A stretch of DNA of 64,000 nucleotides from Actinotalea endophytica (GTDB lineage Bacteria > Actinomycetota > Actinomycetes > Actinomycetales > Cellulomonadaceae): the NCBI RefSeq assembly GCF_025717005.1, contig NZ_JAOVZU010000003.1:1-64000 (forward strand), read 5' to 3'. A model generated the notes under the pieces. That model was not told the DNA's origin, did no database searches, and saw only the letters and a list, made by a program, of their open reading frames with translations. Shown here one piece after another: positions 1 to 64,000 of this stretch; position 1 is the stretch's first letter, and each line of letters starts with the position of its first letter. The position numbers and the translations under genes are program-made.

Positions 1-650
1 ATGGTCACCGACCGACCGGGTCCGCATGCGGCGACGCGGCCGCCGAAGGACGCCGCGTCGCCGCCGGGCTGCCGGCAGACCGCCGCGACCGCAGCGCCCG
101 GGTCGCCGATCAGGGCCGTACCCAGGGCGGCGAGCGCCGCCACGTCGTCGGCCCGCGCCGAGGGCGTGGGGTCCCGCCGACCGGGCTCACCCAGGTCCAC
201 CAGCACCGGCCCGTGCTCGGTGAGGACCACGGCGCCGGTGTCGAGAGCACCGTGCACCAGTCCTGCGTCGTGCAGGGCCGCGAGGGCGCCCGCGAGAGGC
301 TCGAGCACACCGACGGCCTCCTCCGGGTCGAGCGGTTCCCGTGCAGCGAGCAGGACGTCGAGGTCGGTCCCCGGTTCGGCGGAGACGAGGACGGCGACGT
401 CGCCGTCCGCCAGGTCCAGCACGGGCCCGGCCTGCGCGAGGTACGGGTGGTCGATCCGGCTCAGTCGGGTCGCGCGCTGCCGGGCCGCCTCGGCACGCAC
501 GGCCGGGACCTCGGTGACCGCCCACCGGCTCCCGTCCGGGGCCAGCGCGGTCCAGCGGGGTGCTCCCGTGCCTCGTCCGAGCGGTCCGGCGGGGCGCAGC
601 CCGGCCTCCCGCAGGGCGGCGGCGACGCGGGGCGGCACGAGGTGGTCCAC
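1..650 (-). CDS. Protein-kinase-like protein, C-terminal part runs off the window (probable pseudokinase)
   Basis: Reading the minus strand from a GTG at 650 gives an open frame that leaves the window at base 1. A segment reading LHDAGLVHGALDTGAVVL lines up with the catalytic loop of bacterial Ser/Thr kinases (LHxxGxxHRDLKPxNVLL), and VLVDLG follows where DFG would be. The HRD and DLKPxN residues are replaced by HGALDTG, so phosphotransfer looks unlikely; a scaffold or nucleotide-sensing role is an inference. The start is uncertain: a GTG at 716 is also in frame, and neither has a clear ribosome binding site. The gene lies just downstream of the MMPL exporter on the same strand and may be cotranscribed with it. 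Confidence 0.55.
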   Translation of the reverse strand, partial: MDHLVPPRVAAALREAGLRPAGPLGRGTGAPRWTALAPDGSRWAVTEVPAVRAEAARQRATRLSRIDHPYLAQAGPVLDLADGDVAVLVSAEPGTDLDVLLAAREPLDPEEAVGVLEPLAGALAALHDAGLVHGALDTGAVVLTEHGPVLVDLGEPGRRDPTPSARADDVAALAALGTALIGDPGAAVAAVCRQPGGDAASFGGRVAACGPGRSVT

Positions 651-743
651 CGCGCCATCACAGCAGCGCGGCCGAGCGCAGGGCCGTCGTCCACAGGCCC
701 GGTCGGACGACGCCACATCACGGCGCCGCCCGTCCCGGGCCCG

Positions 744-2945
744 TCAGTCGGCGATCCTGCGGTGCCACGGCCACCAGACCACCCGGCCCAGGTCGTGGAC
801 CACCCCGGGAACCAGGAGCGTGCGCACCACCAACGTGTCCAGCAGCACGCCGAACGCGACGATGAACGCGATCTGCGCGAGAAAGAGCAACGGGATGACG
901 GCGAGCGCACCGAACGTCGAGGCGAGCACGAGCCCGGCGCTGGTGATCACGCCGCCGGTCACGGCAAGCCCCCGCCGGACCCCCTCGCGGGTGCCGTGCC
1001 GCAACGACTCCTCCCGGACCCGGGTCATCAGGAAGATCGAGTAGTCGATGCCGAGCGCGACGAGGAACACGAAGCCGTAGAGCGGAACGGTCGCGTCCGC
1101 TCCGGGGAAGCCGAGCACGTGGTTGAACACGAGCGCGCTGACCCCCAGCGTGGCGCCGAACGACAGCAGGTTGGCCACCACGATGAGCACCGGCGCGAGC
1201 ACGGCGCGGAGCAGGAAGATCAGCACGACCAGGATCACCGCGAGGACCGACGGCACGATCACCCGCAGGTCGCGCGCGCTGGTCTGCTGGGTGTCCAGCC
1301 GCTGCGCCGCCGCGCCGCCGACCAAGGCGTCGGGTGCGACCTCGTGCACCGCGGTCCGCACCTCGGCGACGACGTCGGACGCCTCCTGGGTCTCCGCGGC
1401 CGCCTGCGTGACGACCTGAACGAGCACGCGACCGTCGACGACCACGGGGTCGGCCGTCTCTCCCCCACCCGCGCCCGGCGGACCCGACTGCGCACCGGTG
1501 TAGGGCGTGGCCGAGATGACGCCGGGCACCGACGCCGCCGCCGCGACCACGGCGTCGACCTCGCCCTCGGGCACGATGACCGTCGCGGGCTGCACGACAC
1601 CGGCGTCGAAGTGCTGCGCGAGGACCTTCTCGCCGGCCACCGAGTCCACCGCGGTGAGGAACACGTCCGACTCCCCGGTGCCCTGCGCCTTGAAGGTGGG
1701 GACGAACGCGGAGGCGAGCAGCAGCGCGCCTGCTGTGACCACCCAGACCCGGCGCGGGTGACGCCCGATCAGCCCGGCGACCCGACCCCACACGCCTGAG
1801 CGGGCCTCGAGGTGCTCGAGCGGTTCGGCGCCCTCGACGTCGTCCGGGTCAGCGGTGTCCGCGGGGTGCGGCATGCGGGGCCAGAAGATCCACCGCGCGT
1901 AGCGTCCGCCGACCAGCAGCAGCGCGGGAAGCAGCGTGAGGGACGCGACGAACGATGCGGCGATGCCGATCGCGGCGACCGGCCCGAGGCTGGAGTTCGA
2001 CCGCAGGTCCGACAGCAGCAGGCACAGCAGGCCGGCGATCACGGTCCCGGCGCTCGCCGCGATCGGCTCGATCGAGGCACGGATCGCACGACCCATCGCC
2101 CGGTGCGGTGCGGCGATCCAGCGGAGCTCCTCGCGGTACCGCGCGACGATGAGCAGCGAGTAGTCCGTGGCGGCACCCACCACGAGGATGAACAGGATCC
2201 CCTGGCTCTGCCCGTTCAGGACCAGCACGTCGTTGGCGGCGAGCTGGTAGACCACGAGTGCGGCACCGGCCAGGGCGAACAGCGAGGTGAAGAGGACCGT
2301 GAACGGCAGGCTCGGTGAGCGGTAGACGAGCACGAGGATCACGAACACCACGCCGAGGGCGACGAGCAGCAGCAGCGAGTCGATCCCGCCGAACGCGGAG
2401 ACCAGGTCGGCGACCGCTCCGGCCGGGCCGGTCACGTGCACGGTGAGCCCGGCGTCGGCGAGCGGCGTCGCGGCGTCCCGGAGCTCGGCGACCACGAGGT
2501 TGACCACGCGTTCCTCGCCGATCTGCTCGGACGCGCTGGCAGCGTCGAGCACGACCGTGACGAGCGCCGCCTCGCCGTCCTGGGAGGGCACCACGACCAC
2601 GGGCGCGGCGAGCACGTCGGACACCGTGCCGTCGCCGAGCGGGAGCGCCCCGACCCCGTCGGCGTAGGTCTGCATGGCGGCCAGCTGGTCGGCGGACATC
2701 GCGCCGTCCGCCTCGGCCACGACGAGTGCGGGCAGGGTCTCGGAGTCGGAGAAGGCTGCGGCGGCCTCGGCGGCGCGGGTCGACTCGGCACCGGAGGGCA
2801 GGAACGACGCCGCGTCGTTCTGCTGGACGTCGGACAGGCGCCCGATCGACATCCCTCCGACCGCCCCGATCCCGAGCCAGGCGGCGATGACGATCACGAT
2901 GGCGAGGCCGCGCAGCAGGCCGCGTCGGGTTTCATTGCTAAGCAT
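744..2945 (-). CDS. MMPL family RND-type transporter
   Basis: This 733-residue integral membrane protein has the MMPL architecture. There is an N-terminal membrane segment (about residues 12-33), a periplasmic-side domain rich in Ala, Asp and Val, five clustered helices, then the same pattern repeated. Each half carries the family GxxxDY-type proton relay motif: ATDYSLLIVARYREEL in the first half and GIDYSIFLMTRVREE in the second. Actinobacterial family members export lipids or drugs; the substrate cannot be read from sequence. It diverges from a MarR regulator with 23 bases between start codons, so the regulator probably controls both genes. The ATG at 2945 lacks a Shine-Dalgarno sequence, and a partial dyad covers it. 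Confidence 0.93.
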   Translation of the reverse strand: MLSNETRRGLLRGLAIVIVIAAWLGIGAVGGMSIGRLSDVQQNDAASFLPSGAESTRAAEAAAAFSDSETLPALVVAEADGAMSADQLAAMQTYADGVGALPLGDGTVSDVLAAPVVVVPSQDGEAALVTVVLDAASASEQIGEERVVNLVVAELRDAATPLADAGLTVHVTGPAGAVADLVSAFGGIDSLLLLVALGVVFVILVLVYRSPSLPFTVLFTSLFALAGAALVVYQLAANDVLVLNGQSQGILFILVVGAATDYSLLIVARYREELRWIAAPHRAMGRAIRASIEPIAASAGTVIAGLLCLLLSDLRSNSSLGPVAAIGIAASFVASLTLLPALLLVGGRYARWIFWPRMPHPADTADPDDVEGAEPLEHLEARSGVWGRVAGLIGRHPRRVWVVTAGALLLASAFVPTFKAQGTGESDVFLTAVDSVAGEKVLAQHFDAGVVQPATVIVPEGEVDAVVAAAASVPGVISATPYTGAQSGPPGAGGGETADPVVVDGRVLVQVVTQAAAETQEASDVVAEVRTAVHEVAPDALVGGAAAQRLDTQQTSARDLRVIVPSVLAVILVVLIFLLRAVLAPVLIVVANLLSFGATLGVSALVFNHVLGFPGADATVPLYGFVFLVALGIDYSIFLMTRVREESLRHGTREGVRRGLAVTGGVITSAGLVLASTFGALAVIPLLFLAQIAFIVAFGVLLDTLVVRTLLVPGVVHDLGRVVWWPWHRRIAD

Positions 2946-2953
2946 GCTGAGTA
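2936..2953. promoter_or_regulatory. Candidate MarR operator overlapping the exporter start codon
   Basis: TGCTAAGCA followed directly by TGCTGAGTA forms an imperfect dyad (7 of 9 positions pair) and is also a near direct repeat. It covers the ATG of the exporter and abuts TATGAT at 2952-2957, a -10-like hexamer for the marR-type gene starting at 2969. One bound dimer could shut off both divergent genes. That is an inference from position; no binding data are available. Confidence 0.4.
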
Positions 2954-2968
2954 TGATCGGGGACTAGC

Positions 2969-3553
2969 GTGAGCCGCACAACCGGAACCGCAGGGAAGGT
3001 GGCCGTGACCCCTCACGAGCAGCCGTCCTCGGGCACCGCGACCGCCCTGCCGTCCAGTGCGACGGAAGCGCACCGCCCGCCCGAGCAGTGGCCGACCGGG
3101 CGGCTCTTCTCTGCCGTGGCCCGGCGCATCGAGCGCGAGTGGAACAACCACCTCGCGCACTGGGACCTGAACCACGCGTCGTTCCCCGTGCTCGCACTGC
3201 TGTCCGGAGGCCCGCTCTCCCAGCGTCAGCTCGCGCTCGCCTCGGGGGTCACCGAGCAGACCATGAGCCGCGTGCTCGCCCGCCTGGAACGGCAGGGCTA
3301 CGTCGAGCGGCACGCGCACGAGACCGATCGCAGGCGGCACGAGGTCCACCTCACCGAGTCCGGCTTCGCCGCGCTGCTCGACGCGGGCGACGCGGACGTG
3401 GCCGAGGCGATGACCGTCCGCGGCCTGGACGCGGCACAGATCCAGACGCTGCGCGGCGTGCTCCTGACGATGCTCGCCGAGCGGCCGCGGCCCGGAGCGC
3501 CCGGCGAGGACCAGCACGCCGCGGACTGCGAGGACGACGACGCCGATGGCTGA
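2969..3553 (+). CDS. MarR family transcriptional regulator
   Basis: This 194-residue protein has the winged-helix MarR fold. The recognition region reads [32 protein letters not shown] (about residues 80-111), and the wing [16 protein letters not shown] follows. An N-terminal extension of about 35 residues is disordered in appearance. The GTG start at 2969 lies 11 bases after a TATGAT hexamer, so the leader is very short. It is divergent from the MMPL exporter and overlaps lipB by 8 bases downstream. Local repression of the exporter with release by a small molecule is the likely role. Confidence 0.9.
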
Positions 3554-4232
3554 GCACCACGTCCGCGTCCTCGCGCTGCCGGACCGCCCGGTCGACTACC
3601 GGGCGGCCTGGGACCTGCAGCGCGAGGTGCACGAGCTCGTCGCCCGCGGTGCCGAGCCGGACACCGTGCTGCTCGTCGAGCACACCAGCGTCTACACGGC
3701 GGGCAAACGCACCGCGCGGTCGGACCGGCCGATCGACGGCACCCCGGTGGTGGACGTCGACCGGGGCGGACGGATCACCTGGCACGGACCCGGCCAGCTG
3801 GTCGCCTACCCGATCGTGCGCCTGGCCGAGCCGGTGGACGTCGTGGGCTACGTCCGTGCGCTCGAACAGGCCGTCATGGACACGTGCTCGGACCTCGGGG
3901 TGCCGACCGTCCGGGTCGAGGGACGGTCCGGCGTGTGGTGCCCGGCGACCGCGGACCGCCTCGAGCGGAAGGTCGCCGCGATCGGCGTCCGGGTCGCCCG
4001 AGGCGTGACGATGCACGGCCTGGCGCTCAACTGCGACCCCGACCTCGCGGCGTTCGACCGGATCGTGCCGTGCGGCATCAGCGACGCGGACGTCACGTCG
4101 CTCAGCGCCGAGCTCGGCCGCGACGTCACGATCGCCGAGGTCGAGCCCGTCCTCACCGGCCGGCTGCTCGCCGCGCTGGACGGCGTGCGGGCGGCCGCTC
4201 GGCCGACGGGCGGCGTCGCGGCGCTCACGTAG
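3546..4232 (+). CDS. lipB: Octanoyltransferase LipB
   Basis: LipB transfers octanoate from acyl carrier protein to the lipoyl domains of 2-oxoacid dehydrogenases and the glycine cleavage H protein. The 228-residue protein has the family landmarks: [17 protein letters not shown], the catalytic lysine region [15 protein letters not shown], and the catalytic cysteine in VPCGISD. It overlaps the marR-type gene by 8 bases and is followed by lipA after 9 bases, so the two lipoylation steps are paired. The lipoate made here would serve enzymes such as the pyruvate dehydrogenase complex, whose E1 is encoded at 53.7 kb. Confidence 0.97.
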
Positions 4233-4235
4233 GCT
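4230..4235 (+). promoter_or_regulatory. -10 hexamer for leaderless lipA transcript
   Basis: TAGGCT overlaps the lipB stop codon and ends 6 bases before the GTG of lipA. With the usual 6-8 base distance from -10 to transcription start, the message would begin at the start codon. lipA also has no Shine-Dalgarno sequence. Confidence 0.5.
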
Positions 4236-4241
4236 TGGCCG

Positions 4242-5243
4242 GTGACTGTCGCACCCGAGGGACGCCGGATGCTGCGGGTCGAGGCCCGCAACGCCGAGAC
4301 GCCGATCGAGAAGAAGCCCGAGTGGATCAAGACCCGGGCGACCATGGGCCCGGAGTACTCCGAGCTCAAGGGCCTGGTCCGCCGCGAGGGTCTGCACACG
4401 GTCTGCGAGGAGGCCGGCTGCCCGAACATCTTCGAGTGCTGGGAGGACCGCGAGGCGACCTTCCTCATCGGCGGGGACCAGTGCACCAGGCGGTGCGACT
4501 TCTGCCAGATCGACACAGGCAAGCCCGCGGCGTTCGACCGCGACGAGCCGCGCAGGGTGGCCGAGTCGGTCCAGGCGATGGGCCTGCGCTACTCGACCGT
4601 CACGGGCGTCGCACGCGACGACCTGCCCGACGGTGGCGCGTGGCTCTACGCCGAGACGGTCCGCCAGATCCACACGCTCAACCCGGGCACCGGCGTCGAG
4701 CTGCTCATCCCCGACTTCAACGCGGAGCCGGACGCCCTGGCCGAGGTGTTCTCGTCGCGGCCGGAGGTGCTCGCGCACAACCTCGAGACCGTGCCGCGGA
4801 TCTTCAAGCAGATCCGCCCGGGCTTCCGGTACGAGCGGTCGCTCTCGGTGCTCACCGCCGCGCGTGACGCGGGCCTGGTCACCAAGTCGAACCTCATCCT
4901 CGGCATGGGCGAGACCGACGCCGAGGTGGTCGAGGCGCTCGCCGCACTGCGCGCCGCGGGCTGCGACCTGGTCACCATCACGCAGTACCTGCGCCCGTCG
5001 GTGCGCCACCACCCGATCGACCGCTGGGTGCGACCCGAGGTCTTCGTCGCCCTCGCGGACGAGGCCGAGCGGCTCGGCTTCGCGGGTGTGATGTCCGGAC
5101 CGCTGGTGCGCTCGTCCTACCGCGCAGGCCGGCTGTGGGCCCAGGCCATGGCACGGTCCGGGCGGCCGATCCCGGCCCACCTGGCCCACCTGGCGGCTCC
5201 GTCGACCGCCCGCCAGGAGGCCGCGAGCCTGCTCGCCCGATGA
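4242..5243 (+). CDS. lipA: Lipoyl synthase LipA
   Basis: LipA is a radical SAM enzyme that inserts two sulfur atoms into protein-bound octanoate. The 333-residue protein carries both iron-sulfur cluster sites. The auxiliary cluster site is [12 protein letters not shown] (CxxxxCxxxxxC), and the radical SAM cluster is CTRRCDFC (CxxxCxxC). The C-terminal region has [12 protein letters not shown], whose RSSYR-type serine ligates the auxiliary cluster in the family. The GTG start sits 6 bases after a TAGGCT hexamer. It follows lipB on the same strand and is followed by a membrane protein commonly found beside lipA in actinobacteria. Confidence 0.97.
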
Positions 5244-5281
5244 AGGCCCGCGCCGCGTCGAGGTCCCGGTCCGTACGCCAC

Positions 5282-5287
5282 TAGACT
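5282..5287 (+). promoter_or_regulatory. -10 hexamer for a leaderless transcript
   Basis: TAGACT lies 8 bases upstream of the ATG at 5296, which places transcription start at or next to the start codon. No ribosome binding site is visible. Confidence 0.5.
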
Positions 5288-5295
5288 TGCGCCCC

Positions 5296-5997
5296 ATGGC
5301 ACGTGGCGAGTCGACCCCCAAGCCCCGCAAGCAGCGCTGGTACAACCAGCTCTGGCAGGTCTTCCAGTTCACGCGGCGGGTTGACCCCGCCGTCGTCTGG
5401 TGGATGCTGGCCACGTTCGCCGGCGTCATGGCGCTCGCACTGCTCATCGGCGTGCTCGTGCACCAGGTCGTCTACCTGCTCATCGTCGGGTTCCCGTTCG
5501 CGCTGCTCGGCGCGATGTACCTGCTCGCGCGGCGCGCCGAGACGGCGAGCTACCGCTCGATCGAGGGTCAGCCCGGCGCCGCCCTGGCCGCGCTCCGCTC
5601 GATCCGCAGCGGGTGGGAGTTCCCGGAGGAGCCCGTCGCCATCGACCCGCGCACGCAGGACATGGTGTTCCGCGGTGTGGGTCGCGCCGGCGTCGTGCTC
5701 GTCGGCGAGGGTCCCAGCGGACGGGTCGGCAAGCTGCTGGAGAACGAGCGCAAGAAGGTCGCCCGGGTCCTGCCGAACGTGCCGATCCACCTCCTCGAGG
5801 CGGGCAACGGCGAGGGCCAGGTCCCGCTGCGCAAGCTGCCGACGCGCGTGCGCAAGCTCAAGGCGACGCTGACCAAGGCGGAGACCGCCGAGGTCACCAA
5901 GCGGCTCAAGGCCCTCGGCGGCATGCGGATGCCGGTGCCGAAGGGGATCGACCCGATGCGCGCCCGCCCGGACCGCAAGGGCATCAAGGGCCGCTGA
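5296..5997 (+). CDS. DUF4191-type membrane protein
   Basis: This 233-residue protein starts with a basic stretch (ARGESTPKPRKQRW), then two adjacent hydrophobic helices (about residues 36-58 and 60-80). The rest is a soluble domain rich in Lys and Arg that ends near DPMRARPDRKGIKGR. The pattern and the position right after lipA match the actinobacterial DUF4191 family, whose function is unknown. The ATG at 5296 is preferred over a TTG nine bases upstream because it fits the leaderless promoter spacing and the usual MARG-type N-terminus. No catalytic motif is visible. Confidence 0.85.
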   Translation: MARGESTPKPRKQRWYNQLWQVFQFTRRVDPAVVWWMLATFAGVMALALLIGVLVHQVVYLLIVGFPFALLGAMYLLARRAETASYRSIEGQPGAALAALRSIRSGWEFPEEPVAIDPRTQDMVFRGVGRAGVVLVGEGPSGRVGKLLENERKKVARVLPNVPIHLLEAGNGEGQVPLRKLPTRVRKLKATLTKAETAEVTKRLKALGGMRMPVPKGIDPMRARPDRKGIKGR

Positions 5998-6011
5998 GGC
6001 GGGCCCCGGGC

Positions 6012-6032
6012 GCGGCGCCGGGTCAGCGCCGC
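6012..6032. terminator. Candidate hairpin between convergent genes
   Basis: GCGGCGC and GCGCCGC pair perfectly around a 7-base loop between the DUF4191-type gene and the convergent RDD gene. The loop contains the RDD stop codon. There is no U-tract, which is usual for terminators in very G+C-rich genomes. Confidence 0.35.
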
Positions 6033-6517
6033 ACGATCGCGGTCGAGGCCGCCAGGTCGTGCAGGCCGCGGCCGTCGCGGTTCCACACCACGGGCGGGAT
6101 CACCAGGCACAGCAGCGCGGTGCGCACCGCACCGGCGAGCAGCCCGGGCGGACCGGGCAGCGGGCGGCGGACACCCTCCGGGTCGACCGCCAGGCGCACG
6201 ACCCGCAGTCCGAGCAGCCGGTGGCCGAGCGTGTGGCCGAGCAACGAGACGAACACCGCGGTGCTCCCGGCGAAGACCGCGAGCGTCGCCCAGCTCTGCG
6301 CGGCGAGCACGCCCGACTGACCGGGTTCGGGCCAGAAGATCGACGCCACCGCCATCGACAGCGCCCAGTCCACGACGAGCGCGACGACCCGGCGCCCGAC
6401 CGGAGCGAGCGATCCCGACCCTTGGGACGGGAGTCCGAGGGTTGAACTCTCCCGAGGCTCACGGGTGCCGGGAGTACCCTCCAGCCAGGAGCCGAAGTCC
6501 TCGCGTCTCGGTGCCAT
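6023..6517 (-). CDS. RDD family membrane protein
   Basis: This 164-residue protein has a Pro/Ser-rich N-terminal tail of about 38 residues, then the RDD domain. The first helix begins at PVGRRVVALVVDWALS (the R-x-x-A-xx-xD signature), and a later part reads GHTLGHRLLGLRVVR, the second RDD signature. Three hydrophobic helices are visible. RDD proteins are small membrane proteins of mostly unknown function, some linked to ion transport. It is transcribed away from glnA. A TAGGCT hexamer ends 6 bases before the ATG, indicating a leaderless message. Confidence 0.88.
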   Translation of the reverse strand: MAPRREDFGSWLEGTPGTREPRESSTLGLPSQGSGSLAPVGRRVVALVVDWALSMAVASIFWPEPGQSGVLAAQSWATLAVFAGSTAVFVSLLGHTLGHRLLGLRVVRLAVDPEGVRRPLPGPPGLLAGAVRTALLCLVIPPVVWNRDGRGLHDLAASTAIVRR

Positions 6518-6523
6518 CCGGCC

Positions 6524-6529
6524 AGCCTA
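6524..6529 (-). promoter_or_regulatory. -10 hexamer for leaderless RDD-gene transcript
   Basis: On the minus strand TAGGCT is followed by 6 bases and then the ATG at 6517. This is the same geometry as seen at lipA, map and others in this window. Confidence 0.5.
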
Positions 6530-6559
6530 GTGACAGGCTGGGGCGGCCGGTGTTCGACG

Positions 6560-6575
6560 GAAACCTCGCCGAAAC
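6560..6575. promoter_or_regulatory. Candidate GlnR-type nitrogen-control box upstream of glnA
   Basis: Two GAAAC half-sites are separated by six bases (6560-6564 and 6571-6575). This matches the half-site and spacing of the actinobacterial GlnR box (GTNAC-N6-GAAAC), and a third half-site-like GTAAC lies at 6593-6597. The site is about 85 bases upstream of the glnA start codon. Regulation by GlnR is inferred from this match only. Confidence 0.4.
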
Positions 6576-6658
6576 AGGTGCCACACCGTGGGGTAACCCC
6601 GTGCCCCTAGCGTCGTGGCCGACGCGGTCCCCATCGTCTTGCCAAGGGAGAGAACCGG

Positions 6659-8083
6659 ATGTTCAGTTCCGCCGACGAAGTCATGGCATTCATCAAGGAG
6701 GAGGACGTCAAGTTCGTCGACGTCCGCTTCTGCGACCTGCCTGGCGTCATGCAGCACTTCAACGTCCCCGCGGAGTCCGTGGACGCCACGTTCTTCTCCG
6801 AGGGCCAGATGTTCGACGGCTCGTCGATCCGCGGCTTCCAGGCGATCCACGAGTCGGACATGAAGCTCCTGCCCGACCTGACCACCGCCTACGTCGACCC
6901 GTTCCGCGTCGAGAAGACGCTCGTCGTGAACATGTCGATCGTCGACCCCTACACGGACGAGCCCTACAGCCGTGACCCGCGCCAGATCGCGGCCAAGGCC
7001 GAGGCCTACCTGAAGTCGACCGGCATCGCCGACACGGCCTTCTTCGCCCCCGAGGCCGAGTTCTACATCTTCGACGACATCCGCTTCTACACGAGCCAGT
7101 CGCAGAGCTTCTACTACATCGACTCCATCGAGGCCGCGTGGAACACCGGCCGCAAGGAGGAGGGCGGCAACCTCGGCCACAAGACGCCCTACAAGGGTGG
7201 CTACTTCCCCGTCCCGCCGGTCGACCACTTCGCCGACCTGCGCGACGAGATCGTGCTCGAGCTGAACAAGGTCGGCCTCGACGTCGAGCGCTCGCACCAC
7301 GAGGTCGGCACCGCCGGCCAGGCCGAGATCAACTACCGCTTCGACACGCTGGCCAAGTCCGCGGACAAGGTCATGCTGTTCAAGTACCTCGTCAAGGGCG
7401 TCGCCGACCGTGCGGGCCGCACTGCGACCTTCATGCCGAAGCCGCTCTTCGGTGACAACGGCTCGGGCATGCACTGCCACCAGTCGCTGTGGAAGGACGG
7501 CGAGCCGCTGTTCTACGACGAGAAGGGCTACGGCGGCCTGTCCGACATCGCGCGCTGGTACATCGGCGGTCTGCTGAAGCACGCCCCGTCGCTGCTGGCG
7601 TTCACCAACCCGACCGTGAACTCGTACCACCGCCTGGTGCCGGGCTTCGAGGCCCCGGTCAACCTGGTCTACTCGGCCCGCAACCGGTCCGCGTGCATCC
7701 GCGTCCCCGTCACCGGGTCGAACCCGAAGGCCAAGCGCATCGAGTTCCGCGTGCCGGACCCGTCGTCGAACCCGTACCTGGCGTTCGCGGCGATGCTGAT
7801 GGCCGGCATCGACGGCATCAAGAACAAGATCGAGCCGCCGGAGCCGGTCGACAAGGACCTGTACGAGCTGCCCCCGGAGGAGCACGCCAACATCGCCCAG
7901 GTCCCCGGCTCGCTCAACGAGGTGCTGGACAACCTGGAGAAGGACCACGACTGGCTGACCGAGGGCGGTGTCTTCACCGAGGACCTCATCGAGACGTGGA
8001 TCGACTACAAGCGGGCCCACGAGATCGACGCGCTGCGCCTGCGGCCGCACCCGCACGAGTTCGAGCTGTACTACGACGTCTGA
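6659..8083 (+). CDS. glnA: Glutamine synthetase type I, GlnA
   Basis: GlnA condenses glutamate and ammonia to glutamine with ATP. At 474 residues it is the usual size for a GSI-beta enzyme. Visible landmarks are [10 protein letters not shown] near the N-terminus, the ATP-binding segment [30 protein letters not shown], and the adenylylation loop [10 protein letters not shown] with its target tyrosine. The adenylyltransferase GlnE encoded at 35.4-38.4 kb would modify this tyrosine when nitrogen is plentiful. A good ribosome binding site (AAGGGAGA) precedes the ATG, and two strong hairpins follow the stop codon. A possible GlnR box lies upstream. Confidence 0.98.
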
Positions 8084-8094
8084 GCACCTCCGCT

Positions 8095-8119
8095 CAGCGG
8101 GCCGCGTGCTGGCCCGCTG
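8095..8119. terminator. Terminator hairpin after glnA
   Basis: CAGCGGGCC and GGCCCGCTG form a perfect 9-bp stem with a 7-base loop, 11 bases after the glnA stop codon. Confidence 0.7.
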
Positions 8120-8130
8120 ACCCGGACGAA

Positions 8131-8167
8131 CGGCGCCCCGGCCACCCTTGCGGTGACCGGGGCGCCG
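8131..8167. terminator. Second strong hairpin, probably a bidirectional terminator
   Basis: CGGCGCCCCGG pairs with CCGGGGCGCCG (11 bp), with an inner CACC/GGTG pairing and a small loop. It lies between glnA and the convergent LysR-type gene and would insulate both. Confidence 0.7.
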
Positions 8168-8186
8168 CACGTGTGCCCCGAGCCGA

Positions 8187-9170
8187 TCAGGCTCCCATCC
8201 GGCGCAGCTCGAGCGTCGCCGGGTCGTCCGGCGGCAGCCACATCGGGGCCCGGGCCGCGGCGGCTGGTTCGAGCCAGGCGTTGTCCGCCGCCAGGGCTCG
8301 CGCCGTGCTGATCAGGTCGGCCGTCTCCTGGGACGGCTCCTCGTCGCGCCAGGCAAGGGACCAGGGGTAGTACGGCTGCGCCTCCTCCGGCCAGTAGACG
8401 GGGAGCCCGACCGCCGCGTAGCGCTCGGCGTAGCTCAGGAACTCGAGACATCGCGACCGGTCGGTGTCCCGCGTGAGCCGCGCGAGGCAGTGGCTGAACG
8501 CCCCGGGCGTGCCGAGCCACCGCAGTGAGATGTCGAGATCGCTCTCGAGCGCGGTGAGGTAGTCGCCGTGCACGTTGTAGCTGCCCGACTCGGGCGGGTC
8601 GCCGAAGACGTCGAGCGGACGGGCGCGCAGCGACGCACTGCCTTCCCGCTCGTCATCGGGGCGACCGACCAGGACGAGCGGCTCCAGTCGCAGGAGGCAG
8701 TGGGACCAGCCGACCGGATGCATCGCAACCATGCGGGAGGTGACACGCAGGATCGCGACGTCGAGACGACGCTGGAGCAGGGCGTCGAGCTGGGCGGCGC
8801 TGTCCAGGGCGTGCTCGCGCAGCTCGGCGTGCGGATGCGCGCGCAGATATGCGTCCGCGACCGCACGACTCGTCCCGAGCTCGAAGATGTGCGCCATGCG
8901 CACGACGTCGGGCTGCCCGGATCGCTGCATGCCCTGGGCGATCGCGAGCAGGCGGCGGGCGTCCCCCAGGAAGCTCTCGCCGCGGGGGGTGAGCCGGACG
9001 TGGCGGCTGTCGCGCACGAAGAGCGGTGCGCCGACCTGGTCCTCGAGCTTGCGGACCTGCTTGGAGAGCGCAGGCTGGCTGATGTACAGCCGCGCGGCGG
9101 CGCGCCCGAAGTGGAGCTCGTCGGCCACCGCGACGAAGTAGCGGACCAGCCGCAGGTCCAAGTCGTCCAT
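8187..9170 (-). CDS. LysR family transcriptional regulator
   Basis: This 327-residue regulator has an N-terminal winged helix (LVRYFVAVADELHFGRAAARLYISQPALSKQVRKLEDQVG, shown here by its key helix positions 6-45) and a C-terminal effector-binding domain. The ATG at 9170 (MDDLDLRL) is chosen over one at 9206 because family proteins begin a few residues before the helix. It diverges from an alpha/beta hydrolase gene, and the 205-base space between them holds GGTTATCGATCACGACC, a partial dyad around ATCGAT. The regulator probably controls the hydrolase and the downstream dehydrogenase. The effector is unknown. Confidence 0.9.
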   Translation of the reverse strand: MDDLDLRLVRYFVAVADELHFGRAAARLYISQPALSKQVRKLEDQVGAPLFVRDSRHVRLTPRGESFLGDARRLLAIAQGMQRSGQPDVVRMAHIFELGTSRAVADAYLRAHPHAELREHALDSAAQLDALLQRRLDVAILRVTSRMVAMHPVGWSHCLLRLEPLVLVGRPDDEREGSASLRARPLDVFGDPPESGSYNVHGDYLTALESDLDISLRWLGTPGAFSHCLARLTRDTDRSRCLEFLSYAERYAAVGLPVYWPEEAQPYYPWSLAWRDEEPSQETADLISTARALAADNAWLEPAAAARAPMWLPPDDPATLELRRMGA

Positions 9171-9375
9171 CCGGGCCTCCGGCACGGTCCCCTGGGCGAT
9201 GGGCACGGTGCCCGACGCGGCTCACGGTAACTCCGCGCGTGACGACGCCGACAGGGCGCTGCGGTTATCGATCACGACCGAACAGGTCTTGGACACCGCG
9301 CTCCGCGCGCCGGTTGGCTGAAGCACCGCCGAGGCTGTCGCCGCGGCACGCTCGCCACGACCGGAAGGAACGACG

Positions 9376-10176
9376 ATGGACGCACCTGGAAGGCCGGTGG
9401 TGTTCATCCACGGCCTCTGGCTCCATGCCACCAGCTGGGAACCGTGGCTGGCCCTGTTCCGCGACGCGGGCTACGACCCCGTGGCACCCGGCTGGCCGGG
9501 CGAGCCCGCGACGGTGCAGGAGGCACGCGAGCAGCCCGACGCAGTCGCCGACCTGAGCATCGATGACGTGACCGGGCACTTCGCCGCGATCGTCGACGAG
9601 CTCCCCGCCGCCCCGGTGCTCGTCGGCCACTCGTTCGGCGGGCTCATCGTGGAGAAGCTTCTCGGCCAGGGGCGTGGCGCCGCCGGCGTCGCGATCGACC
9701 CTGCCCAGATCAAGGGTGTGCTCCCGCTCCCGCTCGCCCAGCTGCGGGCGGGCCTGCCGGGTCTGGGCAACCCCGCGAACCTGCACCGTGCCGTGTCGTT
9801 GACGCGGGCCGAGTTCCGGTTCGGGTTCGGGAACGCACTGAGCGAGGAGGAGTCGGACGCCCTGCACGAGCGGTGGACGATCCCCTCGCCGGCCCGGCCG
9901 CTGTTCCAGGCCGCCGTGGCCAACTTCGCGCTGCACTCGCAGGCGCAGGTCGACACCGACAACACCGCGCGCGGACCGCTCCTGCTGATCTCGGGCACCG
10001 CCGATCACACCGTTCCCGACGTCGTCACCAGGTCGACCCTCAAGCAGTACCGCGACAGCACCGCCGTCACCGAGCTCACCCAGTTCGAAGGACGGGGCCA
10101 CTCCCTCACGATCGACCACGGCTGGCAGACCGTCGCCCAGGGCGTGCTGTCGTGGCTGTCGTCCCAGGGGCTCTGA
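9376..10176 (+). CDS. Alpha/beta hydrolase
   Basis: This 266-residue protein starts with a beta-strand and oxyanion segment (VVFIHGLWLHATSW), has the nucleophile elbow VGHSFGG (Ser about residue 83), an acid-containing GTADHTVPD segment, and a C-terminal EGRGHSLTID histidine. This is a full catalytic triad set. Substrate specificity is not evident; esterase or haloperoxidase-like activity are possibilities. It has a strong ribosome binding site (GGAAGGA) and is followed after 4 bases by a short-chain dehydrogenase, so the two likely act on related substrates under the divergent LysR regulator. Confidence 0.9.
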   Translation: MDAPGRPVVFIHGLWLHATSWEPWLALFRDAGYDPVAPGWPGEPATVQEAREQPDAVADLSIDDVTGHFAAIVDELPAAPVLVGHSFGGLIVEKLLGQGRGAAGVAIDPAQIKGVLPLPLAQLRAGLPGLGNPANLHRAVSLTRAEFRFGFGNALSEEESDALHERWTIPSPARPLFQAAVANFALHSQAQVDTDNTARGPLLLISGTADHTVPDVVTRSTLKQYRDSTAVTELTQFEGRGHSLTIDHGWQTVAQGVLSWLSSQGL

Positions 10177-10180
10177 GGTC

Positions 10181-10966
10181 ATGGACCTCGGTCTCGCAGG
10201 AGCCGTCGCGGTGGTCACGGGCGCGAGCAAGGGCATCGGCCTTGCGGTCACGAGGGCGCTCGTCCAGGAGGGTGTCCGCGTGATCGCGGGCTCGCGCGGC
10301 ACGAGCGACGAGCTCCGCGCTCTCGTTCGGGACGGTGCCGTCGAGCACGTCACGGTCGACCTGGCCACGGCGGCCGGGGCCGCGGCGCTGGTCGAGGCGG
10401 CGCTGCGTCACGGGAGGCTGGACGTCCTGGTCAACAACGTCGGCGCGGTCACACCGCGGTTGGCCGGCTTCCTCGCCGTCACCGACGACCAGTGGCTCGC
10501 CTCGCTGACCGCGAACCTGATGGCCGCCGTGCGGGTGACCCGGGCCGCGCTGCCGGCCATGATCGCGGCCGGTGACGGAGTGGTCCTGACGATCAGCTCG
10601 GTGAACGCGGTCCTGCCCGACCCCTCGGTGATCGACTACGGCGCCGCCAAGGCGGCGCTGACCAACGCCTTCAAGGCCCTGTCGAAGGAGGTGTCACCGC
10701 TCGGGATCCGGGTGAACACGGTCAGTCCCGGCCCCGTCGCGACCGACCTGTGGCTCGGCGACGGCGGCGTCGCGGCCGCCGTCGCGCACGCCACCGGCGA
10801 CGAGCCCGAAGCCATCGCGGCTCGTGCCGCGGCCGAGAGCCCCACCGGACGGTTCACCCGGCCCGACGAGGTGGCCGACCTCGTGCTCTTCCTCGCGAGC
10901 CGGCGCGCGCAGAACATCACCGGTGCCGATGTGACGATCGACGGCGGGTTGATCACCACGACCTGA
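10181..10966 (+). CDS. Short-chain dehydrogenase/reductase
   Basis: This 261-residue protein has the classical SDR layout: nucleotide-binding GASKGIG (about residues 14-20), NNVG at about residue 85, the catalytic serine in TISSVN, and the YGAAK tetrad with Tyr and Lys. It ends with the usual TGADVTIDGG segment. An oxidation or reduction of an alcohol or ketone using NAD(P) is expected. It follows the alpha/beta hydrolase by four bases and is probably in the same transcript. Confidence 0.93.
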   Translation: MDLGLAGAVAVVTGASKGIGLAVTRALVQEGVRVIAGSRGTSDELRALVRDGAVEHVTVDLATAAGAAALVEAALRHGRLDVLVNNVGAVTPRLAGFLAVTDDQWLASLTANLMAAVRVTRAALPAMIAAGDGVVLTISSVNAVLPDPSVIDYGAAKAALTNAFKALSKEVSPLGIRVNTVSPGPVATDLWLGDGGVAAAVAHATGDEPEAIAARAAAESPTGRFTRPDEVADLVLFLASRRAQNITGADVTIDGGLITTT

Positions 10967-11041
10967 GCGTCGACCGTCGTCCGCTGACGTCACCGACCCG
11001 GCCGGGTGCGGCGCGGGGCCGGCCGGGCGGAGGCCGCGGCG

Positions 11042-11047
11042 TACCCT
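11042..11047 (+). promoter_or_regulatory. -10 hexamer for leaderless transcript
   Basis: TACCCT ends 6 bases before the GTG at 11054. This supports that GTG rather than an in-frame ATG 48 bases earlier. Confidence 0.45.
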
Positions 11048-11053
11048 GGCGCC

Positions 11054-11641
11054 GTGAGGCTGCCGCTGCCCGATCCGGGCGATCTGGGCACCACCGACTG
11101 CGAGCAGCTTCGGGACGCAGTGCTGGCCCAGCCCGTCGGTGCCCTCACGAGCCTGGGCTACGTCGCCGGCGGTGGCTTCCTGCTGTGGCGCTGGCGGACC
11201 CTGCCGGCTCGGCAGCGCACGGCGGCCGTGACCTACGCGGGGCTGCTCGCCGCGGTGGGTGCCGGGAGCTTCGCGTTCCACGGACCGCAAGGCCCCGGGT
11301 CGAAGCTCGCGCACGACCTGCCGATCGCCCTGCTGCTCACCGAGGCCGCCGCGGTGCCGCTCGTCAGGCTCGCGGCCCGCCGTCGGGTCCTGCGGCCGGC
11401 GTCACCTGCGACGCGCGTCGCGCTGACCGGGCTGACCGGGCTCGCCGTGGCGGCGTACGCAGCAGGACGGACCGGCAGCCCGGTGTGCGATCCCGAGTCG
11501 CTGCTCCAGGCGCACGGGCTCTGGCACGTCACGGGGGCCGCGGTCCTGGCCCTGTGGGGGACGCTGCTCTGGCCGGCGCCGCAGGACGCGCCGCAGGGCG
11601 CGGGTGCCGCCGTGAGCGAGGACGCACCCGAGCGGACCTGA
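11054..11641 (+). CDS. Small multi-pass membrane protein with CREST-superfamily-like residues
   Basis: This 195-residue protein has about five hydrophobic helices. It contains SFAFH (Ser72, His76), HD (His87, Asp88) at the start of the next helix, and HGLWH (His154, His158) near the last helix. Ser/His, Asp and a terminal HxxxH form the metal-site pattern of the CREST superfamily (alkaline ceramidases, PAQR, Per1, TMEM8). Members usually have seven helices, so this would be a short form. Lipid amide hydrolysis is a possible activity but is an inference. The C-terminal 25 residues are acidic and unstructured. Confidence 0.65.
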   Translation: MRLPLPDPGDLGTTDCEQLRDAVLAQPVGALTSLGYVAGGGFLLWRWRTLPARQRTAAVTYAGLLAAVGAGSFAFHGPQGPGSKLAHDLPIALLLTEAAAVPLVRLAARRRVLRPASPATRVALTGLTGLAVAAYAAGRTGSPVCDPESLLQAHGLWHVTGAAVLALWGTLLWPAPQDAPQGAGAAVSEDAPERT

Positions 11642-11668
11642 CCGCATGCCGGGGCGACGCCGGACCGC

Positions 11669-11995
11669 TCAGCCGAGCAGCAGGTCGCGCTCGCGCGCGA
11701 ACGCGTCGTCGTCCAGGTCGCCGTCGTCGTGCGCGGCGACCAGTCGTGCCAGCCGCACCTGCGGATCCCCGGGGTCGACCCGCCTCGCGGCTGCGGCCGC
11801 CGGGTCGCCGACGGGGCGTGCCAGGAGCCACAGTGAGGCTGCGGGGAGCCACACCGTCACCGCCACGAGCCAGAGGACCCGAACCGGCGCCCGCAGCCCG
11901 GGGCGTCGCACCACGTCGACGAGGACGTAGAGCCACACGAGCGCGGTCGGCACGACGATCCAGAAGATCGTGTCGGCGGGCACGCCCATCAGCAT
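11669..11995 (-). CDS. Small membrane protein with C-terminal SHOCT-like motif
   Basis: This 108-residue protein has two hydrophobic helices in its first half (FWIVVPTALVWLYVLVDVV and VLWLVAVTVWLPAASLWLL), the arrangement of the phospholipase D nuclease N-terminal-like (PLDc_N) fold. The tail RLARLVAAHDDGDLDDDAFARERDLLLG resembles the short SHOCT motif. Function is unknown. The start at 11995 lies 8 bases past the stop of the upstream acyltransferase gene, so the two are probably in one operon. Confidence 0.7.
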   Translation of the reverse strand: MLMGVPADTIFWIVVPTALVWLYVLVDVVRRPGLRAPVRVLWLVAVTVWLPAASLWLLARPVGDPAAAAARRVDPGDPQVRLARLVAAHDDGDLDDDAFARERDLLLG

Positions 11996-12002
11996 GGCGG
12001 CC

Positions 12003-13367
12003 TCACAGGGCAGCCCGCACGGCCGCGAGCACACCGTCACGCAGCGCCCTCGCCTCGTCCACCGGTCCGCCGCGGCGCCGGGAGAACCACCAGCGACGCC
12101 ACGTGCGCCAGACCGTGATCGCGCGCTCCGCGAGCGCGACCGTCGCAGCCAGGAACGCCGGCGCGAGCAAGGCGACGACAGCGCCCTCCCACCGGCCCCA
12201 GCTGGTCCAGGTGGCGACCGAGACCCACACCCATTCGGCGACGAAGACGACGAACGCGACCAGCGGCATGATCGTCGCCCGCATCGCCGGTGCGGCCGGG
12301 ATCAGCCGCGTCGCCTGTGTGAGGGCGTAGGGCACGAGCCCGAGCGCCGCACCGACGAGCGCGTAGGGCAGCAGGAGGAGCGCGATCACCAGATCGGCCA
12401 CGGTGTCCCGGCCGGTGTGCTGCGGACCGGTCAAGGCGTAGTCGTCCGTGCGCAGACGGCTCAGGGCCGCGCGGTACAGCTCCGCCTGCTCCTGCAGGTG
12501 CGACCGCACCGGGTCGGGTCGTCCCGCGAGGCGTGATCCCAGCTCGTCGACCAGGGCGAGCGGGACGTCGTCAACGGGGTCGGCCGGGCTCGCGGCGCGG
12601 CGCAGCGCGACCTCGGCGCCCAGCTGCAGCGCACGGGCCTGCTCCCACGAGCCGTAGTCGGGCGCGGCGGCACGTAGGTGCGCCGAGATCCGCTCGGTCA
12701 GGTCTCCGACCGCTGCACGGTTGTCGGCGCCGAGCGGCTCACCCGCCGACTCCAGGTCTCCTCCCACGTCGTCGAGGTCGATCGGCTCGCCCCACACGAC
12801 GAGCACGCGGCTGCGGAACGCCGCCTTGTCCGCGTAGTGGATCCCGACCGGCTGGATGACCAGTCCCTCGGCCCCCGCAGCCCGCGCGCCCAGCGCGATC
12901 CGAGCCGCACCCGTCTTGACCGGGGCGATGAAGGGGTCGTCCTGCGTGACGCCCTCGGGGAAGATCAGCACCGAGCCGCCCTCGCCGAGCGCGTCGTAGC
13001 ACGAGCGGAACATGTCGTCGTTCGACGTGCGCCCGCCGCCCTTGTCGACCTTGCGGTGCACCGGGATCGCGCCGATCCACCGCATCAGCGACCCGACCAC
13101 CGGGAACGTCCAGATCACGTCCCGGGCGACGATCCTCGGGAAGCGCTCGGCGAGGTAGATCAGCAGGATCGCGTCGGCGAAGCCGCCGAAGTGGTTGGCG
13201 ACCGTGATCACCGGACCGGAGGGCGGAGCCGACCAGCCCGAGACCTCGACGTCGCGGTACACGAGCCGCGCGACGATCGCGGCGATCCGCCGTGCCACGC
13301 GGGGACCCCAGCCCGGCTTCACGAGGCGCTCCCGGCGCCGGCGGCGAACGTGCCCATCGCGGGTCAT
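12003..13367 (-). CDS. 1-acyl-glycerol-3-phosphate acyltransferase-like protein
   Basis: This 454-residue protein has an N-terminal acyltransferase domain. The NHFGGFAD block has His and Asp separated by five residues, as in the LPLAT branch with NHPNxxxD, instead of the common HX4D. Next come a GAIPVHRK segment and FPEGVTQDD, the substrate-binding block. The last third has hydrophobic helices, so the protein is membrane bound. It probably acylates lysophospholipids or glycerol phosphate. The ATG at 13367 is chosen because GGGAGGTGGCAGG precedes it directly. The gene downstream encodes a small membrane protein. Confidence 0.85.
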   Translation of the reverse strand: MTRDGHVRRRRRERLVKPGWGPRVARRIAAIVARLVYRDVEVSGWSAPPSGPVITVANHFGGFADAILLIYLAERFPRIVARDVIWTFPVVGSLMRWIGAIPVHRKVDKGGGRTSNDDMFRSCYDALGEGGSVLIFPEGVTQDDPFIAPVKTGAARIALGARAAGAEGLVIQPVGIHYADKAAFRSRVLVVWGEPIDLDDVGGDLESAGEPLGADNRAAVGDLTERISAHLRAAAPDYGSWEQARALQLGAEVALRRAASPADPVDDVPLALVDELGSRLAGRPDPVRSHLQEQAELYRAALSRLRTDDYALTGPQHTGRDTVADLVIALLLLPYALVGAALGLVPYALTQATRLIPAAPAMRATIMPLVAFVVFVAEWVWVSVATWTSWGRWEGAVVALLAPAFLAATVALAERAITVWRTWRRWWFSRRRGGPVDEARALRDGVLAAVRAAL

Positions 13368-13555
13368 CCTGCCACCTCCCGACCTACCGCCGGCGGTCGG
13401 TCGGGCCGTGGGCGCCGTGAGACCGGACCCCGGGCCGAGGCGACGCCCGCCACGCATCCACCGCACCCACGACCGGCGTGCGCCCGAGCCCCTGTGGCTC
13501 GCCGTATGCTCCGTGCAGTCCCGGGGTCGATGGTCCCCGGTGGCAGGGGGGAACG

Positions 13556-14398
13556 ATGGCGATCGGTGTGCCTGTGCGGGCGCGGGCGGTGCTGGGCTCG
13601 GGGGTACGCCGGGCGCGCCGGGAGTGGCAGTGGTGGCGCGCCGGTGGGCTGCAGCTGCGGCGAGCAGAACCGGATGGCTTCGGCCACCTCGTCGCGGAGC
13701 ACGCGACCCCGCTCTTCCGCACGCTGTCCGGCCTGGACGACGACCTGCAGCGCGGCAAGGTGGTCAACCTGCGTCTGGCCACCGCCCGGCTGGACGGGCT
13801 GGTGCTCGAGCCCGGGCAGCGGCTGTCCTTCTGGTACCAGGTCCGCCGGCCCACGCGGCGTCGCGGCTTCGTCGACGGCCTGGTGCTCGACCACGGCCGC
13901 CTGACGGCCGGCACCGGCGGAGGCCTGTGCCAGGCCACCAACCTGCTGTACTGGCTGACCCTGCACACACCGCTCGAGATCGCCGAGCGATGGCGGCACA
14001 GCTACGACGTCTTCCCCGACTCGAACCGCACCCAGCCGTTCGGCAGCGGTGCCACCTGCGCCTGGCCGACCCTGGACCTGCAGGTGGTCAACCCGACGAG
14101 CGCACGGTTCCGCCTCGCGCTCCGGGTCACCGAGACCGAGCTGGTCGGCCAGTGGTGGTCGGACCGGCCGACCGGCCTGAGCTACCAGGTCTACGAGGCG
14201 GCCCACGTCATCGAGCCGCGCCCCGACGGCGCCTTCGTGCGCCGCAACCTGCTGCGACGCCGGACCTTCGACGCGCACGGCTCGGAGCTCGCCGACGAGG
14301 TCGTGGCCGCCAACGAGGCGCTGATGCGATACCGGCCCTACCTGCCGAGCCGCGCCGAGGCGGGACCGGGCACACCGGAGGATGTGGGCCGCGCATGA
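13556..14398 (+). CDS. VanW family protein
   Basis: This 280-residue protein carries the VanW signature: LSFWYQVRRPTRRRGFVDGLVL, then GGGLCQATNLLYWLTLHTPLEI, and a later RHSYDVFPDSNRTQPFGSGAT (positions about 85-190). VanW-type proteins were named from vancomycin resistance clusters, but their role is unknown, and most genomes carry them without any resistance locus, as here. The ATG at 13556 has a strong AGGGGGGAA site upstream; the frame is open further upstream without a better start. Its stop codon overlaps the start of the next gene (ATGA). Confidence 0.9.
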   Translation: MAIGVPVRARAVLGSGVRRARREWQWWRAGGLQLRRAEPDGFGHLVAEHATPLFRTLSGLDDDLQRGKVVNLRLATARLDGLVLEPGQRLSFWYQVRRPTRRRGFVDGLVLDHGRLTAGTGGGLCQATNLLYWLTLHTPLEIAERWRHSYDVFPDSNRTQPFGSGATCAWPTLDLQVVNPTSARFRLALRVTETELVGQWWSDRPTGLSYQVYEAAHVIEPRPDGAFVRRNLLRRRTFDAHGSELADEVVAANEALMRYRPYLPSRAEAGPGTPEDVGRA

Positions 14399-14790
14399 CC
14401 AATCTCATCGCGGGCCTCCTGCTCGCCGTCACCGCCCTGGCGATGACGGCACTCGTCCTGACGCGTGCCGTTCGCGCGGAAGCCCGCGGACAGCGCTCGA
14501 CCGTCGGCCGGGCCTCCGGCGTCGCACTGATCGCCGTCGTGCTCACCGGCGCCTGGTGGCTCCTCGTCCCGGCGACTGTGCGAGGCGGCGCCGTGTGCAC
14601 GCTTCCGCCGCTCGCGGCGTTCTACCCCGACGCGATGAACGAGCTCACCACCGCGGACCCGTGCTTGGGCGCCGGGCTCCTGCGCGTCGCGGTCGTGGCC
14701 GTCCTGGTGCTCGCGGCATCGGCTGCGTGCTGGCTCGGGTACTCGGCGCGGGCGCGTGCAACGCGGAGCGGCGGGACCGCGACGACCTAG
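14395..14790 (+). CDS. Small membrane protein of unknown function
   Basis: This 131-residue protein starts at an ATG that overlaps the VanW stop codon by four bases. It has three hydrophobic helices: residues 2-24, 38-59 and about 95-118. Two cysteines (in AVCTLPP and DPCLGAG) flank an external-side loop, suggesting a disulfide. No known family is recognised. The tight coupling to the VanW gene suggests a shared role. Confidence 0.7.
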   Translation: MTNLIAGLLLAVTALAMTALVLTRAVRAEARGQRSTVGRASGVALIAVVLTGAWWLLVPATVRGGAVCTLPPLAAFYPDAMNELTTADPCLGAGLLRVAVVAVLVLAASAACWLGYSARARATRSGGTATT

Positions 14791-14912
14791 GGGGACGGGC
14801 CGGGTGGACCCATCCGCCGTGGGCTCGGCTGCGAACCACGGGTACGCCGACGTCGCTCCGGTCGACAACGAGCACGCCCGGCGGCACGCTCGATGCGACG
14901 GAGGTGTGGCCC

Positions 14913-16472
14913 ATGGAGCAGGACCTGTCCCCCGGTTCCGACCCGGCACCCCGGCGGCGGGCTGCCGCGGCTCTCGCCGGCCTGCTCGCCGCGGTCGTCA
15001 CGTTCGGCGTCGGCCACCTGGTCGCGGGCATCGTCGACCCGCCCGCCAGCCCGTTGGCCTCACTGGGCGACACGTTCATCGACCTGACGCCGGAGTGGCT
15101 CAAGGAAGCCGCGATCGCGGCGTTCGGCACGCACGACAAGCTCGCGCTCCTGGTCGGCATGGTGGTGGTCGTCGGGATCGCGGCGGCGCTCGTCGGGGTC
15201 CTCGCGCTGCGACACCTGGGGGTGGCGCAGGGGATCGTCGTGGTCCTCGGGGCGGTCGCCGGCATCGCCGCGCAGACCCGCCCGCAGACCGGCCAGCTCG
15301 CGCTCTTCCCGAGCCTCGTCGGGGCGGCCGCCGGCGCGTTCGCGCTGCGGTGGCTGATCCTGCGGCTCACCGGACCCGGGACCGAGCCCGCCGACGTCCG
15401 GGACACCGGACGACGCGCGTTCCTCGGGGCGGCCGCCGCCGTGGGCGTGGTGGGCGTGCTCAGCGCGATCGGCGGGACCGTGATCGCCGGGGCGCGCAGC
15501 ACCGCCGCCGCCGTCAAGGCGCTGGTGCTGCCGGCCGCCGCGCGGCCCGCGCCGCCGGTCCCGGCGGACGCCCAGTCCCCCGTCGCCGGCGTCGTCGACG
15601 TCGTCACCCCGAACTCGACGTTCTACCGGATCGACACCGCCTTCACCGTCCCCCAGGTCGATCCCGACACGTGGCGGCTGCGGGTGCACGGCCTGGTCGA
15701 CCGCGAGGTGACGCTGACCTTCGACGACCTGCTCGCGAGCGACCTGGTCGAGGCGTACGTCACGCTCACGTGCGTGTCGAACAGCGTCGGCGGCGACCTC
15801 GCGGGCAACGCGAAGTGGCTCGGCCTGCCGGTCCGGGAGGTCCTTGCGATGGCGGGTCCGCAGGCCGACGCGGACATGGTCCTGTCCCGCAGCGTCGACG
15901 GGTTCACCGCGTCCACCCCGCTCGAGGTGCTCACCGACGACCGCGACGCGCTGCTGGCGGTCGGGATGAACGGTCAGCCGTTGCCCGCCGAGCACGGTTT
16001 CCCGGTGCGCATGGTCGTCCCCGGCCTCTACGGCTACGTGTCCGCCACCAAGTGGGTGAGCGACCTCGAGGTCACGCGCTTCGCCGACGCGACCGCCTAC
16101 TGGACCGTGCGGGGCTGGTCCGAGCGGGGCCCGGTCAAGCTGGCCTCCCGGATCGAGGTGCCGCGCAGCGGTTCGACCGTGGACGCCGGCCCGGTGGACG
16201 TCGGTGGCACCGCATGGGCCCAGCACACCGGAATCTCCGGCGTCGAGGTCCAGGTCGACGACGGACCGTGGCAGCCCGCGACGCTCGCCGGCGAGATCTC
16301 GGTGGACGCCTGGCGGCAGTGGTCCTGGCGGTGGGCGGACGCCACGTCCGGTCGTCACCTGCTGCGGGTCCGCGCCATCGACAACGACGGCATGACGCAG
16401 ACCGGAGAACGGAGTCCGGCCATCCCGGACGGCGCGACGGGGTGGCACGAGATCTCGGTCTTCGTCGCGTGA
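14913..16472 (+). CDS. Membrane-anchored sulfite oxidase-type molybdopterin oxidoreductase
   Basis: This 519-residue protein begins with four or five membrane helices (residues 15-170), then has the oxidoreductase molybdopterin-binding domain. VTLTCVSNSVGGDLAGN (cysteine ligand to Mo) and LPAEHGFPVRMVVPGLYGY are the landmarks. The last 120 residues form the beta-sandwich Mo-co dimerisation domain (SGVEVQVDDGPWQPA, WRWADATSGRHLLRVRA). Its substrate could be sulfite or another oxyanion or sulfoxide; a fused membrane anchor is typical of actinobacterial versions. A GGAGGTG site precedes the ATG. It lies directly upstream of mog, moaE and moaA, so the enzyme and its cofactor genes are clustered. 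Confidence 0.92.
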   Translation: MEQDLSPGSDPAPRRRAAAALAGLLAAVVTFGVGHLVAGIVDPPASPLASLGDTFIDLTPEWLKEAAIAAFGTHDKLALLVGMVVVVGIAAALVGVLALRHLGVAQGIVVVLGAVAGIAAQTRPQTGQLALFPSLVGAAAGAFALRWLILRLTGPGTEPADVRDTGRRAFLGAAAAVGVVGVLSAIGGTVIAGARSTAAAVKALVLPAAARPAPPVPADAQSPVAGVVDVVTPNSTFYRIDTAFTVPQVDPDTWRLRVHGLVDREVTLTFDDLLASDLVEAYVTLTCVSNSVGGDLAGNAKWLGLPVREVLAMAGPQADADMVLSRSVDGFTASTPLEVLTDDRDALLAVGMNGQPLPAEHGFPVRMVVPGLYGYVSATKWVSDLEVTRFADATAYWTVRGWSERGPVKLASRIEVPRSGSTVDAGPVDVGGTAWAQHTGISGVEVQVDDGPWQPATLAGEISVDAWRQWSWRWADATSGRHLLRVRAIDNDGMTQTGERSPAIPDGATGWHEISVFVA

Positions 16473-16485
16473 CAGGGTGGGGCGC

Positions 16486-17031
16486 GTGACAGACCACCAT
16501 CACCCGGGAGGCCACTCCGCGGCCGGTTCGGCCGCGGAGCCGGCGCAGGCGGGGTCCGTGCACGCCGCCGTCGTGGTCGCCTCGGACCGGTGCGCAGCCG
16601 GCGAGGCGGTCGACGCCTCCGGACCGGTGGCCGTCGCTGGGCTGCGCGCCGCGGGTTTCGACGTCGCGGACGCGACCGTCGTGCCCGACGGTGTGCCCAG
16701 CGTGCGCGGCGCGATCGAGGACGCGGTGAGCGCCGGAGCGCGCGTCGTGCTCACCTCCGGGGGCACCGGCGTGGGGCCGCGCGACCGAACGCCCGAGGCC
16801 ACCGCCGCGCTGCTCGAGCGCCAGCTGCCGGGCATCGCCGAGGCGCTGCGCCGCGCGGGCGCCGAGCAGACCCCCGCGGCGGTGCTCAGCCGCGGGGTCG
16901 CAGGGGTGACCGCGTCCGGCGCGGTCGTGGTGAACCTGCCGGGCAGCCCGCGCGCCGTGCAGCAGGGGCTGGAGATCGTCCTGCCACTGCTGCCGCACCT
17001 GCTGGACCAGCTGGCCGGAGGTGACCATTGA
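16486..17031 (+). CDS. Molybdopterin adenylyltransferase, MoaB/Mog family
   Basis: Mog-type enzymes adenylate molybdopterin before metal insertion. The 181-residue protein has the MoCF fold signature TSGGTGVGPRDRTPEAT and the NLPGSP loop. The first 25 residues are a His- and Ala-rich tail (TDHHHPGGH). Two in-frame GTG codons (16477, 16486) are possible; the second is chosen by the typical VTD start. It starts 13 bases after the oxidoreductase and overlaps moaE. Confidence 0.93.
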   Translation: MTDHHHPGGHSAAGSAAEPAQAGSVHAAVVVASDRCAAGEAVDASGPVAVAGLRAAGFDVADATVVPDGVPSVRGAIEDAVSAGARVVLTSGGTGVGPRDRTPEATAALLERQLPGIAEALRRAGAEQTPAAVLSRGVAGVTASGAVVVNLPGSPRAVQQGLEIVLPLLPHLLDQLAGGDH

Positions 17032-17447
17032 GCTGCGTCCGTGCCCGGATCGACCCGGCGCCGCTGGACGTCGCCGAGCACGTGGCGGCGGTCTCGCATC
17101 CCGCTGCCGGTGCCGTCGCGACCTTCGTCGGTCAGGTCCGTGACCACGACCCGGCCGTCGACGGTGAGGTGGTGGCGCTGGAGTACTCGGCTCACCCCGA
17201 CGCCGAGGCGGTCCTGACCCGGATCGCGACCGAGTCCGCCCGCGACGGCGTGCTGGGGATCGCGGTCAGCCACCGGGTCGGGCGCCTCGCGGTCGGCGAG
17301 CTCGCGGTGGTCGCCGCCGTGGCGACCGCGCACCGGCAGCTCGCGTTCGAGGTCTGCGCGGACCTCGTCGAGCGCCTCAAGGCCGAGCTGCCCGCGTGGA
17401 AGCGCGAGGTGCTGGTCGACGGTCGTGCCGTGTGGGTGGGCCTGTGA
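17028..17447 (+). CDS. moaE: Molybdopterin synthase large subunit MoaE
   Basis: MoaE, with the thiocarboxylated C-terminus of MoaD, puts the dithiolene sulfurs into precursor Z. The 139-residue protein shows TFVGQVRDHD near the N-terminus, LEYSAHPDAE, ISHRVGRL-like AVSHRVGRLAVGE, and the catalytic-lysine region LKAELPAWKREVL. The likely start is a TTG that overlaps the mog stop (TTGA) with GGAGGTGA just upstream. The next gene, moaA, also overlaps by four bases. Confidence 0.95.
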   Translation: MSCVRARIDPAPLDVAEHVAAVSHPAAGAVATFVGQVRDHDPAVDGEVVALEYSAHPDAEAVLTRIATESARDGVLGIAVSHRVGRLAVGELAVVAAVATAHRQLAFEVCADLVERLKAELPAWKREVLVDGRAVWVGL

Positions 17448-18439
17448 GCGCCCTCGTCGACGGCTTCGGGCGGGCGCACCGCGACCTGCGGATCTCGCTC
17501 ACCGACCGCTGCTCGCTGCGCTGCACCTACTGCATGCCCGAGCAGGGGCTGCCCTGGCTCCCCCGCCCGAGCATGCTCAGCACCGACGAGCTGGTCCGGG
17601 TCGCCGCCGTCCTGGTCGGCATGGGGGTCTCGGAGATCCGGCTGACCGGCGGCGAGCCGCTGCTCCGCGCCGACGTGGTGGACGTCGTCGCGCGGCTCGC
17701 GGCGCTCGAGGGTCCGCACGGGCGCCCCGAGCTCTCGATGACCACGAACGGCCTGCGCCTCGCGGAGCTGGCCGCTCCCTTGCGCGCGGCCGGGCTGAGC
17801 CGGGTGAACGTCAGCCTCGACACGCTCGACCCGGACCGGTTCGCACGGCTCACCCGACGCGACCGCCTGCCCGACGTGCTGACCGGGCTGGCCGCCGCCA
17901 CCGAGGCCGGCTTCGCACCGGTCAAGGTCAACGCGGTCGTGATGCGCGAGGTCAACGACGACGAGGTCGTCGACCTGGTGCGGTTCGCACTGCGGCACGG
18001 GTACCAGATGCGGTTCATCGAGCAGATGCCACTGGACCCCGACCACCGGTGGGACGGTGCCGCGATGGTGACCCAGGCGGAGATCCTCGGGCGCCTGCGG
18101 TCGGCCTTCCGGCTCACGCCGCTCGACGGCCGCGGCGCCGCCCCCGCGCGGCTGTGGCAGGTCGACGACGGGCCCGGGACCGTCGGGGTCATCGCCTCGG
18201 TGACCGCGCCGTTCTGCGCGGCCTGCGACCGGCTCCGGCTCACCGCCGACGGACAGCTGCGCTCCTGCCTGTTCGCGCGCACCGAGACCGACCTGCGCTC
18301 GGCGGTCCGGGCGGGGGCCGACGACGACGCCATCGCCGGGGCGGTGGCCGCCTGCCTGGCCGGCAAGCGGGCCGGCCACGGGATCGGCGAGCCCGGGTTC
18401 GTCCAGCCGGAGCGCCCGATGAGCGCGATCGGCGGCTGA
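17444..18439 (+). CDS. moaA: GTP 3',8-cyclase MoaA
   Basis: MoaA is a radical SAM enzyme that starts molybdopterin synthesis from GTP. The 331-residue protein has CTYCMPEQG within the N-terminal CxxxCxxC cluster site, LTGGEPLLR, and the C-terminal second cluster FCAACDRLRLTADGQLRSC (CxxC with the third Cys 14 residues later). It ends in Gly-Gly, which GTP cyclisation needs. The GTG start at 17444 overlaps the moaE stop. Its own stop codon abuts that of the convergent moaD, forming TGATCA. Confidence 0.97.
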   Translation: MSALVDGFGRAHRDLRISLTDRCSLRCTYCMPEQGLPWLPRPSMLSTDELVRVAAVLVGMGVSEIRLTGGEPLLRADVVDVVARLAALEGPHGRPELSMTTNGLRLAELAAPLRAAGLSRVNVSLDTLDPDRFARLTRRDRLPDVLTGLAAATEAGFAPVKVNAVVMREVNDDEVVDLVRFALRHGYQMRFIEQMPLDPDHRWDGAAMVTQAEILGRLRSAFRLTPLDGRGAAPARLWQVDDGPGTVGVIASVTAPFCAACDRLRLTADGQLRSCLFARTETDLRSAVRAGADDDAIAGAVAACLAGKRAGHGIGEPGFVQPERPMSAIGG

Positions 18440-18679
18440 TCAGCCCCCCGCGAAGGGCGGCAGCACGTCGACCACGGCGGCGGGCGCGACCGGGTCGTCG
18501 GCCGCGTCGAGGCGGCGGCCGTCGGCGAGCAGGGCGCACCGGTCGAGCACCCGCGCCAGCCCGCCACCGTGCCGGGCGACGAGCTCGGCGACCAGGAGGT
18601 CCCGCGTCGCGGCCTCGACCGTCTCCTCGGCGACGCCCGCCGCCTCCTGGGCGGCCGCGAAGTAGCGCACCCGGGTCAC
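18440..18679 (-). CDS. moaD: Molybdopterin synthase small subunit MoaD
   Basis: This 79-residue ubiquitin-like protein starts VTRVRYFAAAQEAAG and ends in the conserved Gly-Gly that is adenylated and then thiocarboxylated by the MoeZ/R protein encoded upstream. Its GTG start overlaps the moaC stop by four bases. The stop codon is adjacent to that of moaA on the other strand, so no intergenic terminator separates the two convergent operons. Confidence 0.95.
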   Translation of the reverse strand: MTRVRYFAAAQEAAGVAEETVEAATRDLLVAELVARHGGGLARVLDRCALLADGRRLDAADDPVAPAAVVDVLPPFAGG

Positions 18680-19155
18680 GGCTCACGCCGCCAGTCGCCC
18701 GAGCGGCCACCGGACTTCGACTCGAGCCGCACGTGCTCGATCCGTGCGTCCCGGTCCAGCCCCTTGACCATGTCGACGACCGCCAGGGCCGCGACCGCGA
18801 CCGCGGTCAGGGCCTCCATCTCGACGCCGGTCCGGTCCGCGGTGCGCACGGTCGACCGGATCTGCACCCCGCTGTCCGTGACCTCCAGGTCCACCACCGC
18901 GCCGTGCACGCCGATCACGTGGGCCAGCGGCAGCAGGTCCGGGACACGCTTCGCGGCCGCGATCCCCGCCACCCGGGCGACCGCGAGCACGTCACCCTTC
19001 GGCACGTCACCCGCCCGGAGCGCCGCGACCACGTGCGGTGCACAGACCACGACCCCGCTCGCGGACGCCTCCCGCACGCTCGGCTGCTTGCCCGTGACAT
19101 CCACCATCCGGGCCTGCCCGGCGGAGTCCAGGTGGCCGAAGGGCTGCTCGCTCAT
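18676..19155 (-). CDS. moaC: Cyclic pyranopterin monophosphate synthase MoaC
   Basis: MoaC rearranges the MoaA product to precursor Z. The 159-residue protein has KGDVLAVARVAGIAAAKRVPDLLPLAH (about residues 42-68) and GVEMEALTAVAVAALAVVDMVK (about 112-133), the two active-site segments. The usual DMCKA is DMVKG here, and the IPLCH-type block is LPLAH; both keep the catalytic lysine and histidine. The ATG at 19155 overlaps the moeA stop by four bases. Confidence 0.96.
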   Translation of the reverse strand: MSEQPFGHLDSAGQARMVDVTGKQPSVREASASGVVVCAPHVVAALRAGDVPKGDVLAVARVAGIAAAKRVPDLLPLAHVIGVHGAVVDLEVTDSGVQIRSTVRTADRTGVEMEALTAVAVAALAVVDMVKGLDRDARIEHVRLESKSGGRSGDWRREP

Positions 19156-20363
19156 CCGTCGGTCCTCATCACCGGGACAGTCTGCCCCGCACGCACCTCG
19201 GCCACGTCCGCCGGCACCACCGCGAGCCCGTCGGCGCGCGCGAGCCCGGCCACCAGGTGCGAGGCCGAACCACCGGCCGAGGCGCGGCGAGCCGTCGTGC
19301 GACCGGCCTCCGTGCCGAGCGCCACCGGCATGTACTGGGCCCGGCCGGGCGGCGTCCGCCAACCGTCGAGCACCACCGCCGGTTCGGTCGGCCGGTCGCG
19401 GTCGGTCAGGCCGCGCAGTCGGCGGACCACGGGGCGCACCAGCACCTCGACGCCGACGAAGGCGCTGACCGGGTTGCCGGGCAGGCAGAGCACGGGCGTC
19501 CCGCCCGGCAGCCGCCCGGCGCCCTGCGGCTTGCCCGGCTGCATCGCGACCTCGACGAACTCCACCCCCGGTGCGAGCGCCAGCTTCACCACGTCGTGGT
19601 CGCCGACGCTCGCCCCGCCGGTCGTGACCACCAGGTCCACCTCGCCGTCGAGCCGGTCCAGCACCGCGCGCAGGGCCTCGACGTCGTCCGGGACGACGGC
19701 GACGTGCGGCACGTCCGCTCCCGCGGAGCGCAGCTGCGCGGCGAGCAGCACCGAGTTCGAGTCGTGGATCTGCCCGCGGCGCAACGGCTCGCCCGGCGGC
19801 ACGAGCTCCGCGCCGGTCGACACCACGGCCAGGCGGGGCCGCCGATGCGCCCGGAGCGTGCCGACGCCGGCTGCGACCGCCGCGGCCAGGTGCCGCGCGC
19901 CGAGCTCGAGGCCGCGCTCGAGGACCATGTCACCGGCCGCGACGTCGTCGCCGCGGTGCCGGACGAAGTCTCCGGCCACGGCGGCGTGCCGGATCCCCAC
20001 GACCGGCGCACCGCGGTCGGTGTCCTCCTGGCGCACCACGCTGTCCGCGCCGGGCGGCAACGGCGCGCCGGTCATGATGCGCACGGCGGTCCCGGGGTCG
20101 ACCACCGGCGTCCGCGCACTCCCCGCGGCGACCTCGGCGACGACCCGCAGCGACACCGGTGCCGCGGCACTCGCCGCCGCCAGGTCGGCGCTGCGCACCG
20201 CGTAGCCGTCCATCGAGCTCGAGTCCCACGCAGGCCGCGGCTCCCCCGCCGTCACGTCCGCGGCGAGCACGAGCCCGGCGGCGTCCGAGACGGGCACGTC
20301 GACCACCGGCGTGCCCGCGACGAGAGAGAGCACGACGGCGCGGTGGTCGGTGACGGAACGCAC
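19152..20363 (-). CDS. moeA: Molybdopterin molybdenumtransferase MoeA
   Basis: MoeA inserts molybdate into adenylated molybdopterin. The 403-residue protein has the N-terminal SSMDGYAVRSADL block, MTGAPLPPGADSVV, VSTGAELVPPG, and the MoCF signature TTGGASVGDHD, then CLPGNPVSAFV. The C-terminal beta-barrel domain IV follows. It begins with GTG at 20363 and lies between moeZ/R and moaC in the minus-strand operon. Confidence 0.96.
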   Translation of the reverse strand: MRSVTDHRAVVLSLVAGTPVVDVPVSDAAGLVLAADVTAGEPRPAWDSSSMDGYAVRSADLAAASAAAPVSLRVVAEVAAGSARTPVVDPGTAVRIMTGAPLPPGADSVVRQEDTDRGAPVVGIRHAAVAGDFVRHRGDDVAAGDMVLERGLELGARHLAAAVAAGVGTLRAHRRPRLAVVSTGAELVPPGEPLRRGQIHDSNSVLLAAQLRSAGADVPHVAVVPDDVEALRAVLDRLDGEVDLVVTTGGASVGDHDVVKLALAPGVEFVEVAMQPGKPQGAGRLPGGTPVLCLPGNPVSAFVGVEVLVRPVVRRLRGLTDRDRPTEPAVVLDGWRTPPGRAQYMPVALGTEAGRTTARRASAGGSASHLVAGLARADGLAVVPADVAEVRAGQTVPVMRTDG

Positions 20364-20409
20364 TCAGACCCCCACCCGTCGCACGGCTCGGCTCACGCGT
20401 CTCCTTCGC

Positions 20410-21597
20410 TCAGTACCGCGGAACGGATGGGTCGACCTCGGTGCTCCAGGCGTCGATGCCACCGACCAGGTGCGACGCGTCCCAACCGGCCGCGGCGAGC
20501 GCGAGGCCCGCCTGGCGCGACCGCACACCGAGATGGCAGAAGACCACGACCGGGAGGTCGGTCGGGATCGCACCTCGCCCACGTGGGTCGAGGACGTCGC
20601 GCAGCGGCACCGCGATCGCTCCCTCGATGGACGCCGTGGCTCGCTCGTACGGCTCACGCACGTCGACGAGCGTCACCGACCCGGCGGCGAGCAGATCGGC
20701 CAGCTCGCGCGGCCGGACCTCGCCCAGCGACGCCGTGGGACCCACCCGCGTGGGGCGCGCCGGGTCCGCGCCACCCGCAGAGCCACCGGGCGGCCCCATG
20801 CCGGCCCACGGCGCGACCGGCACCTGCGTGGTGCGTCCGCTCAGCGCATCGACCACGAGCACCCTGCCGTACAGCGGCGTCGGGATCCCGGTGACGAGCT
20901 TCACGACCTCGACCGCCATCAGTGAGCCGACCTGCCCGCACAGGGCGCCGAGCACACCGGCCTCCGCGCACGACGGCACGTCGCCGGCCGGGGGCGGCTC
21001 GGGGAACACGTCGCGCAGCTGGACCGGCGGCACCCCGTCGGGTGGCCGGCCCCAGAAGTCCGAGACCTGGGCGTCGAACCGCAGCACGGTGCCCCAGACC
21101 TCGGGCACCCCGGCCCGAACGCACGCGTCGTTCACCAGGTAGCGGCTGACGAACCCGTCCGTCGCGTCGACCACCAGGTCGTAGTCCGCGAACAGGTCGG
21201 ACGGGTCGTCGACCAGGCGCACCGGGTGGACGTCGATGCCGATCCCGGGGTCCAGCGCGGCGATCCGCTGCGCCGCGACCTCGGCCTTCGGCCGGCCCAC
21301 GTCGGCCGTCGTGAACAGGACCTGTCGCTGGAGGTTGGACAGCTCGACCTCGTCCCCGTCGACGACGCCCAGCCGGCCCACACCGGCCGCGGCGAGGTAC
21401 TGCAGCACCGGCGCGCCGAGGCCACCCGCACCCACGACGCAGACCCGCGCCGCGCGCAGTCGCCGCTGCCCGATCTCGCCGAGCTCCGGCATCAGCAGGT
21501 GCCGCGACCAGCGCCGCACCTGCTCACCGTCGAGCGGCGGTCCCGGCTCGACGAGCGCAGGCAGGCGCACGGCACCGGTCCCCGCCGCTTCGGTCAT
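20410..21597 (-). CDS. moeZ: MoaD adenylyltransferase with rhodanese domain, MoeZ/MoeB type
   Basis: This 395-residue protein joins an E1-like ThiF domain to a C-terminal rhodanese domain. The ThiF part has VVGAGGLGAPVLQYL and VDATDGFVSRYLVN. The rhodanese part ends with the active loop FCHLGVRSRQAG, whose cysteine carries the persulfide. It adenylates the C-terminus of MoaD (and probably CysO or ThiS-like partners) and supplies sulfur. The ATG at 21597 follows TAGCCT by 7 bases, giving a leaderless message; the frame stays open upstream but no family protein extends there. It is divergent from modA. Confidence 0.95.
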   Translation of the reverse strand: MTEAAGTGAVRLPALVEPGPPLDGEQVRRWSRHLLMPELGEIGQRRLRAARVCVVGAGGLGAPVLQYLAAAGVGRLGVVDGDEVELSNLQRQVLFTTADVGRPKAEVAAQRIAALDPGIGIDVHPVRLVDDPSDLFADYDLVVDATDGFVSRYLVNDACVRAGVPEVWGTVLRFDAQVSDFWGRPPDGVPPVQLRDVFPEPPPAGDVPSCAEAGVLGALCGQVGSLMAVEVVKLVTGIPTPLYGRVLVVDALSGRTTQVPVAPWAGMGPPGGSAGGADPARPTRVGPTASLGEVRPRELADLLAAGSVTLVDVREPYERATASIEGAIAVPLRDVLDPRGRGAIPTDLPVVVFCHLGVRSRQAGLALAAAGWDASHLVGGIDAWSTEVDPSVPRY

Positions 21598-21604
21598 GCG
21601 TCCG

Positions 21605-21610
21605 AGGCTA
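21605..21610 (-). promoter_or_regulatory. -10 hexamer for leaderless moeZ transcript
   Basis: On the minus strand TAGCCT is 7 bases from the ATG at 21597. It lies within the 102-base divergent region shared with modA. Confidence 0.5.
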
Positions 21611-21686
21611 GCCCGGTCGGGCCCGCGGGCGAACGGCCGGCCGCCACCCGCTGGGCCGCACCGTTGGGATCGGCGGGTGCAGACCG

Positions 21687-21692
21687 TAGTCT
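21687..21692 (+). promoter_or_regulatory. -10 hexamer for leaderless modA transcript
   Basis: TAGTCT ends 7 bases before the GTG of modA, so molybdate transport genes and cofactor genes are driven from back-to-back promoters. Confidence 0.5.
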
Positions 21693-21699
21693 CGGCCCC

Positions 21700-22446
21700 G
21701 TGACGCGCCGCTCGACGATCCCCGCGGCGCTGGGCCTCGCGGCGATCGCGGCCCTCGCGGCGTGCAGCCCGGCCGGGCCGAACGACACCGTCACGGTGCT
21801 CGCCGCCGCCTCGCTCACCGACGTCTTCACCGAGCTCGCCGAGGACTTCGAGGCCGGTCATCCGGGCGTCGACGTGCAGCTCAGCCTCGCCGGCAGCTCG
21901 ACCCTCGCCGCCCAGGTCGTCGCCGGAGCACCCGCGGACGTGCTCGCCACGGCCAGCGCCGCCACCATGCAGACCGTGCTCGACGCCGACGCGGCCACGG
22001 CGTCCACCGTGTTCGCCCGCAACACGCTGATGATCGCGGTGCCACCGGGCAACCCCGGCCACGTCCGGGGCCCGGCCGACCTCGCCGACCCCGGCCTCTC
22101 GATCGCCCTGTGCGCACCCGAGGTGCCCTGCGGTGCCGCGGCACTCGACACGTTCGAGGCGATCGGCGTCGACCCCGCGCCGGACACCCTCGAGCCGGAC
22201 GTCCGGGCGGTCCTGACCAAGGTCGAGCTCGGCGAGGTGGACGCCGGCGTCGTCTACCGCACCGACGTCCGGGCGGCCGGTGACCGGGTGGAGGGCGTCG
22301 CGCTCCCGGGTGCCGTGTCGACCGACTACGACCTCGCGGTGCTGACCGAGGCGCCGCACCCCGAGCTCGGCGCGCAGTTCGTCGCGCTCGTCCTGTCCCC
22401 CACCGGCGCCGACGCGCTCGCCCGCGCCGGCTTCCTGGCGCCGTGA
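21700..22446 (+). CDS. modA: Molybdate ABC transporter substrate-binding lipoprotein ModA
   Basis: This 248-residue protein has a lipoprotein signal with lipobox LAAC (Cys22) and then VTVLAAASLTDVFTELAEDFE, the ModA start with its oxyanion-binding serines (AAASL, and SLAGSSTLAAQV). Also visible are a GAPADVLATAS segment and a GVVYRTD segment near the C-terminus. It captures molybdate or tungstate outside the membrane. It overlaps modB by four bases, and the gene order modA-modB-modC is complete. Confidence 0.96.
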   Translation: MTRRSTIPAALGLAAIAALAACSPAGPNDTVTVLAAASLTDVFTELAEDFEAGHPGVDVQLSLAGSSTLAAQVVAGAPADVLATASAATMQTVLDADAATASTVFARNTLMIAVPPGNPGHVRGPADLADPGLSIALCAPEVPCGAAALDTFEAIGVDPAPDTLEPDVRAVLTKVELGEVDAGVVYRTDVRAAGDRVEGVALPGAVSTDYDLAVLTEAPHPELGAQFVALVLSPTGADALARAGFLAP

Positions 22447-23234
22447 CCCGCCGACCGCGCCGTCGCGCCCCGGTCGGCCTGGTGGTCCCGGCCCTGGTCG
22501 GTGCCGCGTTCCTCGTCCTGCCGCTGGTCGCGCTCCTGGTCCGGGCGCCATGGGGCTCGATGGGTGCGCTGCTGACCGACCCGGCCGCGCTCGACGCGCT
22601 GCGCCTGTCGTTGGTCTCGGCCGGCGCCGCCACGGCCATCAGCCTCGTCCTGGGCGTCCCGCTCGCCTGGGTGCTCGCCCGCTCGGGGCTGCCCGGGATG
22701 CGCGCCCTGCGGGCGGCTGTGACGGTGCCGCTCGTGCTGCCACCGGTCGTCGGCGGGGTCGCACTGCTCCTCCTGCTCGGCCGGCGCGGGCTGGTCGGCC
22801 AGCACCTCGAGGCGCTCGGCATCCAGGTGCCGTTCACCACCGCCGCCGTGGTGCTCGCCGAGGCGTTCGTCGCCATGCCGTTCCTCGTGGTCTCCGTCGA
22901 CGGTGCCCTGCGTGCGGCCGACCGGCGGGCCGAGGAGCTCGCGGCGACCCTCGGCGCGGGCCCGTTCCTGGTCGCGCGGCGCATCACGCTGCCCACGATC
23001 GCTCCCGCCGTCGCCGCGGGCGCCGCTCTGGCCTTCGCCCGGGCGCTCGGCGAGTTCGGTGCCACGATCACGTTCGCGGGCAGCTTCCCGGGCACGACCC
23101 GGACCATGCCGCTGGCGATCTACCTCGCGATGCAGCAGGACCCGGCGACCGCCGTCGCACTCTCGGTGGTGCTGCTCGCGGTCTCGGTGGCCGTGCTCGG
23201 GCTCCTTCGCGACCCCTGGCTGGTGCGCCCATGA
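22443..23234 (+). CDS. modB: Molybdate ABC transporter permease ModB
   Basis: This 263-residue membrane protein has five or six helices and the EAA coupling loop EELAATLGAGPFLVARRITLP (about residues 160-180) that contacts ModC. A FARALGEFGATITFAGSFPGTTRTMPLAIY segment follows, characteristic of molybdate and sulfate permeases. It is translationally coupled to modA and modC through overlapping stops and starts. Confidence 0.96.
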   Translation: MTRRPRRRAPVGLVVPALVGAAFLVLPLVALLVRAPWGSMGALLTDPAALDALRLSLVSAGAATAISLVLGVPLAWVLARSGLPGMRALRAAVTVPLVLPPVVGGVALLLLLGRRGLVGQHLEALGIQVPFTTAAVVLAEAFVAMPFLVVSVDGALRAADRRAEELAATLGAGPFLVARRITLPTIAPAVAAGAALAFARALGEFGATITFAGSFPGTTRTMPLAIYLAMQQDPATAVALSVVLLAVSVAVLGLLRDPWLVRP

Positions 23235-24283
23235 CGCTCGACGCCGACCTCCACGTGACCCGGGGCGAGTTCCGGCTCGCCGTCGCGGTGCACGCCGCTC
23301 CGGGCGAGACGCTCGCCGTGGTGGGCCCGAACGGCGCCGGCAAGACGACGCTGCTGCGCACCCTCGCGGGGCTGGAGCCCCTCGACTCCGGGCACGTCGT
23401 GGTGGACGGTGTCGCGTGGGACCGTCCGGCCACCGGGGTCCTGCTGCCCCCCGAGCGGCGTTCGGTCGGGCTGGTGGTCTCCGACCACGTGCTCTTCCCG
23501 CGCATGTCGGCGCTCGAGAACGTCGCGTTCGGGCTGCGCGCGCGGGGGACGTCCCGGGCGGAGGCACGTCGGCGGGCCGCGGAGTGGCTCGAGCGGCTCG
23601 GGCTGGCCGGCCACGCCGACCGCAGCCCGGCCGGGCTCTCCGGTGGCCAGTCCCAGCGGGTCGCCCTCGCGCGGGCGCTGATCACCGAGCCCGCGGTGCT
23701 GCTGCTCGACGAGCCGCTCGCGGCCCTCGACGCCGCGACGCGCCTCGAGATCCGGCAGGTGCTCGCCGAGCACCTGGCCGACTGGTCGGGCGTGTGCCTG
23801 GTGGTCACGCACGACCCGGTCGATGCGACCGTGCTGGCCGACCGGATCCTGGTGCTCGAGGACGGGACGGTCGCCCAGGACGGCCCCGCGGCCGTGCTCG
23901 CCCGCGCCCCGCGCACGTCGTGGGCTGCGACGCTGCTCGGGCTGAACGTCTACCCGGGCGAGGCCGACGGCGCAGTCGCGACCCTCGACGGCGGGGGGCT
24001 GCTGCGTCCGGCGGTCTGCCCGGTCGGGCGGGTGGTCGTCACGGTGCCACCCCAGGCCGTCGCACTGCACCGGGAGCATCCGGAGGGGTCGCCACGCAAC
24101 GTGTGGCGCGCCCAGGTCGCCGAGCTCACCCGGCTCGGGCCCGTGGTCCGCGTCCGGCTCACCGGACCGCCGGACGCACTGGCCGACCTCACGCCGGGCG
24201 CCGTCGCCGAGCTGGGTCTCGCGCCCGGCTCGCAGGTGTGGGCCTCGGTGAAGGCCAACGAGGTGCACGCCGAGCCGGGCTGA
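23231..24283 (+). CDS. modC: Molybdate ABC transporter ATP-binding protein ModC
   Basis: This 350-residue ATPase has Walker A GPNGAGKTT, signature LSGGQSQRV, Walker B LLLDEPLAALD and the switch histidine in VVTHD. The last 100 residues form a TOBE/molybdate-binding domain (NVWRAQVAELTRLGPVVRVRL) that may sense intracellular molybdate. The ATG overlaps the modB stop. Confidence 0.96.
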   Translation: MTLDADLHVTRGEFRLAVAVHAAPGETLAVVGPNGAGKTTLLRTLAGLEPLDSGHVVVDGVAWDRPATGVLLPPERRSVGLVVSDHVLFPRMSALENVAFGLRARGTSRAEARRRAAEWLERLGLAGHADRSPAGLSGGQSQRVALARALITEPAVLLLDEPLAALDAATRLEIRQVLAEHLADWSGVCLVVTHDPVDATVLADRILVLEDGTVAQDGPAAVLARAPRTSWAATLLGLNVYPGEADGAVATLDGGGLLRPAVCPVGRVVVTVPPQAVALHREHPEGSPRNVWRAQVAELTRLGPVVRVRLTGPPDALADLTPGAVAELGLAPGSQVWASVKANEVHAEPG

Positions 24284-24340
24284 CCTCCGGCCGCCGTTCC
24301 CCTACGGTCGACATCGACGGCAGAACAGAGAGGGCGTGGC

Positions 24341-24601
24341 ATGGACCCGCAGACCGGCGGAACGGACCATCACCCGGTCGCTCGCGTCCTGGCCTGGGTG
24401 TTCGGCATCCTCACCGGTGCCGCGACCCTGTTCCTGGGCTACGTCGTGGTCAGGTTCGTCACGGAGTTCTCCGGCTACACCGGCGAGGAGATGTCCATCG
24501 CGCTGACCGCCCTCGGCTTCGTGACGTTCATGACCCTGGTGCTGTGGTTGCTCTTCCTCATCCCATGGAACCTGCAGCGTCCGCCACGCCGACGCCGCTG
24601 A
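24341..24601 (+). CDS. Small membrane protein of unknown function
   Basis: This 86-residue protein has two hydrophobic helices (about residues 14-39 and 49-75) separated by a short loop TEFSGYTGEEMS, and a basic C-terminus (RPPRRRR) that would stay in the cytoplasm. AGAGAGGG upstream is a usable ribosome binding site. It stands alone between modC and the amidohydrolase gene. No family is recognised. Confidence 0.7.
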   Translation: MDPQTGGTDHHPVARVLAWVFGILTGAATLFLGYVVVRFVTEFSGYTGEEMSIALTALGFVTFMTLVLWLLFLIPWNLQRPPRRRR

Positions 24602-24683
24602 CCGTCCGGGTCCCCCGCGCGCTCTGTCGACACGGCCGCAGCCGCGCCCTAGGTTCGGGGCGTCGAGGTGAGGAGAGCCACGC

Positions 24684-25925
24684 ATGTCCGTGCAGCGGAT
24701 CGACGCAGACCTGCTGATCCCGGGCCGAGGCGCGCCGGTGCGCGACGCGACCGTGGTCCTCGACGGGAGCACCATCACCTACGCGGGGCCGCGCGCGTCG
24801 GCACCCGCGACCGAGACCGCACCGACCGTCGTCCGCACCGTCATGCCGGGCCTGTGGGACTGCCACGCGCACCTTCTCGGGATGCTCTCGACCGACTTCA
24901 GCATGCTCGTCCGCGAACCCGACGCGCTGCGCGCCGCACGCGGCGTGCGCCAGGCCGCGGACGCGCTGGGCGCGGGGTTCACCAGCATCCGCGAGGTCGG
25001 CGGCTACGGCGTCTACCTCGCGCGGGCGATCGACGAGGGCACGATCCCCGGGCCGACGATCTACGGCGCCGGCGCGATGCTCAGCCAGACCGGCGGCCAC
25101 GGCGACCTGCACGACATGCCGCTGGAGACCGTCACCGAGCTCTCGGCGCACCACGGCCCGCTCCAGCTGTGCGACGGCGTTCCCGAGTGCCTCAAGGCCG
25201 TCCGACTCCAGCTGCGCAAGAACGCCCGGGTGATCAAGGTGCACGCGTCGGGCGGGGTGCTCAGCGACCTGGACCACCCGGTCCACCAGCAGTTCTCCGG
25301 ACCCGAGCTGCGCGCGATCGTCGAGGAGGCGGACCGGGCGGACCGGGTCGTCGCGGCGCACTGTCACGGCAAGCCGGGCATCATGGCCGCGATCGAGGCC
25401 GGCGTGCGGACGATCGAGCACGGCAGCTTCCTGGACGAGGAGTCGGCCGCCGCGATGGTCGAGAACGGCGTGATCCTGGTGGCGACGCGGTCGATCGTGG
25501 CCCGCCTCCTGGCGATGCTCGACCGGCTCCCGGAGTCCACGGCCCGCAAGGCCCGCGAGATCGCGGACGCGCACCTCGAGGCGATGCACCTCGCTCGGGA
25601 GGCCGGCGTCGCGATCGCCGCCGGGACCGACTTCGCGACCGCAGGGCCCGGCACGATGGTTCCCTTCGGCCGGAACGGCGAGGAGCTGGGGCACCTCGTC
25701 GCGGCCGGGTACAGCCCGCTCGAGGCGATCGAGGCAGCGACCGCCGCGGCGCCTGCGACCCTGGGGCCCCAGGCACCGCGCTCCGGTCTGCTCGCCGAGG
25801 GCTTCGACGCGGACGTCATCGCGCTCGACGTCGACCCGCTGACCGACGTCTCGCTGCTCGCCGGGCCCACGCACGTCACCCACGTCTGGAAGGGCGGCCG
25901 GGTCGCCAAGGCGCCGGTCGGCTGA
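24684..25925 (+). CDS. Metal-dependent amidohydrolase
   Basis: This 413-residue protein has the amidohydrolase TIM-barrel landmarks. These are a first metal site GLWDCHAHL, a possible bridging lysine in VIKVHASGG, histidines in VAAHCHGK and TIEHGSF, and the late catalytic aspartate in AAGTDFA. The first 55 and last 50 residues form the composite beta-sandwich. The closest group is the Xaa-Pro dipeptidase / imidazolonepropionase-like branch, so a peptide or cyclic amide substrate is possible. A GAGGTGAGGAGAG site precedes the ATG, and a hairpin follows the stop. Confidence 0.9.
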   Translation: MSVQRIDADLLIPGRGAPVRDATVVLDGSTITYAGPRASAPATETAPTVVRTVMPGLWDCHAHLLGMLSTDFSMLVREPDALRAARGVRQAADALGAGFTSIREVGGYGVYLARAIDEGTIPGPTIYGAGAMLSQTGGHGDLHDMPLETVTELSAHHGPLQLCDGVPECLKAVRLQLRKNARVIKVHASGGVLSDLDHPVHQQFSGPELRAIVEEADRADRVVAAHCHGKPGIMAAIEAGVRTIEHGSFLDEESAAAMVENGVILVATRSIVARLLAMLDRLPESTARKAREIADAHLEAMHLAREAGVAIAAGTDFATAGPGTMVPFGRNGEELGHLVAAGYSPLEAIEAATAAAPATLGPQAPRSGLLAEGFDADVIALDVDPLTDVSLLAGPTHVTHVWKGGRVAKAPVG

Positions 25926-25945
25926 CCCGCCTCGCTCCGCGCCGA

Positions 25946-25962
25946 CCGCTCCCGCGGAGCGG
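25946..25962. terminator. Terminator hairpin after the amidohydrolase gene
   Basis: CCGCTCC and GGAGCGG form a perfect 7-bp stem with a 3-base loop, 20 bases past the stop codon. Confidence 0.55.
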
Positions 25963-25967
25963 CCCGC

Positions 25968-25982
25968 TTCATCAACTCTTCA
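25968..25982 (+). promoter_or_regulatory. Candidate response-regulator box (11-base direct repeat)
   Basis: TTCA occurs at 25968-25971 and again at 25979-25982, an 11-base repeat on one face of the helix. OmpR/PhoP-type regulators often bind such TTCA-N7-TTCA repeats. It lies about 90 bases upstream of a small secreted-protein gene that is followed by an OmpR-type regulator. Confidence 0.35.
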
Positions 25983-26068
25983 CGGTCCTCGCTCTGGAGC
26001 CCTCATCCGGGCCCGAGACGCTGGAGGCGTCAACCTGAGCAGCGATGCTCGACCAGAGAGGACGAACG

Positions 26069-26434
26069 ATGAAGACCCGGACGATGCTCATGATCGGCGC
26101 GACCACCCTTGGGCTCGCGCTCACCGGAGCCACCGCCGCGAGCGCCGCGACCATCGACGACACCGCTGCCCGCACCATGGCCGGCGCGGGGTTCCACGGC
26201 GGCGACGGCGACTGGACCGGCGGCGGGATGACAGCCGACGAGGACTGGGCGGGCGGTTACCAGGCCGGTGACGGCCTGGGTGACCCGGCCGACTGCCCCT
26301 ACCTCGAGGATGCCGACGCGGACCGCGACCAGGTGCGTGACCGCCTGCGCGACGCCGACGGCGACGGCACACCGGACCGGACGTACGACCGTGTCCAGCA
26401 GCGTCTGCACGACTGCGTCAACCTCGCCGTCTGA
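26069..26434 (+). CDS. Small secreted acidic protein with DxDxDG calcium-binding-like motif
   Basis: This 121-residue protein has a clear Sec signal peptide (MKTRTMLMIG to ASA, about 29 residues). The mature part is rich in Gly and Asp. It carries DADADRDQVRD and DADGDGTPDRTYD; the latter fits the Asp-rich loop of dockerin or thrombospondin type 3 calcium sites. Two cysteines (in ADCPY and HDCVN) could form a disulfide. It is followed after 70 bases by a two-component system with a kinase whose external loop is very short, so metal sensing is an attractive but unproven link. AGAGAGGA precedes the ATG. Confidence 0.75.
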   Translation: MKTRTMLMIGATTLGLALTGATAASAATIDDTAARTMAGAGFHGGDGDWTGGGMTADEDWAGGYQAGDGLGDPADCPYLEDADADRDQVRDRLRDADGDGTPDRTYDRVQQRLHDCVNLAV

Positions 26435-26504
26435 CGCCGTGCACCCCTCGAGCGGCGCGGGCCGAGCTGCCCGCGCCGCTACGCTGCCCGCGGAAGGAGC
26501 CGCC

Positions 26505-27209
26505 ATGCGCACCGTTCTCGTCGTGGACGACGAGCCGCACATCCGCCAGGTCCTGCGCGGCTACCTCGAGTCCGCCGGCCACCGCGTGCTCGAGGCGGAC
26601 AGCGGCGAACGCGCGCTGGAGGTCCTGGGCAGCGACCAGGTCGACCTCGTGCTGCTGGACGTCATGCTGCCGGGGATCGACGGCATCGAGACCTTGCGAC
26701 GGCTGCGCACCACGAGCGACGTCTTCGTGATCCTGGTCACGGCGCGGGCCGAGGAGGTCGACACGCTCGTCGGCCTCGCGGTCGGTGCCGACGACTACGT
26801 CACCAAGCCGTTCAGCCCGCGTGAGGTGGCCGCCCGCGTCGCCGCCGTGCTCCGCCGGGACCGCGGCGCCGCGGCGCCACCCGACGAGTCCGAGGTGATC
26901 CGCTTCCCGGGCTTCGTGCTGGACCTCGCCCGGCACGAGGTGCAGGTGGACGACGCCCCCGTCGAGCTGTCCAGCCTCGAGTTCGACCTGCTCGCGGTGC
27001 TCGCGGCAGCACCGGGCCGGGTGTTCTCCCGCGGGCAGCTCCTGCGCCAGGTGTGGGGTTCCGACTGGTACGGCGACGAGCGCGTCGTCGACGTGCACAT
27101 CCGGTCGATCCGCGCGCGACTCGGTGACGACGTCTCCGCCCCGAGGTTCGTCGCGACCGTGCGCGGTGTCGGCTACAAGTTCGTCGGCGCCGCGGGCGGT
27201 GCACGGTGA
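26505..27209 (+). CDS. OmpR-family response regulator
   Basis: This 234-residue protein has a receiver domain with the acidic pair DDE (residues 8-10), phospho-acceptor Asp52 in LLDVMLPG, and the switch lysine in VTKPFSPREV. A winged-helix DNA-binding domain follows, with the tail VRGVGYKF. AAGGAG lies upstream of the ATG. It overlaps the histidine kinase gene by four bases. Confidence 0.95.
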   Translation: MRTVLVVDDEPHIRQVLRGYLESAGHRVLEADSGERALEVLGSDQVDLVLLDVMLPGIDGIETLRRLRTTSDVFVILVTARAEEVDTLVGLAVGADDYVTKPFSPREVAARVAAVLRRDRGAAAPPDESEVIRFPGFVLDLARHEVQVDDAPVELSSLEFDLLAVLAAAPGRVFSRGQLLRQVWGSDWYGDERVVDVHIRSIRARLGDDVSAPRFVATVRGVGYKFVGAAGGAR

Positions 27210-28348
27210 GGCTGCGACTGCCGACCCGGCTGGTCGCGGCCTTCCTGTCGGTCCTCGCCATCGGCACGCTGGTCTCGCTCGTCACGGTGCGCCTGATCGC
27301 GCCGGGCATCTTCGAGCGCCGGATGGGCATGACCAACGGCCGCGGGATGGGCGGCGGCCAGGGCGTGAGCGCGACCCAGGACGCCTTCGTCGCGGCGCTG
27401 GACCAGTCGCTGCTGCTCGGCGCGCTCGTCTCGGCCCTCCTCGCGGGCGTCGCGGCCGTGCTCCTGGCCCGCAGCATGCTCCGGCCGCTCGACGCGGTGC
27501 GTGGCGCGACCCGGACCATCGCGGCGGGCCGGTACGACGTCCGGGTGCCCCGTTCCGGGGAGCCGGACGTCGACGCGCTCGCCGCCGACGTCAACACCCT
27601 GGCCGGCGCGCTCGCGGACACCGAGACCCGACGCCTGCGGCTGCTCGGTGAGGTCGCGCACGAGATGCGCACCCCGCTGACCGGCCTGAGCGGGTACGTC
27701 GAGGGCCTCGAGGACGGTGTCTTCGCGCCGGACGAGGCGACCCTCGGCGCGATGGACGAGGACCTGCGGCGGCTTCGCCGGCTCGCGGACGACCTGTCCG
27801 CGCTGTCCCGCAGCGAGGAGGGGCGCACCGAGCTCCGGACCGCACCGTGCGACCTCGCGGACCTGACCGCTCGCACGTGCGCGCGCCTCTCGGACGGGTT
27901 GGCCGGGACACCTGTGCGTCTGACGGTGGTGGCACCGCACCCGGTGCCGGTCGTCTGCGACGCCGACCGCGTCCAGCAGGTGCTCACCAACCTGGTCGGC
28001 AACGCGGCCCGCGCCGTGCGCAACGGACCCGGGCACGAGATCCGGGTGGTCGTTGACCGGGTGCCCGGCGCCGCGACCGGGACGACCTCGAGGGGCGGCC
28101 CGGGCGGCTCCGGCGGCATCGCCCGGGTCAGCGTGACCGACCAGGGTGTCGGCCTCACGCACGAGGACCTGGAGCGCGTCTTCGAACGCTTCTACCGGGT
28201 GCCTGGCGCCGAGCGCGGCGAAGGCTCGGGCATCGGCCTGACGATCAGCCGCAGCATCGCCCGCGCGCACGGCGGCGACCTGGTCGCGACGTCGCCCGGT
28301 CCCGGTCACGGGGCCACCTTCACCCTGACCCTTCCGGCGGCCGGCTGA
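27206..28348 (+). CDS. Two-component sensor histidine kinase
   Basis: This 380-residue kinase has two membrane helices (about residues 8-31 and 68-90). Between them is an external loop of only about 36 residues, rich in Met and Gly (RRMGMTNGRGMGGGQGV). A HAMP domain, the phospho-acceptor His152 in EVAHEMRTP, and a full ATPase part with N box, DQGVGL and GSGIGLT follow. So small a sensor loop suggests detection of an ion, membrane stress or a partner protein. A Met-rich loop can bind Cu(I) or similar ions, an inference. It lies between its regulator gene and an RND exporter that may be a target. Confidence 0.94.
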   Translation: MRLRLPTRLVAAFLSVLAIGTLVSLVTVRLIAPGIFERRMGMTNGRGMGGGQGVSATQDAFVAALDQSLLLGALVSALLAGVAAVLLARSMLRPLDAVRGATRTIAAGRYDVRVPRSGEPDVDALAADVNTLAGALADTETRRLRLLGEVAHEMRTPLTGLSGYVEGLEDGVFAPDEATLGAMDEDLRRLRRLADDLSALSRSEEGRTELRTAPCDLADLTARTCARLSDGLAGTPVRLTVVAPHPVPVVCDADRVQQVLTNLVGNAARAVRNGPGHEIRVVVDRVPGAATGTTSRGGPGGSGGIARVSVTDQGVGLTHEDLERVFERFYRVPGAERGEGSGIGLTISRSIARAHGGDLVATSPGPGHGATFTLTLPAAG

Positions 28349-28442
28349 CCCGGCTCCCGCCTGCGCCGGGAACCCGGGGGGCCGTCCGGACGTCTGGGAT
28401 GATCGTGAGGGCGCGTCCGGCGCCCTGTCCGAGGAGTCCCCC

Positions 28443-31400
28443 ATGTCCTGGCTCGCGCGCGGCTCACTCGCCAACCGGTCGGTCGTCACCCTGCTCGCGC
28501 TCGGCATCGCCGTGTTCGGGGTGCTGAGCGCCGGCGCGCTCAAGCAGGAGCTGATCCCGTCCCTGCAGATCCCCACCGCGGTCGTGCTCTCGATCTACCC
28601 GGGTGCGTCGCCGCAGATCGTCGAGCAGCAGGTCACCGTGCCCGTCGAGGACGCCGTCGGCACCGTGACCGACGTCGAGACGGTGTCCGCCACGTCGAGC
28701 ACCGGCCTGTCGGTCGTCACGGTCCAGCTGCGGTACGGGGTGGACCTCGACCAGACCGCGCAGGCGCTCCAGCAGGCCGTCACACGCTCGGCGGCCACGC
28801 TGCCGTCGTCGGTGTCCCCGACCGTCTTCACCGGCTCGATCGACCAGTTCCCGGTGATCCAGCTCGCGGTCAGCGGCGGCGAGGACGAGGCCGCGCTGTC
28901 GGCGCTGCTCGACGAGCAGGTCGTGCCCCGCCTCGCCGAGATCCCCGGTGTCCGGGACGTCGAGGTGACCGGCACGCAGGCCGACCAGGTGGTGCTCGAG
29001 ACCGATCCGTTGCGGCTCGCCGCCGCAGGCGTCTCGCTCGCGTCCCTGTCCACCCTCCTGCAGGACAACGGGCTCGTGCTGCCCGGCGGCACGATCACCG
29101 AGGGCGACGTCAGCAAGCCGGTCCAGGTCGGCAGCCGGATCACGTCGCTCGACGAGCTGGCCGCGCTGCCTCTGACGACCACCGACGGCGGCGTGACCAC
29201 CGTCGGAGCGGTGGCCGACGTCCAGATCCAGCCGACGACGCTGACGTCCTACTCGCGCCTCAACGGCCAGCCCTCGCTGGCGATCTCGGTGACCAAGACC
29301 CCGGACGGGAACACGGTCGAGATCTCCCACGGCGTGACGGACGTTCTCGACGAGGTCAGCGCCAGGCTCGGCGGGGACGTCGAGGTCGCTGTGGTCTTCG
29401 ACCAGGCGCCGTACATCGAGGAGTCGATCAACGGCCTGGCGACCGAGGGCGGGCTCGGCCTCGCGTTCGCGGTGCTGGTGATCCTGCTGTTCCTCGCCTC
29501 GCTGCGCTCGACGCTGGTGTCCGCGATCTCGATCCCGATGTCGTTGCTGGTCACGTTCATCGCGCTGCGGGTCGGCGGCTACTCGCTGAACATCCTCACG
29601 CTCGGCGCCATGACCATCGCGATCGGCCGCGTGGTCGACGACTCGATCGTGGTGATCGAGAACATCAAGCGGCACCTGTCCTACGGCGAGCCGAAGACCA
29701 AGGCGATCCTGGGCGCCGTGCGCGAGGTGGCCGGTGCGATCACGTCGTCGACGGTCGCGACGGTCGCGGTGTTCCTGCCGATCGGCCTGGTGGGTGGCAT
29801 GGTCGGCGAGCTGTTCCGGCCGTTCGCGTTCACCGTGGCGATCGCGATGGGCGCTTCGCTGCTGGTCGCGCTCACCCTCGTCCCGGTGCTCGCGTCCTGG
29901 TTCCTCAAGGCCCCGCCGGATCCCGACCCGGCGGCGACCCGCGCGGCCGCCGAGGCGAAGGAGCGCCGCTCGCTGCTCGCGCGCGCCTACCTGCCGACGC
30001 TGCGCTGGTCGGTCGCCCACCCGGTGATCACGCTGGTCCTCGCGCTCGGCGTGTTCGCCGGCACGCTCGCCCTCGTGCCGCGCCTGGAGACCACCTTCAT
30101 CGGCGACTCGGGTCAGGACACCCTGACGGTGACCGAGACCTTCGCCCCCGGCACCTCGCTGGCCGCCCAGGACGCCGACGCCCGGGTCGTCGAGCAGGCG
30201 CTGATGGACACGGCGGGCGTCGCGACCGTGCAGTCCACGGTCGGCAGCGCGAGCGGCCTTCAGGCGGCGTTCGGCGGCAGCACCCCGACCGCCACGTTCG
30301 CGGTCACCCTCGCCGACGGGACGGACGTCGAGCAGGCGGACACCGACGTCCGGGCGGCGCTCGCCGACCTCGACGTGCTCGGCGAGGTCGCGCTGGCCGG
30401 CGGCGACAGCGGGTTCGGCAGCTCCACGGTCGACGTGCTCGTCACCGCCGCCGACGACACCGCGCTCACGACCGCCGCGGACCAGGTGACCGCAGCGGTC
30501 GCCGGGCTGAGCTCGGTCACCGACGTCACGAACAACCTGTCCGCCGACCAGCCGACCGTCGAGGTCGCGATCGACGGCGCGAGCGCTGCCGCCGCGGGCC
30601 TGAGCGAGGCCCAGCTCGCCGGCACGGTCGCGGCGCTGACCAACCCCCAGCCCATCGGCCAGGTGACGGTCGACGGGACCACGATGGACGTGCGGGTGGA
30701 CGCCATCACCCCACCGCAGAGCGTCGCGGAGCTCCAGGCCTTCCCGCTGCCCACCGCGGCCGGTGCGGTCCCGCTGGGTCAGGTCGCCGAGGTCAGCTCG
30801 GTGGACTCCCCCACGTCGCTGTCCCGGGTGGACGGCTCACGCGCGGCGACCGTGTCGGCGACGCCCGTCGGGCAGGACCTCGGCGCGGTGACGCGCGAGA
30901 TCTCCGACGCGATCGACGCGATCGACCTGCCCGCGGGCGTCGACGTCACCGTGGGCGGCGTCGCGGCCGACCAGCAGGACGCCTTCGCCGACCTCGGGCT
31001 GGCGCTGCTCGCCGCGATCGGGATCGTCTACCTCGTGATGGTGGCGACCTTCCGGAGCCTGGTGCAGCCGCTCGTGCTGCTCGTCTCGGTGCCGTTCGCC
31101 GCGACCGGCGCGCTGCTGATGCTGCTCGGCACCGGCACGCCGCTGGGCGTCGCCGCGCTGATCGGGCTGCTCATGCTGGTCGGCATCGTGGTCACCAACG
31201 CGATCGTGCTGATCGACCTGGTCAACCAGTACCGCGAGCAAGGGCGTGGTCTGGCCGAGGCGGTCACCGAGGGTGCGCGCAAGCGGCTGCGCCCGATCCT
31301 GATGACCGCGGCCGCGACGATCCTCGCGCTCACGCCGATGGCCCTCGGCCTGACCGGCGGCGGTGTGTTCATCTCCCGCCCGCTCGCGCTGGTCGTGATC

Positions 31401-31532
31401 GGTGGCCTGATCACCTCGACGCTGCTGACCCTGGTGATCGTCCCGGTGCTGTACACGCTCGTGGAGCGGCTGGCCGGGCGGTTCCGCCGCGGGCGGGAGC
31501 CCGAGCACCTCGGCGGCGCTCACACCGCCTGA
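28443..31532 (+). CDS. RND-family efflux transporter, AcrB/HAE1-like
   Basis: This 1029-residue protein has the RND duplication: twelve membrane helices with two large extracytoplasmic loops (about residues 33-330 and 545-850). The proton relay GRVVDDSIVVIENIKRHL keeps two adjacent aspartates in helix 4. No periplasmic adaptor or outer membrane channel gene is nearby, as expected for a Gram-positive cell. Actinobacterial members of this branch export hydrophobic compounds or are orphans. It follows the two-component genes by 94 bases on the same strand, so regulation by that system is plausible. GAGGAG precedes the ATG. Confidence 0.95.
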   Translation: MSWLARGSLANRSVVTLLALGIAVFGVLSAGALKQELIPSLQIPTAVVLSIYPGASPQIVEQQVTVPVEDAVGTVTDVETVSATSSTGLSVVTVQLRYGVDLDQTAQALQQAVTRSAATLPSSVSPTVFTGSIDQFPVIQLAVSGGEDEAALSALLDEQVVPRLAEIPGVRDVEVTGTQADQVVLETDPLRLAAAGVSLASLSTLLQDNGLVLPGGTITEGDVSKPVQVGSRITSLDELAALPLTTTDGGVTTVGAVADVQIQPTTLTSYSRLNGQPSLAISVTKTPDGNTVEISHGVTDVLDEVSARLGGDVEVAVVFDQAPYIEESINGLATEGGLGLAFAVLVILLFLASLRSTLVSAISIPMSLLVTFIALRVGGYSLNILTLGAMTIAIGRVVDDSIVVIENIKRHLSYGEPKTKAILGAVREVAGAITSSTVATVAVFLPIGLVGGMVGELFRPFAFTVAIAMGASLLVALTLVPVLASWFLKAPPDPDPAATRAAAEAKERRSLLARAYLPTLRWSVAHPVITLVLALGVFAGTLALVPRLETTFIGDSGQDTLTVTETFAPGTSLAAQDADARVVEQALMDTAGVATVQSTVGSASGLQAAFGGSTPTATFAVTLADGTDVEQADTDVRAALADLDVLGEVALAGGDSGFGSSTVDVLVTAADDTALTTAADQVTAAVAGLSSVTDVTNNLSADQPTVEVAIDGASAAAAGLSEAQLAGTVAALTNPQPIGQVTVDGTTMDVRVDAITPPQSVAELQAFPLPTAAGAVPLGQVAEVSSVDSPTSLSRVDGSRAATVSATPVGQDLGAVTREISDAIDAIDLPAGVDVTVGGVAADQQDAFADLGLALLAAIGIVYLVMVATFRSLVQPLVLLVSVPFAATGALLMLLGTGTPLGVAALIGLLMLVGIVVTNAIVLIDLVNQYREQGRGLAEAVTEGARKRLRPILMTAAATILALTPMALGLTGGGVFISRPLALVVIGGLITSTLLTLVIVPVLYTLVERLAGRFRRGREPEHLGGAHTA

Positions 31533-31557
31533 GCAGGCGCGGGCCCGCGGGGCCGAC

Positions 31558-31900
31558 TCACGCCGGTGCGCGTCGGGAAGGCAACGGGAGCGGAAGCACG
31601 AGGTGCACGTCGGCCGGCTCGCGGGCGAACCACGTGGGGTCGGGCGGGTCCGCCGGGACCGCTCCGAACCGGCGGTAGACGGCGACCGTGCGGGCCGTGC
31701 GCGTCGTCCCAGTCGGGTTCGGTCCAGGACACGGCCCGCTCGACGAGCTCGCCGTCGCGCGCCTCGACGATCGCGTCCACGGACTCCGAGCGTTCGAAGG
31801 CGCGAAGGTCGTCCGGGACGAGCCGCTCCAGACGCCGGAGCACGAGCCCCGCCCCGTCGCGCACACCGGCTCCGTCCGGACGCTGCCAGGAGCGCCCAGC
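31558..31900 (-). pseudogene. Collapsed GNAT N-acetyltransferase gene
   Basis: Two short segments in different frames look like the two ends of one GNAT protein. The first, from about 31864 down, reads LRRLERLVPDDLRAFERSESVDAIV and then DGELVERAVSW, like the N-terminus of the IDRSExVDxxY-type acetyltransferases. The second, in another frame from about 31697 to 31558, reads VAVYRRFGAVPADPPD and DVHLVLPL, like their C-terminus. The central acetyl-CoA-binding part (about 100 residues in the family) is missing, and the frames differ at the join. An internal deletion with decay explains this. The family match is from memory of conserved segments. Confidence 0.45.
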
Positions 31901-31937
31901 ATGACAGCGCCGCTCGTCGCGCCGGCGCCGAACGCGG

Positions 31938-32990
31938 TCACGCGTGCCGGTGCGTCCACTCCAGGAGACGATCCACCGGCCAGGTGGTCACCACACGCTC
32001 CGGGTCGATGCCGCGCGCCGCGAGCCGGTCGCACGCCTCGAGGAGCCAGTCGAGCTGTCCGGGTGCGTGCGCGTCGGAGTCGATCGCGAAGAGGCACCCG
32101 GCCTCGTCCGCCAGCGCGAGGAGGTCGTCCGGCGGGTCCTGGCGGTCCGGGCGGGCGTTGACCTCGACCGCGACGCGACGCTCGGCGCAGGCCGCGAACA
32201 CGGCCTCGGCGTCGAACTCGCTGGGTGGGCGGATCCGCCCGCGGACGCGTCGGCCGGTGCAGTGCCCGAGCACGTCGGTGGCCGGGTCCCGCACGGCCGC
32301 GACCATCCGCCGGGTCATCGCTTCGCGCTCCATCCGGAGCTTGGAGTGCACCGAGGCGACCACCACGTCGAGCTCGGCGAGCAGGCCGGGCTCCTGGTCG
32401 AGCGTGCCGTCGTCGAGCACGTCCACCTCGATCCCGGTGAGCAGGCGGAGCGGCCGGTCACCCGTGTCGAGGACCGTGTTCATCGCCGCGATGCGCCGTA
32501 CCTGGGTCCGCAGTCGCTGGGCCGAGAGCCCGTTGGCCACGGTGAGCCGCGGCGAGTGGTCGGTGATCGCCAGGTAGTCGTGCCCGATCGTGAACCCGGC
32601 GAGCGCCATGTCCTGGATCGGTGTCGCGCCGTCGCTGGCGTCCGTGTGGGCGTGCAGGTCCCCGCGAACGCGGTCCCGCAACGCGCGGCCGGCGACACTC
32701 GCGGTCGCGACGCGCGCCGCGAGGTCGTCCTCGAGCTCGGTCAGGGCGCCCGGTCGCTCTCCGCCGAGCACCTCCTCGACCACGGCCGCGGTGCTCCGTC
32801 CGACGCCGCTCAGCGCGGTCCAGTCCCCGGCCCGGCGGTGCCCGCGCCAGGAGTCGTCGTCGAGGTCGCGGATGAGGTCACCGGCCCTGCGGTACGCGGC
32901 CGACCGGTACTCGGACGCCTGGGAGCGCTCGAGCAGGAAGGCGATGCGGTGCAGCGCCGCGACGACGTCGTCCCGAGCGGGTCCGCCCAC
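31938..32990 (-). CDS. PHP-domain phosphoesterase with helix-hairpin-helix region, PolX C-terminal-like
   Basis: This 350-residue protein starts with a helical region like the DNA-binding part of family X polymerases (FLLERSQASEYRSAAYRRAGDLIRDL, then ALSGVGRSTAAVVEEVL, a hairpin motif). A PHP domain follows: RGDLHAHTDASDG, ITDHSPRLTV, TGIEVDVL, VASVHSKL, GHCTGR and AIDSDAHAPGQLDWL. All metal ligands of the PHP site are present, but the polymerase palm is absent. In PolX the PHP domain removes 3' nucleotides or phosphates. It starts 3 bases past ku, so a role in cleaning break ends is likely. Confidence 0.9.
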   Translation of the reverse strand: MGGPARDDVVAALHRIAFLLERSQASEYRSAAYRRAGDLIRDLDDDSWRGHRRAGDWTALSGVGRSTAAVVEEVLGGERPGALTELEDDLAARVATASVAGRALRDRVRGDLHAHTDASDGATPIQDMALAGFTIGHDYLAITDHSPRLTVANGLSAQRLRTQVRRIAAMNTVLDTGDRPLRLLTGIEVDVLDDGTLDQEPGLLAELDVVVASVHSKLRMEREAMTRRMVAAVRDPATDVLGHCTGRRVRGRIRPPSEFDAEAVFAACAERRVAVEVNARPDRQDPPDDLLALADEAGCLFAIDSDAHAPGQLDWLLEACDRLAARGIDPERVVTTWPVDRLLEWTHRHA

Positions 32991-32993
32991 CGG

Positions 32994-33851
32994 TCAGGAC
33001 GCCCGGCGCTTGCCGGCCTTCTTCGCGGGCTTCGCCTCGGACTCGTCAGGTTCCTCGGGCGACTCGCCGCGGGCCTGGCGGGCCTTCTCGACGCTGCGCT
33101 GCAGGGCGGAGAGCAGGTCGACGACGTCGCCGCCCTCCTCGTCGCCCTCGGTCGCGGCGTGCTCGACCACCGCCCCGGTCGAGACCTTCTCGGCGATCAC
33201 GGCCTCGAGTGCCTCGGCGTAGTGGTCGGTGAACTGCGACGGGTCGAGGTCCATCGCCATCGACTCCACGAGCGAGGCCGCCATGGTCTGCTCCTGGGTC
33301 TTGAGCTGGACGTCGGCGTCGAGCACGTCGAACTCGGCGGCCCGGACCTCGTCGGGCCACAGCAGGGTCTGCAGGCAGATCACGTCGCCGCGCACCCGCA
33401 GCACCGCCATCGACTCGCGCTGGCGCAGCGCCACCGTGACCAACGCGACCCGCTCGGTGGTCTCCAGCGCCTCCCGCAGCAGGGTGTACGGCTTGATCGC
33501 CGCCGCGTCCGGCTCGAGGTAGTACGTGCGCCCGAGCATGATCGGGTCCACCTGGTCCTCGGGCACGAAACCCTCGACCGCGATCTCCCGGTCGGTGGAC
33601 AGCGGCAGGTGCGCGAGATCGTCGTCGGTGAGGACGACCATCCGCCCGTCGTCGGTCTCGTAGCCCTTGACGATCTGGTCGGCCGGGACCTCCTCGCCGT
33701 CGATCGCGCACACCTTGCGGTAGCGGATCCGGCCGCCGTCCGTCTCGTGCACCTGGTGCAGCGCGACGCTGTGCTCCCCGGTCGCCGCGTACAACCGGAC
33801 CGGCACGTTGACCAGGCCGAACGCCACCGCGCCCTTCCAGATCGCGCGCAT
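32994..33851 (-). CDS. ku: DNA end-binding protein Ku
   Basis: Bacterial Ku homodimers load on double-strand breaks and recruit LigD. The 285-residue protein begins MRAIWKGAVAFGLVNVPVRLY, the standard Ku start, has RYRKVCAIDGEEVPADQIVKGYE, and ends in a Lys/Ala-rich tail (KPAKKAGKRRAS) that in the family aids DNA sliding and ligase contact. The ATG at 33851 has GGAGG upstream. It is divergent from a LigD-type polymerase gene and cotranscribed with a PHP phosphoesterase. Confidence 0.96.
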   Translation of the reverse strand: MRAIWKGAVAFGLVNVPVRLYAATGEHSVALHQVHETDGGRIRYRKVCAIDGEEVPADQIVKGYETDDGRMVVLTDDDLAHLPLSTDREIAVEGFVPEDQVDPIMLGRTYYLEPDAAAIKPYTLLREALETTERVALVTVALRQRESMAVLRVRGDVICLQTLLWPDEVRAAEFDVLDADVQLKTQEQTMAASLVESMAMDLDPSQFTDHYAEALEAVIAEKVSTGAVVEHAATEGDEEGGDVVDLLSALQRSVEKARQARGESPEEPDESEAKPAKKAGKRRAS

Positions 33852-34018
33852 CGCGTCGCCTCCTCGCTGACCACTCCGAGCGGCGAGGTGCCACCCGGCC
33901 CCTTGCTGGGCAGGATGGTGCACACGAGCCGTCCGCGCCACCCCTGGAGGCCCGATGACCTGCACGAAGGCCGCTCGCCGACCTGCCGCACCGCACCGCT
34001 GCCCGGCCTGGGCGACCC

Positions 34019-34906
34019 GTGGCTGAGGAGCAGTGGGTCGACGTCGAGGGGCGTCGGGTGCGGCTCAGCAACCTCAGCAAGGTGCTCTGGCCGGCGACCG
34101 GCACCACCAAGGGCGAGATGCTGCACTACTACAGCCAGGTCGCCCCGGCGATCCTGCGTCAGCTCGCCGACCGGCCGGTGACCCGGGTGCGCTACCCCGA
34201 CGGGGTCGAGGCCGAGCGGTTCTTCGAGAAGAACGTCCCGGCCGGCACGCCGGACTGGGTACGCCACCACGCCCTGCCGGCCAGTCCGGGCGCGCCCGAC
34301 GACCCCGGGACCGAGGGCACCGTCGTCGACCTGCCGGTGCTCGACGGCCTGCCCGCGCTGATCTGGGTCGCCAACCTCGGCGCCGTCGAGCTGCACACCC
34401 CGCAGTGGCGGGTCGGCCCGCGCGGCGGCGTGCACCCACCGGACCGCCTGGTCGTCGACCTCGACCCCGGTCCTGGTGCCGGCCTCGCGGACTGCGCGCG
34501 AGCGGCGCACCTGATCGCCGACCGGCTCGCCACGGACGGGCTCGACCAGACCGTGCCGGTCACCAGCGGCAGCAAGGGCATGCAGCTGTACGCGACGCTC
34601 GACGGTCGGCGCTCGGCCGCCGACGTGCACGGCTACGCCAAGGACCTCGCCCGCGAGCTGGCTCGCGCCCATCCGGACCTGCTGGTCGCCGACCAGAAGC
34701 GCACCCTGCGTCCCGGCAAGGTGCTGCTCGACTGGTCGCAGAACCACCCGGCGAAGACCACGATCACGCCGTACTCGATGCGCGGCCGCGAGCACCCGAC
34801 GGTCGCAGCACCGCGCACCTGGGACGAGGTCGGCCCCGGGCTGCGCCAGCTGGAGTGGGACGAGGTGCTCGACCGCCTGGCCGACGTCGGCGACCTCATG
34901 CCGTGA
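34019..34906 (+). CDS. LigD-type polymerase domain protein (stand-alone PolDom, primase-polymerase)
   Basis: This 295-residue protein is the archaeo-eukaryotic primase-like polymerase module of bacterial end joining, without ligase or phosphoesterase domains. It has LSNLSKVLWPATGTTKGEMLHYY near the N-terminus, the metal-binding DLDPGPGAG, SGSKGMQLYA, and the third acidic position in VLLDWSQN. It would fill gaps with ribonucleotides at Ku-bound ends. No ATP-dependent ligase is visible in this window, so the ligase must be encoded elsewhere. The GTG start lacks a clear ribosome binding site. Confidence 0.93.
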   Translation: MAEEQWVDVEGRRVRLSNLSKVLWPATGTTKGEMLHYYSQVAPAILRQLADRPVTRVRYPDGVEAERFFEKNVPAGTPDWVRHHALPASPGAPDDPGTEGTVVDLPVLDGLPALIWVANLGAVELHTPQWRVGPRGGVHPPDRLVVDLDPGPGAGLADCARAAHLIADRLATDGLDQTVPVTSGSKGMQLYATLDGRRSAADVHGYAKDLARELARAHPDLLVADQKRTLRPGKVLLDWSQNHPAKTTITPYSMRGREHPTVAAPRTWDEVGPGLRQLEWDEVLDRLADVGDLMP

Positions 34907-34952
34907 GGTGGCGGGGCTGGGACCGGCACCGTGGGCGTGCTTGGCTGTGCCC

Positions 34953-35372
34953 ATGGAGAACGACCGCAGCCTGATCGCCGACCTGCTCACCACGCCGGGC
35001 CGCTGGGCGGTCGTCGGACTGTCGACCAACAGGTCTCGTGCGGCCTACGGCGTCGCCGCGTACCTCGCCGAGCTCGGCCACACCGCGGTCCCGGTGCACC
35101 CGAAGGCGGAGACCGTGCACGGTCAGGTCGGCTACCCCGACCTCGCCTCGGTGCCGGGGCCGATCGACGTCGTGGACGTGTTCGTGAACTCCTCGCACGC
35201 CGGCGCCGTGATCGACGAGGCGATCGCCGTCGGCGCGAAGGCCGTGTGGCTGCAGCTCGGCGTCGCGGACCCCGACGCCGAGCAGCGCGCGCGGGAGGCG
35301 GGGCTCGGCGTGGTCGTCAACGCGTGCCCCCGCATCGAAGGCCCCCGGGTCGGCGCCCGGCCGCGCAGCTGA
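34953..35372 (+). CDS. CoA-binding domain protein, YccU-like
   Basis: This 139-residue protein has a Rossmann-type CoA-binding fold: WAVVGLSTNRSRAAYGVAAYL (about residues 16-36), VPVHPKAETVHGQ, VDVVDVFVNSSHAG and KAVWLQLGVADPDA. Such proteins bind CoA or a derivative, but their role is unknown. The ATG at 34953 is chosen; a GTG six bases upstream is possible. The gene runs convergent to glnE with two bases between stop codons. Confidence 0.88.
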   Translation: MENDRSLIADLLTTPGRWAVVGLSTNRSRAAYGVAAYLAELGHTAVPVHPKAETVHGQVGYPDLASVPGPIDVVDVFVNSSHAGAVIDEAIAVGAKAVWLQLGVADPDAEQRAREAGLGVVVNACPRIEGPRVGARPRS

Positions 35373-35374
35373 CG

Positions 35375-38300
35375 TCAGGCGTAGAACACCCGGTCCACCA
35401 CGGCGCGCGCCCGGCGGCCGACCCGCAGGTAGGTCTCCTCGAGCTCGCCACCCGAGCCCGGCGGGTAGCCCAGCACCCGCGACAGCCCCGCGAGCGACGG
35501 CCGGTCGTGCGGCAGCACGTCGGCCTGCCGCCCGCCGACCCGCCCGGTCCACAGCACGATCGCGTTCCGCAGCCTCGATGCGAGCAGCCACGCCTCGCGC
35601 AGCTGCCGGTAGTCGTCCGGCGAGAGCAGCTCGGCCCGTGCCGCGGCCGCGAGCGTGAGCAGCGTCGACGTGGTCCGCAGGGCCGGCACCTCGTGCGCGT
35701 GCTGCAAGGCCAGCAGCTGCGCGGTCCACTCGACGTCGGACAGCCCGCCGCGGCCGAGCTTGAGGTGCCGGGCCGGGTCGATGCCTCGCGGCAGCCGCTC
35801 GGCCTCCATCCGCGCCTTGAGCCGACGGACCTCGCGGACGACCGCCGGGTCGGCGCCCCCTGCCGGATACCGCAGCGGGTCCACCAGCGCCTCGAACCGC
35901 TGACCCAGGTCCCCGTCCCCCGCCACCGGCCGGGCACGCAGCAGCGCCTGGCTCTCCCACGGCGAGGACCAGCGCCCGTAGTACTCCGCGTAGGAGCCCA
36001 GGGTGCGCACGAGCGGGCCGTTGCGTCCCTCGGGACGCAGGTCCGCGTCGACCTCGAGCAGGGGCTCGTCGCCGACCTGGCCGAGCAGCGCCCTGACCCG
36101 CTGGGCGAGCACGTTCGCCTGAGCCTGCGCGCGCTCCTCGGGCACGTCGGGCAGCGGGTCGTGCACGAACAGCACGTCCGCGTCCGAGCCGTAGCCCATC
36201 TCCCGCCCGCCGAACCGGCCCATGCCGATGATCGCCATCCGGGTGAGCCTGCCCTCGTCGGAGTGCTCGGCCTCGTACTCGGCGATCCGCAGTGCCCCGC
36301 GCACCACGACGTCGGCGCTCGCGGTCAGGGCGTCGAACGCGGCCACCACGTCGGTGGACCCGAGCACCTCGCCCACCGCCGTGCGCGCGATCTCACGGCG
36401 GCGCAGCGCCCGGAGCAGCGTGGCGGCGGCCTCGGGGTCGTGCTGGCGGGTCAGCACCTTGTCGACCTCGGACCACAGCCGTTCGGCGTCCCGCGGGGCG
36501 AGCTCGCCGTCGTCGGCGAGCCAGGTGACCGACTCGGGCGACCGTGCGATGACGTCGGCCACGAAGCGCGACGTGGACATCAGGTGGGCGAGCCGCCGGG
36601 CGGCGATGCCCGAGTCGCGCAGCAGCTTGAGGTACCAGTGCGTCGTGCCGAGCACGTCGGACAGGGTCCGGAAGGCGAGCAGCCCGGCGTCCGGGTCGGC
36701 CCCGTCCGCGAACCAGCCGAGCAGCACGGGCAGCAGCTGGCGCTGGATCGCCGCCCGACGGCTGACGCCCTCGGTGAGCGCCTGGATGTGCCGCATCGCA
36801 CCGACCGGGTCGCGGTAGCCGATCGCCGAGAGCCGGGCCTTGGCCGCCTCGGGCGACAACGAGACGTCCTCGACCGACAGCTTGGCCGTGGCCGGCAGCA
36901 GCGGGCGGTAGAAGAGCTCCTCGTGCAGGTGCCGGACGTCGCGGCGGACCGTGCGCCAACGCTCGTCGACCTCGGCGGCCGTGGCCATCCCGGACGCGCG
37001 CGCCAGCCGGCGCAGGTCCTGCTCCGCGGTCGGCATCAGGTGGGTGCGGCGCAGCCGGGTCAGCTGCACCCGGTGCTCGAGCACGCGCAGCTGGCGGTAG
37101 CAGACCGCGAGCCGTGCGGCGTGGTCGCGGCCGACGTACCCGCCGGCCGACAGCGCCTGCAGCGCGGACAGGGTGTGCGGGCTGCGGATCGTCGGGTCGC
37201 CGCGTCCGTGCACGAGCTGCAGCAGCTGGACGGTGAACTCGACGTCGCGCAGCCCGCCGCGGCCGAGCTTGATCTGCCGGTCGGCCTCGGCCGCCGGGAC
37301 GTGGTCCTCGACCCGGCGACGCATCGCCTGGGAGTCCTCGACGAAGTTCTCCCGTTCGACGGCCTTCCAGACCAGCGGTGAGATCACGTCGGTGTACGCC
37401 TGGCCGACCTCGCGGTCGCCCGCGACGACCCGCGCCTTGAGCAGCGCCTGGAACTCCCAGGTCTTGGCCCAGCGCTCGTAGTACGCGAGGTGGCTGGCCA
37501 CCGTCCGCACCAGCGGACCCTGCTTGCCCTCGGGTCGCAGCGCAGCGTCGACCGGCCAGAGCGCGGGTTCTCCGGACGGGGCCGAGCACGCCTTGGTCAT
37601 GCCGGCCGCGAGCGCCGCCGCGGTCGCGAGCGCCTCCTGCTCGGATGCGCCCTCACCCGGCTCGGCGACGTAGATGACGTCCACGTCCGAGACGTAGTTG
37701 AGCTCACGCCCGCCGGTCTTGCCCATGCCGAGCACCGCGAGCCGGGCCGCGGCGTGGCCGGGCACGTCCGCCCGGGCCAGCGCCAGCCCGGTCTCCAGGG
37801 CGGCCGCGGCCAGGTCCGCGAGCGCCGACCCGACCGCGGGCAGCAAGGACAGCGGCTGGGGTGAGGTGAGGTCGGCCGCGGCGATCCGGAGCAGGCGGCG
37901 GCGGTAGGCGCGGCGCATGGCGTCGACGCCCTCGCCACCGCCGAGCGTCGCGACCGGTGCCGGGTCGGCCGGGTCGGCCCCCACGGCGCCGAGCAGCTCG
38001 GCTCGGACGTCGGCGCCGTCCGCGCCGATCGGGGTCGGCTCGGCGAGCGCAGGCAGGTCCTCGGGGTGCCGCACCAGGTGGTCCGCGAGGGCGGTCGAGA
38101 GGCCGAGCACCGCGACCAGCCGGTCCCGCGCGTCACCGTCCTCGTCGAGCATCCCGTGCAGCACGGTGCGGTACGGCTCGTTCACCGCGGCGAGACGGGT
38201 CAGCGCGAGCAGCGCGTCGTCCGGCGACGCGGCCACGGAGAGCACGTCCACCACCGGGTGGTCCCCGGCGACCTCGCCGAGCAGCGCGACGAGGTCGCGA

Positions 38301-38404
38301 TCCGCCAGGAGCTGGATCGCGCGGTCGGGGTCGACGAACCCGGCCCGGGTGAGCAGCGCACGGCGGCTCGCCGGGGGTCGGGTGTCGGGCCCTGCGTCGG
38401 TCAC
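35375..38404 (-). CDS. glnE: Bifunctional glutamine synthetase adenylyltransferase/adenylyl-removing enzyme GlnE
   Basis: GlnE attaches AMP to, or removes it from, the regulatory tyrosine of GlnA. The 1009-residue protein has two nucleotidyltransferase domains. The first has MGKTGGRELNYVSDVDVIYV (deadenylylation half) and the second has MGRFGGREMGYGSDADVLFV (adenylylation half); both keep the GG...SDxD metal motif. A helical regulatory segment lies between them. The gene starts 7 bases past glnA2, and its target GlnA is encoded at 6.7-8.1 kb in this window. Confidence 0.97.
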   Translation of the reverse strand: MTDAGPDTRPPASRRALLTRAGFVDPDRAIQLLADRDLVALLGEVAGDHPVVDVLSVAASPDDALLALTRLAAVNEPYRTVLHGMLDEDGDARDRLVAVLGLSTALADHLVRHPEDLPALAEPTPIGADGADVRAELLGAVGADPADPAPVATLGGGEGVDAMRRAYRRRLLRIAAADLTSPQPLSLLPAVGSALADLAAAALETGLALARADVPGHAAARLAVLGMGKTGGRELNYVSDVDVIYVAEPGEGASEQEALATAAALAAGMTKACSAPSGEPALWPVDAALRPEGKQGPLVRTVASHLAYYERWAKTWEFQALLKARVVAGDREVGQAYTDVISPLVWKAVERENFVEDSQAMRRRVEDHVPAAEADRQIKLGRGGLRDVEFTVQLLQLVHGRGDPTIRSPHTLSALQALSAGGYVGRDHAARLAVCYRQLRVLEHRVQLTRLRRTHLMPTAEQDLRRLARASGMATAAEVDERWRTVRRDVRHLHEELFYRPLLPATAKLSVEDVSLSPEAAKARLSAIGYRDPVGAMRHIQALTEGVSRRAAIQRQLLPVLLGWFADGADPDAGLLAFRTLSDVLGTTHWYLKLLRDSGIAARRLAHLMSTSRFVADVIARSPESVTWLADDGELAPRDAERLWSEVDKVLTRQHDPEAAATLLRALRRREIARTAVGEVLGSTDVVAAFDALTASADVVVRGALRIAEYEAEHSDEGRLTRMAIIGMGRFGGREMGYGSDADVLFVHDPLPDVPEERAQAQANVLAQRVRALLGQVGDEPLLEVDADLRPEGRNGPLVRTLGSYAEYYGRWSSPWESQALLRARPVAGDGDLGQRFEALVDPLRYPAGGADPAVVREVRRLKARMEAERLPRGIDPARHLKLGRGGLSDVEWTAQLLALQHAHEVPALRTTSTLLTLAAAARAELLSPDDYRQLREAWLLASRLRNAIVLWTGRVGGRQADVLPHDRPSLAGLSRVLGYPPGSGGELEETYLRVGRRARAVVDRVFYA

Positions 38405-38411
38405 GCCGCCC

Positions 38412-39749
38412 TCACAGGATCGGCAGGTACCGCTTCAGCTCGAACGGCGTGACCTGCGATCGGTAGGCGTCCCACTCGGCCCGCTTGTTGCGGAGCACGA
38501 AGTCGAAGACGTGCTCGCCGAGGGTCTCGGCGACCAGCTCCGACTTCTCCATCACCGCGATCGCCTGGTCGAGGGACGCGGGCAACGGGTCGATGCCGAG
38601 CGCACGGCGCTCCGCGTCGGTCAGCTCCCACACGTCGTCCTCGGCACCGTCGGGCAGCTCGTAGTTCTCCTCGACCCCCTTGAGCCCGGCCGCGAGCAGC
38701 ATCGCGTAGGACAGGTACGGGTTCGCCGCGGAGTCGACCGCGCGGTACTCGACGCGGCTCGAGTTGCCCTTGCCCGGCTTGTACAGCGGGACCCGGACCA
38801 GGGCCGACCGGTTGTTGTGCCCCCAGCAGATGTAGCTGGGCGCCTCCGCACCGCCCCACAGCCGCTTGTAGGAGTTCACGAACTGGTTGGTGATCGCGGT
38901 GATCTCCGCCGAGTGGCGCAGCAGGCCGGCGATGAACTTGCGGGCCGTGGCGGACAGCTCCATGTCCGCGCCCGGCTCGTGGAACGCGTTGCGGTCGCCC
39001 TCGAACAGCGACAGGTGGCTGTGCATGCCCGACCCCGGCTGGTCGGCCATCGGCTTCGGCATGAACGACGCGTACAGCCCCTGCTCCAGCGCGACCTCCT
39101 TGACCACGGTCCGGAACGTCATGACGTTGTCCGCTGTGGTCAGGGCGTCGGCGTAGCGCAGGTCGATCTCGTTCTGGCCGGGCCCCGCCTCGTGGTGGGA
39201 GAACTCGACCGAGATGCCCATCGACTCGAGCATCGAGATCGCGGCGCGGCGGAAGTCGTGGCCGGTGCCGCGCGGGACGTGGTCGAAGTAGCCGCCCGAG
39301 TCCACCGGGACCAGCGGCAGGTCCGGCTCCGCCGGGCTCTCGAACAGGTAGAACTCGATCTCCGGGTGCACGTAGAAGGTGAAGCCCTGGTCGCTGGCCT
39401 TGGCGAGCGTCCGCTTGAGCACCCAGCGCGGGTCGGCCGGCGACGGCTCGCCGTCGGGGGTCTGGATGTCGCAGAACATGCGCGCCGTGCCGTGCCGGTC
39501 ACCGCGCCAGGGAAGCACCTGGAACGTCGACGGGTCGGGCTTGGCGAGCATGTCCGACTCGACGACCCGGGTGAGTCCCTCGATCGCGCTGCCGTCGAAG
39601 CCGATGCCCTCGCCGAACGCCGCCTCGAGCTCGGCGGGGGCGATCGCGACCGACTTGAGGATGCCGAGCACGTCGGTGAACCACAACCGGATGAAGCGGA
39701 TGTCCCGTTCCTCGACGGTGCGGAGCACGAAGTCCTGCTGCCTGTCCAT
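38412..39749 (-). CDS. glnA2: Glutamine synthetase type I homologue GlnA2
   Basis: This 445-residue protein has the full glutamine synthetase fold: FDGSAIEGLTRV, the ATP-binding segment SFMPKPMADQPGSGMHSHLSLF, and NNRSALVRVP. Where GlnA has the adenylylation loop DLYELPPE, this protein has DDVWELTDAE, with Trp in place of Tyr, so GlnE cannot modify it there. It matches the shorter unregulated GSI-alpha type common beside glnE in actinobacteria. Activity as glutamine synthetase or on another amine is possible. The ATG at 39749 is followed by the DRQQDFVLRTVEERDIRFIR start. Confidence 0.95.
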   Translation of the reverse strand: MDRQQDFVLRTVEERDIRFIRLWFTDVLGILKSVAIAPAELEAAFGEGIGFDGSAIEGLTRVVESDMLAKPDPSTFQVLPWRGDRHGTARMFCDIQTPDGEPSPADPRWVLKRTLAKASDQGFTFYVHPEIEFYLFESPAEPDLPLVPVDSGGYFDHVPRGTGHDFRRAAISMLESMGISVEFSHHEAGPGQNEIDLRYADALTTADNVMTFRTVVKEVALEQGLYASFMPKPMADQPGSGMHSHLSLFEGDRNAFHEPGADMELSATARKFIAGLLRHSAEITAITNQFVNSYKRLWGGAEAPSYICWGHNNRSALVRVPLYKPGKGNSSRVEYRAVDSAANPYLSYAMLLAAGLKGVEENYELPDGAEDDVWELTDAERRALGIDPLPASLDQAIAVMEKSELVAETLGEHVFDFVLRNKRAEWDAYRSQVTPFELKRYLPIL

Positions 39750-39858
39750 GGACTCATCCTGCCGCACGTCGGGGCCCGCTCGGCACCCGGACGCGCGCAC
39801 GGGACGGGCCCGGCTAGGGTGACGTCGTTCCGAGCACCTCCCGCGAGCTGGAGCGACC

Positions 39859-40680
39859 ATGCCCACGACCGCCGACCGCCCCCGTCGCGTACGGGTGCAC
39901 CACCTGCGCCAGGCGAAGGAGCGCGGTGAGCGGATCACCATGCTCACGGCGTACGACGCGATGGTCGCCGCGCTCTTCGACGAGGCGGGGATCGACGTGC
40001 TGCTGGTCGGCGACTCGCTCGCCAACGTGGTGCTCGGCCGCCCCGACACGCTGAGCGTCACGCTCGACGAGATGATCCACCACGCGCGTGCCGTGGCCGG
40101 CGCCGCGCAGCACGCGCTGGTCGTGACCGACCTGCCGTTCGGGTCGTACGAGGCCTCGCCCGAGCAGGCGTTCGCCTCGGCGACGCGGGTGATGAAGGAG
40201 TCCGGCTCGCAGGCGGTCAAGCTCGAGGGCGGCCGGCGTGTCGCCGAGCAGGTCCACCTGCTCACCTCGTCGGGCGTCCCGGTGATGGGGCACCTGGGCT
40301 TCACGCCGCAGTCCGAGCACGCGTTCGGCGGCAAGCGGGTCCAGGGTCGGGGTGACGCGGCCGCCGACGCGCTGTGCGACGACGCGCTCGCCCTGCAGGA
40401 GGCCGGGGCGTTCGCCGTGGTCCTCGAGATGGTTCCGGCTCCGCTGGCCGAGCGGGTGACCGAGATCCTCGAGATCCCGACGATCGGGATCGGTGCCGGC
40501 GCCGCGTGCGACGGCCAGGTGCTGGTGTGGCAGGACATGGCGGGGCTCGGATCCTGGTCGCCCCGCTTCGCGAAGCGCTTCGCGGACCTGCGTGGCGTGC
40601 TCGGTGACGCGGCCCGGGCCTACGGCGACGAGGTGCGCGCCGGGACGTTCCCGGACGCGGAGCACTCGTTCGACGCGTGA
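39859..40680 (+). CDS. panB: 3-methyl-2-oxobutanoate hydroxymethyltransferase PanB
   Basis: PanB makes ketopantoate, the first committed step to pantothenate and CoA. The 273-residue protein has [32 protein letters not shown] (about residues 31-62), [24 protein letters not shown], and the catalytic glutamate region [20 protein letters not shown]-type [11 protein letters not shown] is also visible. TAGGGT about 40 bases upstream is a likely -10. The last codons overlap the next gene (GTGA). Confidence 0.97.
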
Positions 40681-41717
40681 CGGCCGCTGACGAACCCGCC
40701 GGTCGCGGGCCCGGGACCGAGGCCGGCGCAGGGAGCAGAGCCGGGCTGAACCTCGTCGCGGCGCTGGCAGCGCTGGCGGTCACGCTCGCGGGGCTCGCGC
40801 TCGTGGTGCCGGGGCCCTGGTCCGGGGTCACGCCGGTGGCGCAGCTCGTCGCGCTGCGCGGGCTGCTGGCGGCGGTCGGGCTGCTCGGCGCCGTGGTAGG
40901 CGCCGTCGTGTCGCTCCGTCTGCGCCGGCGCAGCCGCGCCGCGGCTCGGGCGTTCGCCGTCCTGGCGACCGGGCTCACGGTGTTCGCGGCCACCGAGGCC
41001 ACCGTGCTCACCGCTCGCGGCACGACCGGGATGCTCGGCGCCGACCCGGCGCCGCTGGACGGCGACCTCGTCGTGCTCGTGCTCAACACGCAGGGTTCGC
41101 TCTCGCCCGAGCAGCTCGCCGCGTTCGTCGCCGCGCGCGGCGCGGACGTGGTCTCCCTGCCCGAGACCGACGAGCAGACGGCGCGCGGCGCCGCGGCCCT
41201 GCTCGACGCCGACGGCCGCGAGTACCAGGTGCTCGCGACCACCGGGACCGGCAGCCGGAACGGCACCACGTCCCTGCTCGTCGCAGCGAGCCTCGGTGCC
41301 TATCAGGTGACGGAGGCGGGGCCGGCGTCGAGCTTCACCGCGACGGGCAGCGGTCCGACCATCACCGCGGCGCACACCCTCGCCCCGGTGAACCCCGCCC
41401 TGACCGTGTGGCGCGCGTCGACGTCGTGGGTCGTCGACGCGTGCTCGGCCGCGCCGGGCGGCATCGCGGCCGGCGACCTGAACAGCACGCTCGACCACCC
41501 GATGCTCGCCGACCTGGGCGGCTGCGTGGACGTCGCGGCGCAGGCCGGCGTCGCGGGTGTCGGCACGTGGCCGGCGCAGCTCCCCAGGTCCCTGGCGAGC
41601 CCGATCGATCACATCCTCGTCGACCCGGACACCTGGGACGTGGTCCGCGCCGCGGTGCTCGAACCGCCGCCGGGCACCGACCACCGCGCGCTGGAGGCGG
41701 TCCTGGACCGACGGTGA
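40677..41717 (+). CDS. Membrane-anchored endonuclease/exonuclease/phosphatase (EEP) family protein
   Basis: This 346-residue protein has three hydrophobic helices in its first 115 residues and then an extracytoplasmic EEP domain. It reads [13 protein letters not shown], a [11 protein letters not shown] metal segment, [16 protein letters not shown] (Asp and Asn of the active site) and SPIDHILVD (final Asp-His). Substrates of such exported EEP proteins include phospholipid heads, polyphosphate and nucleic acid; none can be assigned. The GTG start overlaps panB. Confidence 0.85.
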
Positions 41718-41779
41718 GCGCGGGCCGGCAGGGGCCGGCAGGGTGAGCGCCGATCAGCGCCGATCTGCACGCGGCGCAC

Positions 41780-41956
41780 TCACTCCTCGCGCCACTCCCG
41801 GTCGGCCTCGTCCCACGCGTCGCTGCGCTCGTGGGCCGTGCTGAGAGCCCGCTCGGCCGCCTCACGGGTCGGGTACGGGCCCATGAGCTTGTCCCAGGGA
41901 CTCCGGTGGCCGACCTCGACCTGCCGCGTCTCGATGTTGAACCAGTACTCCGCCAC
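41780..41956 (-). CDS. Small conserved actinobacterial protein of unknown function
   Basis: This 58-residue acidic protein starts [16 protein letters not shown], then has [20 protein letters not shown] and ends [11 protein letters not shown]. The GPYxTxxEAExAL block is like a SPOR-type or ring-forming fold seen in very short proteins next to map in related genomes. GGGAGGT lies upstream of the GTG at 41956. It diverges from map with 52 bases between starts. Confidence 0.7.
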
Positions 41957-41995
41957 GCGGACCTCCCGTCCCGTCGTGCGTCCACCCCGTATCCG

Positions 41996-42001
41996 TAGAC
42001 T
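41996..42001 (+). promoter_or_regulatory. -10 hexamer for leaderless map transcript
   Basis: TAGACT ends 7 bases before the ATG of map. There is no Shine-Dalgarno sequence. Confidence 0.5.
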
Positions 42002-42008
42002 GCCAGCC

Positions 42009-42893
42009 ATGCCAGCGCACGCATCCCGGGGCGCGCTCCAGCCGGGGACGGTCTCCCCCGTCCGTTCCGTTCCCGCGCGCATCCCCCGCCCGGAGTACGT
42101 GGGTCGCGACCACGAGACGATCACCGCGTCCGACGTCAAGGACGCCGAGACCGTGGAGCGGATCCGCGCCGCAGGGCGGATCGCGGCGCAGGCGATCGCC
42201 GAGGCGGGCCGGCACGTCGCGCCCGGCGTGACCACCGACGAGCTGGACCGGGTCGCGCACGAGTTCCTCTGCGACCACGGCGCGTACCCGTCGACGCTGC
42301 ACTACCAGCCGCACCCGAACCAGGTCCCGTACCTGAAGTCGTCATGCACCTCGATCAACGAGGTGATCTGCCACGGCGTGCCGGACTCGACGGTGCTCGC
42401 CGACGGCGACCTCGTCAAGATCGACGTCACCGCCTACCTCGACGGCGTGCACGGCGACTCGTGCGTGACGTTCTTCGCCGGGGAGCCGTCGCAGGAGGCG
42501 CGGCTGCTGACCGAACGCACCCACGAGGCGCTGATGCGCGGTGTCAAGGCGGTCGCACCGGGCCGGGAGATCAACGTGATCGGCCGGGTGATCGAGAAGT
42601 ACGCGAAGCGCTTCGGGTACGGCGTGGTGCGTGACTTCACCGGGCACGGCGTGGGCGAGGCGTTCCACTCCGGGCTCGTCGTGCCGCACTACGACGCGGC
42701 GCCCTACCACGACCGGGTGATGGAGCCCGGGATGGTGTTCACCATCGAGCCGATGCTCAACCTGGGTACGCCGGACTGGCAGATGTGGGACGACGGCTGG
42801 ACCGTCGTGACCGCGGACGGGGCGTACAGCGCGCAGTTCGAGCACACCCTGGTGGTGACCGAGACCGGAGCGGAGATCCTGACCCTGCCATGA
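42009..42893 (+). CDS. map: Methionine aminopeptidase, type I
   Basis: Map removes the initiator methionine from new proteins. The 294-residue protein has all five metal ligands: [13 protein letters not shown] (two Asp), GHGVGEAFH (His), TIEPML (Glu) and QFEHTLVVT (Glu). The substrate-binding histidine lies in [10 protein letters not shown] 40-residue N-terminal extension rich in Pro and Arg precedes the catalytic domain, as in the longer actinobacterial MetAP. The stop overlaps the start of the glucokinase gene. Confidence 0.97.
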
Positions 42894-43663
42894 GCACCTC
42901 GAAGAAGCACCACACCGGCGCGTTCGGCATCGACATCGGCGGCAGCGGCATCAAGGGGGCGCCGGTCAACCTCAAGGCCGGCGAGTTCGCGGCGGACCGG
43001 GTCCGGGTACCGACGCCGCAGCCCTCGACCCCCGAGCAGGTCGCCACCGCGGTCGCCGAGGTCGTCGACTCGTTCGACCTGCCCAAGGACATCCCGGTGG
43101 GCGTGACGTTCCCGGCGGTCATCCAGCACGGGGTGGCCCGCAGCGCGGCGAACGTGGACGACTCGTGGATCGGCACGAACGTCGAGAAGGTCGTGGCCAA
43201 GACGACCGGCCGTTCGGTGCACGCGGTCAACGACGCAGACGCCGCCGGCTACGCCGAGACGCTGTACGGCGCGGCGCGCGGCGAGGCAGGCACCGTGCTG
43301 ATCGCCACGCTCGGCACGGGGATCGGCACGTGCATGGTGGTCGACGGCACGCTGGTCCCGAACCTCGAGCTGGGCCACCTCGAGCTCGACGGGTTCGACG
43401 CCGAGTCCCGCGCCGCGGAGAGCGCGCGCGAGCGCGACGAGCTGTCCTGGGAGGGCTGGGCGGAACGCCTGCAGCGCTACTTCCGGCACCTGGAGGACCT
43501 GCTCTGGCCGGACCTCATCGTGGTCGGCGGCGGGGTGAGCAAGAAGCACGCGAAGTTCCTGCCGCTGCTCGACCTGCGCACGCCGATCGTCCCGGCCGAG
43601 CTCCGCAACGATGCCGGCATCATCGGCGCGGCCGCGCTGGCCGCGCACGCCGCGAAGGTCTGA
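42890..43663 (+). CDS. ppgK: Polyphosphate glucokinase
   Basis: This 257-residue ROK-family kinase phosphorylates glucose using inorganic polyphosphate (and often ATP). The phosphate 1 motif [14 protein letters not shown], phosphate 2 motif [24 protein letters not shown] (catalytic Asp) and the [14 protein letters not shown] segment fit the actinobacterial PPGK group rather than ATP-only glucokinases. It overlaps map by four bases. Confidence 0.95.
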
Positions 43664-43802
43664 CGCTCCGCCGGTCCACACCCACGCCGCGGACGTCCGG
43701 CCCGAGGTAGCGCGCCCCCACAACGGGGGTCGGGAGCCTGTTCCCCGCACCTGCAACGGATTACGCTGGCCGCAACCGGGTTTACACCGGAGGTGTTCGG
43801 CG

Positions 43803-45029
43803 ATGCCAGAACGCAACGACGCCCTCCCGCAACCGAGCAACCGGACTCCCGCCCACGCGTCCCCCTCGACCCCGACGCCCGGCGCAGCGCAGCCCGAGCC
43901 GGGTGCCGGACCGCCCCGGCCGCCGGGCGGACCACCGCTCCCGCCGGGGTTGCCGCCCCGTCCTCCCGGGGTGCCGTCAGGGACAGCCGCGCCACCCCCG
44001 ACGGCGCCACCTGGGCGCCCGACCCCGCCGCCCGTGGACCTCCCGCCGTGGCCCCCGCTCCGGCCCGACTGGCCCCGCGCGAAGTCGCTCGTCCAGGGGA
44101 TCCTGGCGTTCATCGGCGGCGGGACGGCTCTGCTCGCGATCGGCCTGATCCTCCTGATGGCGCGGTTCGACCTTCCCGCGGCGACGTTCATCGTGCTGCA
44201 CTCCCAGCCGCTCAACATCGCTCTCGCCGCGCTCACCGCGATCGTCCCGGTCGGCCTCTACATCCTGCTCGTGATGTCTCCGCGGCTGTTCGCGCCGAAG
44301 GACGTCGAGCTCGAGCCCGACTCCATCGAGGCCCTGCGCCAGGCGGACTTCCGCCGCGCACTCGACATCGTCGGCGTCTCCGTCGCGTGGATCGCGCTCT
44401 ACTTCGTCAACTACGTCTACAACTACGAGGCGCACGCCGCGGGCGACCGCGAGTTCCTGCTCTCCGCCGCCTACGCGGGCACCCTGCTGCTGTTCGCCGT
44501 CATCGGTGCCGGCGCAGCACTCGTCTTCCTGCGGCTCGCCACCGTGGTGCGGCGAGGTACCGCCCGCCCGATCACCGTGGCCCTGTTCCGCTTCGTGCGC
44601 GCAGGGTCCCGCGCAGCGCTCGTGCTCACGCTGGTCGCGCCGATCGGCCTGGCCGCAGCCCAGACGTACAGCGACTTCGCCGACCGCCCCGCACTCCTCG
44701 CGGTCTTCTTCAAGGACGAGAACGCCGCGGCGCTGGACCAGCACGACCCCACCCTGCTGACCGGGTACACCGTGCGCTGGATGGCAGCGGGCGACGGTGG
44801 GTACTACCTGCTTCCCGAGGACGCGCTCGGCATCGCCGTCGACGACGCGGGGGCGTACTCGATCGCGTGGGCCTCGACCACCCGGACCGGCCCCAGCGCG
44901 ATCGTCTGGGTTCCGGGTGAACCGTTGAGCGTCGCCCGGTGCGACTTCGACCTCGCGACGTGCATCTGGACGCCGCGGGAGTTCGACGACCTGCTCGGCG
45001 GCCTCTGGGGCTTCGACCCTTCGACGTGA
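43803..45029 (+). CDS. Membrane protein with long proline-rich N-terminus, unknown function
   Basis: This 408-residue protein starts with about 90 residues dominated by Pro, Gly and Ala ([13 protein letters not shown] and similar), and then has about five hydrophobic helices spread over residues 100-295. A C-terminal soluble domain of about 100 residues follows ([25 protein letters not shown]). The proline-rich tail would be cytoplasmic. No family is recognised. A clear GGAGGTG precedes the ATG. Confidence 0.75.
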
Positions 45030-45062
45030 GCCCGGGCCGGCAGGGCCCGGGACGGACGACTG

Positions 45063-45761
45063 GTGGTGTGCATCGTGGACGACTCAGAGTTCCGTGCAGG
45101 GCTGGAATCGCTCGGCTCCCTGGCGACGGTCGAGTATCGCCAGAGCCTGGCCGACGTCGCGGACGCCCCCGACGCGGTCCACGCGGCGACCCGTCTCGGG
45201 CGCCTCGTGGGCGTGTCGCTCAAGGATCCGTTCGCAGAGTCCACCGTCGTGGACACGCCGTCGGCCCGGACAGGGGCGTACCGACGTTGGGACCTCGTCG
45301 CCAGCGAGCAGGAGTTCGACGAGCCCGAGCGAGCCGCCACCTGGCAGTACGCAGCACTCGAGGCGATCAAGGCCGAGGTGGCCGCCGAGGAGCCCCACGT
45401 GCGGGCGTGGTCCACGTACGAGTTCGCGGCCGACGCGGGGTGGGAGACCGGCTTCTTCGGGTACTTCGCTCGGGCGGTCCGCCGCTACATCTGCGGTGAG
45501 CCCGCGATCCGCGCGAAGGTCGAGGAGGCGATGTCGTCCGCCCGCAAGGGAGGTGTCGCCGTCGCCGAGCTCAGTCCCGAGATCGTCGTGGCGAGTGGCG
45601 GCGCCGCGCTCGCCACCTTCCTCGTCGCGAGCGTTCCGATCCTGGGTATTGTCGGGGTCCCCGTGATCGTGGCCCTCGTTCTCATCCTCTACCGGCTCGG
45701 GGTCGAGGGGTTCTGCGAGTGGTCCGACCACCTGCGGACCGACGAGGACGAGAAGAACTGA
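45063..45761 (+). CDS. Hypothetical protein with C-terminal membrane helices
   Basis: This 232-residue protein is acidic and helical for about 165 residues, then has two close hydrophobic helices (about 178-193 and 195-212) and a charged tail DHLRTDEDEKN. The layout suggests a cytoplasmic or lumenal domain anchored by a hairpin of helices. No motif or family is recognised. The start is taken at the GTG 33 bases past the previous gene. It lies at the left edge of the accessory island. Confidence 0.6.
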   Translation: MVCIVDDSEFRAGLESLGSLATVEYRQSLADVADAPDAVHAATRLGRLVGVSLKDPFAESTVVDTPSARTGAYRRWDLVASEQEFDEPERAATWQYAALEAIKAEVAAEEPHVRAWSTYEFAADAGWETGFFGYFARAVRRYICGEPAIRAKVEEAMSSARKGGVAVAELSPEIVVASGGAALATFLVASVPILGIVGVPVIVALVLILYRLGVEGFCEWSDHLRTDEDEKN

Positions 45762-45936
45762 GGCGCAGCGGGGCCAAGCCCGGAGCGGCCGTGACTGCTG
45801 GCATCGACGTCGCCGAGTCGCTCTGACACATCGGATGCACGTCGTAGTTCTGTCACGTGAGTACCCAGACCCTGAGCGACGTACAGCGTTGGCCGGGCGT
45901 TGAGATCCAGGCCGGCCTACGGAGAGGCGCGTACGC

Positions 45937-46464
45937 GTGCTGAGGAGACGACACGTCGCACTCGCGGCCGTTGCCGCGTCTCTGGCCCTGAGTGCTTGTG
46001 TGCCGTCCGATCCCAGGGCCATGCCGGTAGGACTGCGGATGGAGTCCGGTGTCGCCGTGATGATCGTGGCCACGTTCTCGGCCGAGAAGCCCGAGTCGGC
46101 AGAGGTGTACAGCCTTTCCGACGGGTCGCACGGGGAGCCGCTCTGGAGTGGCTACGGATATACGGGCACGCCAGGGAACCTCGCCATCGTCAGATTCGAT
46201 GAGCGCGACTGGGGCATCGCCACGGGCGACTACCGCGAAGCGGCGGAGTATGGGCTCGCGGTGCGGACAAATGCTCGCTCGTATGGCTCGGGCGTCGGCG
46301 GCGAGTTCTACGCGTCCCGCGACGATCTTGAAGCGTTGCCTGCCGACGCCTTCCTCGTTGACGGACAGCAGATGAGCGTGGAGGAGTATCTCGAGTACGT
46401 GGCGGCTGACAGAGCGTGTCCGTCGACGTTGCAGTCTTCCGGAGAACCGGGTCCCAACGGGTAG
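45937..46464 (+). CDS. Putative lipoprotein of unknown function
   Basis: This 175-residue protein has a basic start MLRRRHV, a hydrophobic stretch and a lipobox LSAC (Cys21), so it should be anchored on the outer face of the membrane. The mature part has no recognised domain; AEVYSLSDGSHGEPLWSGYGY suggests a beta-rich fold. GGAGAG lies before the GTG start. Codon third positions look less G+C-biased than in core genes, consistent with the accessory nature of this stretch. It converges on the RHS remnant. Confidence 0.65.
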   Translation: MLRRRHVALAAVAASLALSACVPSDPRAMPVGLRMESGVAVMIVATFSAEKPESAEVYSLSDGSHGEPLWSGYGYTGTPGNLAIVRFDERDWGIATGDYREAAEYGLAVRTNARSYGSGVGGEFYASRDDLEALPADAFLVDGQQMSVEEYLEYVAADRACPSTLQSSGEPGPNG

Positions 46465-46483
46465 GTGGGATACACCACGGCCG

Positions 46484-46612
46484 CCACTGACCACACCGAC
46501 GGTCGCGGTGATCTTCTGCCCACCGAGCAGGTGCACCGTGATCGCCCCGCCCTGGGTGCGCACCAACCGGTCCCTGCCCGCGCCGGCATGTCCCCCGACG
46601 TCGACGAACCAC
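46484..46612 (-). pseudogene. Remnant of a second RHS core (displaced cassette junction)
   Basis: Read on the minus strand, this stretch encodes DRLVRTQGGAITVHLLGGQKITATVGVVS. It is a diverged copy of DRLVRTQGGATMVYLPGGQEITASDGVVS inside the RHS gene at 46994-48780. At DNA level it matches the region around 48110-48215 for roughly 100 bases, and similarity stops on both sides. It is not part of a working gene. Such short core repeats after a toxin/immunity pair are expected where RHS tips have been exchanged by recombination. Confidence 0.75.
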
Positions 46613-46645
46613 CCTCCCCGCGGCAAGTAGCCGAGAGCGTTCCTC

Positions 46646-46954
46646 CTACAGCACAAAGAGGAGACCTAGGAGGTGACCCACTCCGAGCAGGCTGCCAACG
46701 GATCCCACCGCAACGGCGACGGCCCCAAGTAGTCGCATCTGCCACGACTTCTCGCAGAACAGGATCAACCACACCCCGAGAGGAGCGCTGAGAAACGCCA
46801 CTACAGGGTACGCGACGGCCAGCCACAGGTTGTGTGGGCTCGCCACCATCGACTGATGCAGGGCCAGCACCGCGACCGTGCCACAAACTACAATCGCGCG
46901 CAAAAGCCACGAGCCGCACGCTCGCACCATCCATGGCGGTCGGTCAGGGTTCAT
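46646..46954 (-). CDS. Small three-helix membrane protein, probable immunity protein of the RHS toxin
   Basis: This 102-residue protein starts MNPDRPPWMVRACGSW and has three hydrophobic helices (about 17-38, 44-66 and 72-100). It lies 40 bases downstream of the toxin gene on the same strand, the usual position of an RHS immunity gene. Immunity to a toxin acting in the membrane, or a membrane step of toxin entry, would fit a membrane protein. If the toxin is a nuclease, as its family suggests, a soluble inhibitor would be more usual, so the pairing is an inference from position. Confidence 0.55.
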   Translation of the reverse strand: MNPDRPPWMVRACGSWLLRAIVVCGTVAVLALHQSMVASPHNLWLAVAYPVVAFLSAPLGVWLILFCEKSWQMRLLGAVAVAVGSVGSLLGVGHLLGLLFVL

Positions 46955-46993
46955 GAAGCAACTTCCTATGATTTGTATTGGCATTCACGTGGC

Positions 46994-48780
46994 TCATCCT
47001 CTCCACCGCTCACCAAGCGCTCCGGCGTTCGCGGCCTCATGAATAGCGGCCCTGTAGTCCTCGAGTGTCATGTCGGCTCCGAGGCTCTCGAACATGGAGT
47101 AGCCCAACACAATAGCGGGATCGTCGATGCTGCTCGTGTCATCACCGGCCCCTCTCGCGTGCGAAGCGGCGATCGCGTTGTCCTCGGAAAGTCCAAAACT
47201 GTCGCAGAGAAATCCGTGGGTGACATTGCCGAAGACGTCGTAGTTGACCTCGGACCCATCCTCCAACGCCAACCAGGACGACGCCTCATCGGTGACATCG
47301 AAAGTTTCGCCGAGTGGCACCTTGGCATCCCAGGGACCGCCCGGTCGGAAGTTGACACCCATCTTGGCGAGGCCAATCGTCATCTGTGCGCCGTCCCAGC
47401 TGGATGAGGCCCACCAATCGAGTTCTGCGATGTCGCCGACGTCGCCGCCAGCAGCTTTGATGGAGAGCTCTGCGGTGTAGTTCCAGGCCACTGGGCTCTC
47501 TTGACCGAAGTTGACGAAGCGTCGCGCGTCTGGCGTTCGGGCCCACCTCTGGAGGAGCGCGTAGGAAGCGGAGATCGCCCGCTCGCCGCTCCGGAACGAT
47601 CGGAAGTCTGCCCGCTTGGACGGCCGCGGCGCGTCATCCGCCTGCGCCCCGCCAGTCGTCTCTGGCCCGGTGTATCCCTTGGAGTACCCGCCCCCGTCGA
47701 AGCGCATGTTCAGCAGCCCGGACGGGTCCCAGTTGGTGACGGGGTTGTTGTTGGCGTACGCGTACGCGGCCCACTGGTTCGGGTCGGCCAGGTTCATCAC
47801 GGGGTCGACCGAGATGAACCGGGCGAAGAGCGGGTCGTAGTAGCGGGCGCCGACCGACACCAGCCCCGAGGCGTCGACCGGCTTGCCCAAGAACCCCTTG
47901 TCCGTGGGCCAGATCCCCCCGGTGGTGGTGCCGCGCTCGTTGCCCCACGGGTCCAGCCGGCGCACCACCACCGGCTCGGACGGGGTGGCCGCGTTGTTGA
48001 TCGCCATCGTCGCGCTCTGATGGGGGTCGGACACCAACGACCACACCTGCGCCGGTGAGCCCCCGGTACGCACCGCGACCGCGACCCCGTTGAACGTGTA
48101 CCTGCGCTGGACACTGACCACACCGTCGCTCGCGGTGATCTCCTGCCCACCGGGCAGGTACACCATGGTCGCCCCGCCCTGGGTACGCACCAACCGGTCC
48201 CCGCCCGCGGTGTACACGAACGACGCATCCACCCCGCCGCCCACCGCCGCGAGCTCGGAGATCTCGGTGAGCTTGCCTTCCGCGTCCCAGGTGAGGTTCT
48301 GGGTCGTCCCGTCGATCGTGCGGACCGTGAGGTTGCCGGCCTGGTCGTAGCTGAACGCGGCGCTGGCCGTGGCGGCGCCGGTCGTGGCCACGCCCGCGAC
48401 CCCGTGCAGCGGCTCGCCGCTGGTGGTCGGGTCCCCGGTGGTCTCTCCACCGGCGGCGGGGTAGGTGTACGTCGAGGTGGCCACACCCGCGGCGGCGTGG
48501 TCCACGACCGTGGAACGATCACCGGACGCGGTGTAGGTGTAGTCCTGCCAGTACGGCGCCGGACCGCCCACATCCGACCACGACCCCGGCGCAGTGCACT
48601 CCGACCCGGCCGCGGTCCACGCCGAGGTCAACCGGCCCAACGCGTCATAGGCGTAGCACTGCCGGTCCCCGCTGACCGTGTCGGTCGCCGACGTCGGGTT
48701 GCCGAACTCGTCATAGGCGTAGGCCATCGTCAGATCGGTGGAGTACCCGCCCTCGGTCTGCCGGTTGACCGTGGTGGGGA
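46994..48780 (-). CDS. RHS core with C-terminal toxin tip, 5'-truncated
   Basis: About 595 residues remain of an RHS/YD-repeat protein. YD repeats run through YAYDEFGNPTSATD, YAYDALGRLTSAW and FSYDQAGNLTVRT. The core end RYYDPLFARFISVDP and NNPVTNWDPSGLL is intact. After that the sequence changes to a lower-G+C tip of about 240 residues, from 47715 down. Its end (VNYDVFGNVTHGFLCDSFGL, then DDPAIVLGYSMFE) resembles the bacterial toxin 44 family. The frame opens further upstream to 48826, but those 15 codons come from the flank of rnpB. The gene lacks the N-terminal delivery part, a credible start codon and a ribosome binding site. Confidence 0.85.
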
Positions 48781-48833
48781 CTGCAGACTGCCGACCGCAC
48801 CTCGCCGCCTGAACGCAGGCCAACACCCGGAGG

Positions 48834-49218
48834 GCGGATGAGTCGGCCGATACGCCGGGTTCTGTCCCTGCGCGGGGTTGCCCCCGCTCAGGTGGCGGCC
48901 ATCCCTCTACGACGTACGTTGCCGCACGCCTCCAGCGGCCTACCCGGGAGCTCGGGCGAGCAGCCCTCGAACGCTCCCTGTCTGGCCTTGCTCCGGGTGG
49001 GGTTTACCGAGCCGCACCGGTCACCCGGCACGCTGGTGGTCTCTTACACCACCGTTTCACCCTTGCTCCCGACGCCGAGGCGTCGGGGGCGGTCTGTTCT
49101 CTGTGGCACTGTCCCGCGGGTCACCCCGGGTGGGCGTTACCCACCACCCTGCTCTGCGGAGCCCGGACGTTCCTCGGCGGAGTTACCTCCGACGCGACCG
49201 CCTGGCCGACTCATCCGC
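48834..49218 (-). ncRNA. rnpB: RNase P RNA, bacterial class A
   Basis: On the minus strand the sequence has the RNase P hallmarks. The closing P1 helix is made by GCGGATGAGTCGGCC at the 5' end and GGCCGACTCATCCGC at the 3' end. GAGGAACGTCCGGGCTCC follows, then AGGGTGGTGGGTAACGCC, GACCCGCGGGACAGTGCC, and ACAGAGAACAGACCGCC; TAAGAGACCACCAGCGTGCC comes further on. The 385-base length fits class A. It processes the 5' ends of tRNA precursors. An RHS fragment is attached about 50 bases past its 3' end. Confidence 0.95.
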
Positions 49219-49238
49219 GGGTCAAGCGTACCCACCGG

Positions 49239-49940
49239 TCACAGGTCCGGCGGCACCCCGAGGCAGACGAGCTCACGGTCGCCGTCGGCCCAGAGCCGGA
49301 GGATCGTCACCGAGGCCGCAGGTATCCGCAGGCCGCCCCATGCCGGCGCGGGCATCGCCAGAGCACGCCCGACACCTGCCCGGATCGCCATGACGTGGGC
49401 CACCAGCACCACGCTGCGGCCGCGGTTAGCCGCACCGAGCTCGTCGAGCAGGTCGGTCATCCGGTCGCCGACATCCACGAGCGACTCGCCGCCCGGGGCC
49501 CGCAACACCGGGTCGGCGAACCAGGCGCGCATCGCCCCGGGGGTCGCGGCCTCGATCTCACCCGGCGTCCGGCCCTCCCAGTCGCCGAAGTCGCACTCCC
49601 GCGCTCGCGGGTCGTCGCGCAGGTTCGCGCCGAGCCGTCGCCCGATCGCGGTCGCGGTCTGCCGGGTCCTGGCCAGCGGCGAGCACACGACGGAGTCCGG
49701 GTGCGGCAGGTCCGTCCAGTGCTCGCGGCCGATCCGGAACACCAGGTCGGCCGCGCGCGCCGCCTGAACCCGCCCGGCAGAGCTCAGCGACGGTCCCGGT
49801 GCCGCCGAGCCCGACATGGTCCGTGCCACGGTCGCCTCGGTCTCGCCGTGCCGGACCAGGACGACGGTCGCCGGTTCCGCGTCGTCGAACCGCATGGCCG
49901 AGCCGGACGGCCGGCGTTCACGCAGAGGTGGCAGGGTCAC
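49239..49940 (-). CDS. Histidine phosphatase family protein
   Basis: This protein of about 233 residues has the phosphohistidine motif VVLVRHGETEAT, the paired arginine in SPLARTRQTA, DFGDWEGRTPGEIE and the second histidine in VVLVAHVMAIR. It belongs to the phosphoglycerate mutase-like phosphatases (CobC / MSMEG-type) often found after the C4 zinc ribbon gene and beside rnpB. The GTG at 49940 overlaps the stop of the previous gene (GTGA); an ATG at 49895 is an alternative start. Substrate is unknown. Confidence 0.88.
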   Translation of the reverse strand: MTLPPLRERRPSGSAMRFDDAEPATVVLVRHGETEATVARTMSGSAAPGPSLSSAGRVQAARAADLVFRIGREHWTDLPHPDSVVCSPLARTRQTATAIGRRLGANLRDDPRARECDFGDWEGRTPGEIEAATPGAMRAWFADPVLRAPGGESLVDVGDRMTDLLDELGAANRGRSVVLVAHVMAIRAGVGRALAMPAPAWGGLRIPAASVTILRLWADGDRELVCLGVPPDL

Positions 49941-50671
49941 CGTGCCGCGCCGCGCACGAGGATCCGGCCGCACTCCTCGCACCGCAGCACCTGGTCGTCC
50001 GGCGCGGCCGTGATCCGGGCGACGTCGCTCGGGTTGAGCTCCAGCCGGCACCCTTCACAGGTCCTGCCCCGCAGCGCCGCCACGCCGAGGCCACCGAGCT
50101 GTCCGCGGAGCCGGTCGTAGAGCGCCACGAGGCCGCTGTCCAGGCCGTCGGCCTTCTGCGCGCGCTGCGCGGTGACCTGCTGGGCCTCGTCGTCGAGCAC
50201 CGCGATCGCGGCGTCGAGCTCACGCTGGGCCGACGCCAGCTCGGCGGCGAGCCGCTCGTGGGTGGCGCCGCGCTCGGCGAGCGTCGCCTCCTCGGCCTCG
50301 AGCCGCTCCATGACCTCGAGCTCGATCTCCTCGAGCGCCTCGGTGCGCTTCGCCAGGGCGTCGAGCTCGGCGGACAGCGCCTGGACGTCCTTCATGCTGC
50401 CGCCGGCCTGCATGCGGGCCTGGTCGCGCTCGGCCCGGGTGCGGACCTGCTCGACGTCCGCCTCGGCCTTCGCCAGCTCACGACGCACGTCGCCCACCGT
50501 GGTGCGGCCGGCCGCGAGCGCCTCGGCCGCCTCACCGACCTGCTGCTCGAGCTCCGCGATCCTGGCGCGCGTCGGGTGCGTGCGACGCGCGTGGTCGAGC
50601 TGCTGGAGTCGGGTGTCGAGCGCCTGCACCTCCAGGAGGCGGTGCTGGTCGGCCACGGGTGCAGTCGTCAC
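49937..50671 (-). CDS. Coiled-coil protein with C4 zinc ribbon (DUF164 type)
   Basis: This 244-residue protein is mostly a long charged coiled coil (residues 25-180, e.g. EEIELEVMERLEAEEATLAERG). A C-terminal zinc ribbon follows with CEGCRLELNPSDVARI and LRCEECGRILV, four cysteines in two CxxC pairs. Members are linked to tRNA or secretion functions in other phyla, without a clear role. The GTG start overlaps the stop of the NIF3 gene, and the stop overlaps the phosphatase gene. Confidence 0.92.
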   Translation of the reverse strand: MTTAPVADQHRLLEVQALDTRLQQLDHARRTHPTRARIAELEQQVGEAAEALAAGRTTVGDVRRELAKAEADVEQVRTRAERDQARMQAGGSMKDVQALSAELDALAKRTEALEEIELEVMERLEAEEATLAERGATHERLAAELASAQRELDAAIAVLDDEAQQVTAQRAQKADGLDSGLVALYDRLRGQLGGLGVAALRGRTCEGCRLELNPSDVARITAAPDDQVLRCEECGRILVRGAAR

Positions 50672-51858
50672 TGGGGTTCTCCGGAAGGGTCGAGGCGGAA
50701 CGTCCAGGGGTCGGTGCGCAGCGTGCTGACCCGGGTCTCCACCGTAGTGCCCCACCGCTCGGTCACGGCGGCCTCGAGCCGGCTCGCCGTGCCGGTGAGC
50801 CAGGGCCACTCGCTGGCCGCGTGCGAGACGTCGACGAGGTACGGCGTGCCGGTCGCGGGGTCGGAGCTGCCCGCCTCGAGCGCGGCGCGCTCGCGCAGCT
50901 CCGACGCCGGGTGGTGGCGCAGGTCGGCCGTCACGTAGACGTCCGCGCCGCTGGCGCGCACCGCGTCGAACAGCGAGTCACCTGCGCCTCCGACGACGGC
51001 GACGGTCCGCACCGTCGCGTCGGGGTCGCCGGCGACCCGGACACCGTGCTCCGTGTGCGGCAGGCCGTCGACGACCTTCTGGGCGAACGCGCGCAGGGTC
51101 GTCGGCCCGGCGAGCTCGCCGACCCGCCCCGTTCCGATCCCCGCGGGTGGCACGGCGAGCTCGATCACGTCGAACGCGACCTCCTCGTAGGGGTGCGCGG
51201 CGAGCATGGCCCGCAGGACGGCGGCCCGCGCCGAGCGCGGCGCGATCATCTCCAGCCGGTGCTCGGCGACGGACTCGATCGTCCCGGGCGTGCCGATCGC
51301 CGGCCGGGCGTCCGCCCCCGGCAGGAACGTGCCGGTGCCCTCGACCCGAAACGCCGCACGGGAGTACGCCCCCTGGTTGCCGGCCCCGGCGGCGGCCATC
51401 GCGTCCAGCACCGCCTCGGAGTGCGAGACCGGGACGAAGACCACGATCTTGTCCACCGCCGCTCCCGGCAGCGGGACCAGCGGGCGGGTACCGACCAGAC
51501 CCATCAGGTCCGCGAGCGCGTCGGCCACGCCGCCCTCGGCGGCGTCCGCGTTGGTGTGCGCCGCGTGCAGCGCGCAGCCGCCGCGCACGAGGCGGTGCAC
51601 GAGCGCACCCTTGTACGTGGTCGCGGCGACCGAGTGCACCGGCCGCAGGAACAGCGGGTGGTGGGTGAAGAGCAGGTCCGCACCCCAGTCGAGTGCCTCC
51701 TCGACCACGGCCGCGGTGGGGTCGACGGCGAGCATCACCTTGCGCACCGGGGCCGACGGGTCCCCGCAGACCGTCCCGGGCGCGTCCCACGACTCCGCGG
51801 TGGCGGGCGGGAACCAGGACTCGAGCAGGCCGACGACGTCGGCGAGGGTCGGGCTCAC
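50668..51858 (-). CDS. NIF3-like dinuclear metal centre protein
   Basis: This 396-residue protein has the NIF3 metal ligands: LLFTHHPLFLRP (His pair), AAHTNADAAEGGV, and a C-terminal VTADLRHHPASEL and SHAASEW. An inserted PII-like domain spans the middle. NIF3 proteins are widespread; GTP cyclohydrolase-like activity has been suggested. The GTG at 51858 is preferred over an ATG 18 bases upstream because the -10 hexamer lies between 51866 and 51871, placing that ATG outside the message. Confidence 0.92.
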   Translation of the reverse strand: MSPTLADVVGLLESWFPPATAESWDAPGTVCGDPSAPVRKVMLAVDPTAAVVEEALDWGADLLFTHHPLFLRPVHSVAATTYKGALVHRLVRGGCALHAAHTNADAAEGGVADALADLMGLVGTRPLVPLPGAAVDKIVVFVPVSHSEAVLDAMAAAGAGNQGAYSRAAFRVEGTGTFLPGADARPAIGTPGTIESVAEHRLEMIAPRSARAAVLRAMLAAHPYEEVAFDVIELAVPPAGIGTGRVGELAGPTTLRAFAQKVVDGLPHTEHGVRVAGDPDATVRTVAVVGGAGDSLFDAVRASGADVYVTADLRHHPASELRERAALEAGSSDPATGTPYLVDVSHAASEWPWLTGTASRLEAAVTERWGTTVETRVSTLRTDPWTFRLDPSGEPQ

Positions 51859-51865
51859 GGCCGCA

Positions 51866-51871
51866 ACGCTA
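51866..51871 (-). promoter_or_regulatory. -10 hexamer for leaderless NIF3-operon transcript
   Basis: On the minus strand TAGCGT is 7 bases upstream of the GTG at 51858, deciding the start of the NIF3 gene. Confidence 0.45.
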
Positions 51872-51904
51872 CCCATCGGCGAGCCCTCGCTCTCCCGGCC
51901 CGGT

Positions 51905-52885
51905 TCAGCGACGGGCCCGGCCGGCCCGGATCAACGGGACCATGGCCCGTGCGCCGCGCACCGGGACGAAGTCGCGCGCGGCGTCGGCGAGCGCGCCGAC
52001 CTCGTCCGGGGCGAGCACGATGTCGCCGGCCGCAGCGTTCGCCTCCACCTGAGCCTCGCTCGACGCCCCCGGGATCGCGACCACGCCGGGGTGGGCGACC
52101 AGGTAGGCGAGCGCGGCCTGCGACATCGTCACCTGGTGCGCGTCCGCCACCTCGCGCAGCACGGCCAGCAGGGCCGCAGCACGCTCGAGGTTCTCCGGCA
52201 GGAACAGCGGGTTGATCCGGCGGACCCGTCCCGGGGGCGGGTCCTGGGCGGAGTAGCGGCCGGAGAGCAGTCCCTGGGCGAGCGGGCTGTAGGCGATCAC
52301 CAGCCGCCCGCGTTCCACGGCGTACGGCAGGAGGTCCTCCTCGGGCGCCCGCTGGGCGAGCGAGTACTGGACCTGGTTGGACAGCACGGGCCGCCCGAGG
52401 GCCGCCTCGGCGGCCTTCCACCGCTCGAGCGAGTAGTTGCTGACGCCGACCTGGTCGACCAGGCCGACGTCCTGCAGCGCGCGCATCCCGGGCATGGTGC
52501 GGTGGTCCCCGACCAGCGGGTTCGGCTGGTGGACCTGGTAGAGGTCGAGTCGCCGGACACCCAGACGCTGCGCGCTCGCGACACCGCGTTGCTCGACGAC
52601 CGGCGCGATCGGCATCACCGGGAAGATCTTGGTGGCGAGGACGACCTCGTCGCGTCGTTCAACGATCGCCGCGCCGACCAGGTGCTCGCTGCGACCACGG
52701 CCGTAGATCTCGGCCGTGTCGATCAGGGTGACGCCCAGGTCGATCGCCCGATGCACCAGCGCAGCGGTGCGCCGTTCGTAGTCCACGCCGTAGCCCCACT
52801 CGGACGAGCCGAACTGCCAGGTGCCGAGGCCGATCACGGAGATCGGGACAGGAGTCGGGTCGCCGGGGCCGGTCGCGTAGCGCAC
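51905..52885 (-). CDS. Aldo/keto reductase
   Basis: This protein of about 326 residues has the AKR TIM barrel: LGLGTWQFG-type VIGLGTWQFG, the catalytic set DTAEIYGRGRSEHLVG (Asp, Tyr), VLATKIF (Lys) and LDLYQVHQPN (His), and a C-terminal NADPH site VAIPGASSEAQVEANA. The GTG at 52885 (VRYATGPG) is preferred over a TTG four codons earlier. Substrate is not evident. It stands alone between the NIF3 operon and tRNA-Val. Confidence 0.9.
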   Translation of the reverse strand: MRYATGPGDPTPVPISVIGLGTWQFGSSEWGYGVDYERRTAALVHRAIDLGVTLIDTAEIYGRGRSEHLVGAAIVERRDEVVLATKIFPVMPIAPVVEQRGVASAQRLGVRRLDLYQVHQPNPLVGDHRTMPGMRALQDVGLVDQVGVSNYSLERWKAAEAALGRPVLSNQVQYSLAQRAPEEDLLPYAVERGRLVIAYSPLAQGLLSGRYSAQDPPPGRVRRINPLFLPENLERAAALLAVLREVADAHQVTMSQAALAYLVAHPGVVAIPGASSEAQVEANAAAGDIVLAPDEVGALADAARDFVPVRGARAMVPLIRAGRARR

Positions 52886-52929
52886 CGCCCCAGTCAACCC
52901 CGCGTCGGGGCTGCCCGCGAGGGCTCGGG

Positions 52930-53003
52930 TGGGCCCGGCCGGTCTCGAACCGACGACCTCCGCGGTGTAAGCGCGGCGCTCTGACCAACTGAGCTACAGG
53001 CCC
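52930..53003 (-). tRNA. tRNA-Val (anticodon UAC)
   Basis: The minus strand folds as a full cloverleaf. The acceptor pairs GGGCCTG with CGGGCCC; the D arm is GCTC...GAGC; the anticodon stem is CCGCG/CGCGG with loop CTTACAC (anticodon TAC). The T arm is GTCGG-TTCGAGA-CCGGC. The discriminator is A, and CCA is not encoded, so it must be added later. Confidence 0.95.
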
Positions 53004-53062
53004 GTGCGGAGCCTACCGTCGCGGGCCACGCCGACCGGTGCCGACCAGCAGGTCAGGCCAGG

Positions 53063-53476
53063 TCAGCGGCCCTTGCGGGTCCCCAGGCGCGTGCCGGACC
53101 ACTCCGCTCCGACGGCAACCGTGCTCATCGCGTGCAGGCCGGCCGTGGTGGCCGCCTCCTCGATCTCGGCGTGCGGCACGGCACCCGGGCGGCCGGCCTT
53201 GGGCGTGAACAGCCACACCAGCCCGCCGTCGTCCAGTGCCGTGAGCACGTCCAGCAGCATGTCGGTCAGGTCGCCGTCGTCGTCGCGCCACCACAGCACC
53301 ACGCCGTCGACGACCTCGTCGAAGTCCTCGTCCTCGAGGGCCTGGCCGGTGGCGCCCGCGATGGTCGCGCGCACCTCCTCGTCCACGTCCTCGCCGTAGC
53401 CGAACTCCTGGACCACCTGGCCGGGCTCGAAGCCCAGCTGCTTGTGCGACTCGCCGTTCGGCGGGGTCGTTCCCAC
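53063..53476 (-). CDS. DUF3052 family protein
   Basis: This 137-residue acidic protein reads GFEPGQVVQEFGYGEDVDEEVR, then DFDEVVDGVVLWWRDDDGDL and GLVWLFTPKAGRPG. The arrangement matches actinobacterial DUF3052 proteins, which resemble part of the SAM-methyltransferase or YdhG-like folds but have no known activity. GAGAGGA precedes the GTG at 53476. It is divergent from aceE, which is a conserved neighbour in related genomes. Confidence 0.88.
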   Translation of the reverse strand: MGTTPPNGESHKQLGFEPGQVVQEFGYGEDVDEEVRATIAGATGQALEDEDFDEVVDGVVLWWRDDDGDLTDMLLDVLTALDDGGLVWLFTPKAGRPGAVPHAEIEEAATTAGLHAMSTVAVGAEWSGTRLGTRKGR

Positions 53477-53632
53477 GGGTGCGCGTTCCTCTCGGTCTCC
53501 GGGCCGCGGCGCTCCCTGGTGGTGCACCGTTCCTGGGCCAAGCCCACAGCATCCCCCGTCGGCCTGGCAAGTGCCACGCTGTGTCCATGCCGACGCGTTC
53601 GGTGTGACACGACCCGCCCGCATGACGAGAAT

Positions 53633-53644
53633 GGTCGGACGACC
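53633..53644. promoter_or_regulatory. Short dyad in the aceE upstream region
   Basis: GGTCG-GA-CGACC is a perfect 5-bp inverted repeat about 90 bases before the aceE start. It could be an operator; there is no evidence for which protein binds. The rest of the 255-base divergent region (53477-53731) shows nothing else clear. Confidence 0.25.
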
Positions 53645-53731
53645 GCGAGGGCGCCGAACGCGTCCCGCGGGGCACAGAGACCGCGGGGCCGACCGGCAGC
53701 GCGCGGGACGCATGAGAGGTGAGGTGCCCTG

Positions 53732-56470
53732 GTGGCGAGGAACGAGATGACCGGGCCGCTGATCAATGGACTGCTCAGCCAGGTCCCGGACTTCGATCCC
53801 GAAGAGACCAACGAGTGGCTCGAGGCCCTCGACTCCCTGATCGACGAGCGGGGTGGTCCGCGAGCCCGCTACGTGCTGCTGTCGCTGCTGCGGCAGGCGC
53901 GGACGCGCAACGTCGCGATCCCGACCTCGCTGACCACGCCGTACGTCAACACGATCGGCGTGCACGAGGAGCCCTACTTCCCCGGGGACGAGCAGACCGA
54001 GCGGCTCTACCGCCGGCTGATCCGCTGGAACGCCGCCGTGATGGTGACCCGCGCGCAGCGCCCGGACATCGCGGTCGGTGGCCACATCTCGTCCTATGCG
54101 TCGGTGTCGACGCTGTACGAGGTCGGTCTCAACCACTTCTTCCGCGGCAAGGACCACCCCGGCGGTGGTGACCACGTCTACTTCCAGGGCCACGCCGCCC
54201 CGGGTGTGTACGCCCGGGCCTTCCTCGAGGGGCGGCTCACCGCCGACCAGCTCGACTCGTTCCGCCAGGAGGTCTCCTCGCCGCACGGTGGGCTGTCGTC
54301 GTACCCGCACCCGCGGCTGATGCCGGACCTGTGGGAGTTCCCGACGGTGTCGATGGGTCTCGGCCCGGCGTCCGCCGTCTACCAGGCGTGGTTCAACAAG
54401 TACCTGCAGATGCGCGGCATCAAGGACACCTCTCAGCAGCGCGTCTGGGCCTTCCTGGGCGATGGCGAGATGGACGAGCCGGAGAGCCGCGGCATGCTGC
54501 AGCTCGCGGCGCAGCAGGGCCTGGACAACCTGACCTTCGTCGTGAACGCCAACCTGCAGCGGCTGGACGGCCCGGTGCGTGGCAACGGGAAGATCATCCA
54601 GGAGCTCGAGGCCTACTTCCGTGGCGCCGGCTGGAACGTCATCAAGGTGGTCTGGGGGCGCGGCTGGGACGTGCTGCTCAACGCCGACAAGGACCGCGCG
54701 CTGGTCAACATCATGAACGAGACCCTGGACGGGGACTACCAGACGTTCCGGGCCAACGACGGCGCCTACATCCGCGAGCACTTCTTCGGGCGCGACCCGC
54801 GCACCAAGGCGCTCGTGGAGAAGATGACCGACGACGAGATCTGGGCGCTCAAGCGCGGTGGTCACGACTACCGGAAGATGTACGCCGCGTACGCCGCGGC
54901 CGTGGAGCACACCGGACAGCCCACCGTCGTGCTCGCGCACACGGTGAAGGGCTACGGCCTGGGTGAGTCGTTCGCGGGCCGCAACGCGACCCACCAGATG
55001 AAGAAGCTCAAGCAGGACGACCTCAAGCAGCTGCGCGACTTCCTGCACCTGCCGATCAGCGACGAGCAGCTCGCCGACCCGTTCAACGCGCCGTACTACC
55101 ACCCGGGCATGGACTCCCCCGAGATCCAGTACATGCTCGCCCGGCGCAAGGTCCTCGGCGGCTTCGTGCCCGAGCGGAGAGTGCCCGTGAAGGCCGTCAC
55201 GCTGCCCCCGGCGAGCTCGTACGACGTGCTCGCGAAGGGCTCGGGGAACCAGGCGGTCGCCACGACCATGGCCTTCGTCCGGCTCCTCAAGGACCTGATG
55301 AAGGACAAGGAGTTCGGCCACCGGATCGTGCCGATCATCCCGGACGAGGCCCGCACGTTCGGCCTGGACTCGATCTTCCCCACCGCGAAGATCTTCAACA
55401 CGCTCGGCCAGAACTACGTCTCGGTCGACGCGGACCTGATGCTCTCCTACAAGGAGTCCCAGCAGGGTCAGGTGCTGCACACCGGCATCAACGAGGCGGG
55501 CTCGGCCGCGGCGTTCCAGGCCGTCGGCACCTCCTACGCCACGCACGGCGAGCCGATGGTGCCGTTCTACATCTTCTACTCGATGTTCGGCTTCCAGCGG
55601 ACCGGCGACCAGTTCTGGGCGGCCGGCGACCAGATGACCCGCGGCTTCATCGTCGGCGCGACCGCCGGCCGCACCACGCTGACCGGCGAGGGCCTGCAGC
55701 ACGCCGACGGGCACTCCCCGCTGATCGCGCAGACCAACCCCGCCGTCGTCCACTACGACCCGGCCTACGGCTACGAGATCCGGCACATCGTGCGCGACGG
55801 GCTCAACCGGATGTACGGCGACGACGGGCGCGACCCGAACGTCATGTACTACCTCACGGTCTACAACGAGCCGATGCTCCAGCCGGCCGAGCCCGCGGAC
55901 GTGGACGTGGAGGGCATCCTGCGCGGCCTTCACCGGGTCCACCGCGCCCAGGGCGAAGGCCCGAAGGCGCAGCTGCTCGCCTCGGGCGTCGGTGTGCCGT
56001 GGGCCCTGGAGGCCGCCGAGCTGCTCGCGGCCGACTGGGGCGTGCAGGCCGACGTGTGGTCGGTGACGTCCTGGAACGAGCTGCGCCGCGACGGCGTCGC
56101 GACCGACCAGCACAACTTCCTGCACCCCGAGGCCGAGTCCCGCACGGCGTACCTGACCCAGAAGCTGCGCGACGCGCAGGGTCCGTTCGTCGCGACCTCG
56201 GACTACAACCACCTGGTCGCCGACCAGGTGCGCAAGTGGGTCCCGGGCGACTTCGAGGTGCTCGGCGCCGACGGCTTCGGCTTCTCCGACACGCGGGCCG
56301 CGGCGCGTCGCTTCTTCAAGATCGACGGGCCCTCGATGGTGGTCCGGACGCTCGAGATGCTGGCCGCGCGCGGCGAGGTCGGCGGCGACGTCCCGGCGCA
56401 GGCGATCGCGAAGTACGAGCTGCACGACGTCCGGGCGGGTCGCTCCGGCGCGGCCGGCGGCGACGCGTGA
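53732..56470 (+). CDS. aceE: Pyruvate dehydrogenase E1 component, homodimeric type
   Basis: AceE decarboxylates pyruvate with thiamine diphosphate and passes the acetyl group to lipoyl-E2. The 912-residue single-chain enzyme has the ThDP motif [10 protein letters not shown]...[14 protein letters not shown] (about residues 248-290). It also has the active-site segments GGHISSYAS (N-terminal) and [11 protein letters not shown], and the C-terminal transketolase domain. Single-chain E1 is normal in actinobacteria. E2 and E3 are not encoded next to it. GAGAGGTGAGG lies upstream of the GTG start. lipA and lipB at 3.5-5.2 kb would supply the lipoyl group of its partner. Confidence 0.97.
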
Positions 56471-56560
56471 GTCGCTGAACGACCCCGACGGGGCGGTCAT
56501 CCTGCGGGGTGGCCGCCCCGCGGCGTTGTCTCCCGGCGTGCGACGGCCGGGGGCGAGCGG

Positions 56561-57238
56561 CTACTCGGCCCGTCGCTCGGCGCGCTCGACGGCGGGACCG
56601 AGCTCGTCCTGGAGCGCGGCCACCGCGGCCTCGTTGGGGTGCAGACGCAACGCCTCGAGGTGGTGCCGCGCCTCGGCCGGCCGTTCGGCCTCGAGCGCAG
56701 CGAGCACGAGCTGGCGCCCGACGGCGGGATCCTGCTCGCGCACCCGCCAGTGGCCGACGCCGAGCCCGAGCGCCTCGACCGGCAGGCCCGACTCGCGGAG
56801 CACCTGCAGCCCCTCGGTCAGCGCCTTGCCCGACGGGTCGCGCTCGGCCGCGGTCGCGAGCCGGCGCAGTGCGCCTTCACGGTCGTCATCGACGGAGAGC
56901 CGGGCGAGCTCGATCAGCGGGTACCAGGCCTTCGGGTTGCCGGCCAGCTCCTCGGCGAGTGACCAGACCGCGAGGTCGGCCGCACGCTGGCGCTCCTCCG
57001 GCTCGGCCGGGGCGGTCAGCGGGTCCTCGGTCGTCGCCTCGGCGGCGTGCCGCCGCACGATCTCCGCCAGCGCGCCGAACGAGCGCGCATCGTTCGGGTC
57101 CGCCACGAGCCGGGCGCGCAGCCGGTCCTCCTGTGCCACTCCCGGCTTCGGCGCGGCCGTCGTGGGACGGCGGGTTCCGACGGTGGTGGCAGGGGGCGGG
57201 CCCAGGACGAGGCGACGCAGCCGTTCGAGCAGTGCCAT
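56561..57238 (-). CDS. Helical repeat protein of unknown function, TPR-like
   Basis: This 225-residue protein starts with a short amphipathic segment (ALLERLRRLVLG) and a Pro/Thr linker. Paired helices follow (AVWSLAEELAGNPKAWYPLIELARLSV, then GALRRLATAAERDPSGKALTEGLQVL, then AVGRQLVLAALEAERPAEARHHLEAL), suggesting about four tetratricopeptide-like units. It would bind other proteins. A TATGGT hexamer 6 bases before the ATG indicates a leaderless message. It diverges from the PucR-type regulator across a homopolymer-rich region. Confidence 0.75.
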   Translation of the reverse strand: MALLERLRRLVLGPPPATTVGTRRPTTAAPKPGVAQEDRLRARLVADPNDARSFGALAEIVRRHAAEATTEDPLTAPAEPEERQRAADLAVWSLAEELAGNPKAWYPLIELARLSVDDDREGALRRLATAAERDPSGKALTEGLQVLRESGLPVEALGLGVGHWRVREQDPAVGRQLVLAALEAERPAEARHHLEALRLHPNEAAVAALQDELGPAVERAERRAE

Positions 57239-57244
57239 GCCTCG

Positions 57245-57250
57245 ACCATA
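57245..57250 (-). promoter_or_regulatory. -10 hexamer for the leaderless TPR-like gene
   Basis: On the minus strand TATGGT is 6 bases before the ATG at 57238. Confidence 0.5.
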
Positions 57251-57328
57251 GCCGCCGTGGGTGCGCACCACGCGGCGGCCAGGTTGCCGGGACGTTGCGG
57301 CGCGCCCGGCGGCCGCACCGTGCCGGTC

Positions 57329-57415
57329 GGGGGGGGGCGGGGGGGGGGGGGCGCCCCCCACCCGCCCCGGCGGGGGGGGGAGACCGCCCGCTGCGGCGCC
57401 CCCCCCCCCCCCCCC
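57329..57415. repeat. Homopolymer G/C tracts in a divergent promoter region
   Basis: The region holds runs of 9 G (57329-57337), 13 G (57339-57351), 9 G (57372-57380) and 17 C (57399-57415), able to pair with each other as long hairpins. No other part of the window has anything similar. It may be a true length-variable tract between two divergent promoters or an assembly or base-calling artefact. Confidence 0.8.
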
Positions 57416-57441
57416 GCTCCCGTAGGTAGGCGATCCCGGCC

Positions 57442-57447
57442 TATGCT
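57442..57447 (+). promoter_or_regulatory. -10 hexamer for leaderless fatty-acid-regulator transcript
   Basis: TATGCT is 6 bases before the ATG at 57454. It lies 26 bases after the end of the 17-C tract, so the tract covers the -35 region. Confidence 0.5.
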
Positions 57448-57453
57448 GCGCGC

Positions 57454-58620
57454 ATGGCTACGACGGCGCAGCGGGACACGCACACGCTGCGTCGGCTGCA
57501 CGACGGCACCGGGCTGCTGTCCGCGGCCGCGATGCGCAAGCTGGACGAGAGCCTCCCCTGGTACCGCGCCCTGCCCGCCGAGGACCGCTCGTGGGTCGGG
57601 CTCGTGGTGCAGGCCGGGATCTCGAGCTTCACGTCGTGGTTCTCCGACCCGGCCACTCCACCGCACGGCGCCGGCGAGATCTTCGCCGCGGCCCCGCCCG
57701 AGCTGACCCGCTCGATCTCGTTGCAGCAGACGCTCCAGCTGGTCCGGGTGATCGTCGAGGTGGTCGAGGACCACAGCGACCGGCTCGCCGCGCCGGGCTC
57801 GGAACGCGACCTGCGCGAAGCCGTCCTGCGCTACTCCCGCGAGGTCGCGTTCTCGGCGGCCGAGGTCTACGCCCGTGCCGCCGAGGTCCGCGGCGCCTGG
57901 GACGCACGCCTCGAGGCGCTCGTGGTCGACGCCCTGGTGCGCGGCGACGCCGATGACGCGTTGCGGTCCCGGGTCGCGGCGCTCGGGTGGACCGGCACCG
58001 GCTCGGTGCTCGTGATGGCCGGGACCTCGGGGCTCCTGGACGAGGCCCAGGTCGGCGAGCTGCGACGCACCGCGCGGCGCGCTGCCGGGGACGCGCTCGT
58101 CGGCATCCAGGGCGACCGGCTCGTGGTCGTGCTCGGTGGCGAGGGCGATCTGCGTGAGGCGGCCGCCGGGATCGTCGACCGCTTCGGTCCCGGGCCGGTG
58201 GTCCTCGGGCCCTCGGTCGGCAGCATCACCGACGCGGGCCGATCCGCGGCGGCGGCGCTCGCGGGCCTCTCGGCCGTGGCGGCCTGGCCCTCGGCCCCAC
58301 GGCCGGTGCACGCCGACGACCTGCTGCCGGAACGCGTCCTGATCGGCGACGCCGCCGCCCGGCGCCGGCTCGTCGAGCAGGCCTACGAGCCGCTCGCCGC
58401 CGCCGGGGGCTCGCTCCTGGAGACCCTCGCCGCGCACGTCGAGCACGGCCGCTCGCTCGAGGCCGCGGCACGTGTGCTGTACGTGCACCCGAACACGGTC
58501 CGGTACCGGCTCCGCAAGGTCACCGAGGTGACCGGCTGGGACCCGCTCGACGCACGGGAGAGCTTCGTGCTCGCGATCGCGCTCGCCGTCGGACGGCTCG
58601 AAGCGGCACGGACGTTGTAG
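57454..58620 (+). CDS. PucR/CdaR-family regulator of fatty acid synthase genes (FasR-like)
   Basis: This 388-residue protein has a long helical N-terminal sensor region, a central GGDEF-like fold, and a C-terminal PucR-type helix-turn-helix SLEAAARVLYVHPNTVRYRLRKV (about residues 332-354). Its position directly before fabD-fabH-acpP-fabF matches the Streptomyces FasR activator of this operon. Sensing an acyl-CoA or malonyl intermediate is likely but not shown. The intergenic dyad after its stop may be its operator. Confidence 0.88.
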   Translation: MATTAQRDTHTLRRLHDGTGLLSAAAMRKLDESLPWYRALPAEDRSWVGLVVQAGISSFTSWFSDPATPPHGAGEIFAAAPPELTRSISLQQTLQLVRVIVEVVEDHSDRLAAPGSERDLREAVLRYSREVAFSAAEVYARAAEVRGAWDARLEALVVDALVRGDADDALRSRVAALGWTGTGSVLVMAGTSGLLDEAQVGELRRTARRAAGDALVGIQGDRLVVVLGGEGDLREAAAGIVDRFGPGPVVLGPSVGSITDAGRSAAAALAGLSAVAAWPSAPRPVHADDLLPERVLIGDAAARRRLVEQAYEPLAAAGGSLLETLAAHVEHGRSLEAAARVLYVHPNTVRYRLRKVTEVTGWDPLDARESFVLAIALAVGRLEAARTL

Positions 58621-58626
58621 GTTCCG

Positions 58627-58651
58627 CACAAGCCTCGCGGGGTTTCTTGTG
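58627..58651. promoter_or_regulatory. Candidate operator dyad upstream of fabD
   Basis: CACAAG (58627-58632) and CTTGTG (58646-58651) are perfect inverted repeats separated by 13 bases, about 47 bases before the fabD start and just past the regulator stop. It could be a binding site of the upstream regulator or a small hairpin. Confidence 0.35.
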
Positions 58652-58697
58652 GCCGTCGTTGGCCGGAGATCCGGAGCGTTATGGGCAGAGTTGTCGG

Positions 58698-59627
58698 GTG
58701 CTTGCCATCGTGTGCCCCGGACAGGGCTCGCAGTCCCCGGGGATGCTCGCCCCGTGGCTCGAGCTGCCAGGCGTCGCCGACCTCGTCGGGGAGCTCTCCG
58801 AGGCGGCCGGCCTCGACCTCGTCGAGCACGGCACCCGGTCCGACGCGGACACCATCCGGGACACCGCCGTCGCGCAGCCGCTCATCGTCGCCAGCGGGCT
58901 CGTGGCGCTCACGGCGCTCCTGGACGGCCGCGACGCGGCGCCGCTGGTCGGCGCCACCGCCGGGCACTCGGTCGGCGAGCTGACGGCCGCGGCCGTCGCG
59001 GGCGTGCTGACCCCGGTCGACGCGGTCCGGCTGGTCGCGGCCCGGGCCAGGGCGATGGCCGGCGCGGCGGCCCTGGAGGAGACCGGGATGAGCGCCGTCG
59101 TCGGCGGCGACCCCGAGGAGGTGCTCGCGGCGATCGAGTCCGCCGGTGCGGCACCCGCGAACGTCAACGGTGGCGGCCAGGTGGTCGCCGCCGGGGACCT
59201 CGACTCGTTGCGCCGGCTCTCCGAGGCGCCGCCCGCCAAGGCGCGGGTCATCCCGTTGCAGGTCGCCGGTGCGTTCCACACCCGCTTCATGGCTCCCGCG
59301 GTCGACGAGTTCCGGTCGGCGACCCACGCCGTGACGGCCGCCGCCCCGAGCCTGCCGTGGCTGTCCGACCTCGACGGCGAGCCGATGCCCGCCGACGGGG
59401 AAGCGATCCTCGAGCGGCTGGTCGGCCAGGTGGTCGCACCCGTGCGCTGGGACCTCGTCCAGGACGGGCTGCGCGAGCGCGGCGTCACCGCCCTCGTCGA
59501 GCTCGCGCCGGCGGGGGTGCTCACCGGTCTGGCCCGGCGTACCCTGCCCGGCGTCACGACCATCGCCGTCAAGACGCCGGACGACCTCGACGCGGCGTAC
59601 CAGATCCTCTCTCAGGAGCGCTCGTGA
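58698..59627 (+). CDS. fabD: Malonyl-CoA:ACP transacylase FabD
   Basis: FabD moves malonyl from CoA to acyl carrier protein. The 309-residue protein starts VLAIVCPGQGSQSPGM, has the catalytic GHSVGE serine elbow, the arginine segment RARAMAGAA, and GAFHTRFM histidine. The GTG at 58698 fits the conserved start right before the PGQG loop; no ribosome binding site is visible. It overlaps fabH by four bases. Confidence 0.96.
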   Translation: MLAIVCPGQGSQSPGMLAPWLELPGVADLVGELSEAAGLDLVEHGTRSDADTIRDTAVAQPLIVASGLVALTALLDGRDAAPLVGATAGHSVGELTAAAVAGVLTPVDAVRLVAARARAMAGAAALEETGMSAVVGGDPEEVLAAIESAGAAPANVNGGGQVVAAGDLDSLRRLSEAPPAKARVIPLQVAGAFHTRFMAPAVDEFRSATHAVTAAAPSLPWLSDLDGEPMPADGEAILERLVGQVVAPVRWDLVQDGLRERGVTALVELAPAGVLTGLARRTLPGVTTIAVKTPDDLDAAYQILSQERS

Positions 59628-60616
59628 GTCTTCGTCAGGCCAGCGGCCCGCAGTACTCCCGGATCCTCGCCATCGCGGGCGTCCGCGGGGACAACGTCGT
59701 CACCAACGACGACGTCGCCGGTCCCATCGACTCCTCGGACGAGTGGATCCGCCAGCGCACGGGCATCGTCACGCGCCGTCGGGCCGGCTCGGACGTCGAC
59801 GTGGTGGACCTGTCCGAGCGCGCCGCACGCAAGGCGCTCGAGGCAGCGGGCCTGGAGGGCAGCGACATCGACGTCGTGCTGCTGTCCACGGTGACCTACT
59901 TCCACCAGACCCCGGCTGCGGCCGCGATCGTGGCCGACCGGATCGGAGCGACGCCGGCCGCCGCCTACGACATCTCGGCGGCGTGCGCGGGCTACAGCTA
60001 CGGCATCGGCCAGGCCGACGCGATGGTGCGGGCGGGCCTGGCCCGCAACGTGCTGGTGATCGGCGCCGAGAAGATGAGCGACTTCATCGACCCGACCGAC
60101 CGGTCGATCAGCTTCCTGCTCGGCGACGGCGCCGGCGCCGCGATCGTCGGCGCGTCCGACTCCCCCGGCATCGGCCCCACCATCTGGGGCTCGGACGGTG
60201 GCCGCGCGTCGCTCATCACCCAGACCGCGTCGCTGCCGGAGGCGGTCTCGTCGGGGGTCATGCCGACGCTCCGCCAGGAGGGCGCGAGCGTGTTCAAGTG
60301 GGCCGTGTGGCAGATGGCGCCGATCGCGCAGCAGGCGATCGAGGCCGCGGGGCTCACGCCCGACGACATCGACGTGTTCGTGCCGCACCAGGCGAACATG
60401 CGGATCATCGACCAGCTGATCAAGCAGCTCAAGCTGCCCGAGCGGGTCGTGGTCGGCCGCGACATCGCCGAGACCGGCAACACCAGCGCGGCCTCCATCC
60501 CGCTCGCCACCGAACGGCTGCTGCGCGAGGGCCTGGCCAAGAGCGGGGACGTCGCGCTGCAGATCGGCTTCGGCGCGGGCCTCGTCTACGCGGCGCAGGT
60601 CGTCGTCCTCCCCTAG
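59624..60616 (+). CDS. fabH: Beta-ketoacyl-ACP synthase III FabH
   Basis: FabH condenses a short acyl-CoA primer with malonyl-ACP to start fatty acid synthesis. The 330-residue protein has the catalytic triad: Cys121 in DISAACAGYSYG, His255 in VPHQANMR, and Asn286 in ETGNTSAAS. In actinobacteria it favours branched primers, giving iso and anteiso fatty acids. The GTG start overlaps the fabD stop. Confidence 0.97.
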   Translation: MSLRQASGPQYSRILAIAGVRGDNVVTNDDVAGPIDSSDEWIRQRTGIVTRRRAGSDVDVVDLSERAARKALEAAGLEGSDIDVVLLSTVTYFHQTPAAAAIVADRIGATPAAAYDISAACAGYSYGIGQADAMVRAGLARNVLVIGAEKMSDFIDPTDRSISFLLGDGAGAAIVGASDSPGIGPTIWGSDGGRASLITQTASLPEAVSSGVMPTLRQEGASVFKWAVWQMAPIAQQAIEAAGLTPDDIDVFVPHQANMRIIDQLIKQLKLPERVVVGRDIAETGNTSAASIPLATERLLREGLAKSGDVALQIGFGAGLVYAAQVVVLP

Positions 60617-60665
60617 TTTCCCGGTGGCCGTCCGGTCACCGACCTTCCAGCACAAGGAGCGCACC

Positions 60666-60914
60666 ATGGCGTACAGCGAGCAGGAGATCCTGGCCGGCCT
60701 TGCCGAGATCGTGAGCGAGGAGACCGGCCTGCCGACGGACTCCGTCTCGCCCGAGAAGTCCTTCACCGACGACCTCGACATCGACTCGCTGTCGATGATG
60801 ACGATCGTCACGCTCGCCGAGGAGAAGTTCTCGGTCCGCATCCCCGACGACGAGGTCAAGAACCTCGCCACCGTGGGCGACGCGGTCTCGTTCATCAACG
60901 GCGCGCAGTCCTGA
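60666..60914 (+). CDS. acpP: Acyl carrier protein AcpP
   Basis: This 82-residue acidic protein has the phosphopantetheine attachment site DIDSLSMM with Ser41. AAGGAGCG precedes the ATG. It carries growing acyl chains for FabD, FabH and FabF, encoded around it, and is the octanoyl donor for LipB. Confidence 0.97.
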   Translation: MAYSEQEILAGLAEIVSEETGLPTDSVSPEKSFTDDLDIDSLSMMTIVTLAEEKFSVRIPDDEVKNLATVGDAVSFINGAQS

Positions 60915-60993
60915 CCCGCGTGGACGGCCGGTGCACGCCGGCCGTCCACGATCGCCGTCCACCATCCCCGTCCACCCATCCCTGGAGGTAGCT

Positions 60994-62229
60994 GTGACCG
61001 ATGTCGTCGTCACCGGACTCGGCGCGACCACCCCGTTGGGTGGAGATGTCGCCTCGACCTGGAGCAGTGCGCTCGCAGGCGTCTCCGGCGCCCATACGCT
61101 CGACAACGACTGGGCCGACACGTACGAGATCCCGGTGCGGTTCGCCGCCCGGCTCGCCGTGCCGGCCGAGGACGTCCTGCCCCGCCCCGAGACCAAGCGG
61201 ATGGACCCCTCGGCGCAGTACGCGATCATCGCGACGCGCGAGGCCTGGACGCACGCCGGCGCACCCGAGGTCGAGCCCGAGCGGCTCGGCGTCGTGGTGA
61301 GCTCCGGCATCGGCGGGATCTGGACGACCCTCGACGCCTGGGACACCCTTCAGGCCAAGGGCGCACGTCGAGTGCTCCCGATGACCGTCCCGATGCTGAT
61401 GCCGAACTCCCCCGCCGCGTACGTCGAGCTCGAGGTCGGCGCCCGTGCGGGCGCCCACGCCCTGGTCTCGGCCTGCGCGTCGGGTGCCGAGGCGATCGGC
61501 TACGGCGTGGAGATGATCCGCTCCGGCCGGGCCGACGTGGTCGTCGCGGGCGGCACCGAGGCGGCGATCCACCCGATGCCGATCGCCGCGTTCGCCGCGT
61601 CGCGGACGTTGTCGACCCGGAACGACGACCCCGAGGGTGCGTCGCGTCCGTACGACACGGGCCGCGACGGGTTCGTGCTCGGCGAGGGCTCGGGCATCGT
61701 GGTGCTCGAGAGCGCCGAGCACGCGGCGGCGCGGGGCGCCACGGTCCACGCCAGGATCGCGGGCGTCGGCCTGTCCGCCGACGGCTACCACATGACCTCG
61801 CCGGAGCCGAGCGGCCGCGGGCAGATCGCGGCCATGCGGATGGCGTTGCGCGACGCCGACGTGGCGGCCGTCGACGTGCACCACGTCAACGCGCACGCGA
61901 CCTCGACCGTGGTGGGCGACCTGATCGAGGCCCGCAGCGTGCGCGAGGTGCTCGGCTCCGACGCGGACCACGTCGCGCTCTCCGCGACCAAGTCGATGAC
62001 CGGGCACCTGCTCGGCGGCGCGGGCGCGCTCGAGACGATCTTCACGATCCTCGCCCTGCGCGAGCGCCAGGCGCCGCCGACGATCAACGTCACGGACCCC
62101 GACCCCGAGCTCGTCCTGGACCTCGTGCGCGGGCAGTCGCGCGCGCTGCCGGGCGGGCCGCTCGCGGCCATCAACAACTCGTTCGGGTTCGGCGGGCACA
62201 ACGTCGCGCTGGTGGTCACCACGGCGTGA
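60994..62229 (+). CDS. fabF: Beta-ketoacyl-ACP synthase II FabF
   Basis: FabF elongates acyl-ACP. The 411-residue protein has the nucleophile Cys161 in SACASGAEAIGYG, the first histidine in HVNAHATST, and the second in KSMTGHLLGGAGA. GGAGGTAGC precedes the GTG at 60994. It ends the cluster fabD-fabH-acpP-fabF. Confidence 0.97.
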   Translation: MTDVVVTGLGATTPLGGDVASTWSSALAGVSGAHTLDNDWADTYEIPVRFAARLAVPAEDVLPRPETKRMDPSAQYAIIATREAWTHAGAPEVEPERLGVVVSSGIGGIWTTLDAWDTLQAKGARRVLPMTVPMLMPNSPAAYVELEVGARAGAHALVSACASGAEAIGYGVEMIRSGRADVVVAGGTEAAIHPMPIAAFAASRTLSTRNDDPEGASRPYDTGRDGFVLGEGSGIVVLESAEHAAARGATVHARIAGVGLSADGYHMTSPEPSGRGQIAAMRMALRDADVAAVDVHHVNAHATSTVVGDLIEARSVREVLGSDADHVALSATKSMTGHLLGGAGALETIFTILALRERQAPPTINVTDPDPELVLDLVRGQSRALPGGPLAAINNSFGFGGHNVALVVTTA

Positions 62230-62287
62230 CCCCGGCGAGGCACTCTCGGCGGCGACGGGTAGCCTGAACCGTGAGGGAAGGTGGCTC

Positions 62288-62716
62288 GTGCTGCGCAACG
62301 TGATGGTCCTGGTCGGCCTGGGGTTGGCGATCTACGCCCTGGCGGACTGCGTCCAGGCGCGCCGGTACGTCCGGACGCTGCCGTGGGGTATGTGGGTCCT
62401 CGTCATCCTCGTGCCGTTCGTCGGTCCGATCGCCTATCTGATGGCCGGCCGACCCACCGCGGAGCAGGCCAGGCGGTCGGTTCCCTGGGCGGCCACCACC
62501 ACGGCCGGGTTCCCCGAGCACGAGCGGCCGCGTGACGTGCCGCCTCGCGGCCCGGAGGACGACCCGGAGTTCCTCGCCAAGATCGCGGAGGAGCGCCGCC
62601 ACGAGCAGATGCTCAAGGACTGGGAGGCGCAGCTCCGGGAACGCGAGGAGTCCCTCGATCGCGACGACAGCGCCCGCGAGGCCGACACCGAGGACGACCG
62701 GCACCTCGAGGACTGA
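62288..62716 (+). CDS. PLDc_N-type membrane protein
   Basis: This 142-residue protein has two N-terminal helices (about residues 3-20 and 32-52) with the phospholipase D nuclease N-terminal-like signature AIYALADCVQ ... WVLVILVPFVGPIAYLMAGR. A charged, coiled-coil-like tail rich in Glu and Arg follows (KDWEAQLREREESLDRDD). Such proteins have unknown roles. AAGGTGG precedes the GTG. It follows fabF by 58 bases and is unlikely to be part of fatty acid synthesis. Confidence 0.82.
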   Translation: MLRNVMVLVGLGLAIYALADCVQARRYVRTLPWGMWVLVILVPFVGPIAYLMAGRPTAEQARRSVPWAATTTAGFPEHERPRDVPPRGPEDDPEFLAKIAEERRHEQMLKDWEAQLREREESLDRDDSAREADTEDDRHLED

Positions 62717-62773
62717 CCGAATCGGCACGGCCGCACCAGCGGGCCGCGCCACAGCACGACCCCGGAGGCATCG

Positions 62774-63406
62774 TTGCCCAAGATCGTGGCCCGGCCCGAG
62801 CGCCGCGAGCTCCTGATCGACGTCACCTGGAAGCTCATCGTCGCGGAGGGCCTGGACGCCGTCACCCTGCGGCGGGTCGCCGCCGACGCCGGCTTCGCCA
62901 ACGGCGCGGTGAAGCCGTACTTCAGCTCGAAGGCCGCGCTGATGGAAGCGGCCTACCGTCGGGCCTTCGACCGGACCGTGGACCGCGCGGCCCTCAGCGT
63001 GGGCACACGCACCGGCCTGGACGCCATCCGACGGCTCTGCCTGGAGATCATGCCGCTGGACGACGAGCGCAGGGTCGAGGCGCGGGTCGTGATCGCGTTC
63101 TGGGAGGCGGCGATCGGCGAGCCGACGATGGCCAAGGTGTTCCGAGACACGGTGTCCTCGTTCTCCGACGATCTCGCGCGCTATCTCGCGCAGGCCCGCG
63201 AGGCCGGCGAGGTCACGGTTGCCGAGCCGAACAGCGCGATCGTCGACGAGCTGCTGTGGATGATGATGGGTCTCCAGTCGATGTGCTGGCTGATGCCCCA
63301 GCAGACCTCCGCGCGCCGTCAGCGGGCGGTGCTCGACCGGTTCCTCGAGAACCTCGGCGCGCCCGAGCCCGCCGTGCTCACGGGTGACGAACCGATGGGT
63401 AGTTAA
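62774..63406 (+). CDS. TetR family transcriptional regulator
   Basis: This 210-residue protein has an N-terminal TetR helix-turn-helix (TLRRVAADAGFANGAVKPYFSSKAALMEAAY, about residues 35-65) and a long helical ligand-binding domain like that of BetI. The start is TTG at 62774 with GGAGG six bases upstream. It sits directly before an APC permease gene, and a 30-base inverted repeat lies between them, so it probably controls that permease. Confidence 0.9.
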   Translation: MPKIVARPERRELLIDVTWKLIVAEGLDAVTLRRVAADAGFANGAVKPYFSSKAALMEAAYRRAFDRTVDRAALSVGTRTGLDAIRRLCLEIMPLDDERRVEARVVIAFWEAAIGEPTMAKVFRDTVSSFSDDLARYLAQAREAGEVTVAEPNSAIVDELLWMMMGLQSMCWLMPQQTSARRQRAVLDRFLENLGAPEPAVLTGDEPMGS

Positions 63407-63464
63407 CTCCAGCGTCATCCGTACGGGCCGAACCTCAATCGAGTTGAAACGTCCGAGGACTTCC

Positions 63465-63494
63465 CCGGAAATTCTCCGACCGGAGAATTTCCGG
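63465..63494. promoter_or_regulatory. 30-base inverted repeat at the permease start (operator or translational hairpin)
   Basis: CCGGAAATTCTCCG and CGGAGAATTTCCGG are perfect 14-base arms around two bases (AC), ending one base before the permease ATG. The right arm contains GGAG, the likely Shine-Dalgarno sequence, at 63482-63485. It may be a binding site for the upstream TetR regulator, or the transcript may fold and hide the ribosome site; both are possible. Confidence 0.85.
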
Positions 63495-63495
63495 C

Positions 63496-64000
63496 ATGAC
63501 TACCACACAAGGAACGGCCACCTCTGGTGGTGTGGCACCGTCCTCGTCCTCGGACGACATCGGTCGCACGCTGAGCGGGAACCTCGGCGTCGGCTCCATC
63601 GTGTTCATGGTCGTCGCGGCCGCGGCCCCCCTCACGGTCATCGGCGGCGCGGCACCGCTCGGCATCGCGCTGGGCAACGGCGTGGGCTTCCCGAGCCTGT
63701 ACGCCATCTCCGGCGTCGTGCTGCTCCTGTTCTCGGTCGGGCTCGCCGCGATGGCCCGATCGGTCCCCCGGCCCGGCGCGTTCTTCACCTACGTCGGCTA
63801 CGGCATGAACCGGGCGCTCGGCCTCGGCGCGGCCTGGCTGGCGCTCCTCACCTACACCGCCGTCCAGCTCGCCGTGTACTTCTACATCGGCTTCAGCCTC
63901 AACCTGTACCTCACGACGCTGCTCGGGGCGCCCGACATCCCGTGGTGGGCCTACAGCCTCGCGACGATCGCACTGGTCGGCTACCTCGGCTACCGGAACA
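63496..64000 (+). CDS. APC family amino acid permease, N-terminal part (runs off the window)
   Basis: The first 168 residues are present. A 28-residue Ser/Thr-rich N-terminal tail is followed by LSGNLGVGSIVFMVVAAAAPLTVIGG, the first APC helix with its substrate-binding unwound glycine stretch. Helices 2-5 are visible before the edge, including RPGAFFTYVGYGMNRALGLGAAW. The likely substrate is an amino acid or amine. It follows a TetR regulator and a long inverted repeat. Confidence 0.9.
   Translation, partial: MTTTQGTATSGGVAPSSSSDDIGRTLSGNLGVGSIVFMVVAAAAPLTVIGGAAPLGIALGNGVGFPSLYAISGVVLLLFSVGLAAMARSVPRPGAFFTYVGYGMNRALGLGAAWLALLTYTAVQLAVYFYIGFSLNLYLTTLLGAPDIPWWAYSLATIALVGYLGYRN

Follow-up and report, generated by a model that had tools for sequence, protein, structure and literature searches.

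RNA hairpins that sequester a ribosome binding site (RBS) are a general kind of translation control. At the level of DNA, the TetR-family repressor MbdR of Azoarcus sp. CIB acts through an 18-bp palindrome, ATAC-N10-GTAT; its footprints span the start site and the -10 region of catabolic promoters, and a pathway intermediate releases it (PMC4424350). Here we analysed a stretch of 64,000 nucleotides, referred to below as the window, that opens a 464-kb contig of Actinotalea endophytica (genome 4.25 Mb). In it a tetR gene and an APC permease gene lie on the same strand, 89 bp apart, and a perfect inverted repeat begins 58 bp after the tetR stop (Table 1). Comparison with relatives makes it highly likely that the BetI-type TetR repressor encoded next to this dyad uses it as its DNA operator. 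By analogy, the proposed operator would resemble that of MbdR in being an 18-bp palindrome for a TetR-family repressor. It differs in sequence and position, since under MbdR transcription starts 137-138 bp before the ATG, leaving no overlap with the RBS, and the substrate is 3-methylbenzoate (PMC4424350).

The regulator and permease named in an earlier sequence-only reading were both confirmed, the former by its domains. The regulator shares the TetR_C_6 subgroup with BetI, the choline-responsive TetR repressor (TIGR03384, NF001978), which supplies its best NCBIfam matches. Unlike BetI, it scores far under the equivalog cut-offs (51.6 and 50 bits against 201.3 and 118), and its neighbours are permease, ETF, OCD-like and DAO genes, not choline genes. 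Its best structural relative by sequence profile is the TetR protein of PDB 2nx4 (E 5.6e-61 over 194 residues), whose listing states no DNA complex or function. On the 3′ side of the dyad, the permease is followed on the same strand by etfB, etfA, a tyoB homologue (536 bits against a cut-off of 362 for the NCBIfam family 'tyramine oxidase subunit B', NF004848) and a gene for a DAO-type FAD oxidoreductase. This gene content suggests the uptake and oxidation of a presumed amine substrate, with electrons passed to ETF.

Table 1. Features of the tetR-permease region, in window coordinates.
Feature	Position	Strand	Remarks
tetR, BetI-type TetR regulator, 210 aa, TTG start as called	62774..63406	+	Pfam TetR_N and TetR_C_6 above cut-off
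Weak candidate promoter: TTGAAA 63444-63449, 18 nt, GAAATT 63468-63473	63444..63473	+	Inferred by reading the sequence; promoter scan negative
Perfect 14+2+14 dyad, proposed TetR operator with extended symmetry	63465..63494	.	
18-bp operator core ATTCTCC-N4-GGAGAAT	63471..63488	.	7-bp half-sites both identical in closest orthologue
GGAG, sole Shine-Dalgarno-like motif 5′ of permease ATG	63482..63485	+	Within right half-site
Start of APC permease gene, which continues to contig position 64983	63496..64000	+	First gene of permease-etfB-etfA-tyoB-DAO

The arms of the dyad (63465-63478 and 63481-63494) form exact reverse complements around a central AC, as the sequence-only reading had stated, although the span it gave, 63465-63496, runs two bases past the true end. 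The arms are also A+T-rich against their surroundings (57% G+C, compared with 73% for the window), and the motif GGAG in the right arm, 10 nt before the ATG, is indeed the sole Shine-Dalgarno-like sequence in the 25 nt preceding the permease, where it occurs once and GAGG, AGGA and AAGG are absent. These are the longest arms of any dyad in the window (loop of at most 12). Taken alone, arm length is only marginally significant, because an arm of 14 was reached in 1 of 30 first-order Markov shuffles of the window and a longer one in none of the 30; the dyad is made convincing by its place and its recurrence, not its length. Elsewhere in the window, a G+C-rich perfect 13+6+13 dyad (CGTGGACGGCCGG...) at 60919-60950 directly follows an acpP-like gene and precedes a ketoacyl-synthase gene, and is perhaps a hairpin between two fatty-acid genes. 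A single place in the 4.25-Mb genome matches the central 26-mer when up to 3 mismatches are allowed, and a single place matches the 18-bp core when up to 2 are allowed, so that no further copies define a regulon at these thresholds. That no second site stands 5′ of tetR itself within 2 mismatches of the core counts against the operator reading.

The closest orthologue was found among 221 genomes of the family, four of which contain a TetR match at E 1e-30: the genome itself, one at 80% identity (G015, the same locus as L014 in the locus set described below) and two at 46% and 39%. The permease of the orthologous locus shares 91% identity with that of the window, and the genes follow the same order up to the end of the locus. 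Its core is ATTCTCC-ACCC-GGAGAAT, where the window has ATTCTCC-GACC-GGAGAAT. Over 63446-63492, 39 of 47 bases agree; at fourfold sites the agreement is 68/114 in the first 168 permease codons and 49/98 in tetR.

For a wider comparison, GTDB species genomes were searched with a TetR profile made from five sequences, and the best 80 of 247 loci were used. The helix GFANGALKPYF, one residue off the putative recognition helix of the window protein (GFANGAVKPYF), is present in 54 of the 80. With the closest orthologue left out, a palindrome with 9 or more of 11 positions paired lies within 150 bp 5′ of tetR in 54/79 loci, against 9, 7 and 8 in three shuffles, and 41 of these 54 are variants of one 26-mer, TTATTTTCTATAGTTGTAGAGAATAA, from Arthrobacter and its kin. 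A profile was then built from 18 distinct 26-mers 5′ of related tetR genes; six odd-centred palindromes had been dropped, and some of the 18 kept look like noise. With its core form, the window dyad comes 1st among 63,975 positions and exactly in register; with the full 26-mer it comes 6th, and with the core without spacer 2nd. On the orthologous locus the core ranks the site 1st of 8,572 positions, and the other two forms rank it 2nd each. We regard this ranking as the main test of the proposed operator, since neither the window site nor its orthologue was used in building the profile. As in TetR-family operators, the palindrome stands beside a TetR gene and the likely target promoter of its product, and palindromes of the same class recur in register at related TetR loci. 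The identical half-sites in the orthologue, the top rank with an independent profile and the recurrence at related loci together make a functionless chance palindrome, which the one shuffle with an equal arm would allow, extremely improbable.

The genes beside these regulators are consistent with an amine operon, as all five neighbouring oxidases tested (L015, L017, L023, L027, L031) are copper amine oxidases. Two Amycolatopsis loci (L031:3904 and L046:3902) have a TetR helix GFANGALLYYF in place of ...KPYF, and their upstream half-sites are TGTAC-type, not CTMC-type, as if recognition helix and operator had changed jointly.

An earlier iterative profile, whose seeds included the window site and its orthologue, gave 138 sites across the 81 loci searched, against none in three shuffles, and 73 of the 80 relatives have at least one. 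Most of these related sites lie in tetR upstream regions, with sites about 45-100 bp before the tetR starts and away from any RBS. Some results of this search weigh against the operator reading. The window site scored 12.4, barely over the cut-off of 11, despite having been a seed. Seven relatives (L015, L016, L019, L021, L022, L039 and L061) were without a site; L015 and L021 carry CTCC-type sites in its place, and the other five, including L039 with the recognition helix of the window, have none in the locus stretch examined. A naive TTCT-N8-AGAA pattern occurs in 9/80 tetR upstream regions, with 0/80 for each of four control patterns, and matches few regions because the Arthrobacter half-sites differ.

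The form closest to that of the window, CTCC-N4-GGAG, was followed separately. Matches to the window core with up to 2 mismatches number 12, in 11 of 80 loci, against 0, 0, 2, 1 and 1 in shuffles. When the half-site was permuted (up to 40 variants), TTTCACC gave 24 matches, more than the real one, which again tells against the operator reading; ACTCCTT gave 7 and the others at most 3. The TTTCACC excess is ascribed to a putative second palindrome class of TTTTTTCGCC type in these loci. Such palindromes, TTTTTTCGCC-N4-GTTGAAAAAAG and variants, stand near tetR and amine-oxidase genes at L027:4628, L033:6141, L048:4620 and many other Arthrobacter-type loci, and may be another operator of the TetR protein or else be bound by a FeaR-like AraC regulator.

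A dimeric regulator other than the adjacent TetR could likewise be proposed for the window palindrome, given that one Arthrobacter locus (L027) has a FeaR-like AraC protein beside tetR (163 bits, below the cut-off of 199), so that co-occurrence with TetR is not exclusive there. This is very unlikely for the window, where the site is single in the genome and next to tetR. In Streptomyces and in two further genomes (G692 and G660), moreover, sites stand beside this type of tetR with no AraC among the genes examined, which were part of the open reading frames.

Of 70 held-out tetR upstream regions, a strict window-like profile recovered only 2, and 14 of 1777 other stretches also passed, a further point against the operator reading. 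The two recovered, L021 and L015, are those whose TetR is closest after the orthologue (50% and 56% identity). In 396 genomes of the order, the search returned, besides the genome itself, the TetR proteins of G692 (59%) and G660 (54%, with the same site as L021). G692, which was used in no profile, contains 3 sites with up to 2 mismatches in 13.5 kb (0.01 expected), and G660 contains 2 in 14.0 kb (0.04 expected). In both, one site abuts the RBS of a class-III aminotransferase gene (Pfam), followed in G692 by a MoaF-domain gene, and another lies before a gene that in G692 encodes a binding protein. Beside the next-closest TetR proteins, therefore, CTCC-N4-GGAG sites are found at aminotransferase, permease and binding-protein genes, several of them on RBSs. 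At L108:4821-6970, a class-III aminotransferase gene with CTCC-N4-GGAG against its RBS precedes a MoaF-domain gene, an arrangement that suggests a monoamine regulon controlled by the same type of TetR.

The recurrence of the dyad before APC permeases, a check put forward in the sequence-only reading, was found in part. Where the permease lies downstream on the tetR strand (15 loci), nine carry ATTCTCC-N4-GGAGG(T) over the permease RBS, L048 carries it with the spacer shortened to 3, and five lack it; where it lies on the other strand (12 loci), 11 are without the site and one was too short to test. Two related permeases with no tetR match in their locus stretch (L095, L096) lack a dyad of this kind over the 360 bases that were read.

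The same reading had proposed that the hairpin hides the permease RBS in RNA, possibly as a dual transcription and translation switch: a transcript with both arms would conceal the GGAG and leave the permease untranslated unless the hairpin is opened. In a milder form, the hairpin would exist only in RNA read through from tetR and insulate the permease from leaky translation. The window RNA does fold very stably over its sole GGAG (-21.7 kcal/mol, z -6.1, with 0/200 shuffles as good), and the arms of the orthologue still fold at -16.3 kcal/mol, as in switches with a stable stem over the Shine-Dalgarno sequence; a stable RNA hairpin is, for its part, expected of any transcribed perfect palindrome. 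Co-transcription is also conceivable, as the two genes share a strand and an intrinsic terminator scan of 63300-63560 found none; the conservation with the orthologue continues for about 19 nt beyond the left end of the dyad, which would allow a start there; and L048 keeps pairing arms with its altered spacer, which suits RNA more than a rigid operator. Against this, the changes in the one orthologue at paired positions 63478, 63489 and 63490 are compensated in 0 of 3 cases. They break the innermost pair and two A-T pairs that lie between the core and the CCGG ends; pairing persists in the core and at the CCGG ends. An Arthrobacter permease site (L027) folds at only -5.1, equalled by 38/200 shuffles, and at the aminotransferase sites of G692 and G660 a second GGAG is left free. 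An Rfam scan of 62700-64000 gave no match to the dyad and one chance-level match at 63691-63766.

The position of the transcription start bears on the same question. A TTGACA-like hexamer (matching at 4 or more of 6 positions) precedes the TATTCT of the left half at the 10 Arthrobacter-type permease sites, by 15 nt in six of them and 16 nt in four; distances of 19, 22 and 24 nt occur in 2 sites each. On the side facing the amine oxidase (40 distinct sequences) the spacing is 15 nt in 10, 16 in 3, 17 in 19 and 18 in 10, and any other distance from 10 to 30 occurs in at most 4 sequences; toward tetR no spacing peak was seen. The left half-site in the Arthrobacter relatives thus resembles a -10 box, which is suggestive only, the sequences being closely related, and would put the left arm outside the transcript. 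By analogy, an RNA in the window would start near the middle of the dyad and then be unable to fold. A start left of the dyad, or read-through from tetR, is possible, because a sigma-70 promoter scan of 63300-63560 found none and because of the conservation on that side. The window hairpin is like RBS-sequestering hairpins in that the RNA strand would fold over GGAG, and unlike them in its uncompensated stem changes, the missing Rfam match and a left arm that is perhaps not transcribed. With many of the related sites lying away from any RBS and the Arthrobacter fold weak, RNA or dual control is unlikely and the claim found no support.

In the operator model, a TetR dimer would bind ATTCTCC-N4-GGAGAAT when no inducer is present, covering the region of the promoter and start site together with the DNA of the RBS, and would thereby block transcription of the permease-etfB-etfA-tyoB-DAO operon. 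An inducer, probably an amine or an amine-derived compound, would free the repressor from the operator on binding. The right half-site would double as the source of the GGAG of the RBS. A combined role, in which one 30-bp palindrome would be the operator bound by TetR in DNA and would also close off the permease RBS in RNA read through from tetR, seems improbable to us. Here the half-site GGAGAA would have been recruited repeatedly as the Shine-Dalgarno sequence, or directly beside it, in this regulator group: at the permease in the window genus, at the permease in Arthrobacter and its kin, and at the aminotransferase in G692 and G660. If true, these would be fusions of operator and RBS under joint selection.

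Our literature search found no study of the TetR group that stands beside copper amine oxidases, aminotransferases and APC permeases. The window dyad is a probable operator for this group, and otherwise an ordinary genetic switch, as judged from the comparison of relatives. The recurring overlap of half-site and RBS is a small curiosity. The proposal supplies a concrete candidate operator, roughly WTYCTCC-N4-GGAGRAW here and TTATTTTCTA-N6-TAGAGAATAA in Arthrobacter, and predicts amine-responsive operons in many actinobacteria.
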